This document shows, piece after piece, positions 1 through 64,000 of a stretch of 64,000 nucleotides of DNA. The stretch covers positions 1 through 64,000 of the forward strand of contig SXUI01000051.1 of NCBI GenBank assembly GCA_005790605.1, written 5' to 3'. Position 1 is the stretch's first letter. Each line of letters opens with the position of its first letter. Under the pieces are notes generated by a model. The model searched no databases, was not told the DNA's origin, and worked only from the letters and a program-made list of their open reading frames with translations. This DNA comes from Planctomycetia bacterium (lineage in GTDB: Bacteria; Planctomycetota; Phycisphaerae; Phycisphaerales; SM1A02). Both the position numbers and the translations under genes were made by a program.

Positions 1-552
1 ACCGTAGACGGTGAAGAATCGAAGCCCCGTGGTGGGGAGCGCGAAGAGATTGCTGTACGCGTGAGCGAAGAGCTCGTTTGCCTTCTTGCTTGCGGCGTAA
101 AGGGACAGTGGATGATCGACGCTGTCTTCAACCGAGAAGGGGAGTTTGCTATTCCCTCCATACACCGAACTTGAACTCGCGTAGACGAGATGCTGACAAC
201 CATTGTGCCGACAGCCCTCGAGAATGTTTTGAAATCCAATGATGTTGGAGTGCACATACGCATGCGGATTTTCGATCGAGTAGCGAACCCCGGCTTGCGC
301 GGCGAGGTGCACGACGCGAGGGAATCGATACTTCGCGAAGAGTGCTTCTATCTCGCTCCGTGCGGCAATGTCCATCTTGATGAATGAGAACCCACGATGT
401 CCCTGCAGTCGCGCGAGTCTCGCTTCCTTGATGCGAGGGTCGTAGTAGTCATTGACATTGTCGATGCCGATCACTTCCTCGCCTCGATCAAGGAGTCGGT
501 GCGCAACATGAGAGCCGATGAAACCAGCTGCGCCGGTGACGAGCGTTGCCAT
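1..552 (-). CDS. UDP-glucuronate 4-epimerase-type NAD-dependent epimerase (C-terminus off window)
   Basis: Only the first 184 codons are present; the gene runs off the left edge. The product is a short-chain dehydrogenase-type sugar-nucleotide epimerase. Visible are the N-terminal NAD-binding loop [10 protein letters not shown] (residues 6-15), the segment [13 protein letters not shown] typical of the UDP-glucuronate 4-epimerase/CapI branch, [11 protein letters not shown], and the catalytic YAASK motif near residue 150. Family members interconvert UDP-glucuronate and UDP-galacturonate in the cytosol for polysaccharide synthesis. The ATG is the first Met before the Rossmann motif. It lies 42 nt downstream of the aminotransferase gene on the same strand, as the last visible member of the minus-strand sugar operon. 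Substrate specificity is inferred from motif resemblance only. Confidence 0.88.
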
Positions 553-594
553 AAGACGCGGAGTTTACAAGATGAAGTGGAGCGTCAGCCGCGC

Positions 595-1800
595 TTAGGA
601 CGCACCGCGACAAGTTGTGGCTTGTTGCATCACGCCGGCGATGACATCCATGACGCGCTGCTGCTGCGTGACAGTCATGCTGCTTCCGCTTGGAAGACAG
701 ATGCCATCCTGAAAGAGGCGGGCTGAGGTGTCGCGGGAGCATCCAGCAGATTCGTGTGCGAAATACCCACATCCTGCGAAAAGAGGTTGGAGGTGCATGG
801 GCTTCCATGTCGGCCGCGCCTCGATTTTTCGTGCCGCAAGCGCTTGCAGCAGCACATCTCGCGTGGTTCCAGCCTTCTTCGGATCGACCGTGAGTGCGGT
901 GAGCCATCGAGTGGAGTGGCTCCATGCGGGTTCAGGCATGAAGTGGATGCCAGGAATCGCGCCGAGCGCGTCGTGGTAGCGCGTGAAGATTTCACGTCGC
1001 GTCGCCACGCGGCTTCCAAGAGCACGGAGTTGGGCACGACCGATGCCAGCAAGCACATTCGACATGCGGTAGTTGAAGCCTGCTTCTCGATGTTCGTAGT
1101 GCGGCGCTGGTTCTCGCGCTTGCGTGGCGAGGAATCTCGCGCGCGTCACTCGCGCAGCGTGGTGCGCGGAGAGCATCCCGCCGCCCGAGGTCGTGATGAT
1201 CTTGTTGCCATTGAAACTAAACGCCGAGATGTCACCAAAGGTTCCGCTCGGATGTCCCAGGCAGGTGGCGCCCAAACTCTCCGCAGCATCCTCCAAGATC
1301 GGAACATCCCATTCCTCGCAGATGGGTCGAATCGAGCCGAAGTCGGCGCTCTGTCCATAGAGGTTGACCACGAGGACAGCCTTTGGTTTTCGACCTGCGG
1401 CTGTCAGCACTTCAAGCGCGCGCCGGAGCGCGCTCGGCGACATGTTCCAACTTTCCGGTTCGCTATCGATGAAGACGGGTTCTGCACCGAGAAGGCGAAT
1501 GGGATTCGCGCTCGCGACGAATGTGAAGCTCGAGCAGAGCACGACATCTCCGCTGCCTACGCCAAGCAGTGCGAGCCCAAGGTGGATCGCGGCAGTACCC
1601 GATGCCGTCGCACAACATGGCATGGCGCCGAGTACTTCGCCGAACTCGCGTTCGAACGCGTCGACATTGGGGCCAAGCGGCGCGATCCAGTTTGTCGCGA
1701 ACGCCTCGTCGATGAACAACTTCTCATCACCCGTCATGTGTGGAGGCGACAGGAGAATCGGTGCGTTGTCGTTCACGGAATCGGGAGGGAAGGGGCACAT
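595..1800 (-). CDS. DegT/DnrJ/EryC1 family PLP sugar aminotransferase (PglE/LegC-like)
   Basis: PLP-dependent aminotransferase that would transfer an amino group to a nucleotide-linked keto sugar. Seen: the N-terminal ILLSPPHMTGDE and NWIAPLGPNVDAFE segments, ATASGTAAIHL, the EDAAESLGA motif with the cofactor-facing Asp, and SFNGNKIITTSGGGML with the PLP Schiff-base Lys near residue 199. This last motif is typical of the branch making UDP-4-amino sugars (bacillosamine, legionaminic acid precursors). The chosen ATG gives 401 residues and 14 residues before the conserved start. An upstream in-frame ATG at 1866 would overlap the end of asnB and encode a less typical leader. It could supply an amino sugar either to this surface polysaccharide or to the nonulosonate genes 35 kb away. 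Confidence 0.88.
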   Translation of the reverse strand: MCPFPPDSVNDNAPILLSPPHMTGDEKLFIDEAFATNWIAPLGPNVDAFEREFGEVLGAMPCCATASGTAAIHLGLALLGVGSGDVVLCSSFTFVASANPIRLLGAEPVFIDSEPESWNMSPSALRRALEVLTAAGRKPKAVLVVNLYGQSADFGSIRPICEEWDVPILEDAAESLGATCLGHPSGTFGDISAFSFNGNKIITTSGGGMLSAHHAARVTRARFLATQAREPAPHYEHREAGFNYRMSNVLAGIGRAQLRALGSRVATRREIFTRYHDALGAIPGIHFMPEPAWSHSTRWLTALTVDPKKAGTTRDVLLQALAARKIEARPTWKPMHLQPLFAGCGYFAHESAGCSRDTSARLFQDGICLPSGSSMTVTQQQRVMDVIAGVMQQATTCRGAS

Positions 1801-1856
1801 TGGGGTGAAGTGTGTGTCGCGCGAAGCCACAGAGAGAAGCACCGACGACCTCAGTC

Positions 1857-3854
1857 CTATCGGCATTTCGAGGATTCATGCCACGCTTGGAACATCAGAA
1901 TGTTCCAGACCCCGTAACCCTCGTCTCGGGAGTGCAGGAATCGCCGCCAGCGGCGCGCGATCTGGTCGGCGTCAAGCAGACCATCGCTGCGAATGCGCGA
2001 AGCGAGGAGGAGCGACTCCGCCCATGGTCGAAGGGGGCCTCGAAGCCAGGCGCCAAGCGGAACACCGAAACCCATCTTGGGCCGATTCGTGAGCGCACGC
2101 GGGACGCGGCGCGCGACGACTTCTTCCAAGATCCACTTCCGTCTTCCATCACGCAGGCGCATCGATGGCGGAAGCGAGAACGCGAGCGCCGCGAGTTGAT
2201 GATCGAGAAGCGGCTCGCGTGCTTCGAGCGAGACCGACATGCTTGCGCGATCAACCTTCACAAGAATGTCGTCGACGAGGTAGCTCGCAATATCTGCTTG
2301 CATCATGCGCGCGATGAAGTTGGGAACGACCTCTGGGCGGACGAGGCAATCTGCGTTCGTGAGTGGAGATTGTGGAAGCACAGCGCCAGGGACGAGCGCG
2401 AGGCTCTCGCGATCGGTGGCGACGAGTTCCAGATACAAGTTCCACGCATCGGGTTGACTGAGCAAGGCCGCCAGTTTGTGCGCACGGTCCCCAGCGCGGT
2501 CCATTTGGAACCGTTTGGGAAGCGCCGTGGAAATGGCTCGTCCCAAGGAGTTGCCGAGTGATCGAGGAACGGCGCGAAGCGCGAGGGCAGCGGCGCTCCG
2601 GAGTACCGCGGGTGTTCGCGCATTGCTCTGCGCGATTCGCTCGGCCCATGCATAGCGGTAATAGCCGCCGAAGAGTTCATCGCCTCCATCGCCAGAGAGT
2701 GAAACGGTGACGCTTCGTCGAGCGGTTTCGCTTACCAGCAGAGTCGGAATCTGCGAAGAGTCTGCGAAGGGTTCATCCCAAATCTCTGGGATACGCGGAA
2801 TGACATCGAGCGCCTCTTTCGAGGAGACGATCCGCTCGGTGTGCGAGGTTCCGAGGTGCCGGGCAATCTCACGAGCAAAGGGCGACTCGTCATAGTTCGA
2901 ATCTTCAAATCCAATGGTGTAAGTCTGCACCGGGGTCGATGAGAGCGCCTGCATGGCAGCGACGACTGCGGTTGAATCTGTGCCGCCGGAAAGAAATGCT
3001 CCGAGGGGAACATCGCTCTCCATGCGTAATCGCACGCTGCGGAGAATCGCCGCATCGACAGCGTCAATCGCTTCCGTGTCACTGCCCGCAAATGGATGCG
3101 TCGCACCGTGCTCAACAAGAGCGCGCGAGCTGAACCAAGGGAAGACTGTGGCGCGACGAGCATCAAGGTCGTACCGGAGGAAGTGCCCGGGTAGCAACTT
3201 CCGAACTTCGGGGTGAATCGTCAATGGCCCCGGCACATATCCATGCCGCAAGAAAAGTGCGAGCGCGTCGCGATCGACGGAAAGTGACATCCCGGGTACG
3301 ACGCGGAGCGCTTTGAGTTCTGATGCGAATACAAGCGTCGCTGCAACTGGATTCGAAAAGTCGCCAAGTGAAACTTGCCGACCACCCGAGAAGGCGTAAT
3401 ACATCGGCTTGACGCCGAATCGATCGCGCACAAGTGTGAGCTGCCGCTGCGCGCGATCGAGAACAGCAAACGCGAACATTCCTTCGAGTTTGGGAAGTGT
3501 CGCTTCAACCCCCCACGCTTCGAACGCGGCGAGAAGCGTCTCTGTATCGGATGTTCCGCGAAAGGTCGCGCCCTCCCGAGCGAGGTCCTTGCGCATCGCA
3601 TCGTGGCCGTAGCACTCACCGTTGAGCGTGATTTCAAATCGACCACTCGCGGATCGCATCGGTTGATGGCCGTGCTGCGTGAGATCGCGAATCGCGAGAC
3701 GGCGGAATGCAAACCCAACTCGCGTTGGCTCGTCGAAGAGGATCCCCTCATCATCCGGACCTCGATGGACGAGGCATCGCGCCATGGCGCTCAGCACCTT
3801 GCGGGGTTCGCGGAGCCGCGCTTCAGCGTCGATGTATCCCGCAAGTCCGCACAT
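1857..3854 (-). CDS. asnB: Asparagine synthase (glutamine-hydrolysing), exopolysaccharide-locus type
   Basis: Two-domain amidotransferase of 665 residues. Translation starts at MCGLAGYID, so that after Met removal Cys becomes the N-terminal nucleophile of the class II glutaminase; longer upstream starts would destroy this. The glutaminase domain spans roughly residues 1-210. The synthetase domain contains the ATP PP-loop LSGGTDSTAV near residue 285 and SLSGDGGDELFGGYYRY further on. The reaction is glutamine-dependent amidation of aspartate or another carboxylate. Homologues are common in exosortase/exopolysaccharide loci, where they may amidate sugar acids; that role is inferred here. The ATG follows the stop of the upstream ligase gene by one base (TGACATG), so translation is probably coupled. 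Confidence 0.93.
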   Translation of the reverse strand: MCGLAGYIDAEARLREPRKVLSAMARCLVHRGPDDEGILFDEPTRVGFAFRRLAIRDLTQHGHQPMRSASGRFEITLNGECYGHDAMRKDLAREGATFRGTSDTETLLAAFEAWGVEATLPKLEGMFAFAVLDRAQRQLTLVRDRFGVKPMYYAFSGGRQVSLGDFSNPVAATLVFASELKALRVVPGMSLSVDRDALALFLRHGYVPGPLTIHPEVRKLLPGHFLRYDLDARRATVFPWFSSRALVEHGATHPFAGSDTEAIDAVDAAILRSVRLRMESDVPLGAFLSGGTDSTAVVAAMQALSSTPVQTYTIGFEDSNYDESPFAREIARHLGTSHTERIVSSKEALDVIPRIPEIWDEPFADSSQIPTLLVSETARRSVTVSLSGDGGDELFGGYYRYAWAERIAQSNARTPAVLRSAAALALRAVPRSLGNSLGRAISTALPKRFQMDRAGDRAHKLAALLSQPDAWNLYLELVATDRESLALVPGAVLPQSPLTNADCLVRPEVVPNFIARMMQADIASYLVDDILVKVDRASMSVSLEAREPLLDHQLAALAFSLPPSMRLRDGRRKWILEEVVARRVPRALTNRPKMGFGVPLGAWLRGPLRPWAESLLLASRIRSDGLLDADQIARRWRRFLHSRDEGYGVWNILMFQAWHESSKCR

Positions 3855-3855
3855 G

Positions 3856-5142
3856 TCAGGTGTTCCAACCTCGCACGAGGGGAAGGCTACCGAACGCGAC
3901 GACGAGCATCGTGCTCGCAACACTCATTTCTCGATACTGCGGGTCACTCGTGAGCGCCGAAACGAGCACGACGGCGAGCGCCGCACAAGCGCCGCATGCG
4001 AGCGCGTCGTCTCTCGCATTCCTCCAGCCTGCGCGAAGGAGTGCCGCGAGCATCCAGAACAAGAGCCCGAGCCCGATGAGGCCGCCCTCGCAGAGGACGC
4101 CGAGATAGGTGTTGTGCGGGTGTTTCGACCATGCATGCTCGTCACTGCTCTCAAGCGGTCGCGCGCTGAAACTCCCGAGGCCATTGCCCACGAGAGGATG
4201 CTCGAGCCAGAGACTGTGTGCGTCGCTCCACCACTGCATTCGTGACGCGACTGGTGAGACAACATCACTGCCCGATGTTGCCGCGCTGATTTGCCCCGGC
4301 ACTTCGTCGACGTAACGCAGCGTGCTTCTCCCAACCGTCGGAAGCACGATCGCGCAAACCGCAAGAGCAACGACTGCAGAGCGTGTGATGGCGCGCTTCG
4401 ATATGAAGCCGCCTCGCGAAAGCAGCGCGAAAAGCACCGGAAGTGCGATGATCAGCGCGAGAATCTGGCCGCGACCGGCCGCGATGAAGACTCCCGTGAG
4501 TGCTGAGACTGCTGCGAGTACGAACAACGCGCGGGCCGTTCCTGAGCTCGCGCACGCGAGACTGGTTGCGAGCACAACCGTCATGGCGCTCCGAAGCGCA
4601 GAGTCACCTGGATGATCAACGATTCCCGCATGTCGCCAAGGGTTCGACTCTGGACGATGGAGCAGATCCGCGAGTTGCAAGAGCTGGGCCGCGTTCTGCA
4701 CCATGGTTCCTAGTATGAACGCGATCGCAATGGCGCGTGCGTGATCGAGCACGGGCCAGATCGCTGGAAGAATGACGACCCAACGCAGCATGGACAGATC
4801 GCTCTTGGCATCGTTCTGCGACGAGGTCCAGAGCAATGAAGTGAGAAGCCACGCTGTCAGCAACGCGCAGGGGATCAGTGCTGGGTTGCGCAGCATGCTT
4901 GGCATCGCGCGCCAAGTTGCGTGGAGTCGAATGATGGCGCAGGAAATCAGCATCGCGGACGCAATGTTGAGCGGTGCGTGGTTGAGCGCGCTCGCGAACG
5001 CGAAAAAGCACGCGAGGAGCGTGTGGCACCAGTGTCCGAAGCGATCGCGCAGCATCGCGCAACGAAGTTGCTCAAACATGAGCGCGGAATCAGTTGTGGG
5101 TGGCCACGCGCGAGGCTTGGAAACGGATCGATCGACGAGCAT
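3856..5142 (-). CDS. O-antigen ligase / polymerase family membrane protein (WaaL/Wzy_C type)
   Basis: A 428-residue integral inner-membrane protein with roughly ten hydrophobic segments spread over its length. The Wzy_C-type signature lies in the C-terminal third: SRMQWWSDAHSLWLEHPLVG, GNGLGSF, then HPHNTYLGVLCEGGLIGLGL, with the large periplasmic loop and its conserved His and Arg residues. Such proteins join lipid-linked glycan to an acceptor (ligase) or polymerise repeat units. Which of the two it does cannot be told from sequence. It sits between a glycosyltransferase (14 nt gap) and asnB (1 nt gap) in the minus-strand operon. Confidence 0.85.
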   Translation of the reverse strand: MLVDRSVSKPRAWPPTTDSALMFEQLRCAMLRDRFGHWCHTLLACFFAFASALNHAPLNIASAMLISCAIIRLHATWRAMPSMLRNPALIPCALLTAWLLTSLLWTSSQNDAKSDLSMLRWVVILPAIWPVLDHARAIAIAFILGTMVQNAAQLLQLADLLHRPESNPWRHAGIVDHPGDSALRSAMTVVLATSLACASSGTARALFVLAAVSALTGVFIAAGRGQILALIIALPVLFALLSRGGFISKRAITRSAVVALAVCAIVLPTVGRSTLRYVDEVPGQISAATSGSDVVSPVASRMQWWSDAHSLWLEHPLVGNGLGSFSARPLESSDEHAWSKHPHNTYLGVLCEGGLIGLGLLFWMLAALLRAGWRNARDDALACGACAALAVVLVSALTSDPQYREMSVASTMLVVAFGSLPLVRGWNT

Positions 5143-5156
5143 CTGGAGTGCGTGGA

Positions 5157-6326
5157 TTATGCAGGATGCGCGGACGCGGCGGGGAGCGGCGATTGGATGA
5201 GTGCTTGCTCAATCGTGGCGTTGACGACCCGCACATCGAATCGTTCCTCGGCGAGCGATCGGCTCGCATCTCCCATGCGCGCAAGTTCGAGCGGGGACTT
5301 CTCGAGCACACTGAGGATCGAGTCGGCGAGCGCTTGAGCGTCTTGGATCGGAATCAAGACACCGTTGGTCTCCGGCGCATGGCGAACAGTCTCGCGGCAA
5401 CCTGGGGCGTTGGTTGTGATGATCGGGCGACCGGTCGCGAGCGCTTCGAGCACGCTCATCGGCGTACCTTCGCGGTAGGAGGGAAGTGCGAAGATGGTGC
5501 ACTTGGCGAGTTCGTCGCGCACATCATCGAGCCGTCCGACATACTCGACCGCTCCTTCGGCCACCCAGCGATCGAGTTCGCTTCGCGATACTGCGCTTGG
5601 ATTCGAGTCGATCCATCCGACGAGACGGAATCGCGCATCGGGGCGTGCGCGCTTCACCATCCGCGCGGCCTCTTTGAACTCTCGCACGCCTTTGTCGACG
5701 AGAAGGCGTGCAACCATGAGAATGATCGGCGCTCCTGAAGGCATCGGTCTTCGAGGGAATTGCGACAGATCAACGCCTGATCCTCCAATGCTGCCGCACT
5801 TTGTTTCGGGAACACTTGCGCCTATGGTCGCGAGCACGCAGCGATCATCCTCATTCTGAAAGAGCACAACATTCGCGCATGGAAACGCGCGTGCGTAGAG
5901 CCATCCCGCGAGGCGTCGGAGCACGCGTGGCTTCATGCCAGTCGCGGTGAATGCGTAACCGAGACCAGTAATCATGGCGACAACTCGAGGAACGCCCGCA
6001 GCGCGTGCCGCTCGAGTTGCGTGAAATACAGGCTTTGGATTCGTCGTGAGCACGGCATCAAACTGACCGGACGCAAAGAGCTTCCGCCAATGATGGATCG
6101 CCGCGCGGTCTCGCAGTGGATTCAACGAGGTGCGTGCAAGTGGTGAGAAGACGCATCTGGCGCCGAGCGCTTCTACCTGAGCCGCGATCGATGCATCACT
6201 CACCTCTTCGCCGTGCGGTGTCGAGACGACGACTGAGTGCCCAGCGCGCACCAGCGACGCAATGAGTGCGCCACGAAATCGGACGACTGTGTCGCCGATG
6301 CCGTTGACGATGCAGATGCGCGCCAT
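5157..6326 (-). CDS. Glycosyltransferase family 4 (PglA/WbpY-like)
   Basis: GT-B fold retaining glycosyltransferase of 389 residues. The N-terminal acceptor domain begins MARICIVNGIGDTVVRFRGA and carries LTTNPKPVFHAT and ITGLGYAFT, typical of the bacillosamine/GalNAc-transferase branch. The C-terminal donor domain shows GSGVDLSQFP, MVARLLVDKGVREF and the donor-binding PSYREGTPMSVLEALATGRP. An ATG at 6326 was preferred to an in-frame GTG at 6335 because it starts directly at the first beta strand. It follows another GT4 gene by 35 nt. Donor and acceptor sugars are unknown. Confidence 0.88.
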   Translation of the reverse strand: MARICIVNGIGDTVVRFRGALIASLVRAGHSVVVSTPHGEEVSDASIAAQVEALGARCVFSPLARTSLNPLRDRAAIHHWRKLFASGQFDAVLTTNPKPVFHATRAARAAGVPRVVAMITGLGYAFTATGMKPRVLRRLAGWLYARAFPCANVVLFQNEDDRCVLATIGASVPETKCGSIGGSGVDLSQFPRRPMPSGAPIILMVARLLVDKGVREFKEAARMVKRARPDARFRLVGWIDSNPSAVSRSELDRWVAEGAVEYVGRLDDVRDELAKCTIFALPSYREGTPMSVLEALATGRPIITTNAPGCRETVRHAPETNGVLIPIQDAQALADSILSVLEKSPLELARMGDASRSLAEERFDVRVVNATIEQALIQSPLPAASAHPA

Positions 6327-6361
6327 ACAGCGCACTGTACGGCGGAATCACGACGGAACGG

Positions 6362-7555
6362 TCAGGCAGAGTGGATCGGTTCGCGCGAGGCATCGCGCAG
6401 CGCGTGGGAGGTTTGGCGTATCCCGCGACGCTTCGCAATTGCGCTTTCCCAGAGGCTCGCATACTGGTCAGCGATCGAGTGAATGGAGTAGTGCGCGCGA
6501 ATCCGCGCGCGCGCAGCATCTCCGATGGTGAGGCGCGCAGACGGTGCGAGTGCAGCCGCGTGGAGCATTGCTTCAGCAAGAGCCGCCGGCTCACCAGGCT
6601 CGACGACCACACCACAGTCATCGATGACATGCTTCGTATCGCCAACATCGGTGCCAATCACATACGCGCCGCAGGCCATCGCTTCACCGACCACATTCGG
6701 GCAACCCTCACCCCATCGGCTCGGCGAAACCAGAATGTCCATGGCGCACATGAGGCGGGCAATGTCGGGTCGCTCGCCGAGTCGATGCATACGCCGCCGC
6801 ACGCCTTCAAGCGATGTGGCGCCACAGAATGCATCTTCGTCTGTCCCGCGGCCAACGAGGACGAAGTGCAGTCGCGGGTCCGCCGCTGCTGCGGCCTGTG
6901 CTGATTGGAGAAATCCAGCGTGGTCCTTTTGAGGGTGCACGCGAGCGGCCATTCCAACGATGATCGCGCTCTCAGGAACACCGAGTTCGCTCCGTACTGC
7001 TGCGCGAGCGAAAGCATCAGGTTTGAAGCGATCGACTTCGAAGCCGTTTGGGATCACGACGCTCGTCGAATTGTCGTAGCCGATGCGGGCGTGTTGTTCT
7101 TGGCTGACGGCCGCGTTGTTGACGATCGCGTCGGCGTGCGGTGCGAGATAACGGCCGCAGCGAATCACCGCGCGGGTCAGAAATCGTTCGCGAGAAAGGT
7201 CGTAGAGGGATTGCCGGATGTTCCACACGACGGGGGTCTTGCGTGGAATCCATGGTCGAGCGAGGCTCGCCGCAGTGTTCGCGTGGTACATCCACGACTG
7301 CACCAGATCCGGTTCGTGTGCTCGTATGAGTTTCGTCAGTCGACGCAACCCGCGCACGCTTACCTCACCGCGGCGCAGGCCGATGGTTTCCACCCGAATA
7401 CCCATATCGCGGATGACTTCGATCAGCGCGCCATCGTCGACGAGCGTGACGACTGTTGGGTCGAACGCACGACCATCAAGCGTGCGAAGCAGCTTGACGA
7501 GCATCTGTTCTGCTCCGCCGACAGAGAGCGTAGTGATGAGATGAAGAACACGCAT
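6362..7555 (-). CDS. Glycosyltransferase family 4
   Basis: GT-B glycosyltransferase of 397 residues and the first gene of the minus-strand polysaccharide operon. The N-terminus MRVLHLITTLSVGGAEQML carries the GGAE glycine-rich loop common to this subfamily. Further along are SWMYHANTAASLA, NGFEVDRFKPD, MAARVHPQKDHAGFL and the nucleotide-sugar site PSRWGEGCPNVVGEAMACG with its E-x7-E acidic pair. It lies head to head with the ABC permease gene across about 116 bp, which must hold the promoters for both directions. Specific sugar unknown. Confidence 0.88.
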   Translation of the reverse strand: MRVLHLITTLSVGGAEQMLVKLLRTLDGRAFDPTVVTLVDDGALIEVIRDMGIRVETIGLRRGEVSVRGLRRLTKLIRAHEPDLVQSWMYHANTAASLARPWIPRKTPVVWNIRQSLYDLSRERFLTRAVIRCGRYLAPHADAIVNNAAVSQEQHARIGYDNSTSVVIPNGFEVDRFKPDAFARAAVRSELGVPESAIIVGMAARVHPQKDHAGFLQSAQAAAAADPRLHFVLVGRGTDEDAFCGATSLEGVRRRMHRLGERPDIARLMCAMDILVSPSRWGEGCPNVVGEAMACGAYVIGTDVGDTKHVIDDCGVVVEPGEPAALAEAMLHAAALAPSARLTIGDAARARIRAHYSIHSIADQYASLWESAIAKRRGIRQTSHALRDASREPIHSA

Positions 7556-7671
7556 GCTCGCCCATGTTGCATCCTAGTGATTGACGCTTCCTCAAGCAAC
7601 TCATCGCAAACGCGACGGCGGCGAGCCTCTCAGAGCGTGCGAAAAACGAACATCTGGTATTGGTACGATTG

Positions 7672-8520
7672 ATGGAAGTTCTTGGACTGTGTGGATCGAC
7701 AGTCGTTATGCGCGCATTACTAGAGATTCTCCGATCCATTCTTGGCCGCAATCGCGAACTTGTTTTCGAGCTTGCGCGGCGCGAGGTCACGGAGCGCTAC
7801 GCCGGAACCGCGCTCGGATCGGTGTGGGCATTCGTGACGCCACTGCTGACGATGGCGATCTATGTTGGTCTCTTTGCATTTGTCTTTCCGGTCCGACTGG
7901 GTGAGGGTGGATCGCCTTGGCTTGGTGCCGCGCTCATCCTTTCGGGCATCGTGCCGTGGATCACCTTTGCCGATTGCGCCACCCGCGCACCTGGCGTGTT
8001 ACTCGGACACCGAGCGCTCGTTCGACAGGTAGTGTTTCCGATCGAAGTCTTGCCAGCGAAGACCGTGGCGGCATGCTTGGTTCCCCAACTCGTTGGCACT
8101 ATGGTCGGGCTCACGATCGCATGCGCCACCGCGGGCCTTTCGTGGACGCAACTTCTTCTCCCTCTGTTGTGGGTCATCCAGATCATGCTTATGTTTGGAG
8201 TCATGCTGCTCTTATCAACACTTGGAGTGTGGCTGCGCGACCTTCGGGAAATCGTGTCGTTCCTCGCCAACATCGGTCTTTATGTGGCGCCGATCATTCT
8301 GCTTCCACAGATCATCGCCGGACTTCCCACGCTTGCTCGCGCAGCGATTTCTGCGAACCCGTTTAGTCACATGGTGTGGTGCTTCCATGATGCCACGGTG
8401 CTCCACACCTTTGCGCACCCGTGGTCTTGGCTCGTGTTTCCGATGTTCTCCGTCATCGTTCTCGTCGCGGGGGCGTCGGTGTTTACGAAATTGAAACCAG
8501 CTATGGGCGAGGCGATGTGA
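7672..8520 (+). CDS. ABC-2 type polysaccharide export permease (Wzm-like)
   Basis: A 282-residue inner-membrane protein with six predicted membrane helices. The cytoplasmic amphipathic N-terminus contains ELARREVTERYAGTALGSVW, the hallmark of Wzm/TagG/KpsM-type permeases, and the later segment NIGLYVAPIILLP fits the same family. These work with a Wzt-type ATPase to move undecaprenyl-linked glycan across the inner membrane. No ATPase gene is found next to it or elsewhere in the window, so the partner must be encoded outside. The ATG at 7672 was chosen; an in-frame TTG at 7660 and ATG at 7708 are alternatives and none has a strong ribosome site. The next gene starts one base after the stop. Confidence 0.87.
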   Translation: MEVLGLCGSTVVMRALLEILRSILGRNRELVFELARREVTERYAGTALGSVWAFVTPLLTMAIYVGLFAFVFPVRLGEGGSPWLGAALILSGIVPWITFADCATRAPGVLLGHRALVRQVVFPIEVLPAKTVAACLVPQLVGTMVGLTIACATAGLSWTQLLLPLLWVIQIMLMFGVMLLLSTLGVWLRDLREIVSFLANIGLYVAPIILLPQIIAGLPTLARAAISANPFSHMVWCFHDATVLHTFAHPWSWLVFPMFSVIVLVAGASVFTKLKPAMGEAM

Positions 8521-8521
8521 C

Positions 8522-9481
8522 ATGAGTGGAGTCGTGCTCCACATTGGTTTGCCGAAGACGGCGACGACGACACTGCAGAAATCGGTGTTTCCGAAGCTCA
8601 GCGGAGTTTGTTACGCGGGGAAGCACATCCCGGGTTACGGTTACACATCTGTTGAGCTTGGCCGGGCGATGCACGCGCTCATGCGCGCGGACAGTGTGCT
8701 CGGGGATGTGGTTCCTGCATTCGCTGAGGCAGTCTCGGAGGTGAGCGCGACTTGCGGTGCTTCCACGCTTGTCATCTCAAGTGAGTCGCTTGCACACCCG
8801 TCGGCGCGCGACATTGGACTCGTTGCGACGCGGCTTGCAGCTGCCGTTCCTCAAGCGCGCATTCTCATCTCCATTCGCGCCCAAACTGACTTGGTGCGAA
8901 GTTGGTATCGATCACACGGCCGTTTCGCGCAGTACATGTTCACGCACAAGCGCGAGTCAGAGCGTATTCGTTCCTCGCTCTCACAGCGAGAATGGTGGGA
9001 CTTTGTGAGCCGCGATCCAGACGCGGGGCTGCTCGCGATGCTTGACTTCGACGCGATTGTGGAGTGCTACGCGCGGCTGTTTCCCAACCGCGTGACGGTC
9101 TTGCCGATGGAGTGGATGCGTGTCGATCCTTCTCGATTCGCTCGTTCGCTTGCCGGACTTCTCGGTGCAGACCCAGCCGCGTGCGAGCAAGCGCTCGAAG
9201 GAGCGCATGAGAATCGCGGGCTGTCGAAGCGGGAAGTTTGCGCAGCGAGAGTGTGCTCCATGCTCGGTGTTTCCGCTGACTTCCTCGAGCACCGCTCACA
9301 AGGCGTGATTCGGCGTTGGCTCGCGGCTGGAGGTGCAGCGGACGAGAAGCTCGCGCCTGTCATTGGCGAGTTCATTCGTACGCGATACGCGAAGGGGAAC
9401 TCTCGGCTTTCGTCTCGGTTCGGCTTGGACTTATCGTCGTGGGGATACGCGACGAGCGACGATGTCTTGCTCGGCGATTGA
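8522..9481 (+). CDS. PAPS-dependent sulfotransferase family protein
   Basis: A 319-residue cytosolic protein. It starts VVLHIGLPKTATTTLQKSVF, which is the 5'-phosphosulfate P-loop of sulfotransferases (residues 4-22). The segment ISIRAQTDLVRSWYRS near residue 118 corresponds to the 3'-phosphate-binding Arg/Ser motif. Family members move sulfate from PAPS to a hydroxyl of a sugar or other acceptor, so a sulfated glycan is a reasonable inference in this locus. The start codon follows the permease stop with the same TGACATG junction seen between two minus-strand genes, implying coupled translation. Confidence 0.82.
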   Translation: MSGVVLHIGLPKTATTTLQKSVFPKLSGVCYAGKHIPGYGYTSVELGRAMHALMRADSVLGDVVPAFAEAVSEVSATCGASTLVISSESLAHPSARDIGLVATRLAAAVPQARILISIRAQTDLVRSWYRSHGRFAQYMFTHKRESERIRSSLSQREWWDFVSRDPDAGLLAMLDFDAIVECYARLFPNRVTVLPMEWMRVDPSRFARSLAGLLGADPAACEQALEGAHENRGLSKREVCAARVCSMLGVSADFLEHRSQGVIRRWLAAGGAADEKLAPVIGEFIRTRYAKGNSRLSSRFGLDLSSWGYATSDDVLLGD

Positions 9482-9499
9482 AACCGATACTCTTGAGGT

Positions 9500-10456
9500 G
9501 TGACTTTGCGCTCCGCCATTTCAGCAACTCTTCCCCGCAATCCGCACTTCGATGACTCCCGCGTTGTTTGGAGCGACGCGTTTTCTGGCATGTACGAACC
9601 CGTCGCGTACGACGAACAGTTCGATGACCAGTGGAGGCTCTTTCTTGAGCGGAAGACTGGTTTCTGTGATCACACCGGTGTGGAAACCAGCGATGAGTAC
9701 ATCGATGATCGCATCGCCGAGCTCACTGGGGTAAAGGATGTGTTGTATCGGCGGAAGTGGGGGCCGCTCGCGTCGACAGTCGCGCGCTTGAGCGGCCGGA
9801 CTGCGCGGCAAGAGCGCAGAGGTGTTGGCGGACGGCTCTGGCTTGAACCGAAGTTCTCGCTGCAATTCTTCGAAGGGAAACGATGCCTCGACGCGGGATG
9901 TGGAGCAGGGCGCTGGACCAAGACGCTGAAGTCTCTCGGCGGGAACATGAAGTCGATTGATGTCTCCTCGCACGGCATCGAGTCGACGCGTCGGTTCCAT
10001 GACGATGTTTCGAAGTGCAGCATCTTCGATATTCCATCGCGCTCGGAGCTTCATCGCGCGTTCGACTTCACACTCTGTTGGGGCGTGGTGATGTGCACAC
10101 ACGATCCCCGCGCTGCGTTCAGCGCCGTCGCAAGCACGGTCAAGGAGGGTGGCGCCCTGTACCTCATGGTGTACGCGCCGACATACCACACCTCGCCCCA
10201 AGTGCTCGAGTGGCGCGCGCGGTATCACCGCGAGTGCCGTACCTTCGAGGAGCGACTGCAATTCGCGTACTCGATCGCGGATCGCCCAGAGAACGCGATC
10301 AACCTGCTCGACATGTTGAACACCTTTTATAACTGGACGATTCCACTTGATGTCTGCACAGAATGGTTCCGCGCGGAGGGGTTCAAGGATGTCGTGTTGC
10401 TCAATCGCAACGAACCGCACGCATGCGGCCTGCACATGCTCGGCACGAAATCCTAA
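9500..10456 (+). CDS. Class I SAM-dependent methyltransferase
   Basis: About 318 residues, with a SAM-binding motif CLDAGCGAGRWTKTL near residue 131, an acidic second motif in MKSIDVSS and motif WGVVMCTHDPRAAFS further on. The C-terminal half includes YNWTIPLDVCTEWFRAEGF, as in small-molecule or sugar methyltransferases. The first 120 residues are not recognised. Start uncertain: GTG at 9500 keeps the frame, but the GAGG at 9495 fits better with an in-frame TTG at 9506. It lies 18 nt after the sulfotransferase gene and converges on a GT4 gene 12 nt further on. Substrate unknown; methylation of the same glycan is likely. Confidence 0.8.
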   Translation: MTLRSAISATLPRNPHFDDSRVVWSDAFSGMYEPVAYDEQFDDQWRLFLERKTGFCDHTGVETSDEYIDDRIAELTGVKDVLYRRKWGPLASTVARLSGRTARQERRGVGGRLWLEPKFSLQFFEGKRCLDAGCGAGRWTKTLKSLGGNMKSIDVSSHGIESTRRFHDDVSKCSIFDIPSRSELHRAFDFTLCWGVVMCTHDPRAAFSAVASTVKEGGALYLMVYAPTYHTSPQVLEWRARYHRECRTFEERLQFAYSIADRPENAINLLDMLNTFYNWTIPLDVCTEWFRAEGFKDVVLLNRNEPHACGLHMLGTKS

Positions 10457-10468
10457 ACAGGGAAACGC

Positions 10469-11935
10469 CTAGCTCCGCTCGGCCTGCGCGTAACACGCGA
10501 TCGAACGATCGACCATGCGGTCGAGTGCGAACGTAGTGCGCACGAACTCAGTTGCTCGCGCTGACATCCGTGCGCGGAGCGCGGGATCGTGAAGAATCTG
10601 GATGGTGCGCCGCGCGAGCTCGTCCGTGTCACCAACTTCACAAAGAAACCCGCTTCCTTCATGCTCGATGGCATCTCTCGTGCCGCCTCCATTCGTCGCG
10701 ACGATGGGGCAGCCAAGTGCCTGTGCTTCGAGAAGGGCGTTGGGTGTCCCTTCTGCGCGAGATGTATGGAGGACTACGTCAGCGAGCGAGATGAGGCTGG
10801 CCACGTCTCTTCGTCTCCCTAACAGGCGAAACCGCCTCGGATCAATTCGCCTCGCGAGGGATTGGAGTTTTGACCGCATCGGTCCATCTCCAGCGACGAG
10901 TACACAAGCGCGCGGATTTGTGAGGAGCACTTCAGCCGCAACACGCGCAAAATCAGTAGGGTTCTTCTCTTCGGCAAGGCGAAAGATTCCCAAGACCACT
11001 TGTTTGTTCTCAAGCTGCAGTTCGTCGCGCAGCAGCGATTTCTCCTCGGGACTCAGGGCACGCATCGCACTAGAGTCAAACCCGTTGGGTATGACCGTTA
11101 TCCGCGAACGAGCTACTCCAATCCAATCCGCGTAGTCGTGCGCGCCAACCTGCGAGTTGCCGATGATCTGAACTCGGCTTGAACCGGCAAGCAGCCGATA
11201 CCAGGGCAGAAAGTACGGAGCGTCGATCATGGGGAAATTCGACGGATTGACATTACGCGTCGAGATCACGATCGAGGGCACCCCTGCATTGAATGCAGCG
11301 ATCGCGCCCCATATGTTCGCGTGATCGAGCCAAGTGTGCACGACATCCGGCTCAAGTCGAAGGAACTCTAAAGTGAGCTCGTGGACCTGTTGACGGTAAG
11401 CAGGGTCGAGAGCCGAAATCCGGTGCGCTAGATCGTGATCCAATCTCGCGACTTGCGCTGTTGTTGGATCGAGGGAACCACTCGCGGTTTCGACTGAAAC
11501 ACCACCTTCGACTGCGAGGGGTAGGTAGTGGGCGTTTGCTCCGACGATTGGATTCGTTGTGAGGATGCGAACATCAAAATCCCCCCTGCGTGCAGTCTCG
11601 CGGGCGAGGTAAACAAGTTGTCGCTCAGCGCCGCCTGCGCTCAGACTACCGATGACGTGAACAACTCGGCGATGTGTGCGTCGAGGTCGTTGGAGTGGGG
11701 GGACGATGATGATGCTCGCTGCGAGTTTCTCATCGAAGGCTCTGAGCTTCCAGATGCGCGTGCGCAACACGTGAAGCGTTTGGGGCGGAACGCCAAACCA
11801 GCCCGCGACTCGTGTTCCGGTGAGCCATACGACGCGCCGCATGAGGTGAGGGATCCGACTGGGTTTGAGCCGTGATAGCACGCGCCGCATGGGTGGCACG
11901 CGTGGGCTTTCGAGTTCGGCGGTAGGAAACTGCAT
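10469..11935 (-). CDS. Glycosyltransferase family 4 (tandem paralogue 1)
   Basis: A 488-residue GT-B enzyme with an unusual Arg-rich N-terminal extension of about 90 residues before the first Rossmann strand (VVHVIGSLSAGGAERQLVYL). Further on are VVHTWLDHANIWGAIAA, STRNVNPSNFP, VIPNGFDSSA, RLAEEKNPTDFARVA and the donor site SRAEGTPNALLEAQALGCP. It is closely similar over its whole length to the next gene upstream on the same strand, 39 nt away, so the pair arose by tandem duplication. Its 3' end converges on the methyltransferase gene. Confidence 0.87.
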   Translation of the reverse strand: MQFPTAELESPRVPPMRRVLSRLKPSRIPHLMRRVVWLTGTRVAGWFGVPPQTLHVLRTRIWKLRAFDEKLAASIIIVPPLQRPRRTHRRVVHVIGSLSAGGAERQLVYLARETARRGDFDVRILTTNPIVGANAHYLPLAVEGGVSVETASGSLDPTTAQVARLDHDLAHRISALDPAYRQQVHELTLEFLRLEPDVVHTWLDHANIWGAIAAFNAGVPSIVISTRNVNPSNFPMIDAPYFLPWYRLLAGSSRVQIIGNSQVGAHDYADWIGVARSRITVIPNGFDSSAMRALSPEEKSLLRDELQLENKQVVLGIFRLAEEKNPTDFARVAAEVLLTNPRACVLVAGDGPMRSKLQSLARRIDPRRFRLLGRRRDVASLISLADVVLHTSRAEGTPNALLEAQALGCPIVATNGGGTRDAIEHEGSGFLCEVGDTDELARRTIQILHDPALRARMSARATEFVRTTFALDRMVDRSIACYAQAERS

Positions 11936-11974
11936 AGAGTGACAACAGTGGGTTCAGACACCAAAGGACACGTT

Positions 11975-13417
11975 TCAAGCATTTGGCTTGGGTCGGCTGT
12001 AAAGCGCGATTGTCTGGTCCACCATGCGATCCAATCCAAACTTTTCTTGAGCGAGCGCCCGCGCGCGTTGCGACAGCTCGATGCGGTGAGGCGTGTGTTG
12101 GAGAATCGAGAGCACTCGCGCCGCGAGCGCCTCTGCGTCACCTACTTCGCATAGATAGCCACTCCCTCCGTGTTCGACCACATCAATCGTCCCGCCTCCA
12201 CGCGTTGCGACTACAGGACAGCCGAATGCTTGTGCTTCGATGAGCGCGTTCGAAGTACCCTCCTGTCGAGCGGTATGAAGGAGGACATCCGCGATGGAGA
12301 GTAGCGCGCTCACGTCATTCCGACGACCGAGCAAGCGTAACCTCCCATCGGCGCGGACGGCGATGCGCTCTTCGAGCTCTGCCTGCATCGGTCCTTCTCC
12401 CGCGATGAGCCCAATCGCACCAGGATCCGCCGCGAGAATCTGTGTGACGGCATCGACAAATGTATGTGGTTGTTTCTCCTCCGACAATCGAAAGACGCCT
12501 AAGACCACGCGCTTGCCCACCAACCCAAGTTCCTCACGCAGACTCTGCATGTCCGCTGCCTCAGGCGCGACGCAGGCACTCGGGTCAAACCCATTGACAA
12601 TGACGGTGAATCGCGCCGGATCGATTCCGATCCACGCGGCGTAATCCCGTGCGCCAACGTTTGAGTTCGCGACAAACTGCACTCTTGAGCTCAACGCGAA
12701 TGCTTGATACCACGGGAGAAACTCGGGATAAGAGATGGTGGGGAAGTGGGACGGATTGACATTGCGTGTTGAGAGCACAATGTGGGGGACTCCCACAGCG
12801 AGCGCCGCGATGCCCGCCCACATGTTTGTGTGATCGAGCCACGCGTGCACGACGTCCGGTTGAAGTCGGAGAAACTCGCCCGCAAGTTCGACGACCCAAG
12901 CGCGATAGAACTCAGGAAGGGGGGAGAGAAGCGCATGCAGATCTACTTGAGCTTCAAAGCGCGAGAGTGTGTCCTCGTCTGCGGCCGCGCCGGCTGTCTC
13001 GACCGTCACGCAGGCTCCCTCAAGAAGGGGGAGGTAGTGTGCGGCCGACCCAATGGACGGATGTGTCGTGAGAACTCGCGCCTCAATGTCGCCGCGGCGC
13101 TGCGTCTCTCGGGCGACGTACGCGAGTTGTCGCTCCGCGCCCCCGGCCGAAAGTGAACCGACGACATGAACGACGCGCAACTTCTCGCGCGGAGGATAGG
13201 TCTCTCGCATTGGTTGCGCGGCAATGCGCCATCGAAGTTGTGCCAGCGCGGATTCGGGGGAGGTCTGCGGTTCGATAGGCGAGGGCACTGCTTTCCGAAG
13301 GCTTTCCCAAACGCGTGCGCAATCTCCCCGCGCGCGTCGTAACACCCGCGCGGGCAGCGAAGGAACCGCGATCGGTCGAGTGAGCAGCGCGTCAAGTCGG
13401 GTGGAGTAGCAACGCAT
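11975..13417 (-). CDS. Glycosyltransferase family 4 (tandem paralogue 2)
   Basis: A 480-residue GT-B glycosyltransferase paralogous to the downstream gene: shared VVHVxGSLSAGGAERQL, AWLDHTNMWAGIAALA, STRNVNPSHFP, NGFDPSA, RLSEEKQPHTF and the donor site TARQEGTSNALIEAQAFGCP. The open frame extends to 13795, but that part overlaps the divergent methyltransferase gene and is low-complexity Arg/Ser sequence. The ATG at 13417 is preceded by AAGG seven bases upstream and begins MRCYSTRLDALL, so it is preferred. The promoter must lie in the 29-bp gap, which is filled by a palindrome. Confidence 0.86.
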   Translation of the reverse strand: MRCYSTRLDALLTRPIAVPSLPARVLRRARGDCARVWESLRKAVPSPIEPQTSPESALAQLRWRIAAQPMRETYPPREKLRVVHVVGSLSAGGAERQLAYVARETQRRGDIEARVLTTHPSIGSAAHYLPLLEGACVTVETAGAAADEDTLSRFEAQVDLHALLSPLPEFYRAWVVELAGEFLRLQPDVVHAWLDHTNMWAGIAALAVGVPHIVLSTRNVNPSHFPTISYPEFLPWYQAFALSSRVQFVANSNVGARDYAAWIGIDPARFTVIVNGFDPSACVAPEAADMQSLREELGLVGKRVVLGVFRLSEEKQPHTFVDAVTQILAADPGAIGLIAGEGPMQAELEERIAVRADGRLRLLGRRNDVSALLSIADVLLHTARQEGTSNALIEAQAFGCPVVATRGGGTIDVVEHGGSGYLCEVGDAEALAARVLSILQHTPHRIELSQRARALAQEKFGLDRMVDQTIALYSRPKPNA

Positions 13418-13428
13418 ATCGTGACCTT

Positions 13429-13444
13429 GGCAAGTAAACTTGCC
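13429..13444. promoter_or_regulatory. Perfect palindrome between divergent start codons, candidate operator
   Basis: GGCAAGTAAACTTGCC is a perfect 7-bp inverted repeat with a 2-bp centre. It lies in the 29-bp gap between the GT4 start (13417, minus) and the methyltransferase start (13447, plus). The right arm ends 2 bp before the plus-strand ATG, so a bound dimeric repressor, or a hairpin in the message, would block that start. No clear -10/-35 boxes were found around it. Regulator unknown. Confidence 0.4.
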
Positions 13445-13446
13445 GA

Positions 13447-14991
13447 ATGCTATCGGAGTCTGTCGCTGCACATGATTCAGAGGATGCTGTTCGCGCTCTC
13501 GAACGCGTGCTCGAAGCGTTCGCGTCGCTCGGGTATCCACGCGAGGTGGTGACACAGTGGTCCATTCCGCAGGCCGATGCTGTCGACTTGGTTGTCGGAC
13601 TGCGCCGCGATCTTGAGGGAGTTTCGGCGCCGCGCATTCTTGAGGTCGGAACTTTTGTCGGGACGAGTGCGCTCGTGATGCTTTTGACGAATCCGCGGGC
13701 CGTGGTTCATACCGTCGATCCGAATTTCGCACTCGAAGTCGAGTTTGAGGCGATGCACTGCGTGCATCGAGATGCGGATCTCGCGCGCTCGACACAGGAT
13801 GTCGCAGCGCTCGCGGCGGAGATTCTTGGAGTTCGAGATCGGCTCATCTTGCACGAGGGCGGATTTTCTACCGCAGTGACCTTTGCGGGAACTGCGCGGA
13901 ATGCGAATGCGATAGGCGGGGCAGTCATTGCGTCGCACGGACCATTCGATGCAGTCTTCATCGATGGGTTGCACTTTGAGGAGACAGTCCTTCAGGATGT
14001 GCGCCTCGCCTCACGAGCAGTCGTGCCGAGCGGCACGATCTACCTGCACGATGCGATCGGGTACTGGGGGTCGAGTGTTCGGCGCGCTCTGCATAGATTT
14101 CTCGAAACAGAGCCGGCGTTCACGCTTTCACACGCGCCTTTTGAAGACTTGTATCGGAGTATCGCGCGCGTGTCCCGTATACAACAGGCATCGGAGCCAT
14201 TTGAGCAGCGCGCGTGGCGCTGCTTCGGCGCGAGCGCGGCGCGACTTGCAGATTGTGTGGCGCGTTCGCTCTCGGCAGGCTTTCCGAGATTCGATGGAAA
14301 GGCGTTTGATGTCCCCTCCGAGGACATCGTGCAAGCGATGACGCCAGCTCCCGGAGCAGCGCGTTGCGGCGTCCTCCTTGCGGGCGTGGATGATCTGTCG
14401 CCGGAGCAAGCGAAGCTTCGTTTGGCAGAGTTGTGCGCAGCGGTTGACGCGCTCGTCATTGGATCAACTTCCGTGGGAGAGATTGGAGCCGCGGCAGCAG
14501 GGTCGCAGCCGCTTGCGACGCGCGTGCGTCAACTGGCCGACCTCGGTTTTGATTCGTTCGACGTCGTCATGCCGTTTCTTGAGGCGTTCTCGTATGCACT
14601 TGGCAATGGGTGCGTGCTCCCGCGCTCAACCTCGTTCCTAATGAACACGGTCGTGGGTGTGCGTCGCTCAAGTGATTTGCACGCCGCGGTTCTTGCGCGT
14701 GGTCACCTTCCGCTCGACATTCTTGCCGCGCGAAGCCTCGAGTCTGCAAGATCACAGCAGTTGCACGCCGCTTGCGCGCTCCGCCGGGCGCAGTCCCAAG
14801 GAGCAAGTTCGCGCGAGCGAGAGTTAGAGTTGCAATCTCAAGTCACCGATCTCTCCACACGAACCGCCGAGTTGCGCGAAAGTAACGCAGAGCTTAGTAC
14901 GAGGAGTGCGCACTTCGAAGCACGCCTCCGTTACTTCCTTGATTGGCGTATCCACGTTGGTCGGTATCACTATTGGAAGATTCGCGGCTGA
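13447..14991 (+). CDS. Class I SAM methyltransferase (Methyltransf_24-like) with C-terminal coiled coil
   Basis: A 514-residue protein. Residues about 60-220 form a methyltransferase domain: ILEVGTFVGTSALVML (motif I), VHTVDPNF (motif II), FIDGLHFEETVLQDV and GTIYLHDAIGYWG. This resembles the cephalosporin-hydroxylase/class-24 methyltransferases of polysaccharide loci. Residues about 300-450 form a second domain that was not recognised. Residues about 455-495 are a heptad-like coiled coil rich in Glu, Leu and Ser, ending in an aromatic tail (RIHVGRYHYWKIRG). It is transcribed away from the GT4 pair and is the last gene of the polysaccharide region. Acceptor unknown. Confidence 0.75.
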   Translation: MLSESVAAHDSEDAVRALERVLEAFASLGYPREVVTQWSIPQADAVDLVVGLRRDLEGVSAPRILEVGTFVGTSALVMLLTNPRAVVHTVDPNFALEVEFEAMHCVHRDADLARSTQDVAALAAEILGVRDRLILHEGGFSTAVTFAGTARNANAIGGAVIASHGPFDAVFIDGLHFEETVLQDVRLASRAVVPSGTIYLHDAIGYWGSSVRRALHRFLETEPAFTLSHAPFEDLYRSIARVSRIQQASEPFEQRAWRCFGASAARLADCVARSLSAGFPRFDGKAFDVPSEDIVQAMTPAPGAARCGVLLAGVDDLSPEQAKLRLAELCAAVDALVIGSTSVGEIGAAAAGSQPLATRVRQLADLGFDSFDVVMPFLEAFSYALGNGCVLPRSTSFLMNTVVGVRRSSDLHAAVLARGHLPLDILAARSLESARSQQLHAACALRRAQSQGASSRERELELQSQVTDLSTRTAELRESNAELSTRSAHFEARLRYFLDWRIHVGRYHYWKIRG

Positions 14992-15165
14992 GTCCGGACT
15001 CGGATTCCGATGTTCGTCTTACTTCCTGCATTCTCTCGGCGCTGTACAACGTGGAACGAGTCGCTAATGGCTCGCAGTCACGGACACTAGTCCGAGCACA
15101 AACGCATTCCACCGGCGGTGAACTCGAGCTTCATCCGATGTAACGAAAAATGCACGCGCTCGAGC

Positions 15166-16701
15166 TTACGGATTCGCAGTCGACCACTCGGCGCTTGCAG
15201 TTCGGATGAATCCCCCCGATTGTTTCGCGAGGCCGTTCATGATCCAACCGTTCATGTTGCCGGATTGTTGGTTGCGCCAGAGGATGTCGAACTTGCCATC
15301 TCCATCGATGTCGCGCACGGCGTCAATACGCCACGCAGTATCCACGCCAGCGTGAATCATTCCTCCGGACGACTTCGTCAGGCCATCCATCAGCCACCCA
15401 CTCACAGCGCCCGACTGCTCGTTGTACCAAAGCACATCCGATTTGCCGTCACCATTCAGATCGCGCAGTGACTTTGCGGTCCACGAAGCAGCGATCGCGT
15501 TGGGCGCGCCATTGATGCTCGCGATCTGCTGCACGCCCGTCTCCTGCATCAGCCATCCGCTCACAAATCCGAGAGCGCTTCGCCAGAGCAAATCTTCGTA
15601 CCCATCACCGTTGAGATCCCCAACGCCGAGCAGTTCTGCGCCTTGGGCGGTGCCGATGACGCCACCAGCGAGTTTGACAAGGCCGTCCATGTACCACGCG
15701 TTGGTTTGACCGGTCGCGTTGTTGTGAAGCACGATGTCCGCACGACCGTCGCCGCTGAGGTCGCCGATGCCGACCAACTGCCAGTTCGCGGAGAGTGCGC
15801 CTGAGATCGCGGCCTTCTGTGTGATGGAGAGTCCATTCGTCAACCAGCCAAAGAACTGTCCATTCCCGCCTCGGAAGATGAGATCGGTCGATCCATCTCC
15901 ATTGAGATCGCCGATGCCCTGGCAGACATAGTCGCTTGGCACTTCATCGCTGAAGACCGCGCCCGCTTTCCGCGTAAGTCCTTGCATCAGCCATGCAGCG
16001 ACTTTGTGTGACTGTGCGCTATAGAAGATGACATCGGAGTTCGCGTCGTTGTCGAGGCGATCGGCGTAGTAGGGGGTGATGACTCCGCTTGGAATCGCGA
16101 ACGAACGGGAGTCGACGGCGAAAGTCGCGATTCCGTAGCGGGAGTATCCGACAGTGCCGCCGAACTGCAGGCGAGTGCCGTTGGTGTAGTGGGCATCATC
16201 AACCGCGAATTGCCCGAGGTACACCTTGAGATCGCTGCCCGCATCGCCAAATCCGTTGGACGGAGGCAGGTTGTACCAACCACCAGTTCCAGTGATCGCG
16301 TTGGCAGCGAGATAGCTGGAGTCATCGAAGTCTGGATCAGGCACCGTGCCGTTCATCAGATCGCCCTGAAGCGCACCGATCGTGATGTATGTGTCGTAGT
16401 CCCACGCGTCGCCCGGCGGAAGAAACGGCAGCGGCAAGAACGATGGCGGGATCGCGCCTGCAATCTCGGCTTGATGGAACGCCGCTGACGGATTTCCGGT
16501 GAGCGCGATGTTTGTGTTGTAGATGTTCAACAGGCGGTCTGTCGCCTGCGTGAACTGCGCGTACACATCGACCATGTGGTAGCGACCGGTCGGCGTGTCT
16601 ACGACATAACTTGTGCTCGTAAAGCCGGAGAAGTCGCAGAAGGCGAGGGGGGAGAGAGATGTTGCTGCAAGGGCAGCAAGGGACGCTGAATACTTCTTCA
16701 T
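15166..16701 (-). CDS. Exported FG-GAP/VCBS-type repeat protein (array member 1)
   Basis: A 511-residue secreted or surface protein. An N-terminal signal peptide (MKKYSASLAALAATSLSPLA) is followed by a unique domain of about 200 residues, partly aromatic. Then come about seven repeats of 45-50 residues of the form GDLNGDGKSDVLWYN-x-SG-x-SGWLMDGLTK-x-SGG. The DxNGDGxxD loops are calcium-binding in related beta-propellers. GGAG lies seven bases before the ATG. The repeat unit, including the recurrent W-L-M-D/N-G, is shared with five other proteins between here and 33 kb; only the N-terminal domain differs. Function unknown; an extracellular binding or structural role is inferred. Confidence 0.83.
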   Translation of the reverse strand: MKKYSASLAALAATSLSPLAFCDFSGFTSTSYVVDTPTGRYHMVDVYAQFTQATDRLLNIYNTNIALTGNPSAAFHQAEIAGAIPPSFLPLPFLPPGDAWDYDTYITIGALQGDLMNGTVPDPDFDDSSYLAANAITGTGGWYNLPPSNGFGDAGSDLKVYLGQFAVDDAHYTNGTRLQFGGTVGYSRYGIATFAVDSRSFAIPSGVITPYYADRLDNDANSDVIFYSAQSHKVAAWLMQGLTRKAGAVFSDEVPSDYVCQGIGDLNGDGSTDLIFRGGNGQFFGWLTNGLSITQKAAISGALSANWQLVGIGDLSGDGRADIVLHNNATGQTNAWYMDGLVKLAGGVIGTAQGAELLGVGDLNGDGYEDLLWRSALGFVSGWLMQETGVQQIASINGAPNAIAASWTAKSLRDLNGDGKSDVLWYNEQSGAVSGWLMDGLTKSSGGMIHAGVDTAWRIDAVRDIDGDGKFDILWRNQQSGNMNGWIMNGLAKQSGGFIRTASAEWSTANP

Positions 16702-16882
16702 AGAGGCACTCCGGGACGATGGAGGTCAACCCTCGCATCGACCTGCGCCGAAGCACGATTCACCGTTGTTGGAGTGCAGATAGAGACGCAAACGCCGCCG
16801 GCTTGATTACGCAAGACGTAACGGCTGCGATGGCGTGACCAATATGGATTTTGCGCGCGGGATAGGCGTGCAGTGCGAATGA

Positions 16883-16915
16883 AAACGGGCTCGCCATCAA
16901 ATGGCGAGCCCGTTT
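16883..16915 (-). terminator. Rho-independent terminator of the 16979-19672 gene
   Basis: A perfect 15-bp stem (AAACGGGCTCGCCAT against its complement) with a 3-base loop lies about 65 bp after the stop codon of the minus-strand gene. Read on the minus strand the stem ends in TTTT. No other feature in the gap between the two FG-GAP genes was found. Confidence 0.85.
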
Positions 16916-16978
16916 CAATCTGGTTCCCGAAGGAATGCGGCCTCAACCAGCACTCCGCGGCGCGCTACTGCGCAGGGC

Positions 16979-19672
16979 TTATTGCGCGTTAAGTACGACT
17001 TCAGTCGAAACCCCGTCGCTGCCAATCATCCAAACTTTCCATTTGAACACTCCGTCGACGACGGCGAGGTACACACGATGAGGCAGTGTTCCTGGCTGAA
17101 GTGCGGCGGCGTTTGTCACCGCGGTAGCAGGGCTCAGCACGAGAACTCCAAGTTGAACGAACTCATTCCCGTAGGTGGACCATAGCGTGCTCGAATCGAA
17201 GAGGAGTTGAGAGATCAGTGTCGTGCTGCTTGCGCCACGGCGGCTGAAGACGGCGGGCCCTACTGCGTTGAATTGCAGGACATCGATGTAAGCAGCTCCA
17301 TTCTCGACCTTCGCCTCCACCTCAATGATTGGAAGGTTGTTCGCAGCCATCGCCGCATTGATGCAACCGACAAAAGCAGCGACGGAGACGGTTACATATC
17401 CTCCATTGCTTGCTCCACCGCCGCCACCCGCGCTACTGTCGTCGGCATCGATACCGCCGTGATCATCGGCGTAGTCATCGCGGTTGAGGTCGTCGCCATC
17501 GTCATCGCATCCGTTGCCGTCGTAGCCATGGTCGTCGTTGTAGTCGTCGCTGTTGAGGATTGCCCACGACAAGGACACTCTCTTCACAAAGGCGCCTGAC
17601 TCTTTCGTGAGTCCATTCATGATCCACGCGTTGACATCACCATTGACACGATGGCGCCAGATGAGATCGTCGTCGCCGTCGCCGTCGAGATCTGCACACG
17701 CTTCAGTACGCCACTCCAACGGGAGACCAGGGTGGAGTACGGCCGCAGTCGGTCCGGATACGGCGTGCATGAGCCAACCGACAACTTGACCAGTTCCAGT
17801 TATCCCAGGGGATCCGACATGCCGGAGGATGAGATCATCTGTGCCATCAGCATTCAGATCACCAACAGCGGTCACCGCAACCGACATCGATATCCCGCTT
17901 GTGCTCGATGCGGATGCGCTGAGTCCCGAAAGAGCCCAGATTGTGACATTGCCCTTACTGTCGCGCCACAAGATGTCATCAGTTCCACTCCCGTCAAAGT
18001 CGCCGGTCCCGAGGAACTCGCGACCGGCCGCGCAACCGATCATGCCGCCGCTGAGTTTGGTTGCGCCGTTCATGAGCCAGCCATTGACCTGCCCAGTGAG
18101 CCCGTTGACCAAGAGCACATCCGACTTACCGTCCCCGTTGATATCAGCAGACGCGAGGAAGCGCCAAGTAGAGGAGATACCGTTCGAGATTGTGCTTGAG
18201 GAAGCGATTGTGAGGTGACTCAGGCGGAAAATCTTGAACGCCCCATTCGATTTTTGTCGAACGAGCGCGCACTGCCTTCCATCGCCGTAGAAATCGGCGA
18301 GTCCGCAGTATTCAGCCCCGGTACCCAGCCCCGCAGGAAGGATGCCCCCCAGCTCTCGCGTGAACCCATTCATGATCCAGCCGCACAGGTTGCCTCCAAC
18401 TGGATCGAACCAAACGACATCACCTTTTCCGTTGTCATCGATGTCACCACGGGTTGAATTCAGCTTAAATGCAGCAACTGCTCCACGATTTGACCCCGCG
18501 ATGTCGGCTCCGATGATTCCTGCCAAAAGGTGTTCGCCGTAAAGAGCAACTGAGTTCCCAAGCCAATCAGATGCGGCGGCTCCCGCGCGCACAAACTTGG
18601 CTCCCAAGAGTTTTGGTACTTGCCCCTCGAGCCGATAGACGCGAGCGCAGCCGGCATCGAGCTGAGAGCCAGTGCCGCTTCCTGTTGAGCCGACCGCGCA
18701 GGACGTGCTGTGCGCTGAAATCGCGGCTCCAAACTCCTCGGCATTCACGCCGTCGCTTGGGGTGATGGCGACTCCTCCAAACAAACCACTAGTCCCATCG
18801 TTGTAGAAGAACTGCACCGAACCAGCGGCGACACCTCCGGTGATGGTGCCTGGGGCGCCTACCCAAAGCAGGTCCGTTTCTCCGACTGCAGAGATGTCGA
18901 CATCCCAGCCAAACAGCTCGTTGTCGTGAGGAGCGAGAGACGATTCTATGTCGATCAACGACCACGCTCCGACAGTTTCATAGAGGTAGACCATGCCTCG
19001 GTACGAATTCTTGTACGGAGCGCCGACGATTGCTCGATCGTCTCCGTGGGTGGCGACGGAAAGCCCGAACCAATCGCCGGCACTACCAAAGAACCCTGTG
19101 ATTTTGGAGCCGGCGTCGAAGCCGCTGCCAGGCGTGTTGCGGAAGATGTACGCAGCGCCCTGGTCAAGATTGGGTCCGATGTCCGCTCGTGGCGCCCCGA
19201 CGATGAGCGTGTTTCCATTTATGGAGACGGAGCTTCCAAAGCCATCTCCAGCTGCGCCATCGCTCGCGGTAAGTTTGGCAGTTTGGACCCAAACCCCAAA
19301 GATCGGATTGAACACATACACCGCACCTTTGCCGCCAGCCGCTGATGGTGCTCCGACCACAATTGTGGTTCCACTCGCTGAAACAGCCATGCCGAACGAG
19401 TCGCCGACGAGCGAGTCAGAGCCGGTCAGGGTGTCTTCAAAGCTCCATGTGCCATTCGGTAGGCGATTATAAATGGATGCCTCAGAGGCCGCATTCGCGC
19501 CAACGACGGCAACATTCTCAGTCATGGCGGTGGCAATACCGAAGCTCAAGTTCGGCGCCTGCGATGTAGGATTGAGTAGTTGCCGCTCTGAACGCGTAAC
19601 TGTTTGCGCTAACAAGGCAGGGCTTGCCACACACAAGAAGCACAAGCCGAGGACAAACTTCGATGAGATCAT
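16979..19672 (-). CDS. Large exported FG-GAP propeller protein with Asp-rich linker (array member 2)
   Basis: An 897-residue exported protein. A signal peptide (MISSKFVLGLCFLCVASPAL) is followed by seven integrin-like FG-GAP blades at residues about 45-400 (for example FGSSVSINGNTLIVGAPRAD). About six DxNGDGxxD/W-x-MNG repeats span residues 415-685. A strongly acidic stretch (DDYNDDHGYDGNGCDDDGDD and onward) and a Gly-rich linker follow. The C-terminal domain of about 150 residues is cysteine-bearing and vaguely PepSY-like. The ATG at 19672 has AAAGGA at ideal spacing and begins the signal peptide, so the longer frame from 19732 was rejected. It ends before a strong terminator. Closely paralogous to the next gene upstream. 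Function unknown. Confidence 0.85.
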   Translation of the reverse strand: MISSKFVLGLCFLCVASPALLAQTVTRSERQLLNPTSQAPNLSFGIATAMTENVAVVGANAASEASIYNRLPNGTWSFEDTLTGSDSLVGDSFGMAVSASGTTIVVGAPSAAGGKGAVYVFNPIFGVWVQTAKLTASDGAAGDGFGSSVSINGNTLIVGAPRADIGPNLDQGAAYIFRNTPGSGFDAGSKITGFFGSAGDWFGLSVATHGDDRAIVGAPYKNSYRGMVYLYETVGAWSLIDIESSLAPHDNELFGWDVDISAVGETDLLWVGAPGTITGGVAAGSVQFFYNDGTSGLFGGVAITPSDGVNAEEFGAAISAHSTSCAVGSTGSGTGSQLDAGCARVYRLEGQVPKLLGAKFVRAGAAASDWLGNSVALYGEHLLAGIIGADIAGSNRGAVAAFKLNSTRGDIDDNGKGDVVWFDPVGGNLCGWIMNGFTRELGGILPAGLGTGAEYCGLADFYGDGRQCALVRQKSNGAFKIFRLSHLTIASSSTISNGISSTWRFLASADINGDGKSDVLLVNGLTGQVNGWLMNGATKLSGGMIGCAAGREFLGTGDFDGSGTDDILWRDSKGNVTIWALSGLSASASSTSGISMSVAVTAVGDLNADGTDDLILRHVGSPGITGTGQVVGWLMHAVSGPTAAVLHPGLPLEWRTEACADLDGDGDDDLIWRHRVNGDVNAWIMNGLTKESGAFVKRVSLSWAILNSDDYNDDHGYDGNGCDDDGDDLNRDDYADDHGGIDADDSSAGGGGGASNGGYVTVSVAAFVGCINAAMAANNLPIIEVEAKVENGAAYIDVLQFNAVGPAVFSRRGASSTTLISQLLFDSSTLWSTYGNEFVQLGVLVLSPATAVTNAAALQPGTLPHRVYLAVVDGVFKWKVWMIGSDGVSTEVVLNAQ

Positions 19673-19936
19673 TTCAATTTCCTTTCGTCGTGCGAGCGTT
19701 TGTGGGACGAAAGGAAATCCTACCAATCTCATTCAGATTTCGCGCTGGTGAAGAATCGCAGAATCTCCGCCTGTGAGCGTACTGCGCTTCGGCGCTTTAA
19801 CTCGCGGGAGCGCACGATTTTAGGCAAAAAAACTCGTCGTACAAGGCTTCGTCCTGCGACCCCAGTTCGATCGTCTTCGAGCGTGGATTCGGTCGGAAGC
19901 CTACAGCGCGTTGAACAAGGCTTCGTGCATCCCGTA

Positions 19937-22666
19937 TCAACCAGCGTTGATGACGGCCTCATACACCGTGCCATTGGAACTCACCATTTCGATTTTCCAC
20001 TTGAGACCTGAGTCTTCAAGTTCAAGTTCGACTTCGTGCGGAAGAGTTCCTGGATACACGGCGGACGCAAGCGTCAGTGCGACCGAGGGAGTGACGATCG
20101 CGCCACCGAGGTAGTTGAGTGCATCGAGGTAATCGTCGAGCAACGCCGCGCTCGGCATGAAGGTGATGGTGGAAACGACGCTTGCGTTGCTCGCGCGATA
20201 GCGAGTGTGAATGAACTGCCCAGTGTTGTGAATGGCCTGCAAGACTTTGACATACGCAACGCCGCCTTCAACTTCAGCTTCCACTTCAAGAACTGTGCGA
20301 TAGTTGGATGCCATCGCGGCGTTGACGCAGTTGATGCACGCGGCGAGTGAGACGGTCTCGTTGCCGCCGCTGCCGCCGCTGCCTCCTCCGCCGCCACCGC
20401 CACTGCTGTTGTCATCCGAATCGCTGCCGCCGTGATCGTCGGAGTAGTCGTCGCCGTTGAGATCATCTCCGTCGTCATCACAACCGTTGCCGTCGTAGCC
20501 GTGGTCGTCGTTGTAGTCATCGCCGTTGAGCGTGGCCCAAGAGAAGCCAACGTTCTTCACAAACGCACCGGAAGACTTGACGAGTCCCGTCATGAGCCAC
20601 GCGTTCACATCTCCGGTCTGTCGGTTGCGCCAGAGAATGTCGTCATCGCCGTCCCCGTCGAGATCCGCGCAGGATTCGACGCGCCATGCCAGCGCGATCC
20701 CTGCATGCATGATGCCCGTGGTCGGCGCGACTGCGCCGTGCATGAGCCAGCCAACGACTTGCCCAGTCCCCGCAACTGACGCGGTACCAACATGCCGCAG
20801 AACAAGATCATCCGTGCTATCGCCATCAAGGTCACCAACGGCGGTCACCGTCCACGCGCGCGAAAGCGTGCCCGCAGGCGCCGGCACCGAGGCCTCGGCC
20901 GCACTCAGCCCTTCGAGATACCAAATCGAGAGTTGATCGGTGTTGTCGCGCCACAGAATGTCATCAGCACCGTCGCCATCGAAGTCGCCCGTCGCGAGGA
21001 ATTCGCGACCAGCAGCGACGCCGATCATTCCGCCACTCATCTTGGTCGCTCCGTCCATGAGCCAGCCATTCACCTGTCCTGTGAGTCCATTGAGCAGCAA
21101 AACATCGGACTTGCCATCACCATTGATGTCAGCACTCGCAAGGAAGCGCCACTCCGCGGCGATGCCGTTACTGATGTTGCTCGACGACGCGATGGACAGC
21201 CCGTTGAAGCGCGAAATCTTGAACGCGCCATTTGACTTCAACCGAACAAGCGCGCACTGTTTGCCTTCACCATAGAAATCGGAGAGCGAGCAGTACTCTG
21301 CGCCGGATCCAAGTCCGGAGTTCATGATGCCGCCCGTCTCGCGCGTGAGTCCGTTCATCACCCATCCGGCGTAGTTGCCACCGACGGCATCAAACCAGAC
21401 GACATCTCCGCGACCATTGTCATTGAAGTCGCCGCGAGTCGTGTCCACTTTGAAGGAAGCTACGGCGCCGCGATTGGTATTCGTCGTGTCGGCGCCAGGC
21501 ATGCCGGCGAACAGACGCTCGCCATGCAACGCAACCGATGCGCCAAGTTGAGCACCGGATGCGGGTGCGCTGCTGACGAATCGCGCTCCAACCTGCGACG
21601 CAGTCGCGTTGAGACCGAGTCGATACACACGAGCGCAGCCCGCTGTCGTGGCTCCAGAGACCGTCGCGTTTGGCGAACCGACCGCGCACCATCCGTCATA
21701 AGCGCTCAGCGAACTCCCGAAGGTCTCGCCTGCAACCGGGCTCGCGGGCGCAGTGAGCGCTCCGACCGTGAAGCCGCCAGCGACGGAGTAGTAGTAGAAC
21801 TGCATGACGCCAGATGCGATTCCCGCAGAAGTCGCGCCTGGCGCGCCCACCCAGAGGATGTCGGTCGTTCCGAGATCCGACAGCGCGACAGCGCTTCCAT
21901 AAAGCGCGCCAGATTGTGGCGTCACTGCGTTGAGTACACCGAGCACGAACCAAGTGCCACTCGAATTGCCGTAGAGGTACACCGAACCTTGCGTGGAGTT
22001 CCGTTGCGGCGCGCCGATGAGCGCGCGATCGCTTCCATGGGTTGCGACGCTGAATCCGAATTGATCGCCGGCCGCACCACCCGTCGCGGTGATCTTGGTT
22101 CCGGCGTTGAAGGTGTTCCCGGTGGTGTTGCGGAAGAGGTAGGCCGCGCCCTGATTGGAGTTCCCGCCGACATCCGCCTGCGGCGCTCCAACGATCACGG
22201 TATCACCGTCGATGGAGACACTTCGCCCGAAGAGGTCGCCGGAAGCTCCATCGCTCGCGACGAGCTTCGCGATTTGCGACCACACCACTCCGCTCTTTCG
22301 GAACACATACACAGCGCCCTTGCCGCCGGAGTTTGGTGCGCCGATCACGAAGGTGGTCCCGTTCATGGACGCGCTCGCGCCGAACGAATCGCCGGCAACC
22401 GTATCGGAGCCGGTGAGGGTGGCGGTGAAAGCCCATACGCCGCTTGAAGCGCGATCAAAGACAGTCGCGGTGCCTTGCCCACTCGCTCCAACGACTGCCG
22501 TCGAACTAGTCATCGCCGTGCTGGTGCCGAACGCCGATTGCGCGACTTCTGAGACCGGCGCGAGGAGTTGCCGCTCGGATCGCGTGATCGTCTGACCGAG
22601 TGCAGCAGCCTGAACAAGTGCGACGAGACACAGCGAGATGGGCGAGAGTTTGGCGAGCGAGAACAT
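19937..22666 (-). CDS. Large exported FG-GAP propeller protein with Asp-rich linker (array member 3)
   Basis: A 909-residue exported protein, the closest intact relative of its two neighbours. It has a signal peptide (MFSLAKLSPISLCLVALVQAAALG), the segment ITRSERQLLAPVSE shared by all three, a seven-bladed FG-GAP region, six DxNGDGxxD/W-L-M-D/N-G repeats, and the same acidic linker (DDYNDDHGYDGNGCDDDGDD). A Gly-rich spacer leads to a C-terminal domain ending LPHEVELELEDSGLKWKIEM. GAGG lies seven bases before the ATG. No clear terminator was seen between its stop and the next gene. Probably anchored or secreted; substrate or partner unknown. Confidence 0.85.
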   Translation of the reverse strand: MFSLAKLSPISLCLVALVQAAALGQTITRSERQLLAPVSEVAQSAFGTSTAMTSSTAVVGASGQGTATVFDRASSGVWAFTATLTGSDTVAGDSFGASASMNGTTFVIGAPNSGGKGAVYVFRKSGVVWSQIAKLVASDGASGDLFGRSVSIDGDTVIVGAPQADVGGNSNQGAAYLFRNTTGNTFNAGTKITATGGAAGDQFGFSVATHGSDRALIGAPQRNSTQGSVYLYGNSSGTWFVLGVLNAVTPQSGALYGSAVALSDLGTTDILWVGAPGATSAGIASGVMQFYYYSVAGGFTVGALTAPASPVAGETFGSSLSAYDGWCAVGSPNATVSGATTAGCARVYRLGLNATASQVGARFVSSAPASGAQLGASVALHGERLFAGMPGADTTNTNRGAVASFKVDTTRGDFNDNGRGDVVWFDAVGGNYAGWVMNGLTRETGGIMNSGLGSGAEYCSLSDFYGEGKQCALVRLKSNGAFKISRFNGLSIASSSNISNGIAAEWRFLASADINGDGKSDVLLLNGLTGQVNGWLMDGATKMSGGMIGVAAGREFLATGDFDGDGADDILWRDNTDQLSIWYLEGLSAAEASVPAPAGTLSRAWTVTAVGDLDGDSTDDLVLRHVGTASVAGTGQVVGWLMHGAVAPTTGIMHAGIALAWRVESCADLDGDGDDDILWRNRQTGDVNAWLMTGLVKSSGAFVKNVGFSWATLNGDDYNDDHGYDGNGCDDDGDDLNGDDYSDDHGGSDSDDNSSGGGGGGGSGGSGGNETVSLAACINCVNAAMASNYRTVLEVEAEVEGGVAYVKVLQAIHNTGQFIHTRYRASNASVVSTITFMPSAALLDDYLDALNYLGGAIVTPSVALTLASAVYPGTLPHEVELELEDSGLKWKIEMVSSNGTVYEAVINAG

Positions 22667-22933
22667 GGAAGTACCTCAAAGGTGGCAATAGGTCGACGGG
22701 GGAGTCATTCTATGAGAGCGGGCGGGGGGACCGCGAGATACTCCGAAGAGCTCCGTCTTGCTCAAATCCCTGCGGATTGTGGACCCGAATTGTGATATGG
22801 GCTTCGCGGTTGCTTCACTGTTGAGCTTTCGACGCGATGCGAACACCATGATTCCAAGAGCGTGGATCCTCCACACCACTCGGATTTCGGTCAGAGGGTT
22901 CTCCGTGCCGAGGCGCCGATCAAAGGAATCGCA

Positions 22934-25692
22934 TCAACTCGCCGGGACAATCTGCTCGTAGTGATTGCCGTTCGAGTCGTATCTCTGGATGCGCCACTTA
23001 AGTACGCCGGAGAGCACATCGAGTTCGACCTCGTGTGGTAGGAAGCCGGCCGGTGCGCCGGGAGTGGCGGGTGCTGTGGATGGGGTCTTGATCGTGCTTC
23101 CGACGAGGGTCATGATCGAGTCATAGTCGTCGAGTAGCCCCGCGCTCGGCGTGTAGGTCGTTGTTCCGATAACGGTCGCGTTGCTCGCGCGGAATCTGGT
23201 GAAGATGAACTGGGAAGTTGGGTGGATGAACTGGAGCACGCCGAGATACGTCACACCGCCCTCAAACTCCGCTTCGGCTCGCAGCACGGTGCGGTTGTTT
23301 GCCGCCATCGCAGCATTGATGCAGTTGGCGAATGCCGTAAGCGAGAGCGTCGTGTTTCCGCCACCACTGGTTCCGCCGCCGCCGCCGTTCGCACTGTCAT
23401 CGGTGTTACTGCCGCCGTGATCATCTGCGTAGTCGTCGCGATTGAGATCATCATTATCGTCGTCGCAACCATTGCCGTCGTAGCCATGGTCGTCGTTGTA
23501 ATCATCACCGTTGAGAATTGCCCAAGCGAGGTTAGCACTCCGGATGAATCCACCAAACTCTTTGTACCCGTGATCGACGATCCATCCGTGCACATTGCCT
23601 GTCACTCGGTTGCGCCAAAGAAAGTCATCCGTAGCGCCATCGCCGTCGAGATCGCCATATCCTTCGACTCGCCAATCAAGCGCAGCGGTTGGCCCAACGG
23701 AGTACTCCTGCAACTCATCTCCCACGATCGAGATCGCGGAAATCTCGCCCGTACCAGGTGAATTCGCCGTTCCGATGTTGCGCATGATGAGTTTGTCTGT
23801 CAAGAGTTCATCATTGTTGTCGCCGTCGATCGCTGCCGCGCCGAGGCAAGTCCAACTCGAAGGCAGAAGCGTCGCATCTGGGTTCGAGAGAAGAGAAACA
23901 TCATCCGCACTGAGCCCGCTCATCCACTAAACGAACGGCTCGGTGTCGTGGTCCGCCTCACTCAAACGGCGCCAGAAGATGTCGTCTGTTCCGTTGCCAT
24001 CGAAGTCACCGGTGCCGAGAAACTCTCGGCCATCGGCGTTGCCGATCGTCCCGCCGAGGGTCTTTGTGAATCCGTTCATGAGCCAACCATTCACTTGGCC
24101 GGTGGATGCGTGCTTGAGCAGCACATCGGACTTGCCGTCGCCATTGATGTCAGCGCATGCGAGAAAGCGCCACTCCGGACCGATGCCTCCACTGATGTTG
24201 CTCGACGATGTTATTGAGAGCCCGTTCAAGCGGAAGAGTTTGAAGATGCCGCTCGACTTCAAACGGACGAGCACGCACTGCTTTCCGTCGCCAAAGAAGT
24301 CACCAAGTCCGCAGTATTCCGCGGTTGAGCCGAGCCCTGTGTTCAGCGTCGCGCCCGATTCACGGACGAGACCGTTCATGAGCCATCCCGCAATACTTCC
24401 GTTGACGGGATCGAACCAAACCACATCGCTTCGTCCGCTGTCATTGATGTCGCCGCGTGTCGTCTTCACTCGGAAGGACGAGACCCCGCCGCTGTCGATG
24501 TTTGTCATGTTTGCGTAGGGCGCCCCAGCGAGGAGCCGGTCATTCTCGATTGCGACGGAAAACCCTAGATTGGCATTCGACTGAGCCGCGCTGCTCACGA
24601 AACGTACCCCAACCTGAGATGCAGTCGCGTTGGCACCGGCTCGGTAAACACGCACGCATCCCGCACTTGAGATCGCGTCGACGGTCGCGTAGGGCGAACC
24701 AATCGCGATTTGATTTCCATTCATGCTCAGGGAGATACTTGCTCCGAAGCCCTCATTGGCGGTGCCTGCGTCGGGAATGAGTTTCGCGCCGATGATGAGT
24801 AATCCACCTGACGAATAGGAGAAGAGTTGTGCCGATCCAGTCGTCAAGCCCGCCGAAATGGTTCCTGGTGCGCCCACCCACATTGTGTCCCCGTACAAGG
24901 AGGACGACATCGCGACCGCAACTCCAAAATTCTCATTGGGGTGTGGCGCTGTCGAGCCGAGCGATAAAGTCCGCACCCAAGTAACAGGCGATTCTGTGAA
25001 GAGGTACGCGGCACCTTGGTAGGCAGATCTGCCCGGCGCTCCGATGAGAGCGCGGTTGCCGTTCTTGGTGCTAACGCTCAAACCGACGCGATCACCTGCG
25101 CCGCCATCCGACAAAGTGACTTTGGTCCCTGCACTGAATGTGTTACCAGAGACATTGCGAAAGATGTATGCCGCGCCTCGGTCGCCGTCTCCGTCAACGG
25201 TTGCAAGTGGCGCACCGACGACGAGGGTGTCGTAGTCCCATGAAACACTGTGCCCAAATCGATCACCGATTGCGCCATCGCTCGCCGTGAGTTTGGCGAC
25301 TTCCCACCAAACCGAACTGATCAAGCGAATACATACACCGCCCCGGTTCCTCCAGCGCTCGGCGCGCCGACGACAAGTGTGTCATGGTCCATCGAGAGAG
25401 CGAGACCGAAGTCATCGTTTGCACCAAGGTCACTCGAGATGAGCTGCGTACTGAATTCCCAAGCGCCACTCGTGTTCCGATTGAAGATCGCGACGGCGTT
25501 CTCTCCAGGAAGCCCCACAGCCGCCGAGGATCGATTCATCGCGCAGCCAAATCCGAAACGAGCGTCGGCTGCACCGGTCGGCGTGGGAACCAATTGGCGC
25601 TCAGTGCGGGAGATCACCTGTGCAGACACGCTTTGAGTCGCGACCGCGAGTGCGAAGAGTGTCTGGACGCATGCATTGCAAAGGTGGCGCAT
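22934..25692 (-). pseudogene. FG-GAP propeller gene broken by a frameshift and an amber codon (array member 4)
   Basis: Homologous end to end to the neighbouring intact genes but split in three. Segment 25321-25692 carries an AAGGAG ribosome site, a signal peptide and the first blades, and stops right after GAVYVFA. Segment 23927-25324 resumes one frame over at SSVWWEVAKLTASDG; adding one base at about 25325 restores exactly the spacing of the intact paralogue. Segment 22934-23923 is in the same frame as the second and is separated only by a TAG at 23927-23929, where paralogues have a hydrophobic residue before Trp. The acidic linker and C-terminal domain are retained. Read as a recent pseudogene; sequencing error or recoding are alternatives. 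Confidence 0.8.
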
Positions 25693-25784
25693 CTGAACTC
25701 CTTGTGGAAGTTGCCCTCTGTTTCGAACATCAATCTAGCAACTTCCGTTGTGCGTCCACAAGATCTTGCACTTGCGCGAATGAA

Positions 25785-25811
25785 AAGCCCCCAGCGTGTG
25801 CAGGGGGCCTT
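25785..25811 (-). terminator. Rho-independent terminator of the Gly-rich EF-hand gene
   Basis: On the minus strand a GCCCCC/GGGGGC stem with flanking A-T pairs and a 10-base loop is followed by TTTTC. It lies about 30 bp after the stop codon at 25840, in the short gap before the broken FG-GAP gene. Confidence 0.8.
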
Positions 25812-25839
25812 GCGTGATTCGAGTGATATTGGCAGAAAC

Positions 25840-27681
25840 TTAGACTTCGCCGTTGGCGGGTGGCTGCCCGCCTTGACCTCGGCGGCCACCGTTGCCGCCT
25901 TGGCCTGGTTGCCCACCTTGACCACCACGACCTCCGCCGAACTGTTGGCGCATCATGTCGCGCGCCGCGGTCGCTTCGTCCTCATCAATCGTGCCGTTCT
26001 TGTTTGTGTCCAAGCGGCCGATGATCTCTTTGCGTTGCTCTTCAGGAAGTCGCTCGAGCATGCGGGTCACGCCCGCGGCCCCGCCGAACCCGCCTTGTCC
26101 ACCTTGTCCACCCTGTCCACCGCGACCACCTCGGCCTTGCTGCGGCATGAGTGCGAGCTGGTCTGGCGTGAGCAGCGCTTTGAGCTTCTCTTGATAGTTC
26201 TCGCCGACTTTGCGCTTCTGGTCATTCACTTCCCGTGTGGTGTCATTCCGCTGACCACCCATACCGCGGCCCATGCCGCCCATCATGCCTCCGATGCCTG
26301 AAGAGAGCATCGTGACGGCGCGCTCACTCGCGGCGACGAGCTCATCAGGCTCGCTCTGCTTGGTGAGCGTGTAAAGGCGATCGTTGAGCGGCCGCACTTC
26401 GTTTGCGTAACCAAGTTCAAGTTCGCCGATGGAAGCGAGCACAGCAGCATCGAGGCCATCGAGTTTCTTCGCCGCTTCAAACATGCGCGTGGTTTGAGTC
26501 GGGCCATATACGCGCTCAAACGCGCTCGCGAGAATGCTCTGATTCAATTGCTGAGAAACAGCGGTCTCTCCGAGTGCGCCGACCATTTGCGTACGGAATG
26601 ACTCGTTGACATCGCGCACCGCGGTCCGCAATTGGACCTGTTGCTTGATGATGCGTGAAGCGCCGTCGGTGTCGCCATTCACCATCGCCTTGAAGAGACG
26701 GCTGTTGGATTCGGTAATGAAGTCATTGCGTGCGCGAAGCGCTGCATCGAGTTGCGACTCGTACGAGTCGAAGAGTGGCTCAACTTTCGCGAACTCTTCG
26801 ACCGGAAGGCGTGCATCATCGACGACAAGAAAGAGGTTGGTGGATTCGCCCGAGATTCGCCCGCGGGGAAGGGTTTTCTCGCGAGTAAGGAACCGCTCAA
26901 ATGGATCCCAATTCACCATTTGCGCATCATCGAGCGTCGCCTTGACGCCATCGATGAAGGACTTCTTGAGTTCGAGCTTCTTTGTCTGGAGCGCTTCGAG
27001 ATCTGCCAAGATCGTTGTGAACGCTGACTTGATTTCAGCGTCGATTCCGGTCGCTGCGAGTTCCTTCTGCGCTTCAGCGGCGGACTGCTCCATGCGAGTG
27101 CGGAAGAAGTCGCGCCGCTGCTCGTCGGTCATCTCGCCATTCTCTTCAGCGGCTCGAAGCTCTTCGCGCATCTTCTCCATGCGTGCGGTCATTTGCTCCT
27201 GGCGCTCAGGCGTCATGAATGACTCCATGAGTCGGCGGCCGACATCCATCATGGAACTTTGGACGCGCTCCATCTCAGGTTGATATGCAGTTTCGTAGTC
27301 TTCAAAAAGTTGCTCGACGACGTCGCCTTGCACTTCATCGAGCGTCAACTGACGAACGAAGAGCTGCAAATCGCGACGCGCGAAGTCGGGCTCAAGCGCG
27401 TCGCGCACATCACGCATGCCTGCGCCCCCGCCACCACCCATGCCACCACCACCACCACCGAACATGCGGCCCATCTGTCCGCCCATACCGCCGCGGCCCT
27501 GACCTTGGCCGCGACCTTGGCCTCCCGCGTTTCCATTGCCGCCGCGATTGCCGTTCGCGCCGTCTTGCTGATTCGCCGGTGGTGCGCCTGGCGCGGGTGC
27601 ACTCTGCGCAAACAAGGGAGCGGCGAGAAGCACAGCAGCGGTTGCCGCGAGTGCGCGAGTTGAAATCCGAATTGCGTTCAC
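25840..27681 (-). CDS. Exported Gly-rich helical protein with EF-hand motif
   Basis: A 613-residue protein beginning at GTG with an AGGAG six bases before it. The signal peptide (MNAIRISTRALAATAAVLLA, ending at AQSA) precedes a low-complexity Gly/Gln/Asn/Arg segment (about residues 30-88). A long charged alpha-helical region (about 90-500) follows, with MTPERQEQMTARMEKMREEL and repeated Met/Gln-rich helices reminiscent of LTXXQ/Spy-like or heavy-metal-resistance periplasmic proteins. After a second Gly-rich stretch there is a canonical EF-hand loop DTNKNGTIDEDE near residue 570 and a Gly/Gln tail. LLTPDQLALMPQ matches the family's L-T-x-x-Q-like motif. Function unknown; periplasmic location inferred. 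Confidence 0.78.
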   Translation of the reverse strand: MNAIRISTRALAATAAVLLAAPLFAQSAPAPGAPPANQQDGANGNRGGNGNAGGQGRGQGQGRGGMGGQMGRMFGGGGGGMGGGGGAGMRDVRDALEPDFARRDLQLFVRQLTLDEVQGDVVEQLFEDYETAYQPEMERVQSSMMDVGRRLMESFMTPERQEQMTARMEKMREELRAAEENGEMTDEQRRDFFRTRMEQSAAEAQKELAATGIDAEIKSAFTTILADLEALQTKKLELKKSFIDGVKATLDDAQMVNWDPFERFLTREKTLPRGRISGESTNLFLVVDDARLPVEEFAKVEPLFDSYESQLDAALRARNDFITESNSRLFKAMVNGDTDGASRIIKQQVQLRTAVRDVNESFRTQMVGALGETAVSQQLNQSILASAFERVYGPTQTTRMFEAAKKLDGLDAAVLASIGELELGYANEVRPLNDRLYTLTKQSEPDELVAASERAVTMLSSGIGGMMGGMGRGMGGQRNDTTREVNDQKRKVGENYQEKLKALLTPDQLALMPQQGRGGRGGQGGQGGQGGFGGAAGVTRMLERLPEEQRKEIIGRLDTNKNGTIDEDEATAARDMMRQQFGGGRGGQGGQPGQGGNGGRRGQGGQPPANGEV

Positions 27682-28270
27682 AGAGAGCTCCTAAAATGGG
27701 AGGACGGGCGGTGCGAGTTCCATCAGCGGTCGCACCGTGTCGTCAAACCAATTGATTGACGGGGCTGCCACCGATGAAGAGTTGAAACGGCCGCGCTCGA
27801 CGGGGTCAAGTACGGCGAATATTCAACGCTGCAGGAGGCGGGATATCGCACTGCACGCCAGATTTCTCAAAACTCAGCCGGAGAGGCTGTTGCGTTCGCG
27901 CGACGCATCCACGCGAGGTTTTAGTCCGAAAACCGGCGAGATACCAGGCAACTTGGCTTCCGCAGCGCGTGCTAGGCAATTTATGCGGGTTGGGGGGCCG
28001 CGCGATATTCGGATTAGAACAAGTATCTCCTCATTGGCGTGATCCGAGTTGCGCTCGAAGATTCTTGAGGCAGGATGTGTTCACGTGCCAATCTCCTTGG
28101 AGGAGGCGCGGAGAGTCGTGTACATTGCAAGGGCAATGGCGACCAGGGAGGGTTGCGCAACCGGGTTGCGCGATCGCTATTGAGGGCGCAGCGACGAAGC
28201 ATTTTTCGCGCGCAGTTTGAGGTTTGTGAGTTAGGTTGAGCGGACGATAGAGCGGATAAGGGAGCAAAAA
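27682..28270. other. 589-bp divergent intergenic region
   Basis: Lies between the start codons of the EF-hand gene (minus) and an FG-GAP gene (plus). It must hold promoters for both, but no convincing -10/-35 pair was found. The minus side carries AGGAG before the GTG and the plus side AAGGGAG before the ATG. Open frames across it lack recognisable protein features. TTTGAGGTTTG at 28216 resembles short repeats upstream of the PEP-CTERM pair. No copy of the palindromic element is present. Confidence 0.5.
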
Positions 28271-29785
28271 ATGAAAATCAGACTTCTGAGCACAGTTGTG
28301 TTTTTGGCTGCGTCGTCGTCGGTGTTTGCTGGCGGTGTTGGTGGCGGAAACTGGGTTGTGATTCCGAACTACCGCTCGACTGCGGATAGTCCGTTCTACG
28401 CCGCTGAGGGCGGCGACCTGATGGTGCTCAACGACTTCGAGATTGCTGCGTTCACTCCCCCAGGAACTGTGACCCTTGGCGGGTCCGGCACGCTCGGCAA
28501 CTCGGTCGACGGTGATGACGGTGCGATTGATGGAGTCGCGGGACCTGACGCGAGCGCGCTGTGGGTCATCGGATCGTTCTCGGTGGAGTTTGACGCTTCC
28601 GTTCTTGGCGGACTTCCGACGCGCGTAGGAATCGTGTGCACGGATCTGGTCCAAGTTGGCGGCGGGAACCCCGATCTTCGCGTCATCGCTGTCGACGCTG
28701 CAAGCAACATGCATGTTCAGGAGTTCGTCATCGACAATGTCGGCGGACCTGGTGACGACATCTTCGTTGGCTTTTCTTTACCGGCGGGCGTGACGAACTT
28801 TCAAGTCATTCCTCTGTCGGGAATCGGGACATTTGACCATTTGCAGTATGAACAACAGCCCGCACTCGTGCCCTCTTTCGTGATGGACGATTTCAATTTC
28901 GATGGCAAGAGCGATGTGTGCTGGTATTCGGCCGGTTCTTCGCAATCCGCTGTCTGGTTCATGAACGGAGTCGTTCGTGATAGCGGTGGGCTCACCGCTC
29001 TGAACCCTGCGCAGAATGTGGACGCGGTTGGTCGTGCGGACCTCAACGGTGACGGCGTCGCTGACATGGTTTTCCAAGATCCATCTGACGGTCAGCTCTC
29101 GGGTTGGATCATGAATGGCAACGCGATTCTGCAGGCTGGACCGATCCTTGGATCGCCGACCGCGCAGGACATCGTGCTCGGGTTGGCGGATCTCAGTGGG
29201 GATCGTCGCGCAGACATCGTGTGGCTCAATCAAGACACGGGTGTCGTGAGCGTTTGGTACATGAACGGACTCGCGCGAACCGGTGGCGGGACGATCATGA
29301 ATATCACGGGCTCCGAGTTCCTTGGTCTCGGCGATCTCAACGGCGATGGCCGTGCAGACATGGCATATCGCAACACAACTACCGGAGTGGTTTCTGGCGC
29401 GCTGCTCTTCGGAAAGACAATCCTCTCGCAGGGACCAATTGCGAACGCAGCGGCAGTCGGTCCAGCGTGGGATAGCCCAGGCCTTGCGGATACCTATGGA
29501 AGCGGCAAGTCGCAGATTCTCTGGCGCAACTCGACGACCGGCGAACTTCGATCATGGGTGATGGATGGCCTGACCCGAGTTTCAGGCGCCCAATTGGCGT
29601 GGTACTCCCCAGGTTACTGGTGGGAAGTCGCTGCGACCCCTGACTTGAATGGTGACGGTAAGGATGACATCCTCTGGCGGTCGCCGTACAGCATCGGTGT
29701 GTACGGGTGGATCATGGACGGCGCTACCAAGGTGTCCGGATCCTTCATTCGCAACGTCTCCTATCCATGGCAGATCGTGAACTAA
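28271..29785 (+). CDS. Exported FG-GAP/VCBS-type repeat protein (array member 5)
   Basis: A 504-residue secreted protein with a strong ribosome site (AAGGGAG) and signal peptide (MKIRLLSTVVFLAASSSVFA). The N-terminal domain (about residues 20-195) is beta-rich and unrelated to the other members. From about residue 205 there are seven repeats built on DxNxDGxxD and W-x-MNG, such as GDLNGDGRADMAYRN and GWIMDGATKVSGSFIRNVSY. The C-terminal ending, Ser-Phe-Ile/Val-Arg/Lys-x-Val-Ser, recurs at the end of the repeats in other members. A terminator follows 30 bp after the stop. Function unknown. Confidence 0.83.
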   Translation: MKIRLLSTVVFLAASSSVFAGGVGGGNWVVIPNYRSTADSPFYAAEGGDLMVLNDFEIAAFTPPGTVTLGGSGTLGNSVDGDDGAIDGVAGPDASALWVIGSFSVEFDASVLGGLPTRVGIVCTDLVQVGGGNPDLRVIAVDAASNMHVQEFVIDNVGGPGDDIFVGFSLPAGVTNFQVIPLSGIGTFDHLQYEQQPALVPSFVMDDFNFDGKSDVCWYSAGSSQSAVWFMNGVVRDSGGLTALNPAQNVDAVGRADLNGDGVADMVFQDPSDGQLSGWIMNGNAILQAGPILGSPTAQDIVLGLADLSGDRRADIVWLNQDTGVVSVWYMNGLARTGGGTIMNITGSEFLGLGDLNGDGRADMAYRNTTTGVVSGALLFGKTILSQGPIANAAAVGPAWDSPGLADTYGSGKSQILWRNSTTGELRSWVMDGLTRVSGAQLAWYSPGYWWEVAATPDLNGDGKDDILWRSPYSIGVYGWIMDGATKVSGSFIRNVSYPWQIVN

Positions 29786-29814
29786 GTTCCGATCCTTGCA
29801 GAAACAGACCTTCC

Positions 29815-29840
29815 AACCGCCGCTCATACGAGCGGCGGTT
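29815..29840 (+). terminator. Stem-loop terminator after FG-GAP gene 28271-29785
   Basis: A perfect 11-bp stem AACCGCCGCTC with the 4-base loop ATAC, followed by GTGTTCTT. It is a short way downstream of the stop and ends seven bases before palindromic element copy A. Confidence 0.72.
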
Positions 29841-29846
29841 GTGTTC

Positions 29847-30079
29847 TTGATCGCTCGCGACTTGGAATCTGCGGCCAGACCGCAGATTCCTCGCTCGCTT
29901 TCGACTGCGCCGGGGCGAGTGAATCGCCACCGGCGCAATTCCGATGTCCTTTGATCGCGCCTGATCAACGCATTGAGCCCGATCTCCGGCGGTGCCGATT
30001 CACTCGGCCCGCCGGAGTCCATAGCGAGTGCAGCGTTTTTGCGGCGCTTCGCCGCAAGAAACCTGACACGAGCGCTCAA
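29847..30079. repeat. Palindromic intergenic element, full copy A
   Basis: 233 bp between inverted ends TTGATCGCTCG (29847) and CGAGCGCTCAA (30069-30079). It contains four hairpins: H1 29864-29890 (11-bp stem GGAATCTGCGG), H2 29907-29936 (GCGCCGG and GGCGA stems, GTGAA loop, bulged A), H3 29984-30017 (CTCCGGCGG and GCCGA stems, TTCAC loop, bulged T) and H4 30039-30057 (TTGCGGCG stem). The right half read in reverse has the same order of parts as the left half. The 209 bp after it, up to the next start codon, hold nothing recognised. Confidence 0.85.
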
Positions 30080-30288
30080 GGGACGCGCCTTTTTGACTCG
30101 AACACGAACATCCGCCGCCTCCCGAGCGTTTTGTTACTCGAATCTATCTCTTGTCAGCCGCCGAATTTCCGCAACTCGTTTTCCACGAATGCTTCGCCCG
30201 AACTCGGTTTTCGCGTTTGGCTTCGGGAATTGTCGATGACGAGAGCCGCTCATACTCCTTTCCGGAGCGATATCCGTTGGTGACCACA

Positions 30289-32925
30289 ATGATGTTGAAC
30301 ACACTCCCGAGTTCTGCCGCCGCTGTCACTCTGTTTGTATCCGGCAGCGTGCTCGCTGGCACTGTGCCCCCCTCGAGTTCGTTCGCGTGCTGGGGACGCC
30401 AAGACGGAGCGCAATGCGCGACACCCGCGATTTCAAATTCGCTTCGCGTGCTCGCAACTGATGCAGGTATCGGATTCGGGCTCATCCTGCTCGATGATGG
30501 TTCGCTTCTCCACTGGGGAGACTCGGCCTTTCAACAGGATCAGATACCAGTCCTTCAACAAGGCGAGACATTCATCGCCGCGAGTGCTGGCGGTGCACAT
30601 GCCATCGCAATCTCGTCGACTGGCACGCTCTACGGTTGGGGCTTTGATACCTTCGGGCAAGCCTCTGTTCCCGTGATCGGTCCTGGTCTCACCGCGACCA
30701 AAGTTGCTGCAGGCGAGAGCCACTCGCTCGCACTGCTTTCGGATGGCTCAGTGGTTGGTTGGGGTCTCAACTCAGCGGGGAAAACTGCACCTTATTCGCC
30801 GCCCCCTGGAGTGGATGTGGCTCAGTTGCGCGCTGGACTCGATCACAACGCGGTCCTTCTTACTGACGGAAGCGTTGCCTGCTGGGGCGACAACACCGAA
30901 GGCGAGTGCGATGTGCCGGTGCTTGGCGCGGGTGAAGTTTTCATCGAGGTGCAGTGCGGTCGAAACTTCACGCTCGGGTTGACGAATGCTGGTGATGTCT
31001 TGGTGTGGGGCGATGCCGCGTTTACCACAGTTCCCGCAGCGAGTGGTCACATCGAGCACATCTACGGAAAGTTTGTGAACGCAGGGTTTGTCACCGCCGA
31101 CGGAACGCTCACGATCTGGGGCAATGATGGATTCGCGCAGACGAGCGTGCCTGCTATGACAGGCGTGATTCGCGCGGTTGCCATCGGGGAGCAGTTCATC
31201 GTCGTAGGGCTTGAAAGCGACTGCGACGAAGACGGCTTCTCGGATAAGCAGCAGATTCTGGCTGACCCGACGCTCGACTGCGATGGTGATGAGCGGCTCG
31301 ATGGTTGTCAGATTGACGCTGACCCGACACTCGACTGTGACCTTGATCGCGCACTCGACTCATGTCAAATCAGCGCGAATGCGCTGCTCGACTGCGACGG
31401 GGATGGGGACTTAGATTCTTGCCAAGTCGTGACTGATCCGTCGCTTGACTGCAATCACGATGGCGATCTCGACTCTTGCCAGGTGATTTCGGACCCGACG
31501 CTTGATTGCGATGGTGATGGAATCCTTGACGAATGCGCGCAGCAGGCGACCGGAGTCACCAGCGAAATCGTGGCACCGTTTGGCACCGGTGATGTCGTCA
31601 CGGCATCAGGCACAAACCTCGCGTTGCCGGTGCTCGATGTGCGGGTCGAGGCGACCGTGCGAGCGGACATTGGAAGCTTCGGCGAGTGGCTTGAGCTTTC
31701 ACTCAATGGAACGATCATCGATTACATGTTTGTTGGCGCCGGAAGTAACTGTTCGACTGCGGTGGAAACTGAAGTGATCTTGCTCGACAAAGATCTCTTC
31801 ACCGCGCTCGCCCCCGATGGCGATGTCTCGCTCTCACTGCGACCGAGCATTCATGTGTCGACGCTTGAGTGCGCGACGAGTCAAGCCAAGCTTGAGGCGA
31901 CTTGGGTGAGTGAGGGTTCGGATTGCAATGGCAACGGAGCGCCAGATCTCTGTGAACTCGATAACGGCGACATCCCAGACCGCAACGCTGACGGCTTACC
32001 TGATACCTGCACCTACATGCCAGACGAGGACTTCAATGGTGACGCCAAGGCGGACATTCTTTGGAAGAACGCGAATAGCAACCAACTGACGGTCTGGTTC
32101 ATGAACGGAACCACGCGAACAAGCGGGGCGCTGCTTGGGGTCAGTCCTCCCGTTGGCTTCTCCTTCAATCAACTTGGCGATCTCGACGGCGATCACCGCA
32201 CGGACTTGATGTATCGCAACAGCGCGCTCGGTACATTCTTCGCGTTCCTGCTTGAGGGTGCTCTTTCGGAGGAGGCAGGAAGCGTCGATGCGTCAACGGT
32301 TCCATCTTCAACGAAGTTTCTCGCGATGCCGGATCTCAATGGCGATGGCCGCAGCGACATGCTTTTCAAGAGCACGATCAGTGGTGAAGTGAATGCGTGG
32401 CTGATGGAAGGTCGGGCGAAATCCACCGGCGGTGTCGTGTCATCTGCCAACGGTCTCGCCTTCCTCGGTTTTGGCGACCTCGATGGTGACGGCGACGACG
32501 ATCTCCTTTGGCGAGACGCTGCGGGTACGGTGAGCGGTTGGCTCATGTCTGGGTTGGTTGCAACGGAGACAGGCGCGATCGTTGGAGCTTCTCAACTCGG
32601 CCAAGAGTGGCAGCCTGCATCGGTCGGCGACCTCGACGGCGATGGTCGCGCGGACTTGCTCTGGCGCAACTCCACCAGCGGGCAGGTCAACGCGTGGTTC
32701 CTCGGCGGTCTTGAGAAGGTCGGCGGCGGTCTCGTGAACTCCACGCTCGGCGTGAACTATCGCGTTGAGTGTCTCGCTGATTTCGATGGCGACATGAAAG
32801 AGGACATCGTGTGGCGCAATTCGCAGAACGGCGACACCTATGTCTGGCTCATGGATGGCCTCACGAAACGAACCGGCGCGTTCGTCAAACGAGTCTCACT
32901 CGATTGGGATGTGCAGAATCAGTGA
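30289..32925 (+). CDS. Exported mosaic protein: RCC1-like, Asp/Cys repeats, FG-GAP repeats (array member 6)
   Basis: An 878-residue protein. The ATG at 30289 (GGTGA five bases before; a second ATG follows at once) begins the signal-like MMLNTLPSSAAAVTLFVSGS. Residues about 25-310 are RCC1-like blades with recurrent GWG/CWG (LYGWGFDTFGQASVPV, VACWGDNTEGECDVPV). About residues 310-415 are five short repeats DPTLDCDGDxxLDxCQI, resembling calcium-binding thrombospondin-3/dockerin loops with paired Cys. A beta domain then leads to another DCNGNGAPDLCEL unit. From about residue 580 there are six DxNGDGxxD/W-x-MNG repeats as in the other array members. Extracellular role unknown. An upstream frame from 30151 gives no signal peptide and was rejected. 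Confidence 0.82.
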   Translation: MMLNTLPSSAAAVTLFVSGSVLAGTVPPSSSFACWGRQDGAQCATPAISNSLRVLATDAGIGFGLILLDDGSLLHWGDSAFQQDQIPVLQQGETFIAASAGGAHAIAISSTGTLYGWGFDTFGQASVPVIGPGLTATKVAAGESHSLALLSDGSVVGWGLNSAGKTAPYSPPPGVDVAQLRAGLDHNAVLLTDGSVACWGDNTEGECDVPVLGAGEVFIEVQCGRNFTLGLTNAGDVLVWGDAAFTTVPAASGHIEHIYGKFVNAGFVTADGTLTIWGNDGFAQTSVPAMTGVIRAVAIGEQFIVVGLESDCDEDGFSDKQQILADPTLDCDGDERLDGCQIDADPTLDCDLDRALDSCQISANALLDCDGDGDLDSCQVVTDPSLDCNHDGDLDSCQVISDPTLDCDGDGILDECAQQATGVTSEIVAPFGTGDVVTASGTNLALPVLDVRVEATVRADIGSFGEWLELSLNGTIIDYMFVGAGSNCSTAVETEVILLDKDLFTALAPDGDVSLSLRPSIHVSTLECATSQAKLEATWVSEGSDCNGNGAPDLCELDNGDIPDRNADGLPDTCTYMPDEDFNGDAKADILWKNANSNQLTVWFMNGTTRTSGALLGVSPPVGFSFNQLGDLDGDHRTDLMYRNSALGTFFAFLLEGALSEEAGSVDASTVPSSTKFLAMPDLNGDGRSDMLFKSTISGEVNAWLMEGRAKSTGGVVSSANGLAFLGFGDLDGDGDDDLLWRDAAGTVSGWLMSGLVATETGAIVGASQLGQEWQPASVGDLDGDGRADLLWRNSTSGQVNAWFLGGLEKVGGGLVNSTLGVNYRVECLADFDGDMKEDIVWRNSQNGDTYVWLMDGLTKRTGAFVKRVSLDWDVQNQ

Positions 32926-32941
32926 GTGAACGGCTCCGTCC

Positions 32942-34066
32942 TCAGGCGCCGAGTCGATCTGGATTGAGATCGAGCAGGTCGCTTGGAACGAAGAGTCCAT
33001 CCTTTCGAATCACGGTGCCGTCAAACGCGATTGTTCCACCACCGAACTCGGGGCGCTGAATGCAGACGAGGTCCCAGTGGACATCGCTCTTGTTGCCGTT
33101 GTTCGCGTCTTCGTAGCAGCGACCAGGCGTGAAGTGGAAGGAGCCGGCGATCTTCTCATCGAAGAGAATGTCCTTCATCGCATGCGTGATATGCGGATTG
33201 AATCCAATGGCAAACTCGCCGATGTATCGCGCGCCAGGATCGCGATCGAGAATCTGCGCCAAACGCGCGGAGTCTCCGACGCATGATGCTTCGACGACTT
33301 TTCCGTGCTTGAAGACGAGCCGGACATTGTCGAAGCTCTGGCCTTCATAGACGGTGGGCGTGTTGTAATGCAGGACACCGTTGACCGAGTCGCGTACGGG
33401 CGCCGTGAAACACTCGCCATCGGGAATGTTCATGTTGCCGCAGCAGGGGATAACGCCGATGCCCTTGATCGAGAAGGTGAGATCGGTGTCACTCGGTCCC
33501 TTGATGTGGACAACATCCGTCGCACGCATGCGCGCCGCGAGGGGCTCGCACGCCTTCGCCATCTTGGCGTAGTCAACGAGGCAAACTTGGAAGTAGAAGT
33601 CTTCAAATGCCTCCGTCGACTTCCCTGCAAGTTGCGCCATGGATGGGCTCGGCCACCGAAGCACAACCCATTTCGTGTGATTCACGCGCCGCTCGGAGTG
33701 CACTGGCGTTCCGTACAACTTTGAATACGCACGCATGCGATCCGGCGCTACGGCAGATGCTTCGCTGACATTGTTGGCGCCGCGGATGCCGCAGTACGCC
33801 TGCATTTTTTCCATGCGGAAGAGGTCGCTCGCGCACCATGTACTGATGCCATCGTCGGCAGATTCGCCTTGCAGCGCAGCCATCACGCGCGTAGATCGCT
33901 CAGCGACGTGCGGGTGCGCGCCGACCTTTCTCGCGGCGCGAATCATGGCAATGATCATTTCCGTCGGCACATCAAAAGTCTCGATGAGCACATGCTCGCC
34001 CGCCTTGAGCGTCATCGAGTGCGTCGTGAGGAGATGTGCAAGACGATCGAAGCGTGGGTCGGACAT
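32942..34066 (-). CDS. M29 family metallo-aminopeptidase (aminopeptidase T type)
   Basis: A 374-residue cytosolic exopeptidase of the aminopeptidase T/PepS family, which uses two metal ions to remove N-terminal residues. Seen: MNIPDGECFTAPV near residue 216, IGEFAIGFNP near 278 with a candidate Glu ligand, DEKIAGSFHFTPGRCY near 305 and KSDVHWDLV near 333 with candidate His and Asp ligands. Length fits the family. The ATG and first 13 codons are present a second time about 230 bp upstream, beyond a palindromic element. No strong ribosome site precedes the present ATG. It follows the threonine aldolase and HAD genes on the same strand and converges on the mosaic protein gene. Confidence 0.9.
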   Translation of the reverse strand: MSDPRFDRLAHLLTTHSMTLKAGEHVLIETFDVPTEMIIAMIRAARKVGAHPHVAERSTRVMAALQGESADDGISTWCASDLFRMEKMQAYCGIRGANNVSEASAVAPDRMRAYSKLYGTPVHSERRVNHTKWVVLRWPSPSMAQLAGKSTEAFEDFYFQVCLVDYAKMAKACEPLAARMRATDVVHIKGPSDTDLTFSIKGIGVIPCCGNMNIPDGECFTAPVRDSVNGVLHYNTPTVYEGQSFDNVRLVFKHGKVVEASCVGDSARLAQILDRDPGARYIGEFAIGFNPHITHAMKDILFDEKIAGSFHFTPGRCYEDANNGNKSDVHWDLVCIQRPEFGGGTIAFDGTVIRKDGLFVPSDLLDLNPDRLGA

Positions 34067-34069
34067 GGG
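34029..34069. repeat. 41-bp direct repeat, copy 1 (5' end of aminopeptidase gene)
   Basis: This 41-bp stretch, which covers the start codon and the codons MSDPRFDRLAHLL of the aminopeptidase gene, recurs at 34259-34299 with one mismatch. The weaker match extends about 8 bp further left. Both copies are on the same strand, exactly 230 bp apart. Confidence 0.9.
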
Positions 34070-34130
34070 AGGGGCCTTGGGGTGAGGAGGCAGTGTGAGG
34101 GGTTTGATGTTGAGCGAGGTCAGGCGGTCG

Positions 34131-34245
34131 TCAACGCCGAATTGAGCCCGATCTCCGGCGGTGCCGATTCATTCGGCCCGCCGGAGTCCAAAGCGAGTGC
34201 AACGATTTCGCCCTCTGTGGGCGAGAATCTTGCACGAGCGCTCAA
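34131..34245. repeat. Palindromic intergenic element, right-half copy B
   Basis: This copy retains the centre (TCAACGC...TTGAGCCCGATCTCC, as in copy A), H3 (34153-34186, CTCCGGCGG and GCCGA stems, loop TTCAT) and H4 with a different but still paired stem (TCGCCC/GGGCGA, 34208-34224). It ends in CGAGCGCTCAA and GGGACGCG as in copy A. The left half is missing; TTGAGCG at about 34110 may be its remnant. It lies between the two 41-bp repeats. Confidence 0.8.
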
Positions 34246-34258
34246 GGGACGCGTGGCT

Positions 34259-34299
34259 AGGAGATGCGCAAGACGATCGAAGCGTGGGTCGGACATGGG
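34259..34299. repeat. 41-bp direct repeat, copy 2 (orphan gene start)
   Basis: A second copy of the aminopeptidase 5' end with its own ATG at 34299 on the minus strand, 35 bp after the HAD gene. Translation from it would run through the element and stop at 34120, giving a 59-residue chimeric peptide. It is probably the original gene start, left behind when the element entered. Confidence 0.8.
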
Positions 34300-34334
34300 G
34301 TTCTCGGGGAGAAGGTGAAGGTGTTTCGAGGAAG

Positions 34335-35021
34335 TCAAGATACCGAGCGGGCGCGGACGGAGTGAATCAAGCTTGCAAGCACGGCTGGAGTCCACGAAGC
34401 CAGCTGATCGACAACGAGATCCGCTTGCGATTGCCGTTCGCGTGTATGCCCTTTGCTCGTGATCGCCGCGCACGCCATTCCTGCTGCCTTTGCAGCGGCG
34501 ATTCCGGCGGGAGCGTCTTCAAGTACGACACACTGCGTTGGGTGAACGCCAAGACGGGAAGCGGCGAGTAAGAAACACTCGGGATCTGGTTTCGAGCGCG
34601 CGACATCGCTTCCCGTGACGAGTGCATCGAAGCAGTTGTGGAGCCCAAGACCATCGAGTGCAAGTTGCACATTGAGGGGTGGTCCTGAACTCCCGACAGC
34701 GAGGCGCCAACCTGCGTCACGAAGCGAATGTATGAGCGCTCGTGCACCTGGCATGATTGGAAACTGTGCTGCGACTTGGGCGCGATACGCCGCTTCCTTT
34801 TCATGATCCAGTTCCTGCACTTGCGCGGCGCTCAGACTGCCTTTGCCAGCGCGCAGCCAACATTCTCGCAAGAGGTCCTCGTTGCGCCGACCGAAGTGCC
34901 GGTAGTAGTCGTCCTCGGTGATTTCCACAGCATGCGAAGCGCTCACGCTGCGCCATGCAATGAAGTGGGCGTCGTAACTGTCGACGAGCGTCCCATCGAG
35001 GTCGAAAATCGCGGCGTTCAT
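34335..35021 (-). CDS. HAD superfamily hydrolase (beta-phosphoglucomutase / sugar phosphatase-like)
   Basis: A 228-residue cytosolic phosphatase or phosphomutase. All four HAD motifs are present: FDLDGTLVDS (nucleophile Asp and acid/base Asp, residues 6-15), GSSGPP (motif II), SKPDPECFL (motif III Lys) and EDAPAGIAAAKAAGM (motif IV). The helical cap between residues about 15 and 85 is of the C1 type found in beta-phosphoglucomutase and small sugar-phosphate phosphatases. It overlaps the threonine aldolase stop by 4 nt (ATGA), so the two are co-translated. Substrate unknown. Confidence 0.88.
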   Translation of the reverse strand: MNAAIFDLDGTLVDSYDAHFIAWRSVSASHAVEITEDDYYRHFGRRNEDLLRECWLRAGKGSLSAAQVQELDHEKEAAYRAQVAAQFPIMPGARALIHSLRDAGWRLAVGSSGPPLNVQLALDGLGLHNCFDALVTGSDVARSKPDPECFLLAASRLGVHPTQCVVLEDAPAGIAAAKAAGMACAAITSKGHTRERQSQADLVVDQLASWTPAVLASLIHSVRARSVS

Positions 35022-36067
35022 GCTCCTGCCTTGCTCGACTTCGCGGTGCTCGCGATCGCCGCGCGCGCGTGACTGATATCGTTCGTGCTGACATCGAGGT
35101 GAGTCACCATGCGGACACGATCCGAGGAGAGGGCGAGGGCGAGGACGCCCGCTTCGCGCAGTCGATCACAGAATGCTTGCGCACTTCCAAGAGCGCTCTT
35201 GACGCGGAAAAACACCATGTTTGTAGGGATTTTTTCGGCGGTTCCTTCGAGCGTGAGTCCTGCGACCTCGGCGATCCCTGCCGCAAGTGTTCGAGCGTTC
35301 GCATGATCCTCCGCGAGTCGAGCGACATGATGATCGAGCGCGTAGATCGCTGCCGCAGCAAGAAGTCCGGACTGGCGCATGGCTCCACCAAACATCTTTC
35401 GAAAGCGACGAGCTCGAGCGATGCATGCGTGCGAGCCAGCGAGCGCGCTCCCCACCGGTGCGCCGAGGCCTTTCGAGAAACACAACGAGACGCTGTCCGC
35501 ATGCGAGGTGAAGTCGCGCGGCCCTACGCCGAGTGCGACGCATGCGTTCATGAGTCGCGCACCATCGATATGAAGATGTAATCCTCCAACGCGCGCGGCA
35601 GTTGCAACGGAAGCGAACTGCTCGACGCTCCACACCGTTCCGCCACCGCGGTTGCATGTGTTCTCCACCACCAGCATGCGCGAGAGCGGCGCGTGTTGAT
35701 CGCGATGACGAATGGCGCCGCGAACCGCGTCGGCATCGAAGACGCCGCCAAGCCCATCGAGCGGCGAGATCATGCAACCGCTGAGCGCGGCTGGCGATCC
35801 CGTCTCGTAGTGAATGATGTGACTCTCTCGGTGTGCGAGAATCTCATCGCCGCCTTCGCACACCGTTCGAATCGCGAGCTGATTCGCCATCGTTCCACTT
35901 GGAACAAAGAGCGCAGCGTCTTGTCCAAGGAGCGACGCAACTTTGAGCTCCAGCGCCTGCACCGTTGGTTCGTCACCCAGCACATCATCGCCAAGGGGAG
36001 CCGCTCGCATCGCCTCCCACATCTGGGCCGTTGGGCGTGTCACCGTATCGCTGCGAAGATCAATCAT
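35018..36067 (-). CDS. ltaE: Low-specificity L-threonine aldolase (PLP)
   Basis: A fold-type I PLP enzyme of 349 residues that cleaves L-threonine or L-allo-threonine to glycine and acetaldehyde. The start at [13 protein letters not shown] is the family's usual N-terminus; the longer open frame from 36148 adds unrelated residues. Visible are [25 protein letters not shown] (Asp contacting the pyridine ring) and [16 protein letters not shown] with the Schiff-base Lys near residue 198. It is first in a three-gene minus-strand unit with the HAD phosphatase and aminopeptidase. The roughly 260 bp between its start and the next plus-strand gene hold nothing clear beyond a weak CCTCCC/GGGAGG hairpin. 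Confidence 0.9.
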
Positions 36068-36327
36068 CACGCGAGGGTAACCTCGATTTCGAGGGCTGAT
36101 TTGCTCTGCGATCGCGAACAAGCGCAGATTCGTAAGTATCTGTTTCAAATAGAGTTATGCCGACTTCGGCGCGCTCTGCAACGCCGGTGAAATGACTTTC
36201 GAGTCCGTGGGCTTTTCCTCTCGGTGCCTCCCACGTCAGGGAGGGGATCAGGAGTGCTCGGAAGAAGCGTCGTTTCGCGCCGACCGAAATCAGTCACTCG
36301 CACCCGAACTGCCGATAGATCCTCACA

Positions 36328-39102
36328 TTGCAGCGCATTTTTTCTCCGGCAACTTCCGCGTCTTTCCTCCTCGCTCTTCTGTTCCCTGCGTGCATCGCGT
36401 GGAGCGAGTTGGTCGTCGCGTCTGCGCAGGACGCTGCGAGGTCATCCGAAGAGGGTGGTGCGGCGGCGCGCCGCTTGTTGAAGCGGTTTGACTTTGAGAG
36501 CGCGGAGGAATTCCCAACCGAGATGCCTCCAGGCTTCTATCGCGTCTTGACGAGCGAGTCGGGGCAGCCAGGGTTTCCGCCCTTTGGGAGGGTGGCGCTT
36601 GTTCGGACGGAAGCAAGGAGCGTCGCTGGCGGGAACTCGTCGCTGACTCCGAAGGGACATTGGTCGCTCTCGTTTCAGTTGGATGGAGCGGCGATCGCCG
36701 TCGCGTCGTCACCCTCGCTCATTCCACTCACTCCACGAGCACGGCCGCACATCAGTGCAGTTGTGCACACGAGTGGTCTCACCTCCGCGGGAGTTCGATT
36801 CACAGCGCGATTCGTCGATGCTGCCGGAAATCCGATTCCAGGAGCGTGGTCTACGACTCCAGTGCGGAGTGAACACGGGTGGCGCAGAGTTGAAATGGAA
36901 ATGGCGGAAGCGCCTGTTGGTGCCTCCGCCTTGACTGTCGAAGTTGCGATCATGCAGCCCGACGGTTCGGCTGGTGCAGATGGGCTTCCAGCGAGACGAG
37001 ATGTCACGGGCACGGCGTGGGTCGACGACCTCGTGGTGTGGCAACTCCCGACCGCAGACTTTGCAGCGACCGACGAAGGGATTTTTCAAGCCACAACCGA
37101 GCCAACGCTCCATGTCGCGTGCCGTGACCCGATTGCGAAAGCCCTCTCTGTGCAAGTCGTCGTGCGCGATGTCGCTGGCGCGATCGTTGTGCGCAAAGTT
37201 CACGCGATGCAAAACGCGGAGGAACTGCATTTGTCGCTCGGCGCGCTTGCGCCGGGTTGGTACTCCGCGGACGCGCACTTCTTTGATGAGGAAGCGCGGA
37301 TTGCGACGCGACGCGCGCAGTTCTGCGTTGTCGCTGAGGATGCATACGAAGCCAATCAACCGCCGCGATTCGGTGTGGTCTTTGCAGAGCGCGCGATGGA
37401 AGATCCTTCTCGAACGATCGCGCAAGCATCGCTCGCTCGCGCCGCGTTCGCCGTGTTGCCTATCTGGACTGGGGCAACGGACCTTGGAAGTTCACAATTG
37501 CTCGTGCACGATCTTCGCGGGCTCACGGAGGGCATGTTCGAGCGCTCCATTCGCCCGATGTTTCGAATCGCGGGTGTCCCATCATCACTTGCCACAGCCG
37601 AGAAGCTCGACACAACCCAAGTCATCGATCTATTCGCGGGGGATGACGCTCGCTGGAAAGGTGCGCTTGAGCCGTGGCTCATCGCGTTTGGCCAACATGT
37701 AACGCACTGGTTTCTCGGAAATGAGGCGCCTGATCCAGCCACGCCAGAGCTCGCTCCCAAACTCATGCGAGCGTCGAATGCGTTGCGCACATTCATCGCG
37801 GGACCCGCGATCGTGACGCCGTGGATGCCGGAGGAGTTGATGCCCTCGGCGATGGCGGATGAACTACGTGCGGCGCGGTCGTGGGTTGAATTGCCGCTCG
37901 CGCCAGGTTGGTCACTCAGTGCGGGTGAGACACCTCTCGCATCGCTGCCGCCTGCGGATCGACTGTTTGCGACGATCGAGCCACTCTCTGCGTCAACCGC
38001 GGAGTCTCAGTTTGAGATTGGACCTCGTGATGAAGCGATCGACATAGCGCTTCGCGCCATCGACGCATGGAAGGTTGGCATCACCTCGATTGCAGTGGAT
38101 GCAGAGGTTAGGAGCGAGGTGCCTGGGCCATCCATCGGAGTCGCCGCGTGGCGACAAATCTCGACGCATCTTGGTGGCCGAACTTTTGTGACCGATGTTC
38201 CGCTTGGCGAAGGACTGCGTGGCGTCCTCGCAGATGGACCTCGCGGCGCTTGCTTGGTTGCATGGAACGAGTCTCGGAAAGAAGGCGCCACGCTCAACAT
38301 CGCGTTGGGTCGTTCGGTCGTAACCGCGACGGACCTGTGGGGCCGAATGCAGCAGATCGCTCCCTCGGAAGATGGTCACGCGATTGCGCTCATGCGCGAG
38401 CCGATGTTCTTTGAGGGAATTGAGCGCGAGGTGCTGCAGTTCCGCGCGGCCGTGCGCATCGAGCCGAGGTCGATTGACGCGCGCCGCGCACCGCAACCGC
38501 TCAGCATCGTGCTGCGAAACCCGTGGAAGCATCAAATCAGTGGGACGCTGTTGTTGCCGCAGTTCGACGATGCGGATCTTGCACCACGCGCATTGCCATT
38601 CTCGATCCAGCCCTCGATGGAGGCGCGGCTCGAAGTCGCACTCGGCGTTCCGCGAAGTCGTCCCTCAGGCGAGGTTGATCTTCATCCGATCGCGCGCGTG
38701 TCGGGTGCCGAGGAGTACTCCATTCCGCTGAGCGCCGTTGTCGAAACGGGTTTCGAAAGGGTTTCCCTCGAGTCTTCTTGGCGACTGGCGAAGAGCGTGG
38801 AGAGTGATCGCATTGACCTCATCGTGACGACGCGCGTGACGAATGTGAGCGCGACGGCGCTCGATGTCGAGGCGTTCGCAGTGGCCGATGGTTACACGCA
38901 ACACCGAAAACCGATTGAGGATCTCCAGCCCGGACAGACCGCGGTCCGCGTCTTTCACTTTCCCGGCGGCGCGCGTGCGTTGTCGGGCCGTGATGTTCGT
39001 GTTGGTGTGCAGGACAGCAATCTCGACGCGAGATTGCTCAAGTTGCTTCCAATCCCGCCGTTCGTTCCACCAAGCGCTGTCGTTGGTGTGGGAGACTCAT
39101 GA
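36328..39102 (+). CDS. Large exported protein, possible glycoside-hydrolase-like fold, first gene of nonulosonate operon
   Basis: 924 residues from a TTG start; a TAG lies four codons upstream and no ATG exists until well inside, so TTG is the likely start. No strong ribosome site. The first residues (SFLLALLFPACIAWSELVVA) look like a signal peptide. About residues 50-240 are a beta-sandwich-like region and about 340-640 may be a TIM-barrel-like region. HWFLGNEAP near residue 460 resembles the Gly-Asn-Glu acid/base segment of clan A glycoside hydrolases. The C-terminal 250 residues are beta-rich. It overlaps the Maf-fusion start by 4 nt, implying coordinated production. No family was recognised with confidence; activity is speculative. 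Confidence 0.6.
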   Translation: MQRIFSPATSASFLLALLFPACIAWSELVVASAQDAARSSEEGGAAARRLLKRFDFESAEEFPTEMPPGFYRVLTSESGQPGFPPFGRVALVRTEARSVAGGNSSLTPKGHWSLSFQLDGAAIAVASSPSLIPLTPRARPHISAVVHTSGLTSAGVRFTARFVDAAGNPIPGAWSTTPVRSEHGWRRVEMEMAEAPVGASALTVEVAIMQPDGSAGADGLPARRDVTGTAWVDDLVVWQLPTADFAATDEGIFQATTEPTLHVACRDPIAKALSVQVVVRDVAGAIVVRKVHAMQNAEELHLSLGALAPGWYSADAHFFDEEARIATRRAQFCVVAEDAYEANQPPRFGVVFAERAMEDPSRTIAQASLARAAFAVLPIWTGATDLGSSQLLVHDLRGLTEGMFERSIRPMFRIAGVPSSLATAEKLDTTQVIDLFAGDDARWKGALEPWLIAFGQHVTHWFLGNEAPDPATPELAPKLMRASNALRTFIAGPAIVTPWMPEELMPSAMADELRAARSWVELPLAPGWSLSAGETPLASLPPADRLFATIEPLSASTAESQFEIGPRDEAIDIALRAIDAWKVGITSIAVDAEVRSEVPGPSIGVAAWRQISTHLGGRTFVTDVPLGEGLRGVLADGPRGACLVAWNESRKEGATLNIALGRSVVTATDLWGRMQQIAPSEDGHAIALMREPMFFEGIEREVLQFRAAVRIEPRSIDARRAPQPLSIVLRNPWKHQISGTLLLPQFDDADLAPRALPFSIQPSMEARLEVALGVPRSRPSGEVDLHPIARVSGAEEYSIPLSAVVETGFERVSLESSWRLAKSVESDRIDLIVTTRVTNVSATALDVEAFAVADGYTQHRKPIEDLQPGQTAVRVFHFPGGARALSGRDVRVGVQDSNLDARLLKLLPIPPFVPPSAVVGVGDS

Positions 39103-42100
39103 TGCCGAGCACTCCCTCTCCTGCCGCAGGCGCCGTTTCGAACATCGGCGTCAATATCGAACTCGAAGCCCCAACACTACTTGCCCGCAATCTCGCAGCG
39201 CTTGCGATTCGAAACCCAGAACTCGCAGAGCGGCTCGCGACTGTGAGCGCAGGGGATGTCACTTGGGTGACGGCGGCAGACGGGGGGCTTTCAGGTCTCT
39301 ACGCCACGCAAACACTCGCGTCGCGTCATGCTCCACGCAAGGAAGCAGAGCAGTTCGCATCGCGAGTCGATCTCCGCGAAAAGGCGACAACAGTCATTCT
39401 CGGCTTTGGATTGGGGCATCATGTTGGAGCGCTTGCATCGCGGGTGAAGCGAAGTGGTCTCATCGTCGTCCTTGAGCCCGATTTCGCGCTCTTGCGCGCG
39501 GTGCTTGAGCGCATCGATCACTCCGCGTGGCTGTCTAGCGCCAATGTTTTCCTCTTTGATGGGAGTGAAGAGACGAGCGTCTTCGTGGATCGCCTCAGCG
39601 GTTCCGAAGCCGTGCTCACAATGGGCGTGCAGATTCTTGAACATCCGCCGAGCCGCGCGCGACTTGGCCACGCGCCCAAGAAGTTTTTGGAGTGCGTGAC
39701 AGAGTTGGTACGCGGAGCGCGCATGACCGTTTCGACCGCGCTTGTGCGTTCGACGCAGACGATTCAGTCCGTGTTTCGAAACGCGCGGCCGTATGTCGGT
39801 GGCGATGGCCTCGCGCCGTTGAAGGGCATTGCGCAAGGCCGACTTGGCGTGGTGGTGAGCGCGGGCCCGAGCTTGCGGCGCAATCTTCATCTGCTTGCGC
39901 AGCCTGGCATTCGCGACCGATGCGTGATTGTCGCCGTGCAAACTGTCCTGAAGCCGCTCCTCAAGGAAGGCATTCGCCCTCACTTTGTGGCGAGTCTCGA
40001 TTGGCACCGCATTTCGAAGCGATTCTTCGAAGGTCTCCAACCTGAAGATGTCTGTGACACCACGCTCATTCTTGATCCGCAAGCGAATCCAGTTGTCGCA
40101 CACAGTTACGCTGGTCCCGTGCGCTGCATCGGGGCTGCGCACTTCGATAAGTTGCTCGGACCGCTCGCCAAACCAAAGGGCGACCTTCCCGCGGGAGCGA
40201 CGGTGGCGCATCTTTGCTATCAGATTGCGCGATACCTCGGCTGCGATCCGGTGGCACTCATTGGGCAAGATCTTGGCTTTACCGACGGACTCTACTACGC
40301 GCGCGGCACAGCGATTGATGAGGTCTGGGCGCCCGAACTCAACCCGTTCAACACGATCGAGAATCTCGAGTGGACGCGCATCGTGCGCCACCGCCAGCAT
40401 CTTCGGAAACTCGAGGATGTGCACGGGAGGCCGATCTACACCGATGCACAGATGGAGTCGTATCTGCAGCGCTTTGAGGGGTTCTTTCTGCAAGACAAGC
40501 GTCGCGGCTTGACAACGATCGATGCGACCGAGGGCGGTGTTCGCAAAGCAGGAACAGATATCGCCACGCTGTCGCAAACGCTCGCGCAGTACGCGTTGCT
40601 GACTAATCCAGAGATTCCGCCTCCACGAGCGGCGCTCGATCTTGAGCGCCTTGCGGCCGCGGCGAAGCGTTTGCGGCTCGTGCGTAAAGATGTGGAGGTC
40701 ATTCAGCGCGCTGCGCAACGCACCGCTGAATTGCTGCCACAGCTTGTCGGCGATGCTCCGAAGGAAGCGCCGCTCGATCGCCTGTGGAAGATGCTCGATG
40801 CGGAGCGCGCGAAGGTTTCGGAGCGGATGGAGGCGTTCGGGCTGCTTGATGAGTACAGCCAAGTTGGTGTCTTCCGCCGAGCTCGGGCGGATCGTCGGAT
40901 TCACTTCTCACAAGCGCTCACACCGGAAGCGACGCAGCAACTGCAATTCGAGCGAGATCTCGTGAATGTGCGATGGCTCGCAGAGACAGGCGTCGATTAC
41001 ATCGCGAGACTCGACGAAACGGTCGCGGCTCTCGAAACAACGGACTGCGCGAATGATGATTCCGATGATGAGGCAGCGACGACCGTGCGGGCGGAGCGAC
41101 AGCTTGAAGCGAGCTTCAGTCATGCTGAGTCCAAAGCCGCGGAAGTTCGGGTCGCGTTCATCCTTCCGGTTGATCTCGAACGCAGCGGACTTCTCGTGAC
41201 GCGTTCGCTTTCCGAGCCGTTGGCCGAGCGGCCCGTCTTGCAACGCACACTTGAGCGGCTGGGCACCTCGAAAGAGTGTGAGTCGATCGTGCTTCTCATT
41301 GCGGATGACGATCGGATCGAGGCGGAGGTGTTAGCACTCATTGATCGTGCGCACATTGGCCTCCCGGTGCATGTACACCGTTCCGGCGTCACGCCTTATG
41401 ACCCTGGTCGTGAGGCGATCGCGACGGCGCGAGCGTTCGCTGATTCGAGTTGGCGCGGCGGTGTCGCTGGGATGACGGTGTATGACGAGTTGCGCTGCTC
41501 ACGCGTCGCCGTCGAAGCGATGGATCGGTTTGCACTCACCGCTGCTGTCCTAGTTGCACCTGATTGGCCTCTCATTGTGGTGGAGGGCGCGGCAGGTTGT
41601 GACGATCTTGTGCGGCGGCACCGCGTTCGACCGGATCTCATGCACTTGGTCTTTTCGCAAGCTCCTCCTGGTCTATGCGGCGTTTTGTGTGATCGATCGA
41701 CGCTGGAGTCGATGCGTGCTGGCGGTCGTCATGCAACGCTTGGCTGGATGCTTGGGTACGAGCCCACGCGGCCGCAGCAAGATCCGATTTCAAAGGACCT
41801 GTGCGTACAGATTCCGCAAGAAGTTCGCCGCAGTTTGATTCGCGCGACTGCTGACAGTACGCGGGGAACGCAGCAGATTCGCCGTGCGATTGAGCCGTTC
41901 CTCACACAGAGCGGCCGCTCGTTTCAAGAGCTTGAAGCGCACACGATTGTGAAGTTGCTCGAAGCGCAGGCAGATCAGGGTGCAGTGACATTGCCGCCCC
42001 AGCATCTGCTCGTTGAACTTTGCACGGGCCGTCAGCACTCAGGTCCATCAAGCCCGCATCGCCTTGGGAGCGTGCAGCGTCCGATCATGACGCGCAAGCG

Positions 42101-42839
42101 GTTTGATCGTCTCGTCGAACAGGCGATGGCGGCGAATGATATGGTGATGACCTTTGCTGGCGCAGGCGATCCGCTGCAGCACCCGGATCTCGCGGACTTC
42201 ATCCGCGTTGCGAAACAGGCAGGTATTCGCGCGGTGCATGTGCGGACCGAGCTTCTCGCGCCGCGCGAAAAGATCGCGGCGCTCGTGGATGCAGGTGTAG
42301 ACATCGTGAGTGTCGACCTACATGCGGATACGGCTGCGTGCTATCAACGAATGACGGGCGTGCAGCGTTTCGGCGAGGCGATTGGAAATCTCGAGTACCT
42401 CATGTCGCTCCGCACGCTTGTTTCGGGCGCGCCTGGTGCGGCGGCGATCTACACACCGTGGATCGTGCCGCGGCTGCAGCGCCGCGTCGAGAGTCTGGTG
42501 GATGTCGAGAGTTTCTTCGATCGGTGGCAGTACCTACTCGGCACGCCAGTGCTCGAAGGCCCACCCCCGCTCGACCCTACGGCGGAAGCTCCGTCGGACC
42601 CACTCGCGAGCGCGCGTGCGCCTGCTTGCGCGATGTTCCGTGAAGTGACGCGGCGAATGGTTGTGCACTCGGATGGAACCGTGCCGTCGAGTGAGCTCGA
42701 CATCCGCGGCGATCACACTGCGGGTTTAGTCGATCGGACTTCGCTCTCGGAGCTGTGGCGCGACCTCGTTTCGCGCCGCCGCGCAAGTAAGCGCGAAGGA
42801 CAACCGCATGCTGCCGACCTGAGGACATGGGCACCATGA
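39099..42839 (+). CDS. Maf/DUF115 glycosyltransferase - SpsF-like - radical-SAM-like fusion protein
   Basis: 1246 residues in three parts. Residues about 40-430 match motility accessory factor/DUF115 proteins: VVVSAGPSLRRNL near 250, PHFVASLDW, GATVAHLCYQIARYLGCDP and ALIGQDLGFTDG near 388. Maf proteins attach nonulosonic acids to flagellin. After a helical linker, residues about 683-930 resemble SpsF-type cytidylyltransferases (AFILPVDLERSGLLVTRSLS, RPVLQRTLERL). Residues about 960-1246 resemble a radical-SAM/SPASM core (MTFAGAGDPLQHPD, VDIVSVDLHADTAA), but where CxxxCxxC is expected only one Cys is present (VELCTGRQHSGPSSP). ATGA overlaps with the genes on both sides. Role in protein glycosylation inferred from the neighbours. 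Confidence 0.75.
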   Translation: MMPSTPSPAAGAVSNIGVNIELEAPTLLARNLAALAIRNPELAERLATVSAGDVTWVTAADGGLSGLYATQTLASRHAPRKEAEQFASRVDLREKATTVILGFGLGHHVGALASRVKRSGLIVVLEPDFALLRAVLERIDHSAWLSSANVFLFDGSEETSVFVDRLSGSEAVLTMGVQILEHPPSRARLGHAPKKFLECVTELVRGARMTVSTALVRSTQTIQSVFRNARPYVGGDGLAPLKGIAQGRLGVVVSAGPSLRRNLHLLAQPGIRDRCVIVAVQTVLKPLLKEGIRPHFVASLDWHRISKRFFEGLQPEDVCDTTLILDPQANPVVAHSYAGPVRCIGAAHFDKLLGPLAKPKGDLPAGATVAHLCYQIARYLGCDPVALIGQDLGFTDGLYYARGTAIDEVWAPELNPFNTIENLEWTRIVRHRQHLRKLEDVHGRPIYTDAQMESYLQRFEGFFLQDKRRGLTTIDATEGGVRKAGTDIATLSQTLAQYALLTNPEIPPPRAALDLERLAAAAKRLRLVRKDVEVIQRAAQRTAELLPQLVGDAPKEAPLDRLWKMLDAERAKVSERMEAFGLLDEYSQVGVFRRARADRRIHFSQALTPEATQQLQFERDLVNVRWLAETGVDYIARLDETVAALETTDCANDDSDDEAATTVRAERQLEASFSHAESKAAEVRVAFILPVDLERSGLLVTRSLSEPLAERPVLQRTLERLGTSKECESIVLLIADDDRIEAEVLALIDRAHIGLPVHVHRSGVTPYDPGREAIATARAFADSSWRGGVAGMTVYDELRCSRVAVEAMDRFALTAAVLVAPDWPLIVVEGAAGCDDLVRRHRVRPDLMHLVFSQAPPGLCGVLCDRSTLESMRAGGRHATLGWMLGYEPTRPQQDPISKDLCVQIPQEVRRSLIRATADSTRGTQQIRRAIEPFLTQSGRSFQELEAHTIVKLLEAQADQGAVTLPPQHLLVELCTGRQHSGPSSPHRLGSVQRPIMTRKRFDRLVEQAMAANDMVMTFAGAGDPLQHPDLADFIRVAKQAGIRAVHVRTELLAPREKIAALVDAGVDIVSVDLHADTAACYQRMTGVQRFGEAIGNLEYLMSLRTLVSGAPGAAAIYTPWIVPRLQRRVESLVDVESFFDRWQYLLGTPVLEGPPPLDPTAEAPSDPLASARAPACAMFREVTRRMVVHSDGTVPSSELDIRGDHTAGLVDRTSLSELWRDLVSRRRASKREGQPHAADLRTWAP

Positions 42840-43558
42840 GCGAGAGCAAAGACGTTGACGAGGTCATCGCAATCGTCATTGGACGAGCCGGCAGCAAAGG
42901 ACTTCCACGCAAGAACGCGCTCTTGGTGGGCGGAATTCCGATGATTGCGCACACCATTCGCGCAGCCAAGCAAGCGAAGTGCGTCAGTCGCATCATCGTG
43001 AGCACGGATGGCACGGAGATCGCGGACATCGCGCGAAGTGAGGGCGTGCAAGTTTGCATGCGACCGGCGGAGCTTGCGCATGACACCGCGACGGTGGACA
43101 GTGCAGTGCGGCATGCTGTCGAAGCGTGTGCATCTCGTTCGCCCGTCGTCGTCATGCTCTACGGCAATGTGCCGGTCCGCCCCTGTGGTCTTATTGATCG
43201 AGCGGTCGAGATGCTGCGGTCGACCGGCGCGGACAGCGTGCAGAGTTACTACAGAGTTGGCAAGACGCATCCCTTTTGGATGTCGACATTGGACCTCGAT
43301 GGTCGGGTGGGAGCGTTTGTCGAAAACCGAATCTATCGGCGCCAAGAACTTCCGCCGGTCTACATGCCTGACGGTGGAGTGATCGCCGTGACGCGCGAAT
43401 CGCTCTTCACGACGCGCGAGGGCGAACCTCACGCCTTCTTCGGGAAGGATCGCCGCGGGATCGAAAATCCAGAGGGCGCCGTGATCGATGTTGATACTGC
43501 GCTCGATCTCGCCGTCGCAGAGGCCATGTTGTCTGCAGCAGTGAGTCTAGCGGTATGA
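42827..43558 (+). CDS. neuA: CMP-nonulosonic acid synthetase (acylneuraminate cytidylyltransferase family)
   Basis: A 243-residue cytidylyltransferase that activates a sialic/legionaminic-type sugar with CTP. The signature IGRAGSKGLPRKNALLVGG (residues about 18-36) is the CTP-binding loop. STDGTEIADIA, YGNVPVRP and VIDVDTALDLAVAE follow in the usual order, and the length is typical. Two starts are possible: ATG at 42827, or ATG at 42836, which gives the ATGA overlap used throughout this operon. It directly precedes the NeuB-type synthase, the classical pairing. The precise sugar (Neu5Ac, legionaminic or another) cannot be decided from sequence alone. Confidence 0.88.
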   Translation: MGTMSESKDVDEVIAIVIGRAGSKGLPRKNALLVGGIPMIAHTIRAAKQAKCVSRIIVSTDGTEIADIARSEGVQVCMRPAELAHDTATVDSAVRHAVEACASRSPVVVMLYGNVPVRPCGLIDRAVEMLRSTGADSVQSYYRVGKTHPFWMSTLDLDGRVGAFVENRIYRRQELPPVYMPDGGVIAVTRESLFTTREGEPHAFFGKDRRGIENPEGAVIDVDTALDLAVAEAMLSAAVSLAV

Positions 43559-44598
43559 CGACGCATCCTTTTCACATCGGCGGCCGCACGCTTTGCCTCG
43601 GAGGCGCTCCATTCATCATTGCCGAGATCGGAGTGAACCACGATGGAGACATAGATCGCGCGCGTGCGCTCGTGCGTGCCGCGAAGGCGGCTGGGGCAAG
43701 CGCTGCGAAGTTTCAGATGTTTGACGCATCGATGCTGATGAGCCGGGATGCCGTCCTCGCGGTCTATCAGCGAGAGCAGGGTGCACGTGATCCACGCGAA
43801 ATGCTCATGCAGCTGCAGCTCGCGCCAAAGGCTCTCGGCGAACTCGCGCAGGAGTGTCTTGATGGAGGGATCTATCCGATCGTCACTGTGTTCTCGTTGC
43901 CACTCGTCGCCTTCGCGGCCTCGCAGCCTTGGCATGCGTTCAAGATGGCGTCGCCCGACATCGTCAATCGACCGCTGTTACGCGCGATGGCGCAGCTCGA
44001 TCGACCGCTCATTGTTTCAACAGGCGCGTCGAACCGCGAGGAAGTCGCGCAAGCGGCCCTGTGGCTCCGCGACATTGAACAGGTCGCATTCTTGCAGTGC
44101 ACAAGTTCTTACCCGACGAGTGATGCATGTGCCGCTCTTGGGGGGATGCACGAGATCGCGTCGATCACTCGCCGGGTCGTTGGTTACAGCGATCACACAC
44201 AGAGCATCGATGCGGGAGCCCTCGCGGTCGCGGCGGGGGCACACATTCTCGAGAAGCACCTGACCTACGACTGCGGCGCGACTGGTCCGGATCACGCGGC
44301 GAGCCTCAATCCAGAGCAGTTTTCGGAGTATGTTCGACTCGCGAATCGCGCGGCAGTGATGCTCTCATCACCGCACAAGCATCTACAAGATGTTGAGCAG
44401 GATGTTCGAAGTGTGAGCCGGCAGTCCCTCGTTGCTGCGCGTGACCTTCCTGTGGGTCATGTGCTGCAATCACAGGACCTCCTTTGTAAGCGGCCCGGCA
44501 CTGGAGTTCCCGCGCACGCGTGGGACGCGACGATCGGTCGCACGATGAAGCGCGCAGTCGCCGCAGATCGAGTGCTGCACGCAGAGGATCTCGCGTGA
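43555..44598 (+). CDS. neuB: N-acetylneuraminate / nonulosonate synthase
   Basis: A 347-residue aldolase-type enzyme that condenses phosphoenolpyruvate with a 6-carbon amino sugar to give a 9-carbon nonulosonic acid. The TIM-barrel domain shows FIIAEIGVNHDGDIDRARAL, AAKFQMFDASMLM, FKMASPDIVNRPLL, STGASNREEV, CTSSYPT, GYSDHT and EKHLTYD, the standard order of family motifs. The last 70 residues form the SAF/antifreeze-like domain (RSLVAARDLPVGHVL, LLCKRPGTGV). The start overlaps the stop of the CMP-synthetase gene by 4 nt, and its own stop overlaps the GTG of the epimerase gene. Confidence 0.94.
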   Translation: MTTHPFHIGGRTLCLGGAPFIIAEIGVNHDGDIDRARALVRAAKAAGASAAKFQMFDASMLMSRDAVLAVYQREQGARDPREMLMQLQLAPKALGELAQECLDGGIYPIVTVFSLPLVAFAASQPWHAFKMASPDIVNRPLLRAMAQLDRPLIVSTGASNREEVAQAALWLRDIEQVAFLQCTSSYPTSDACAALGGMHEIASITRRVVGYSDHTQSIDAGALAVAAGAHILEKHLTYDCGATGPDHAASLNPEQFSEYVRLANRAAVMLSSPHKHLQDVEQDVRSVSRQSLVAARDLPVGHVLQSQDLLCKRPGTGVPAHAWDATIGRTMKRAVAADRVLHAEDLA

Positions 44599-45719
44599 GG
44601 CGCATCGCCGTCATCACCGGTACGCGCGCGGAGTGGGGGTTGCTTCGGTGCGTCTGTGACGCGATTCAGGCGCGCGCGGACCTTTCGTTGACCCTCTTCG
44701 CCGGTGGCGCGCACCTGCTCCCTCCCGCGAACACAATTGAAGAGGTTCGCGCGTGCTTCCCAGCACTCGTGCAATTCGAAATGCAGCGAATTGGTGAATC
44801 GGGTCGTCTCGCTGACGCCGCAGCACTCGGCAGGGGAACGCAGCACATCGCTGCGCTGCTCCAAGCGATGGCACCAGACATCGTGGTGGTGCTCGGCGAT
44901 CGCATCGAGGCGTTTGCGGGTGCGTCTGCGGCGAGCGTCGGCGGAATTCGCGTCGCGCACATTCACGGCGGAGATCGTGCGGAAGGCGTTGCGGATGAGG
45001 CAATGCGTCACGCGATTACGAAACTGTCACATTTGCACCTTGCGGCAACGGCGGCGAGCGCTGAGCGAATTCGAAGGATGGGGGAACACGCAGCGCGCGT
45101 GCATGTGATTGGTTCACCGGCCATCGACGCGCTCGCCTCGACCTCTGCGCTCGGCGATGCTCGGTATGAGGAACTTGGTCGACCCGAGTTTGTCTTTCTT
45201 CTCCATCCATCGGGTCAATCTGCGACGGAGGAGTGCGCTCAGGCCGAGCGACTCATCGAGGTCGCTACATCGCGCGGTCGAACGCTGCTGCTCTCGCCAA
45301 ACTCTGATCCTGGTCGTGAAGGCATCGCGCAAGCGATTGTTCAGCGCCAGTCCAAGCATCCCACGATGGTTCGCGCAGTGCCTCATCTCGAGCGTTCGGA
45401 GTTCATCGGGCTGCTCAAGCGACGAGACGTGCGTGCGATTGTCGGAAACTCGAGTGCAGGGCTCATCGAATGCGCGGCGCTTGGAGTGCGTGCATTGAAT
45501 GTCGGATCGAGACAAGCAGGTCGCGAGCGTGCGAGCAATGTGATGGACGCTCCGAGCGAGTCCGTTGAGGGCATCGGTCGGGCGCTTGACGCACTGCTGC
45601 AGTCGACCCCATCAGCATCGCACCCCTATGGCGATGGTCATGCGGGTATGCGGGCCGCGACCGTCTTGGCAGCGGCTGATTTCGAAGTGCACTCGCTCGC
45701 GAAGCACAATGCGTACTGA
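44595..45719 (+). CDS. neuC: Hydrolysing UDP-GlcNAc 2-epimerase family protein (NeuC/LegG type)
   Basis: 374 residues starting at a GTG that overlaps the previous stop (GTGA). The product then begins VRRIAVITGTRAEWGLLRCV, exactly the family's N-terminal strand and GTRAE loop; an ATG at 44520 would add 25 residues inside neuB and was rejected. GDRIEAFAGASAASVGGIRV, AHIHGGDRAEG, HVIGSPAID and GNSSAGLIECAALGVRALN are the other family motifs. The reaction releases UDP while epimerising a UDP-HexNAc (ManNAc or the di-N-acetyl sugar of the legionaminate path), supplying the substrate for NeuB. Last gene of the operon; it ends 10 bp from a convergent gene. Confidence 0.92.
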   Translation: MRRIAVITGTRAEWGLLRCVCDAIQARADLSLTLFAGGAHLLPPANTIEEVRACFPALVQFEMQRIGESGRLADAAALGRGTQHIAALLQAMAPDIVVVLGDRIEAFAGASAASVGGIRVAHIHGGDRAEGVADEAMRHAITKLSHLHLAATAASAERIRRMGEHAARVHVIGSPAIDALASTSALGDARYEELGRPEFVFLLHPSGQSATEECAQAERLIEVATSRGRTLLLSPNSDPGREGIAQAIVQRQSKHPTMVRAVPHLERSEFIGLLKRRDVRAIVGNSSAGLIECAALGVRALNVGSRQAGRERASNVMDAPSESVEGIGRALDALLQSTPSASHPYGDGHAGMRAATVLAAADFEVHSLAKHNAY

Positions 45720-45729
45720 TGCGGTTTCG

Positions 45730-46302
45730 TCAGGCTACTCGTCGGCGCATCCGGCAACCTAGCGTTGCGAGGCCGAACAACGCAATCGCGCCAGGAGCGG
45801 GAGTCGGCGGCGTAATCTCGCCATCGCCATCCCACGGCTTGCCATCCTTGTTCACGATGTGCAATGGCGCTTCGCTTCCGCCTTTAATGAAGTACGCGTG
45901 CGTCTGTGGATCAAGGGCGTCTGAGAACAGCACCGCTGAATAGACATGACCAGCGAGCAGCGTGATGGCATTCCCAGCAAAGGTGGTTGGTGTGAACTGT
46001 TGCGTGAAATCGCCAGGCCCGAGCGTGACGGAGAGGAGATTGGTCGCGGTGCCAAAGTCCGAGTATTCACCCTCAAAGATGACGAAGTGGATGAGTGCAG
46101 TTGTCTGCTCGCCAATCTTCATGGTGAAGATCGCCCCAGAGATGTCCGCGATGTCTTGCGACACGGAGTAAGTCCAGTGCTGGGTGTGCAGGTAATCGCA
46201 CTGCACTTGCGCACCGGTGTGTCCGGTTGATACGAAGATCGATGCCTGAGTGGATGCTGCGATCGAGCAAACAATCCCGGCGATGAGTACACGGCTGTTC
46301 AT
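45730..46302 (-). CDS. Exported protein with PEP-CTERM-like sorting tail (paralogue 1)
   Basis: 190 residues. A signal peptide (MNSRVLIAGIVCSIAASTQA) is followed by a beta-rich domain and a C-terminal tail TPPTPAPGAIALFGLATLG ending in CRMRRRVA. This is a short Pro motif, hydrophobic helix and basic end, as in exosortase/PEP-CTERM substrates of planctomycetes. The ATG at 46302 starts the signal peptide and has GGGAG ten bases upstream; the open frame from 46368 adds unrelated residues. It is a close paralogue of the next minus-strand gene. Function unknown. Confidence 0.82.
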   Translation of the reverse strand: MNSRVLIAGIVCSIAASTQASIFVSTGHTGAQVQCDYLHTQHWTYSVSQDIADISGAIFTMKIGEQTTALIHFVIFEGEYSDFGTATNLLSVTLGPGDFTQQFTPTTFAGNAITLLAGHVYSAVLFSDALDPQTHAYFIKGGSEAPLHIVNKDGKPWDGDGEITPPTPAPGAIALFGLATLGCRMRRRVA

Positions 46303-46705
46303 GAAATGCAAGCTCCCTATTCCAAAGTCTTGATCGCGAAACCCACGGCTGTTACCGCGACCACGCACACCCTGTCACACGCCATCCCGGGCGCAAGCGA
46401 TCCATCGAGGGAGTGGTGCTGAAGCGGGAATGTGCCTGAGAGATTCAGCGCAGAAATCTGCGAAATCTGTCACTCGTGCACACGATCTTGTTTCTGATCG
46501 AGAAGCCAAACGCTCTCCGAGGCGCCGCTTGCTCACCCTTGATTCAAATGCTCCCTCAAACCTCAAACCTCCTGACCAGACAGGGAGAGTCTGCCCCGCG
46601 TTCCGAGGCGAACAACTCAATCGGTCGGAAACTCGCATAAGTTGTGAAAGGCGCACCTCTTTCCGGCGGGTGCGCCAAGCGGGATGGGCATTGGGTGCAC
46701 AAAAA
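46303..46705. other. Intergenic region upstream of PEP-CTERM-like paralogue 1
   Basis: About 400 bp between the start of one paralogue and the terminator of the other. No gene or clear promoter boxes were found. A tandem heptamer (CCTCAAA twice, then CCT) lies at about 46555-46571, and a similar run occurs upstream of paralogue 2. Confidence 0.45.
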
Positions 46706-46736
46706 CACCGCGCCACCATTGCATGGTGGCGCGGTG
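46706..46736 (-). terminator. Rho-independent terminator of PEP-CTERM-like paralogue 2
   Basis: A perfect 14-bp stem (CACCGCGCCACCAT and complement) with a 3-base loop; on the minus strand it is followed by TTTTTG. It lies about 38 bp after the stop codon at 46774. Confidence 0.88.
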
Positions 46737-46773
46737 AAGAATCTCGAAGGGAGACGGTTGACTGCTCGGTCGC

Positions 46774-47346
46774 TTAGACGGCGCGGCGGCGGAGCCGGCA
46801 TCCGAGCGAGGCGAGACCGAATAGCGCGATTGCGCCGGGCGCGGGTGTTGGGGGGGTGATTTCACCGCCGCCAGTCCAAGGCTCGCCATCCTCACCGACG
46901 AAGGCGAGTGGGGTTTCGCTTCCACCCTTGATGAAGTACGCCTCGCTCTGTGGATCGAGTGCCGAAGAGAAGAGCACGGCGGTGTAGGTGTGGCCCGCTT
47001 GAAGCGCGATTGGCGTGCTTCCGAACATCATCGCCGTGAACTGCGTGGAGAACACATTCGCGCCGAGTGTGACCGAGAGCATGTTCGTCGCGAATCCGAA
47101 GGCGGAATATTCGCCCTCGAAAATCACAAAACTGATGGACTCAGTGGTCTGGCTCCCGACTTTCATCGTGAGCAGGGCCCCACCGATATCACCGACATCC
47201 TGCGACACTGAGTAGGTCCAGTGCTGCGGATGCTGATAGTCACACTGCACTTGCGCGCCGGTGTGTCCGGTCGAAACGAAAACGGATGCTTGGCTCGATG
47301 CAACGATCGAGCACGCCACGGCGGAAGCCAACAAATACCTGTTCAT
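46774..47346 (-). CDS. Exported protein with PEP-CTERM-like sorting tail (paralogue 2)
   Basis: 190 residues, the same length as and closely similar to the downstream paralogue: signal peptide (MNRYLLASAVACSIVASSQA), then SVFVSTGHTGAQVQCDYQHP, FVIFEGEYSAFG, ALDPQSEAYFIKGGSE, and the tail TPPTPAPGAIALFGLASLG with CRLRRRAV. The core may be a carbohydrate- or ligand-binding beta-sandwich, but no family was recognised. The pair is separated by about 470 bp with a strong terminator after this gene, so each is transcribed alone. Confidence 0.82.
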   Translation of the reverse strand: MNRYLLASAVACSIVASSQASVFVSTGHTGAQVQCDYQHPQHWTYSVSQDVGDIGGALLTMKVGSQTTESISFVIFEGEYSAFGFATNMLSVTLGANVFSTQFTAMMFGSTPIALQAGHTYTAVLFSSALDPQSEAYFIKGGSETPLAFVGEDGEPWTGGGEITPPTPAPGAIALFGLASLGCRLRRRAV

Positions 47347-47746
47347 GAAACTGGACTTTCGGTTTGAAATGGACCCACGGAACCTGACGGAAACTCCTCA
47401 AGGTCTAGCGCCTGTTGTTCGGGACGACCTCCTCGTCGCCGCGAAAGCGCAAGACCAATACAAACCCTCAACCCTCAAACCGTTTGCCGTCCATTCCGTC
47501 CGCGGAAACGGTCACGAAATCGACTGGGGGCAAGTGAAGCGCATGCCCCATGCACGGACGTGCCCCTTGACACATTGTTGTTGTGCGCGCCATCGCTTGC
47601 GCAATCGTTACAGACCAACATGTGAGTTCTCATTCGCAGCTTCCTCGATGACTTCTTGCGTGCAGCATGTCGATGAGGAATGCACAGAGCCAATGCATGC
47701 GGGTGTTTCTGCGCATGGATTGTGTTTGTCAGGAGGTTCGAGAGGT
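47347..47746. other. Divergent intergenic region before HDOD gene
   Basis: 400 bp between the starts of PEP-CTERM-like paralogue 2 (minus) and the HDOD gene (plus). AGGAGG at 47731-47736 serves the HDOD start. CCCTCAACCCTCAAACC at about 47465 resembles the heptamer repeats upstream of paralogue 1. A TTGACA at 47567 has no matching -10 box. Nothing else was identified. Confidence 0.45.
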
Positions 47747-48646
47747 ATGCAGGGATCTGCCGCAAACGAAGTAACGCCAGATGCGTCGCACATTGCGGCA
47801 GCCGCGGTGAAGCAGGTTTCGCACATCGCGACGCTTCCCGAAGTGACGATGGGGATCATCGAACTTGTCGAAGACCCGAAGTCGAGCGCGCAGGATCTCA
47901 ATCGGCTCATCGGCAATGACCCGGCGCTTTCGGCGCGCATTCTCAAGGTTGTGAACAGCGCGTTCTACGGACTTCCGCGGCAGATTGGATCAATCAACCG
48001 CGCGATTTCGCTCCTCGGACTCAATGCGGTCAAGAACATCGCCATCGCGGCGAGCCTCGCGAAACTCTTTCGCGGCGGCGCCCTGAGCGATCGATTTGAT
48101 GCCAAGGATCTTTGGACGCATTCCATCGCTGTCGCAGCAGCCGGCAAGGTGCTCGCGAAGGAAGCGCGGATGTCGAGCGGTGACGAAGCGTTCCTCGCGG
48201 GGCTCATCCACGACATCGGCGTGATGGTCGAGCTGCAATCCGATCGCGTGAAGCTCACACAGGTCTTTCAGAACATGCAGTACGGCGCCGACGGCGAACC
48301 GCTCATCGACTTCCGCCTCGCCGAACGCGCGGCATTTGGTGCGGATCACTGTCACTTCGGCGAAGCGCTGTGCGATGCGTGGAAGTTCCCCCGTAGCCTC
48401 GCCCTCGTGTGCGGCCATCATCATGATCCCGCGCAACTCCCGCACGACCAACGCCAACTGCCGTGGATCATCTTCATCGCGGAGCGGCTCGCTGCAGGAA
48501 ACGGGGGATTCACAAGTGACCTCTATCCGCGCGAGATCCCAGCGGATGCACTCGAGGCGGCGCGCCTCACCGCGGATCAGCTCGAGTCGTGTCGCGAACA
48601 GATCGCGGAATCGCTTGACGAGGCGCAAGGTCTTCTCGCGGGTTAG
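47747..48646 (+). CDS. HDOD domain protein
   Basis: 299 residues. The HDOD domain spans about residues 18-220: LPEVTMGIIELVEDPKSSA, LIGNDPALSARILKVVNSAF, SINRAISLLGLNAVKNI, LWTHSIAVAAAGKVLA, and AGLIHDIGVMVELQ with a His-Asp pair as in HD-type domains. Such proteins are signalling or output modules, often linked to cyclic-di-GMP, motility or stress control; no other domain is attached here. The ATG at 47747 has AGGAGG ten bases upstream. The open frame continues to 47261 through non-conserved sequence overlapping the divergent gene, so the longer start was rejected. It converges on the Lon-N gene. Confidence 0.88.
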   Translation: MQGSAANEVTPDASHIAAAAVKQVSHIATLPEVTMGIIELVEDPKSSAQDLNRLIGNDPALSARILKVVNSAFYGLPRQIGSINRAISLLGLNAVKNIAIAASLAKLFRGGALSDRFDAKDLWTHSIAVAAAGKVLAKEARMSSGDEAFLAGLIHDIGVMVELQSDRVKLTQVFQNMQYGADGEPLIDFRLAERAAFGADHCHFGEALCDAWKFPRSLALVCGHHHDPAQLPHDQRQLPWIIFIAERLAAGNGGFTSDLYPREIPADALEAARLTADQLESCREQIAESLDEAQGLLAG

Positions 48647-48655
48647 TCGCGCCTC

Positions 48656-49402
48656 TCAGTTCAATCCGATACCACGGTCACTCGGGGGCGGCGTTCGAGC
48701 CGCGGCTTTTCGTGTTGTGGAATCGAGCGTGGCAAGTTCGCTCAGAATGAAACGCGCTCGCTCGCGCAAACTTGGTTCGGCAAGCAATCGATATCGCTGA
48801 TCGTCGCCGTTGGCGAGGAGTGATCCAATCTGTTCAAGAAGCAGTTCAGCTGGGAACTTCTCTTGCGCGAGCCAATCCCGAATCTGATGAAATGCATCGG
48901 AGCGACGGAGTTCTCCGTGTTCCATGTGTTTCAAGATCGCCATGCGCAGCGCACGAATGGTTCCGAAGTGTCGATGGAGTGACTCAGTAGGGCGAAGAAA
49001 CGCGCGTGCGTAGAGCCGCGGGGCCGCGGCCTCTTCTATCGCCTCAATGCGAGCACGACAAATGCCTTGCACAAGCACTTCATGGCGGCCATCATCAAGT
49101 CGACGGTGCTCAAAGATCTTCCCTACGCACACGAAGCGGCGAAGTGCTGGCTCCTTCGTCGTCGCACAACTTCCGAGGGCGACTCGTTCGCCCTGCCAGT
49201 ACTTTGGTGCGTAGGACGCGATCGCGATGGGAGAGGCGGCGTGAAGTGCTCCGCCACCTTCCTCGATGCACGCTTCGATCATTTGGCGATAGCGGGGTTC
49301 AAAGACGAGAAGTCTTTCGACGACATGCGGCAGGAGCATGACATGCGGCAACGAGAACACCGCGAAGGGGCGGTCGAAATTGATCTCGATGTCGTGCGCC
49401 AT
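48656..49402 (-). CDS. Lon N-terminal (substrate-binding) domain protein
   Basis: A 248-residue stand-alone LON-substrate-binding protein with no ATPase or protease part. Seen: VFSLPHVMLLPHVVERLLVF, EPRYRQMIEACIEEGG, VCVGKIFEHRRLDDGRHEVL and VQGICRARIE, the PUA-like beta fold of the Lon N-terminus, followed by a helical half (residues about 130-230). Such proteins are widespread, and their role, perhaps adaptor or protein quality control, is unknown. It lies 62 bp before the cyclophilin gene's stop on the same strand and converges on the HDOD gene. Confidence 0.87.
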   Translation of the reverse strand: MAHDIEINFDRPFAVFSLPHVMLLPHVVERLLVFEPRYRQMIEACIEEGGGALHAASPIAIASYAPKYWQGERVALGSCATTKEPALRRFVCVGKIFEHRRLDDGRHEVLVQGICRARIEAIEEAAAPRLYARAFLRPTESLHRHFGTIRALRMAILKHMEHGELRRSDAFHQIRDWLAQEKFPAELLLEQIGSLLANGDDQRYRLLAEPSLRERARFILSELATLDSTTRKAAARTPPPSDRGIGLN

Positions 49403-49464
49403 CGTGTTGGGACTCTAGCTTGCGAATGAGAGATGAATCGCGAGGAATTCGAACAGCAGAACGA

Positions 49465-50157
49465 TCAGCGTCGGTCGAGATCTGCGTTCCACGCGATGCG
49501 GTCCTTCGCGAATCGCGCAAAGAGAGGCGCAGGGTCGCCCTCGAGTCGAATCGAGGTGATCTGTTCGTCCTTCGTTATGTTTTTCGCGACGGTGATGCCT
49601 TCAACGATAGTTGCGAAAATCGGGAAATCGAGATTCCAGCGTTCTTGCGCTTTGACCGTGAGAAAGAACGTGGTCGGTCGCACGGATTGATTCGCGCCAT
49701 CGGCGACTTTCGCCATGCCGACCATACCGCCCTCATTAAACAGAAGGTCTTTCGAGTACTCCGGTCGCAAACTGTACGACGGCACACGCGCACCGTCGAC
49801 GCCATTGGTCTGCCGCACGACGAAGGTGTGTCCGGTCCACCGCGCTCCGTCGTAGTACTTTCGCTCGACGAGATTCGCGAAGTTCGCGCAGAGTCGAGGA
49901 GCTCGCGTGACTTCAAACTTGATCTTGACGCGACCTGACGCTGTTTCAATGATCGCGAACAAGTCTCCCTGCTCGAGTGCAGGTGACGCTTGCGCTGGAA
50001 GTGGTTTTTCAGTTTTCTCAAGCGGCGGAGGCGCGGGCGCGCTTGTACCGCGCGGTTCTACAGCGCTCGGCGCGTCGCCGCATCCGAGGACGAAGAGGCA
50101 CGCGCCAATTGCGGAAACTGCGAGAAGTCGAAACAGGATTCCGTCGAGTGCGCGCAT
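49465..50157 (-). CDS. Cyclophilin-type peptidyl-prolyl isomerase, lipoprotein
   Basis: 230 residues. The start at 50157 gives a lipoprotein signal (MRALDGILFRLLAVSAIGAC then LFVLGCG, lipobox Leu-Gly-Cys), a Pro-rich spacer and then a cyclophilin domain from about residue 60. The domain shows IIETASGRVKIKFEV, APRLCANFANLVERKYYDGA, FVVRQTNG, GMVGMAKVADGANQS, TTFFLTV and FPIFATIVEGITVAKNI. It would catalyse cis-trans proline isomerisation in the periplasm. The longer open frame to 50430 overlaps the upstream gene and lacks features. It follows that gene by 10 bp, so it is probably co-transcribed. Confidence 0.9.
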   Translation of the reverse strand: MRALDGILFRLLAVSAIGACLFVLGCGDAPSAVEPRGTSAPAPPPLEKTEKPLPAQASPALEQGDLFAIIETASGRVKIKFEVTRAPRLCANFANLVERKYYDGARWTGHTFVVRQTNGVDGARVPSYSLRPEYSKDLLFNEGGMVGMAKVADGANQSVRPTTFFLTVKAQERWNLDFPIFATIVEGITVAKNITKDEQITSIRLEGDPAPLFARFAKDRIAWNADLDRR

Positions 50158-50167
50158 AGCGAGTGCA

Positions 50168-51727
50168 TTATGGAGTGGGTCGCTTCCGACTGCCACGCGA
50201 GCGACCGCGATCGACGACAGGTGGAGAGTCACTCGGAGATGCGGATTCGGTTCCCTCGCCGATCGCTGCATCGTCCTTGGCGCCGTCGCTGTTGCCGGGA
50301 ATCTCTGGAGCGCGAACTTGCAGTACCTCTGGATCGGCGAGCCCTGCTGCGGCCGCCGCGTTGAGCAGTCCGTCGTGCGTAAACGCATCTGCTCGGTCGA
50401 GGGAAGTGAGCGCCTGCATCGCGTCCTCAAGCTGCGGACGAAGCGAAATCGCCTCGCTGGCGAGAATGCGATCGAGCGTGCGCACGCTTTCGCGAACGAC
50501 CGCGCGTCGTTTCGCTTGCACGGCGAGCGTGTTCGCTTGATGTCGAAGTCGTTGTTCGACGAGGGCAGGGTCGTTCGCCATGGCGAGTGCGAGGGCGCGG
50601 TCGGACGAGTTTGCGGCGGCGCGAGTCAGAGGCGCGAGCCGTTCGATGGTCGAGAGCAGTACCTCCGTCATGGCGCTGGCGTCCTGAGGCGTCACGAGCG
50701 GCGAACCCGTAAAGACATCCACGAGTTTCCGCAGCATCCGCTCCTCTTCATCGATCTCCGGATGCGTGCGTTCGATCCAAAGGCGAGGGAGACGAAGCCC
50801 GAGTTCTTGCGCAAAGCTCTTGCGGAGAAGTTCGACCCAACGAGCGTTGAGATCGCGCAGCGAGAACTCGCTCTCAGCCTCCTTGATGTCAAGCAGATCA
50901 AGCTCACTCTCGATGAGGGACGCCTCATCCCGAGACTTGGTGAGCTTCCATTCCGGACCGAGCTCGACGAGCAGCGTTGCGCGCTCGGCCTGGATCGCGC
51001 GTAGAGCGGTGCACCGCGCATCAAGAGCGGTGTTGAGTTCGATGGCGTACTTTCGAGTCATCACGCCGAGCGGCGATTGCGGGTCGAGCTTTGGAACGAT
51101 GGCCGAAATGAGTTCTCGCAGGTCGATCGCTGCTCCCGGAATGCGAGTCGCCGGTGGCGTTCGCGCCGTTGCGCGAGAAAGCAGAAACTCCTCAAGTGGA
51201 ATGCGGCGAGCAGGCTCGGATCCATTTCGAAGCACTTTGAGGATTGGCTCCTCGATGCCGCTGAGAGTGGCGAGAAGAGCATCGCGTTGCTGGTGGAGCG
51301 CGACGAGCTCAGGGGTGTAGCGAGGATCAAAGGAATTCGATCGCGCGTCGTATCTGAATGCCGCGGGGAGCAGTGTGGCGATCGACCGACCCAGTTTCTT
51401 TTCCACCTCGGCGCGCTGCGTGTTCGCGAACTCAATCTGTTCATCGAGGACCGCGCGATCTTGCTCGCTCAGACCGAGCGCCTTGGCGAGTCGGTGATAC
51501 TCCTCGATGGGAGTCGCGGCTGGAAGAAACTGCTCTCGGAGTTCTCGCTCCCGATTCTCGCGCTTCGCGTCATCGTCTCTCGGTTTGATTATCGGCGTGG
51601 AAGCAGGCGCAACCGCCTTCGCTTCGGGAGCGGCTGCACTCGAGGGAGGCGTTGAGCGCGTGGCATCTTGGAGCGCGGGAAGCGCGCTCAGGACAATCGC
51701 GACGACGACGGGTGTTGCAACAATCAT
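50168..51727 (-). CDS. Exported hypothetical protein, largely alpha-helical
   Basis: 519 residues, not recognised. A hydrophobic N-terminus (MIVATPVVVAIVLSALPALQ) looks like a signal peptide or anchor. An Ala/Pro/Ser-rich linker is followed by about 400 residues of charged helix (ERELREQFLPAATPIEEYHR, QIEFANTQRAEVEKKLGRSI, ELNTALDARCTALRAIQAER) that could form coiled coils. The C-terminus is a disordered Ser/Pro/Arg-rich tail. It sits upstream of the lipoprotein cyclophilin on the same strand, suggesting a periplasmic setting. Confidence 0.6.
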   Translation of the reverse strand: MIVATPVVVAIVLSALPALQDATRSTPPSSAAAPEAKAVAPASTPIIKPRDDDAKRENRERELREQFLPAATPIEEYHRLAKALGLSEQDRAVLDEQIEFANTQRAEVEKKLGRSIATLLPAAFRYDARSNSFDPRYTPELVALHQQRDALLATLSGIEEPILKVLRNGSEPARRIPLEEFLLSRATARTPPATRIPGAAIDLRELISAIVPKLDPQSPLGVMTRKYAIELNTALDARCTALRAIQAERATLLVELGPEWKLTKSRDEASLIESELDLLDIKEAESEFSLRDLNARWVELLRKSFAQELGLRLPRLWIERTHPEIDEEERMLRKLVDVFTGSPLVTPQDASAMTEVLLSTIERLAPLTRAAANSSDRALALAMANDPALVEQRLRHQANTLAVQAKRRAVVRESVRTLDRILASEAISLRPQLEDAMQALTSLDRADAFTHDGLLNAAAAAGLADPEVLQVRAPEIPGNSDGAKDDAAIGEGTESASPSDSPPVVDRGRSRGSRKRPTP

Positions 51728-51848
51728 CGATGCGGGGTTGAGGATAACCGCCCTCGGTGTACGCCTACCTCAACTTGCGGCTTCAAATTGGTAGTATTTC
51801 CGCTTACGACGCGCACCTCGCATTGTGCGCGCGTTGGGAGTACTGAAC

Positions 51849-52430
51849 ATGGGTGGTGGTTTCGCAATTGGTTCGTTTCTGTGCTGCGGCGTTGTAGTCG
51901 CCGTGCTTCTCGTCGTCGGCCTTTGGCTCATGGGTATCTACAACGGACTGGCCCGACTTCGCGTTGCGGCGCAGGCTGCGTGGAGCGGCATCGATGTCGA
52001 ACTGAAGCGTCGGCACGATCTCATCCCGAATCTCGTGGAAACGGTCAAGGGCTACGCGGCGCACGAACGCGGCACGCTTGATGCGGTCATCAGCGCGCGC
52101 GCGAAGGCGGTCAGCGCGGGACCCATTGACTCCAAGATTGCAGCCGAAGGTGAACTCACGCAAGCACTTGGTCGACTCATGGCGATTGCCGAGGCGTATC
52201 CTGACCTCAAGGCCAACACGAGCTTCCTTCAGTTGCAGGGCGAACTCGCGTCAACCGAGGATCGCATTGGTCGTTCCCGAGTTGGATACAACGGCGCGGC
52301 TGGTTCGTTCAACACGACGGTCGTGGTCTTCCCGAACAATCTTGTTGCGGGCATGTTCGGCTTTTCGAAGATGGCGTTCTTCGAAGTCGACAATCCGGCG
52401 GAGCGCAACGCGCCGCAAGTCAAATTCTGA
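51849..52430 (+). CDS. lemA: LemA family protein (copy 1)
   Basis: 193 residues with one N-terminal membrane helix (about residues 6-30), then the LemA domain. The diagnostic motif YNGLARLRVAAQAAWSGIDV, followed by ELKRRHDLIPNLVETVKGYA, is complete. Later NTSFLQLQGELASTEDRIGR and a helical bundle end in FGFSKMAFFEVDNPAERNAP. The ATG has GGGAG eight bases before it. Function of LemA proteins is unclear; they are membrane-anchored four-helix proteins. The stop overlaps the next start by one base (TGATG). Confidence 0.93.
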   Translation: MGGGFAIGSFLCCGVVVAVLLVVGLWLMGIYNGLARLRVAAQAAWSGIDVELKRRHDLIPNLVETVKGYAAHERGTLDAVISARAKAVSAGPIDSKIAAEGELTQALGRLMAIAEAYPDLKANTSFLQLQGELASTEDRIGRSRVGYNGAAGSFNTTVVVFPNNLVAGMFGFSKMAFFEVDNPAERNAPQVKF

Positions 52431-53224
52431 TGTCCAGCACGCTCTTGTTCGCGATAGAGGATGTGGCATCCTGCTTTGCCGGCGGCGCTGGGGTGATCGG
52501 GGCCATCGGGTTCGTTGCGCTACTGATCTATCTTGTCACCAAGCAAACGAGACTCCGTCGTGAACGCGTAGAGGCGCTTGAGAAGCTCGCAAACGACCTC
52601 GGTCTCGGCGGACCGGGAATTGGTTGGTATGAGGGATTCGACGAAACTGCGCCGGCGGGGAAGTTTGAAGACTTTCAGGTCGGTCACTCCCGTGGCGCAA
52701 CTTGGGTGCGAGGAAGTTCCATCGACATCCATGGCATTTGCGCGGATCTCGTCCTCGCTGACTACCTCTACAAAGTGACGAGCACGTACGGGAAGAGGAG
52801 GCGCACCGTCACGCATGAGTTCTCATGCCTGATGTGGAGTCCGACGATGGGATTGCCGGAGCAACTCTCCTTGCGCGAAGAGGGATTTTTTGATCGCATC
52901 AGCGCGCTCATAGGCATGGATGACATCGACTTTGAGTCGAGTGAGTTCAGCAAGCGATTTCATGTCAAGTGCAGTGACGAGCGCGCCGCATACGATCTCT
53001 TTGACCCGCGGATGATGGAGTGGATGCTTGCGACCGCGCCGCCAAGTCTTGACCTTCGGTCAGGCACCTTCCTCTTCCGAGGAGCCGGAATGTGGAGCGC
53101 TGAGGAGTTTGCGGGCATCCTCCGTTGGATCGGTGATTTCATTCAGCACTTTCCGCGACACTTTGTTGATAGCCGTGTCCCAAAGGAGGACGCTCTCAAA
53201 TGGGAAGCCAGCTTGCACAAGTAG
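52430..53224 (+). CDS. Single-span membrane protein between two LemA genes
   Basis: 264 residues, family not firmly recognised. One N-terminal membrane helix (GVIGAIGFVALLIYLVTK, about residues 21-38) is followed by a basic stretch and a soluble cytoplasmic region with GIGWYEGFDETAPAGKFEDF, HEFSCLMWSPTMGLPEQLSL and FSKRFHVKCSDERAAYDLFD. The pattern, with conserved F-x-V near the end and a small beta domain, resembles DUF3137-type proteins often encoded beside lemA. It overlaps lemA copy 1 by 1 nt and copy 2 by 25 nt, so all three are co-translated and probably form one membrane complex. Confidence 0.68.
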   Translation: MSSTLLFAIEDVASCFAGGAGVIGAIGFVALLIYLVTKQTRLRRERVEALEKLANDLGLGGPGIGWYEGFDETAPAGKFEDFQVGHSRGATWVRGSSIDIHGICADLVLADYLYKVTSTYGKRRRTVTHEFSCLMWSPTMGLPEQLSLREEGFFDRISALIGMDDIDFESSEFSKRFHVKCSDERAAYDLFDPRMMEWMLATAPPSLDLRSGTFLFRGAGMWSAEEFAGILRWIGDFIQHFPRHFVDSRVPKEDALKWEASLHK

Positions 53225-53793
53225 AACCCACTGTCGTCGTTGGAGTTTGCGCGTGCGCACTGATCCTCGTTCCCGCGATCTGGATCGCGGTGGTCTACAA
53301 CGGGTTCGCGCGACTCCGCCAAACCATACGCGAGAGTTTTTCCGGCATTGATGTCGAGCTCAAGCGCCGCCATGACCTGATTCCGAATCTGGTGCTCACC
53401 GTTGAGGGATACGCCAAGCACGAGCGCGAATCGATCGAAGCCGTTGTTCATGCGCGCACGCGTGCCATGGCGCCGCACGCGAGCGCGATTGACACGATTT
53501 CCTCTGAGCAGGTGCTAGGAAAATCGCTCGCGCGACTCATCGCGATCGCCGAGAAGTACCCAACCCTGAAGGCCGACCAACACTTTCTCGAGTTGCAGCG
53601 AGAGCTCTCAGTCGCGGAGGATCGCTTGGCCGCGTCACGCCGCTTCTACAACAGTAATGTGCGGGAGATGAACGCCAAGTGCGCGAGCTTTCCGACCAAC
53701 ATCGTCGGAGGTATCTTTGGGTTTGAGGAGGTGCCGTTCTTTGAACTCGACTCGCCGGCAGAGCGCAGCGTGCCGCGCGTCTCCGGCCCTTGA
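53200..53793 (+). CDS. lemA: LemA family protein (copy 2)
   Basis: 197 residues, paralogous to copy 1. One membrane helix (TVVVGVCACALILVPAIWIA) leads to YNGFARLRQTIRESFSGIDV, then ELKRRHDLIPNLVLTVEGYA, DQHFLELQRELSVAEDRLAA and the same ending FGFEEVPFFELDSPAERSVP. The start lies 25 nt inside the preceding gene. Two different LemA proteins in one unit suggests a hetero-oligomer. About 80 bp separate it from ruvB, with no obvious terminator. Confidence 0.92.
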   Translation: MGSQLAQVEPTVVVGVCACALILVPAIWIAVVYNGFARLRQTIRESFSGIDVELKRRHDLIPNLVLTVEGYAKHERESIEAVVHARTRAMAPHASAIDTISSEQVLGKSLARLIAIAEKYPTLKADQHFLELQRELSVAEDRLAASRRFYNSNVREMNAKCASFPTNIVGGIFGFEEVPFFELDSPAERSVPRVSGP

Positions 53794-53873
53794 CGCCCCG
53801 CGCCGCCCCGCGTTGACGGCGCCCACAACTTGACCCCTCGTTCGACAAAAACGGCTGCGGTACCATCGCCGGT

Positions 53874-54938
53874 ATGGCGAAGGAACGCATCGTGACTCGC
53901 AGTCAAACCGCGAGTGACTCCGCAACGGAAGGCGCGCACGCCGTCCGAACATCTCGTGCGTCAGATGCGTTTGTCGCCGAGATACGTCCGAAGCGCTTGC
54001 AAGAGTATGTCGGACAGAAGGAGCTCATCGAGCGACTTCGGATTGCGATTACCGCGGCAAAGAAGCGTTCAGACGCGATGGAGCATGTGCTACTACATGG
54101 TCCGCCTGGCCTCGGAAAGACGACTGTGGCGCATGTCATCGCGGAGGAGATGGGTTCGCGCGCGTTCGTGACGAGTGGTCCCGCACTGACGAAGGCGGGC
54201 GATCTCGTGGGCACGCTCACAAAGATGCAGGCGAATGATGTGCTCTTCATCGATGAGATTCACCGACTTCCGGCTGCAGTGGAGGAGTACATTTATCCAG
54301 CGATGGAGGACCGTCGCATTGACTTCACGCTCGACAGCGGCATGCATGCAAAGGTGGTGACGCTCAACCTCGAGCCGTTCACGATGATTGGCGCAACAAC
54401 CCGTGCGGGGTTGCTCACCAACGCGCTGCGTAGTCGGTTTGGCATCGCGCATCACCTCGAGTTCTACGGCGAAGCTGACCTGCAGCGAATATTGCGCCGC
54501 GCCACCGGCATTCTCTCGATGGAAGGTGTCGACGACGAAGCGCTCGCGGCAATCGCGCAGCGCAGTCGTGGCACTCCTCGCATCGCGATTCGATTGCTGC
54601 GACGGGTGCGTGATTACGCGCAGGTCATGGGCAGCGGTCATTGCTCCACAGAGAGCGTCGCGAAAGCGCTCGCACTCGAAGGGGTTGACGCACTTGGGCT
54701 CGATGAACTTGACCGCAAGTATCTTCGCGTGATCGCGCAAACCTATGGTGGTGGACCAGTCGGCCTTGAAGCGATTGCGGCGACGCTCGCGGATGATGCT
54801 GCGACCCTCGAAGACGCGATCGAGCCGTATCTGCTTCAGATTGGATTTCTCGCGCGCACACGACAGGGTCGATGTCTGACGAAGGCCGCGTGTGAGTACC
54901 TCGGCGTCGAGTGGAAGAGTGAAAGCCTTTTCAACTAA
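53874..54938 (+). CDS. ruvB: Holliday junction branch migration ATPase RuvB
   Basis: 354 residues, full length. The AAA+ motor of the RuvABC complex drives branch migration of Holliday junctions. Visible are EIRPKRLQEYVGQKELIERL, Walker A HGPPGLGKTTVAH (about 74-86), Walker B VLFIDEIHRLP (about 122-132), sensor 1 GATTRAGLLTNALRSRFG with the Arg finger (about 170-187), and the winged-helix C-terminus (LRVIAQTYGGGPVGLEAIAA). The first 30 residues are a variable extension. ruvA and ruvC are not in the window. Confidence 0.97.
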   Translation: MAKERIVTRSQTASDSATEGAHAVRTSRASDAFVAEIRPKRLQEYVGQKELIERLRIAITAAKKRSDAMEHVLLHGPPGLGKTTVAHVIAEEMGSRAFVTSGPALTKAGDLVGTLTKMQANDVLFIDEIHRLPAAVEEYIYPAMEDRRIDFTLDSGMHAKVVTLNLEPFTMIGATTRAGLLTNALRSRFGIAHHLEFYGEADLQRILRRATGILSMEGVDDEALAAIAQRSRGTPRIAIRLLRRVRDYAQVMGSGHCSTESVAKALALEGVDALGLDELDRKYLRVIAQTYGGGPVGLEAIAATLADDAATLEDAIEPYLLQIGFLARTRQGRCLTKAACEYLGVEWKSESLFN

Positions 54939-54946
54939 ACGGCGCG

Positions 54947-57900
54947 TTAGAAGCCGCGAACCGGTCCGCCGAACCCATTCGGGTTTGCATTGCCTTGCGC
55001 TGGAATCGACATCGAAAGTCCGAAGAACGCTTGCTCTTCGATCTTGTCGTAGCCCGCATTCACATTCAATCGGAAGTCGGGGAAGGAGCGCGAAAGTGAG
55101 CCAGAAACCGCGCGGAGGTCTTCATAAACGAAGTCGTACTGCGGACTCACGGCGATGAGGTACTTCTGGCCGACGCGGTAGAGCAGCCCGAGTTGCAGCA
55201 GTTCACTATTGGTTGGTGCGATGTATCGGTACTCGATGTAGGTCGATAGCGACGGATCATGTCGCATTTCAAGCCCAAGCGAGCCAAGCGCGAGGTTTGG
55301 AAGCAGCCCGCCGTTGTTCGTGACATTGACCTGATCTTCGAGGAGATAGGTTGCCGTGCCGCCGAGTGTGAGCGCGTCGCTCAGCGCCCATGTCATGGTG
55401 CCATACGCATTGCTTCCCCACTGGGAAAGTTCAGGTCGCCACGAATAGAACTGTGGGATTGGTGATTGCGCGTATTGGAGTGGGTTGGTTGTATCGGCGG
55501 TTTGAAACTCACTGCCCGTGTCGTTGAGCACAACACCCGTATCAAGCTTGACCCAGTTCACGCTCTGCCATGCACCAGGGCCGCCTCGTTGCGTTTGGAG
55601 AGTTTGTCGAAGCCCGAGTTGGACGGCCGCTCCGCCAGATTCACCTTCGATGATCTGGTCGTAGACCGGCATGCTGCCGTTGCTCACAGTGTCGTAACCA
55701 GCCCAAAGCGTGCTGTAGGGTTCGAGAATGTGTCGCAGCCGATAGATGTCGAACATCTTGCTCTGCGCGGTGTCATCAATGCTCGTAAAGCGTGCGCTCA
55801 TTCGCGCGCCGACAGCGAAAAGGGCGCGCAGGTTTGAAGCGTCTGCGGAGTACTGAGTGAACTCGTCTCCAAAGTACCCAGTGCCGTCAGCAGAAATGAA
55901 GGGCGTGAAGTTCGCGGTCTCGCTCGAGAATGGAGTGCTGAATTCGTGGCGGGTGTAGAGCCTTGAAACCCAATTGTTCTGGTACCCCGCATTCTCATAC
56001 GCGCTGAAAATGTCGGTGTTTGAGGTTGCGAGTCCTGGGAACGCCGCGGCGTACACACCAAGCGAGTTGGGCGTACCAGCGGTTGCGTTCAGGCTCATCA
56101 CGCTCGCGGACCAAGTTTGCGTCCAGGTGAGCCAGTCGAGTGGCTTGTCGCCATATCGGGAGTAGTCGAACTCTGGAACCTTGTCGACGAAGTATCCACG
56201 GCTCGCGAGGAGGTAGGAGTTGGAGATGAAGTCGTTGAGGTCGTACTTCATCAAGAACGAGACAGAGGAATTGTCGGCGGTGTCGGCGAAGTAGACGCTT
56301 GTCTCGTATTCACGCCGCTGGTCGAAGTCTCTTTCGCGCCAGGTCGTGACAAAAGTCTCGTCGCTGATCGCACTCAATTGCGCTTGCATGAATGCGTCAT
56401 CTGAAAAGTCGGCGGTGTATTCACCATCAAGGATGCCGCGGAGCGCCGCGTCTTGTTCGACTTCAATACCAGCGCTTGTGAGATCGGTTCCGCCGAAGTC
56501 GTAGAGCGCGTATGCGTCGAGCTTGCCGACCTTCATGTTCTCCGAGAGCCGAAGCACGGTTCCGACGCCGGGACCTCGCTCGGTAAATGCTTCAACGGTC
56601 AGCTCCGCATCAAGCCCGTCCACCGGTTCAACCGCGAGCAGCTGCATCAGGTCCCACTCCGTGGAAATCTGCAGTCCTTTGTATTCCTCGTAACTTGTCT
56701 TGATGCCGCGAATCGCGGGCGTGGTCACGGGGCCTTCAAATCCGGGAAGCGGAAGCACTCGCTTGCCGCCGACTTGGATCGCAGCGCCCTCGCTTCGCAC
56801 ATACATCCCGCCGCCTTCTTCGTCGGTTTGCTTTGTGACGGTGACTTTGTCGACGCCAATAGAAAGGTGTGGCGTGAAAAACTCGCTCGTCGAGATCGTC
56901 GCGAAGTCAGACTGCCATTCATCAGCGGCGACTTGGCGAAGTTCCGCAGCGCGCGCGTAGAGAGGAAGATCCGTTCGTCGGCGATCATAGGTGCGGAGCA
57001 CCGCATCGATAATCATGGCCCGATTGGAGGCGAGGTCGTAGTAGATTTGCGCACCGCGAATCGAGTACAAGCCGTCGGTCGCTTGCACCGCACCTTCAAG
57101 ATAGATGCCCGCGATCTGATCGGCGTTGAGTGAACGCGAGTTGCTCCGTAACGAAGCGAATGCTCCTGGAGCAAGGAAGATGACGCCGCGCTCCGCGCGC
57201 AATTGCATGGTCTGGCCCTCGCGAGACGCACCGGTGGCGTATTCGAGTTCGACATGCCCAGTCAGCATGATTCGATCGGATTGCTCCTCAACGGCAAGCG
57301 AGTTTGCGGCAAACGAAATCGTTCCATCCGGTTGAAAGATTGGAAGATCGACGCGCGGCCTCGCGAGTTCAATGCTCGTGGGAAGACCATCCTCACTTGC
57401 CACCGGTTGCGCCGTTGCATCACCGCCTACTCGGAGTGGTGGGTCGACGGGATGCGCGGCGATGTCGAGGGTCGGCTGACTTGAGAGTTGGCTGTTGCCC
57501 GCCGCGAGTTTGCGAAGGTACGACGCAAGTCGCGTCTCGCCAGCGCGTAGAAACGCGTCACTCCGCGGTGCACTCTCTTCATCGAGCACCAGCGCGACGC
57601 GAGTTTCGCCAAGGTATGAAGCCGTGATGAGAAGATTCCTTCCACTCGCACCGCTCCCTGCGCGTCGCGTCGGTTCGTCGGCGCGTTCAAACCAGGCAGC
57701 AACCTGGGTCACCACTCCCTTTGAGGTCGGCAGTCGGTTGATCCACACCAGCGCCTTCTTCGAAGTGATGTGATACGCGCCGAGTTTGAATCGCACTTCT
57801 CCTTCAAGAAGCAATCGCTGCGTGTCGTCGACCTTCCATCGGTGCGCTTTGGTCGCGGAGAGGCTCAGCGCGCCCTCGAGCGGCTGACTCGGAATGACGA

Positions 57901-58045
57901 ATCCGCCGAGTTTCTGGCCGTTGATCGCGATGTGTTGCGTCGGCGCGGTCGAACCGCTTTCCGACACTTGCGCGCTTGCCCCTTGCGCGCCCAACCACAA
58001 GTGCGCGGAATGAAAGGCGAGAAGAAGCGTCGCAATGCGTTGCAC
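54947..58045 (-). CDS. lptD: LPS-assembly protein LptD family outer-membrane protein
   Basis: 1032 residues from a GTG start. A signal peptide (ending about GAQGASAQ) is followed by OstA/LptA-like beta-jellyroll segments at about residues 75-345 (RLLLEGEVRFKLGAYHITSK, RIMLTGHVELEYAT, AIYLEGAVQATDGLYS-like pattern). A long region of alternating beta strands from about 400 to the end would form the barrel, ending in SMSIPAQGNANPNGFGGPVR near the C-terminus. LptD inserts lipopolysaccharide into the outer leaflet with LptE. Presence of this gene argues for a true outer membrane. It converges on ruvB across 8 bp. Assignment is by architecture and partial motif similarity. Confidence 0.75.
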   Translation of the reverse strand: MQRIATLLLAFHSAHLWLGAQGASAQVSESGSTAPTQHIAINGQKLGGFVIPSQPLEGALSLSATKAHRWKVDDTQRLLLEGEVRFKLGAYHITSKKALVWINRLPTSKGVVTQVAAWFERADEPTRRAGSGASGRNLLITASYLGETRVALVLDEESAPRSDAFLRAGETRLASYLRKLAAGNSQLSSQPTLDIAAHPVDPPLRVGGDATAQPVASEDGLPTSIELARPRVDLPIFQPDGTISFAANSLAVEEQSDRIMLTGHVELEYATGASREGQTMQLRAERGVIFLAPGAFASLRSNSRSLNADQIAGIYLEGAVQATDGLYSIRGAQIYYDLASNRAMIIDAVLRTYDRRRTDLPLYARAAELRQVAADEWQSDFATISTSEFFTPHLSIGVDKVTVTKQTDEEGGGMYVRSEGAAIQVGGKRVLPLPGFEGPVTTPAIRGIKTSYEEYKGLQISTEWDLMQLLAVEPVDGLDAELTVEAFTERGPGVGTVLRLSENMKVGKLDAYALYDFGGTDLTSAGIEVEQDAALRGILDGEYTADFSDDAFMQAQLSAISDETFVTTWRERDFDQRREYETSVYFADTADNSSVSFLMKYDLNDFISNSYLLASRGYFVDKVPEFDYSRYGDKPLDWLTWTQTWSASVMSLNATAGTPNSLGVYAAAFPGLATSNTDIFSAYENAGYQNNWVSRLYTRHEFSTPFSSETANFTPFISADGTGYFGDEFTQYSADASNLRALFAVGARMSARFTSIDDTAQSKMFDIYRLRHILEPYSTLWAGYDTVSNGSMPVYDQIIEGESGGAAVQLGLRQTLQTQRGGPGAWQSVNWVKLDTGVVLNDTGSEFQTADTTNPLQYAQSPIPQFYSWRPELSQWGSNAYGTMTWALSDALTLGGTATYLLEDQVNVTNNGGLLPNLALGSLGLEMRHDPSLSTYIEYRYIAPTNSELLQLGLLYRVGQKYLIAVSPQYDFVYEDLRAVSGSLSRSFPDFRLNVNAGYDKIEEQAFFGLSMSIPAQGNANPNGFGGPVRGF

Positions 58046-58080
58046 GGGGCGAATGGTAACTCAGGAAACCCTTATCCGAT

Positions 58081-59061
58081 TCAACGCCATTTTGGTGGAG
58101 CGTCTGGTGCCGGAACCAAGCTGCGAAGGACAGCCATCGCGCCAAATCCAAGTGACGCGACAGTGGCGAGGAGCGCCGCTTCCACAGCGAGCCCGGCCGC
58201 CAGAAGCCACGCCGAAGCGGTCATCGCACGCCAGAGCGCGCCGCGGCGGTAGATGCGATCGCCGCGCTTTCGGTGTTCGTCGCCTTCGCATTTCACACGC
58301 GCCGCGAAGTGCAAGTAGATGCAGCCCGCGACAAAAATGCTCGCGGGGAGGAGCGACGCTTGCCAAGTCATACCGCTGGGGAGGAACTCGCGACTTCCAC
58401 TCGATTCGTAGGTCGCCGCAAAGGTCGCGGTGAGCATCAGTAGTACGCCAAGCACGAGGAAGAACTTTGCGCGGGGCGTGAGTTGGGGCCGCTTCCCTTC
58501 CACCATGTATGCGGCGGTGGCTGTCGCGATCGATTGGAGCATTGCGACAGCAAGTATGATCGCGTATGGAAAGTTCCCGTTCGGAACGAGCATGCTGATG
58601 CCAGTCAACGCGCCGAAGAGAACCAATCGAGCCGCCGGTACGTACTTCGCGGCAGCGTCATAGATCAAGATCGCCAGTGCGAGGAGGAGCGCAATCGCTG
58701 TCGCGCGCGATCCAAACCCGAGCGCTCCAAGGATGCCGCAAAGCAAGCATCCGCTCGCGAGCAGCACTGCATCGCGTGGAGGAAACAGCCCGGCAGGTAT
58801 CGGTCGTTCAGGTGAGAGCGCTCGATCCCGTTTCGCATCGAGCAGGTCGTTGAGCACGCATCCAAAGGTGAAGAAACCAGCGGCCATAAGCGCGCTCGCC
58901 GCAAGGGCGAACCACAAGGGCAGGACCTCCGCGCCGGTTTCAGAACCGTTTCCGAGCGCGCGCGTGAGCAAGACGACGAGCCACACATCCGCGACCGCAC
59001 CTAGCGCAACGCTCGCGCGCGTGAGACGCGCCGTCGTAAGGATGCTCAGCAGGACCGGCAC
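58081..59061 (-). CDS. UbiA family prenyltransferase
   Basis: 326 residues with eight to nine predicted membrane helices. The first Asp-rich motif NDLLDAKRDRALSPERPIPA (about residue 64) and the second, weaker motif ILIYDAAAKY (about 130) identify the UbiA superfamily, which transfers prenyl chains to aromatic or other acceptors in the membrane. The acceptor is unknown; the RPIPAG ending of motif 1 is seen in quinone and chlorophyll-type members. A GTG at 59061 was chosen; the open frame to 59130 lacks hydrophobic character and overlaps ribH. It is 35 bp upstream of lptD on the same strand. Confidence 0.83.
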   Translation of the reverse strand: MPVLLSILTTARLTRASVALGAVADVWLVVLLTRALGNGSETGAEVLPLWFALAASALMAAGFFTFGCVLNDLLDAKRDRALSPERPIPAGLFPPRDAVLLASGCLLCGILGALGFGSRATAIALLLALAILIYDAAAKYVPAARLVLFGALTGISMLVPNGNFPYAIILAVAMLQSIATATAAYMVEGKRPQLTPRAKFFLVLGVLLMLTATFAATYESSGSREFLPSGMTWQASLLPASIFVAGCIYLHFAARVKCEGDEHRKRGDRIYRRGALWRAMTASAWLLAAGLAVEAALLATVASLGFGAMAVLRSLVPAPDAPPKWR

Positions 59062-59112
59062 GCCATGAGCGTACCACTCTTGCGACCGACAACGCCTACA
59101 CTCTGCCCCCTC

Positions 59113-59607
59113 ATGCGCACTTCCGACCAATCCCCAATCGACGCCTCGGGCTTACGGATTGGCATCATCACGAGCCAGTATCACGGCGCGATTTGCGAGA
59201 AGCTCCAGAGCGGTGCGCAGGCGTGCTTTCTTGAGGCTGGCGGGCATGCATCTGATCTCTTGCTCGTGTCGGCGCCGGGTTCGTTCGAACTCATCGCGAT
59301 CGCTCGCACACTAGCGATGCGGCCCGATCTTGACGCGGTGGTGTGCTTGGGCTGCGTGTTGACTGGAGAGACGCGGCATGACGAATACATCTGCGAGGCT
59401 GTTGCGAACGGACTTGGACAGATCGCCGCGTCGATTGGGAAGCCCGTCGCGTTTGGCGTCTTGACTTGTCCGACGATTGAACACGCGCAAGCGCGCGCTG
59501 GTGGCGCGAAGGGCAACAAGGGTGCTGAAGCGATGCGCGCGTCTATTGCCGCCGCACGCAGCATTCGAGAGGTGCTTGAACTCCCACTCGGAAGGGCAGC
59601 TCGATGA
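59113..59607 (+). CDS. ribH: 6,7-dimethyl-8-ribityllumazine synthase
   Basis: 164 residues, close to family length. RibH joins 5-amino-6-ribitylaminouracil with dihydroxybutanone phosphate to form the riboflavin precursor lumazine, usually in an icosahedral shell. Seen: IGIITSQYHGAICEKL (substrate-binding aromatic near the N-terminus), VSAPGSFELI, VCLGCVLTGETRHDEYICEA with the catalytic His, and FGVLTCPTIEHAQARAGG followed by NKGAEAM. The ATG at 59113 was preferred to the one at 59065, which adds 16 residues and would start 3 bp from the divergent UbiA gene. nusB overlaps its stop by 4 nt. Confidence 0.94.
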   Translation: MRTSDQSPIDASGLRIGIITSQYHGAICEKLQSGAQACFLEAGGHASDLLLVSAPGSFELIAIARTLAMRPDLDAVVCLGCVLTGETRHDEYICEAVANGLGQIAASIGKPVAFGVLTCPTIEHAQARAGGAKGNKGAEAMRASIAAARSIREVLELPLGRAAR

Positions 59608-60233
59608 GCGAATCGAGCGCGAAGGGTGGCAAGCAGCAGAAGCATCGCTCTGTCGCTCCGCTGAGACGCAGTGCAGTTGCTGCGCTGTACCAGTTCGATG
59701 CGGGTGGCGCGAAGGACCTCGACGCAGTGCGCCTTGGTCTTGAGGAGTTAGAGTTGTTCGAGGCCGACGCGCGCGACGCGGAACTTGTCGAAGCGCTCGA
59801 ATCGGATGCGCTCGACACAGAAACTTCCACCCGCCGCGCGCTCGACCCTGAAGCGGCGCGACACCGAAGTGAAGCGATCGAGGCTGGTTTAGCGCTGGCC
59901 GCGATGGCGTGGGAGTTTCGCAAGGAAGCGGACGCTGACATCGCGAAGTACGCCAAAGAGTGGCCCGCGCATAGGCAGCCCATGCTCGATCGCGCCATCA
60001 TGCGACTCGCGTGGTATGAACTCATGCATGGCGAAGGCCGTCCGAATCCGCAAGCCGGATCGGTCGCAACCGGACCAAGCGCAGCCGCGCGGTCCAATGC
60101 GGCGCGCGTGATCAATGAAGCCGTGGAACTCGCGAAGCGTTTTTCCACCGAGAAATCAGGCGCGTTCGTGAACGCGATCCTCGACCGCATTCATAACGCT
60201 CGCCTGCCTCAAGCAAGCAGCGGCGCCAAGTAA
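59604..60233 (+). CDS. nusB: Transcription antitermination factor NusB
   Basis: 209 residues, longer than the usual 130-160 because of an insertion of about 60 acidic residues after the first helix (about 35-85). Conserved parts: RRSAVAALYQFD near residue 21, DRAIMRLAWYELMH near 128, and VINEAVELAKRFSTEKSGAF then VNAILDRI at the C-terminal end. NusB with S10 binds boxA RNA and promotes antitermination in rRNA operons. The ribH-nusB order with ATGA overlap is a common bacterial arrangement; ftsY follows 16 bp later. Confidence 0.94.
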   Translation: MSESSAKGGKQQKHRSVAPLRRSAVAALYQFDAGGAKDLDAVRLGLEELELFEADARDAELVEALESDALDTETSTRRALDPEAARHRSEAIEAGLALAAMAWEFRKEADADIAKYAKEWPAHRQPMLDRAIMRLAWYELMHGEGRPNPQAGSVATGPSAAARSNAARVINEAVELAKRFSTEKSGAFVNAILDRIHNARLPQASSGAK

Positions 60234-60249
60234 GGCACAGAGCATCGCT

Positions 60250-61173
60250 ATGGGAATCTTCCGCGCTGCACTCGATCTCGTTCGTAAGGGTGTGGAGAAG
60301 ACCGCATCCGTGTTCGGAGCACAGATTCGCTCGCTGTTGAAGGGCAAGCGGCTCTCGAACGAACTGATTGATGAGATTGAACGCCGACTCATCGGCGCCG
60401 ATGTCGGGATCAAAGCAACGCGCGAGATCATCACAGGACTTCGAAGTGACTTCGCGGCCGGACTCGCACTCACGGGCGAAGACGCAATCTCGTACCTCAA
60501 GCGCGCATTGAAGAGTCGATGGACGAGCGAATCGCTTGCGATTGCAACCGCGACGCAAAAGCCTACTGTGATTCTCGTGTGCGGCGTGAACGGTGTTGGA
60601 AAAACCACAAGCGTTGCAAAGATTGCCAAGAGTTTGAAAGACGATGGACGCACGGTGTTGCTCGCTGCCGCAGACACATTTCGTGCGGGAGCTGTCGAGC
60701 AACTTGCGATTTGGGCGCAGCGGCTTGGCGTCGAACTTGTTCGAGGCAGGGCGGGTGCGGATCCGGCGGCGGTTGTGTTTGATGCGGCGGAGGCAGCCGT
60801 CACTCGAGGCGTTGATGTTCTTCTCGTCGACACGGCGGGTCGACTCCATACGCAAGACAACTTGATGCGTGAGCTCACGAAGATCAAGCAAGTCGTCGCG
60901 AAGAAGATCCCGAGCGCTCCGCACGAGGTGCTTCTCGTGCTAGATGCGACAAGTGGACAAAACGCGATCGCCCAAGCGCGCGCCTTTGGAAACGCGGCGG
61001 GCGTCACGGGCATTTTTCTCGCAAAGCTCGACGGGACGGCGCGGGGAGGAATCGTCGTCGCGATCCGCGATGAACTCGATGTACCAGTCAAACTCATTGG
61101 CGTCGGAGAGCGGCCCGAGGATGTGCAGCCCTTCGACGCGGATCGATTTGTTGAAGCGATGTTTGACGAGTGA
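60250..61173 (+). CDS. ftsY: Signal recognition particle receptor FtsY
   Basis: 307 residues, a short FtsY without a long acidic A domain. The N-terminal helical bundle (about 1-95) is followed by the NG GTPase: GVNGVGKTTSVAKIA (G1, about 112), AADTFRAGAVEQL (insertion-box motif), LLVDTAGRLHTQDNLM (G3, about 194), FLAKLDGTARGG (G4, about 257) and LIGVGERPEDVQPFD. It docks ribosome-SRP complexes at the membrane. Last of the ribH-nusB-ftsY unit. Confidence 0.97.
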   Translation: MGIFRAALDLVRKGVEKTASVFGAQIRSLLKGKRLSNELIDEIERRLIGADVGIKATREIITGLRSDFAAGLALTGEDAISYLKRALKSRWTSESLAIATATQKPTVILVCGVNGVGKTTSVAKIAKSLKDDGRTVLLAAADTFRAGAVEQLAIWAQRLGVELVRGRAGADPAAVVFDAAEAAVTRGVDVLLVDTAGRLHTQDNLMRELTKIKQVVAKKIPSAPHEVLLVLDATSGQNAIAQARAFGNAAGVTGIFLAKLDGTARGGIVVAIRDELDVPVKLIGVGERPEDVQPFDADRFVEAMFDE

Positions 61174-61298
61174 TTCTTCTAGCCGCATTCGCAGGAAATC
61201 CTGAAATCGGATTGGGGGTCGGCAACCACGAGCCACTACGATGCACTGCTGATCGCTACTGCGCTGCGCTTCGCTTTCACAGTTTCTCATACTTTCGC

Positions 61299-61955
61299 AT
61301 GCTGCTTTTCGAGCCGACCAACCCTCGTCGTGCCTTCACGCTCATCGAAATGCTGGTCGTGATCGCGATCATTTCGACGCTGCTTGGAATCCTCCTCCCC
61401 TCGCTTTCCGCCGTCCGCCGAGAAGCAGATAGCGCTGCTTGCGCATCGCAACTACGACAGGTCTTCGTGGGACTTGAGTCCTACCGACGACTGACGAAAG
61501 AACTCATTCCGATTTGCGACTTTCTGCCGGCCGCCACGCCCGAAGGCCCCGTTGGTGGACTTCCGGAGTTGCTCGATGGGTTCATTGATCGCGACTGCAA
61601 ATGTTGGTTCTGTCCGGGTGACATGGATGAGGATGAGTCGATGTCGACGGGGACGAGCTACTTCTATGTGCCAGGGTTGCTGCGATATTCGCCGCAGATT
61701 CAGTTGCAGTCCGCGCAGCTCGCGTTCTTGCTTTCCCAAGACGCATCCATGTCCGCGCGCATGAGGGAACGCCGCCGCGTCGAAGCCGAGGCAAAACTCG
61801 TGACGAGTTTTTATCTCTCGAATCCGAAAAGTTTCGCGTTGATCACCGACAGCCAAGATCGGCACGCGATCGGTGATCGGGTTCCGCGCAATGGTGTGTA
61901 TCTTGATGGAAGCGTGCGAGCGGTGACGGTAGAGACTGAAGTGGCGCAGGACTAA
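61299..61955 (+). CDS. Type IV pilin/pseudopilin-like secreted protein (prepilin N-terminal methylation motif)
   Basis: 218 residues. After a short leader (MLLFEPTNPRR) comes the prepilin motif AFTLIEMLVVIAIISTLLGI, with Glu at position 5 of the mature protein and the hydrophobic stalk helix. The rest (CASQLRQVFVGLESYRR, WFCPGDMDEDESMS, NGVYLDGSVRAVT) is the pattern of the many planctomycete secreted proteins with prepilin-type ends. It would be processed by a prepilin peptidase. The ATG at 61299 was preferred because the frame extending back to 61170 places about 40 non-hydrophobic residues before the motif. Confidence 0.88.
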   Translation: MLLFEPTNPRRAFTLIEMLVVIAIISTLLGILLPSLSAVRREADSAACASQLRQVFVGLESYRRLTKELIPICDFLPAATPEGPVGGLPELLDGFIDRDCKCWFCPGDMDEDESMSTGTSYFYVPGLLRYSPQIQLQSAQLAFLLSQDASMSARMRERRRVEAEAKLVTSFYLSNPKSFALITDSQDRHAIGDRVPRNGVYLDGSVRAVTVETEVAQD

Positions 61956-61979
61956 GCGTTTTGAGCAAGAAGGCACGAC

Positions 61980-62753
61980 ATGAGCTTGACTGACACGCTT
62001 GCTGAGTACCGCATCCGCCTCAACGAAGGCGCGTTGGACTTTTTCGACGAGCATCGGCGTCGCATCAGAGTTGCGGCGACTGCGTGCGCGATTCTGCTTG
62101 CGGTTGGTGGCGGCGTGTACTGGTGGACGAACGTTCGATTTCGTCCACCCCCATCGATCTTTGATTCGCCGGTTGATGATGTGTTTGGGTATCTCTCGTT
62201 GTCTGACTTCTCGAAGCTTCCGCTTGACGAGCGACTTGAGTTTCTTCTGAGTCTGGCCGACCGATTCCGGAATTTCAGTCAAGGAGATTCTGCTGCTGCT
62301 GCTGCGTTCTTGGCTGGTCTCGCCGGACCTGCCCGCGAACAAGCGACGCAAAATGTTCGCCTCCTCGCAAAGGACATCCTCGCACAGGGCGCGTCTGGCT
62401 ACTTCGAACTTCCTGAGGCGCAGCGTGGAAAGTACATCGACGAATGGCTCTTGAAGTGGATGAAGACCGGCGAGCGCATCACGACAGGCAAAGAGCGCGA
62501 AGGCAGTGATGATGAGCGATTGAAGGACCTCAAGGACGACGCAAAACGTGGAGAAGCACGCCGCACTGAGCGGTTCGGAGGTGGGGGTGACGGCGAAGGC
62601 CCTTCAACAAACACGATGCCGTCGCTGTCGGGTGAAGGCGCGACGCGCTTCCTCGACTTCTGGGGCAGTGATGTTGAGAGCGCTTCGACCCCGCGCGAGC
62701 AGGGGCAGATTGTTCGATTTCTCGGTGATGTTCGCAAGCGCGTGCTGCAGTAG
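61980..62753 (+). CDS. Hypothetical single-pass membrane protein
   Basis: 257 residues, no family recognised. A short cytoplasmic N-terminus (MSLTDTLAEYRIRLNEGALD) precedes one membrane helix (VAATACAILLAVGGGVYWWT, about residues 31-50). The helical soluble part includes LSDFSKLPLDERLEFLLSLA and FELPEAQRGKYIDEWLLKWM, and an acidic, Gly-rich low-complexity stretch near residues 165-205. It starts 24 bp after the pseudopilin gene, so it may act in the same process. Its TAG stop abuts the first base of palindromic element copy C. Confidence 0.7.
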   Translation: MSLTDTLAEYRIRLNEGALDFFDEHRRRIRVAATACAILLAVGGGVYWWTNVRFRPPPSIFDSPVDDVFGYLSLSDFSKLPLDERLEFLLSLADRFRNFSQGDSAAAAAFLAGLAGPAREQATQNVRLLAKDILAQGASGYFELPEAQRGKYIDEWLLKWMKTGERITTGKEREGSDDERLKDLKDDAKRGEARRTERFGGGGDGEGPSTNTMPSLSGEGATRFLDFWGSDVESASTPREQGQIVRFLGDVRKRVLQ

Positions 62754-62988
62754 TTGAGCGCTCGCGACTTGGAATCCGCTCCAAGCAGCGGATTCCTCGC
62801 TCGCTTTCGACTGCGCCGCCGCGAGTGAATCGCGAGCGGCGCAATTCCGGCGTCTTCTGTTCGCGCTCTACTGACGCACTGAGGCCGCCCTCCGGCCGTC
62901 GCGATTCACTCGCGCGGCCGGAGTCCAAAGCGAGTGCAGCGTTTTTGCCGCTGGCCTTGCAGCGGCAGGAAACCTGCACGAGCGCTCA
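62754..62988. repeat. Palindromic intergenic element, full copy C
   Basis: 235 bp from TTGAGCGCTCG (62754-62764) to CGAGCGCTCA (62979-62988). Hairpins: H1 62771-62796 (GGAATCCGCT stem), H2 62813-62842 (GCGCCGC and CGCGA stems, GTGAA loop, bulged A), H3 62890-62923 (CTCCGGCCG and CGCGA stems, TTCAC loop) and H4 62946-62967 (TGCCGCTG stem). It begins at the base after the stop codon of the preceding gene. Confidence 0.86.
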
Positions 62989-62993
62989 GATTC

Positions 62994-63104
62994 TTGAGCA
63001 CTCGCGACTTGCGGCGCGTTGGATCCAGTTCGCGACCGTGGTGATAGGCGCGCCGCCTCGCTCGCTTTCGACTGCGGCGCGGCGAGTGAATCGCCTGCAC
63101 CGCA
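62994..63104. repeat. Palindromic intergenic element, left-half copy D
   Basis: Starts TTGAGCACTCG six bases after copy C. It holds an H1-like stem (GCGGCGCG/CGCGCCGC with a longer loop), the conserved TCGCTCGCTTTCGACTG, and an H2-like hairpin with GTGAATCGCC at 63073-63104. No right half is present. It is the most diverged unit. Confidence 0.72.
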
Positions 63105-63119
63105 AACTCGGAGCAAGGT

Positions 63120-63356
63120 TTGAGCGCTCGCGACTTGGAATCCGCTCCAAGCAGCGGATTCCTCGCTCGCTTTCGACTGCGCCGCCGCGAGTGAATCGCG
63201 AGCGGCGCAATTCCGGCGTCTTCTGTTCGCGCTTTACCGACGCACTAAGCCAGATCTCCGGCGGTGCCGATTCACTCGGTCCGCCGGAGTCCAAAGCGAG
63301 TGCAGCGTTTTTGCCGCTGGCCTTGCAGCGGCAAGAAACCTGCCACGAGCGCTCAA
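63120..63356. repeat. Palindromic intergenic element, full copy E
   Basis: 237 bp from TTGAGCGCTCG (63120) to CGAGCGCTCAA (63346-63356). The left half is nearly identical to copy C (two differences seen), but H3 (63256-63289) carries the CTCCGGCGG/GCCGA version of copies A and B, with one G-T pair. It ends 15 bp before the hrpB stop. Together C, D and E fill the 617-bp gap, which has no other recognised feature. Confidence 0.86.
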
Positions 63357-63370
63357 GGGACGGGACGAGC

Positions 63371-64000
63371 TCAAGGGTCGCGCCAGTCATGCCGCGGGTA
63401 GCGCCGGCGAAGCGCGTTCCGCATTTCGGGGTAGAGCACGCGCCAGAAATTCCCGAGATCCTGCGTAACTTGCAACGGTCGGAGGTTTGGGCCGAGGAGT
63501 TCAAGCGTGATCGTCTGCCTTCCGCCCGCGACGGATGGTGTTTCGTGCAGTCCAAAGAAGTCTTGGATCTTCGATCGACCGCGCGGTGATGCGCCTCTGG
63601 TGTACTCAAGTTTCATCTTGCGACCACTCGGAAGCCCGATGGATGAAGGAGCCATGCGTTCGACGAATTGGAGGTCATCCCAGCTGAGCGCGCTTCGAAG
63701 CGCCTCAAGCGACGATCTCGCCTCAACTTCCTTCGCTCGGACACAGCCGGCGACGAGTTCAGCGCGCAGCACCGCGAGGTCTTCTGCCTCATAGGTCAAC
63801 AATGCCCGTTCGGGAAACCAATCGGCGACGCATCGCACGCGTTCAATCCACTGTGCGCTGTGACTCTCCCAATCTTCGAAGCTGATTTCGCCGCTGTCGA
63901 TCCGCGAAACGAGTTCCGCTTCGACTGCAGGCGAAGGAGTTGCCGGGCGCGCGATGCGTGCCACTGGAATCTCTGCAAACAACTCCTCTTCGACACACTC
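63371..64000 (-). CDS. hrpB: ATP-dependent helicase HrpB, C-terminal part (N-terminus off window)
   Basis: The last 209 codons of a gene entering from the right edge. The sequence matches the HrpB-specific C-terminal domain: ALRSALSWDDLQFVERMAPS, then IGLPSGRKMKLEY, SKIQDFFGLHETPSVAGGRQ, TITLELLGPNLRPLQVTQDL, GNFWRVLYPEMRNALRRRYP, and RHDWRDP at the end. The helicase core motifs lie outside. HrpB is a DEAH-type RNA helicase of unknown cellular role. A TTG at 63982 inside the frame is not the true start, since the frame stays open to the window edge. Confidence 0.92.
   Translation of the reverse strand, partial: ECVEEELFAEIPVARIARPATPSPAVEAELVSRIDSGEISFEDWESHSAQWIERVRCVADWFPERALLTYEAEDLAVLRAELVAGCVRAKEVEARSSLEALRSALSWDDLQFVERMAPSSIGLPSGRKMKLEYTRGASPRGRSKIQDFFGLHETPSVAGGRQTITLELLGPNLRPLQVTQDLGNFWRVLYPEMRNALRRRYPRHDWRDP

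Follow-up and report, generated by a model that had tools for sequence, protein, structure and literature searches.

The palindromic intergenic elements found as copies A to E in the window, the whole 64,000-nucleotide stretch of DNA analysed here, belong to a real repeat family that extends across genera of the order Phycisphaerales and occupies gaps behind genes in freshwater planctomycetes. The copies are probably small, non-autonomous mobile DNA repeats resembling REP sequences and REPINs and recognised as a folded strand. In this mechanism, the unit start TTGAGCGCTC, the linker CTCGCTYTSG and, mostly, a GTGAA loop with a bulged A would be held constant, while the stems would be free to vary as long as they pair. 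A protein acting in trans would read linker, loop and bulge on the folded single strand and copy or move the unit, perhaps on the occasion of strand exposure at replication. Insertions in front of genes would be removed by selection, and in G000, the genome that the window comes from (99% completeness, 3.03 Mb on 80 contigs), the joining of two units head to head would have produced the common dispersed form.

Anatomy of the unit and its copies in the window

Each unit of the repeat is a module with two hairpins that spans about 105 nt and consists of TTGAGCGCTC, hairpin X, the CTCGCTYTSG linker (in a longer reading, (C/A)TCGCTYTSGAC between hairpins X and Y), hairpin Y, usually with the loop GTGAA and a bulged A, and a short tail. 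This anatomy was read from the GTGAATC loops and the TTGAGCGCTC ends, and its cleanest form occurs in another genome of the genus, G077, as single units arranged in tandem and in one direction. In copies A, C, and E two modules are joined head to head, and B and D each consist of a single one. A preliminary description had proposed a palindromic element with up to four hairpins (H1 to H4). Several hairpins are indeed present, but the four-hairpin form is a head-to-head pair of the basic two-hairpin module, and H1 to H4 correspond to X, Y, and then Y and X of the opposite strand. R1, a model that covers hairpin Y and its linker, places eight units in the window, where the features are as follows.

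29808..29845, plus strand: terminator-like hairpin of its own (z -6.2), after the stop at 29785 and ahead of copy A
29847..30079, plus strand: copy A, head-to-head pair of two-hairpin units
29890..29953, plus strand: left unit of copy A, with linker, hairpin Y (H2) and tail (R1 match)
29969..30032, minus strand: right unit of copy A, with linker, hairpin Y (H3) and tail (R1 match)
34131..34245, minus strand: copy B, single unit (hairpin Y match at 34138-34201)
61980..62753, plus strand: gene called with a codon model trained here, its stop codon adjoining copy C
62754..62988, plus strand: copy C, head-to-head pair, directly after the TAG stop of gene 61980-62753
62994..63119, plus strand: copy D, single unit with a long-loop hairpin X and an imperfect hairpin Y
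63120..63356, plus strand: copy E, head-to-head pair with the ends TTGAGCGCTCG / CGAGCGCTCAA
63137..63162, plus strand: hairpin X (H1) of the left unit of copy E
63178..63209, plus strand: hairpin Y (H2) of the left unit of copy E, 8 bp + 5 bp, loop GTGAA, bulged A
63257..63288, minus strand: hairpin Y (H3) of the right unit of copy E, GTGAA loop on the minus strand
63302..63343, minus strand: hairpin X (H4) of the right unit of copy E
63371..64000, minus strand: convergent gene that runs off the window

The convergent genes 61980..62753 and 63371..64000 are separated by a gap of 617 bp, which C, D, and E together take up. All five copies lie where the preliminary description had placed them, and the stem variants that it named, including the G-T pair in E, as well as the GTGAA/TTCAC loops and the single bulged base, are present in the sequence. 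The shared inverted ends that it assigned to the copies hold for E. The left end of A is TTGATCGCTCG, with one mismatch, and C ends in CGAGCGCTCAG. The apparent left end of B, TTGAGCCCG, proved to be the tail of what is one unit, and D, thought to possess both ends, is one unit with TTGAGCACTCG that lacks the right half. The complementarity of the GTGAA and TTCAC loops arises because the units are paired in inverted orientation. A kissing-loop RNA between H2 and H3 was considered and set aside for this reason, and also because neighbouring units in G077 are direct. When folded as single-stranded DNA, seven of the eight window units reach z values of -3.9 to -6.9; the fold of copy D is no better than those of shuffled sequences (z -0.70). 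As a side observation, the genes flanking copy A (28322-29785 and 30217-32925) are related to each other (34-36% identity), and the ORFs 30151-32925 and 36328-39102 are of equal length (924 aa each).

Pairing and covariation of the stems

A blastn-type search with copy E against G000 yielded 97 matches at E<=0.001. For the pairing test, rows were chosen by the linker motif and a TGAA at fixed distance, with pairing playing no part in the choice; 88 rows were obtained, about six of which are expected by chance. Another 18 rows, in which TGAA sits 1-2 nt off this position, were excluded, one of them (L060:2594) being a real unit. In the 88 rows, 1042 of 1144 stem cells were paired; when the 3' halves were dealt among the copies, 1000 rounds averaged 810 paired cells and never exceeded 860. 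An alignment of 77 rows (A2) was made by removal of three duplicates and of eight rows with low pairing, two of which (L039:2518 and L050:2565) appear to be genuine units that are damaged; it represents H2 of copy E by the identical hairpin of copy C. In A2, 94.3% of 1078 cells are paired as opposed to 74.5% after shuffling, 10 of the 14 pairs vary on both sides, and the covariation score is 0.416, compared to 0.110 for shuffled and at most 0.104 for slid alignments, although such counts treat related copies as independent and are inflated by stem exchange between copies. A weaker measure, the number of further pair types, gave 21 versus 18.2 and was matched by 25 of 500 shuffles. Thus, the stem changes are compensated far beyond shuffled and slid controls, in agreement with the earlier proposal.

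Linker, loop, and bulge remain mostly constant while the stems vary. The bulged base is A in 74/88 rows of the pairing test and in 69/77 rows of A2. A scan for shape only (8+5 bp, 5-nt loop, one 3' bulge) of the window and the loci L031-L062 gave 90 matches, 76 of them with the loop GTGAA or ATGAA. Of 13 positions, 12.6 pair in the 69 units with an unaltered linker, 12.6 in the 11 with a single linker mismatch, and 9.0 in the 2 with two such mismatches, diverged copies being too few to judge a loss of pairing with age.

Distribution among genomes

A search of related genomes had been recommended in the preliminary description; with the hairpin Y model, all four genomes of the genus that were searched gave matches. 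At E<=0.01 there are at least 129 R1 matches in G000 and at least 28, 39, and 73 in G016, G053, and G077, respectively; 150 first-look candidates were scored per genome, so these counts may be lower bounds. Under stricter filters and at E<=0.001, R1 has matches in 16 of the 181 family genomes, which represent 6 of 45 genera. Of 400 genomes of the order, 22 contain the pattern of the hairpin X half (TTGAGCGCTC, 18-48 bases, CTCGCTYTSG); they belong to 11 of 163 genera and to two families, and the pattern reaches genus g46 of another family at three places in two genomes. The reversed pattern, used as a control, had one match each in three genomes.

The more distant units differ in their hairpins. 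Those of genus g45 have the linker and a GARTGAATC loop region (the search required both) with other stems and with the bulge on the 5' side, and some read CGTC before hairpin Y. In g46, the loci L332 and L333 carry GAGTGAATC in hairpin Y and L334 is without such a hairpin. Loops such as GATTCATC, AATTCATC, and GATTCGATC replace GTGAA in G023, G029, and G014. Units of the g45 and G029 types retain TTGAGCGCTC and the linker with different stems. Start and linker are thus the most widespread features, and the GTGAA loop, though frequent, is not universal. In G077 (L183, L190, L196), some hairpins Y have GATGCATC in place of GAGTGAATC, and this loop is self-complementary.

A scan of GTDB found at least 94 stretches; among the 80 matches listed, the titles are mostly those of planctomycete metagenome-assembled genomes (MAGs) or 'uncultured bacterium'. 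A MAG with the title Limnohabitans has units at four loci (L218, L231, L266, L278); these are perhaps misbinned planctomycete contigs or cases of transfer. An Opitutia locus among the matches listed has no unit start upstream and looks like a chance match. Carriage by phages found no support, as no exact match to the linker-loop pattern was obtained in viral_contigs.

Position relative to genes and a possible role as RNA

Genes were called with a codon model trained on the stretches and gaps of at least 60 bp were considered; in mixed GC-rich loci the calls flip frames, and these loci were kept out of the counts. Units occur in 22/25 convergent, 16/49 tandem, and 0/23 divergent gaps of G000. 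The corresponding counts are 8/9, 4/16, and 1/9 in G053 and 9/13, 13/32, and 0/10 in G077 (Fisher p 1.2e-9 for the contrast with divergent gaps, three genomes pooled). The convergent fraction is inflated because the stretches, which cover 95/129 R1 units of G000, were selected around matches, and the contrast with divergent gaps in the same stretches is the informative part. The gap counts take 95/103 and 67/72 R1 matches of two locus sets, the weakest or cut-off ones being omitted, and leave out five G000 units and two G053 units located inside called ORFs. Many units directly follow stop codons. In G000, 64 gene 3' ends face a gap with units, and a TTGAGCG-type start is found at 44 of these, in 21 cases within 10 nt of the stop codon; in G053 and G077, 5/21 and 10/15 of such starts lie within 10 nt. 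Two species share a unit immediately downstream of a tRNA-Gly(CCC) gene (L038:2337-2793 and L176:2700-3012), in the same place and orientation; its hairpin X is nearly unchanged between them, and its hairpin Y stems are altered on both arms.

Such positions are what one would expect of an RNA element that is transcribed at gene 3' ends, whose hairpins stabilise or end mRNAs and whose pairing is selected in the RNA. This explanation is unlikely, but it is the likeliest of the alternatives. Besides the location behind stop codons, it is favoured by the strong RNA folds of copies E (z -9.3) and A (z -9.4) and by a lean of units in tandem gaps toward the strand of the genes (34 with, 21 against, p 0.10). 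However, head-to-head units and units on the opposite strand are common, and unit number and orientation differ at loci shared between species. Copy A follows the separate terminator-like hairpin and so may lie past the end of the transcript. In keeping with the new family of the preliminary description, across the whole window no Rfam family reaches its gathering score, and in the region 62700-63400 there are three matches at E<=1, the best of which (RF01521) scores 26.7 bits against a gathering score of 50 (E 0.21). The non-Watson-Crick cells also speak against selection in RNA. On the GTGAA strand, G000 has 4 G-T and 12 A-C cells of 1027, and there is therefore no excess of G-U over A-C, such as would be expected of an RNA made from that strand; read on the opposite strand the numbers would be 12 versus 4, too few to build on. 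In G053 the counts are 3 and 2, and in G077 they are 2 and 19, the latter ascribed mostly to a shifted bulge in a fixed register.

Dispersal and turnover

Near-identical elements at unrelated sites demonstrate dispersal. From TTGAGCGCTCG to CGAGCGCTCAA, the loci L047 and L053 match each other except in H4, and beyond these boundaries they are dissimilar; the same applies to L049 and L055. According to the table of compared loci, seven gaps have units in both species and both flanking genes matched, and five more have one flanking gene matched. The 11 sets of shared gaps that were compared differ in unit number, orientation, or stems. In L036 of G000, a convergent gap of 280 bp holds a unit; the matching genes of G077 are 3 bp apart by gene calls. 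Judged from these sequence comparisons, the units appear to have moved.

Bacterial miniature inverted-repeat elements (MITEs) have short inverted ends, are intergenic, and are non-autonomous. It is conceivable, albeit quite unlikely, that the family is a MITE, derived from a DDE transposon with the inverted ends TTGAGCGCTCG. Full elements of G000 do possess the terminal inverted repeats TTGAGCGCTCG...CGAGCGCTCAA and have their boundaries there, and in right-type single units TTGAGC pairs with GCTCA(A) of the unit's own tail. In the compared loci, however, neither a cognate transposon nor a transposase-like gene family that recurs beside the repeats was found. No target-site duplication is visible in the compared pairs, the species pairs being too diverged to read junctions. 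Moreover, the units of G077 are direct repeats, forming arrays of single units (15 neighbouring pairs within 260 nt, all in the same direction and none inverted), and a DDE MITE would not be expected to have inner stems with compensated changes, a bulge, and an invariant loop.

The stems seem also to move as modules. L049 and L055 share the same hairpin X and a near-identical spacer, and their stems differ on both arms; L189 and L190 of G077 behave likewise. Since stems are also exchanged whole, there are fewer independent compensations than the raw count suggests. Selection on folded DNA or RNA, as originally claimed, is still a reasonable explanation, but part of the paired variation reflects the exchange of whole stems among near-identical copies. 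A more radical view would dispense with selection on folding: template switching or conversion between copies could re-pair inexact palindromes, so that paired changes would be mechanical. Stems that differ as a whole in otherwise near-identical copies would fit this process, as would the double changes in A2, many of which are G-C to C-G flips, and the small number of G-U cells. However, template correction should remove the bulge, and the bulged A and the loop survive; furthermore, different stems accompany the same linker and loop in another genus. We regard purely mechanical re-pairing as improbable, a little more so than descent from a DDE transposon.

Neighbouring units differ according to their orientation. 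Inverted neighbours never share a stem (0/28 in G000 and 0/2 in G053, or 0/23 and 0/2 if only pairs in register are taken, five of the inverted pairs of G000 and some of the pairs of G077 being out of register). Direct neighbours in register share a stem in 5/16, 1/3, and 7/11 cases, and compared to all-pair rates the p values for stem sharing of neighbours are about 0.03-0.04. The unlike stems of inverted neighbours and the shared stems of direct ones may simply reflect the descent of the pairs from one ancestor.

Search for the mobiliser

If the units are mobile repeats read as folded DNA, an enzyme should act on them. The mobiliser is not a recognisable Y1 transposase encoded in G000. The PF01797 profile (Y1, RAYT) has no match in G000, G053, or G077, so the RAYT suggested in the preliminary description is missing from the genome behind the window; the same profile had matches in 5 of 14 control genomes and in 66 of 181 genomes of the family. 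Seventeen Y1 loci of relatives (stretches of 2.2-7 kb, some ended by contig ends) contain no TTGAGCGCTC (0/17), and the R1 matches at such loci are weak (15.2 bits at L298, 10.5 bits at L151). The stretches inspected around the Y1 genes of g45 genomes are without a unit, bar one marginal match. On these grounds, a Y1/RAYT enzyme was rejected as the present mobiliser. The counter-evidence is that Y1 is commoner in genomes of the family that bear units. By R1, 10/16 genomes with units have Y1 compared to 56/165 others (p 0.03), and with the hairpin X-half pattern added the ratio is 16/24 versus 50/157 (p 0.002), with g45 supplying much of the difference and descent being uncorrected in both comparisons. 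G000 and G077, the genomes of the genus richest in units, both lack Y1. A Y1 enzyme may thus have acted in an ancestor or may act in relatives.

At five diverged places (L147, L148, and others; the query and four homologs with 47-73% identity), G016 encodes a Y1-like protein that is about 386 aa long and has an extended C-terminal part. Neither G000 nor G077 has a match to it at E<=1, G053 has two weak ones, and the two loci inspected have no unit. A recurrent transposase-like neighbour gene was recognised neither among the neighbours in G000, G053, and G077 nor in 80 named loci. At L339:2418-2852 (G020), an ORF about 120 bp from a unit resembles, by eye, an ISXO2-like (IS1595) transposase.

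A bolder version of the mobile-repeat scenario can be offered only tentatively and, though unlikely, would be slightly more plausible than a MITE origin; the association of Y1 with unit-bearing genomes lowers its probability. A so far undescribed enzyme outside the Y1 group might read the constant linker, the GTGAA loop, and the bulged A regardless of stem sequence and might spread twin-hairpin units through the Phycisphaerales. Stems would be exchanged as whole modules, and the halves of head-to-head pairs would be kept unlike (0/25 in-register inverted neighbours share a stem) so that they fold separately.

Finally, the units can hardly be attC-like recombination sites of a chromosomal integron: they are structured, variable in sequence, and located just behind stop codons as such sites are, but they lie on both strands and between convergent genes, and the integrase model matches only below threshold (best 75.5 bits versus a cut-off of 265), as it does in all 14 control genomes.

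Relation to known repeat families

REP sequences of the GTAG and CGTC families and the BIMEs built from them are high-copy intergenic hairpins that occur singly, as dimers, or in clusters, show complementary stem changes, and sit between convergent or co-directional genes (PMC3733652). The Phycisphaerales repeats also are intergenic, present in high copy (129 R1 matches in G000), and rare upstream of genes (0/23 divergent gaps). In contrast to REPs, their units have two hairpins, the constant TTGAGCGCTC start, and a GTGAA loop with a bulged A, and the REP tags are missing at hairpin Y: in 77 rows of G000 there is no GTAG within 16 nt and no CGTC within 8 nt before hairpin Y. The four bases directly before hairpin Y are GGAC in 41, CGAC in 12, and GGTG in 6 of these rows, others in the remainder, and never GTAG or CGTC. 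A further difference is the lack of a Y1 gene in G000, although CGTC REPs are themselves described without a dedicated transposase (PMC3733652).

For REPINs, an inverted doublet is described as the replicative entity and compensatory changes as common (PMC3116915). The dispersed head-to-head form of G000 (L047/L053) is likewise an inverted doublet. In contrast to REPINs, each half contains two hairpins, G077 has single direct units (15 direct, 0 inverted), and no linked RAYT was found. The structures of Planctomycetes and Acidobacteria associated with class 3 TnpA-Y1 are, in Planctomycetes, atypical and of high copy number (PMC6006769), and the class has a CnGA foot and a neighbouring tnpA. 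The units described here differ in that CnGA occurs directly before hairpin Y in 0/77 rows and within 8 nt in 1/77, and in that G000 has no PF01797 gene.

Copy number, pairing, and position are common to the present units and all three of these groups, and REPs and REPINs have the paired stem changes as well. The family is thus REP-like in its working and separate in its membership: a REP tag at hairpin Y, a linked transposase, and a single-hairpin unit are lacking. Among the matches listed in searches of the open-access literature on repeats of Phycisphaerae, Phycisphaerales, and Planctomycetes, the family is undescribed, and the matches listed in a text search for TTGAGCGCTC are off topic by title. 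Its proposed novelty therefore stands at the level of the family, measured against the libraries and papers searched, and does not extend to a new kind of element, as REPs, BIMEs, and REPINs share most of its behaviour.

Implications

Several units are located at contig ends, and the repeats may break metagenome assemblies of these lake bacteria. REP-like repeats are abundant here in genomes without a recognisable RAYT, which points to another mobiliser, or to one that acts earlier or elsewhere. Related species offer a natural series in which many different stems surround a fixed linker and a mostly fixed loop and bulge. What a reader of REP-like hairpins recognises thereby becomes directly testable.
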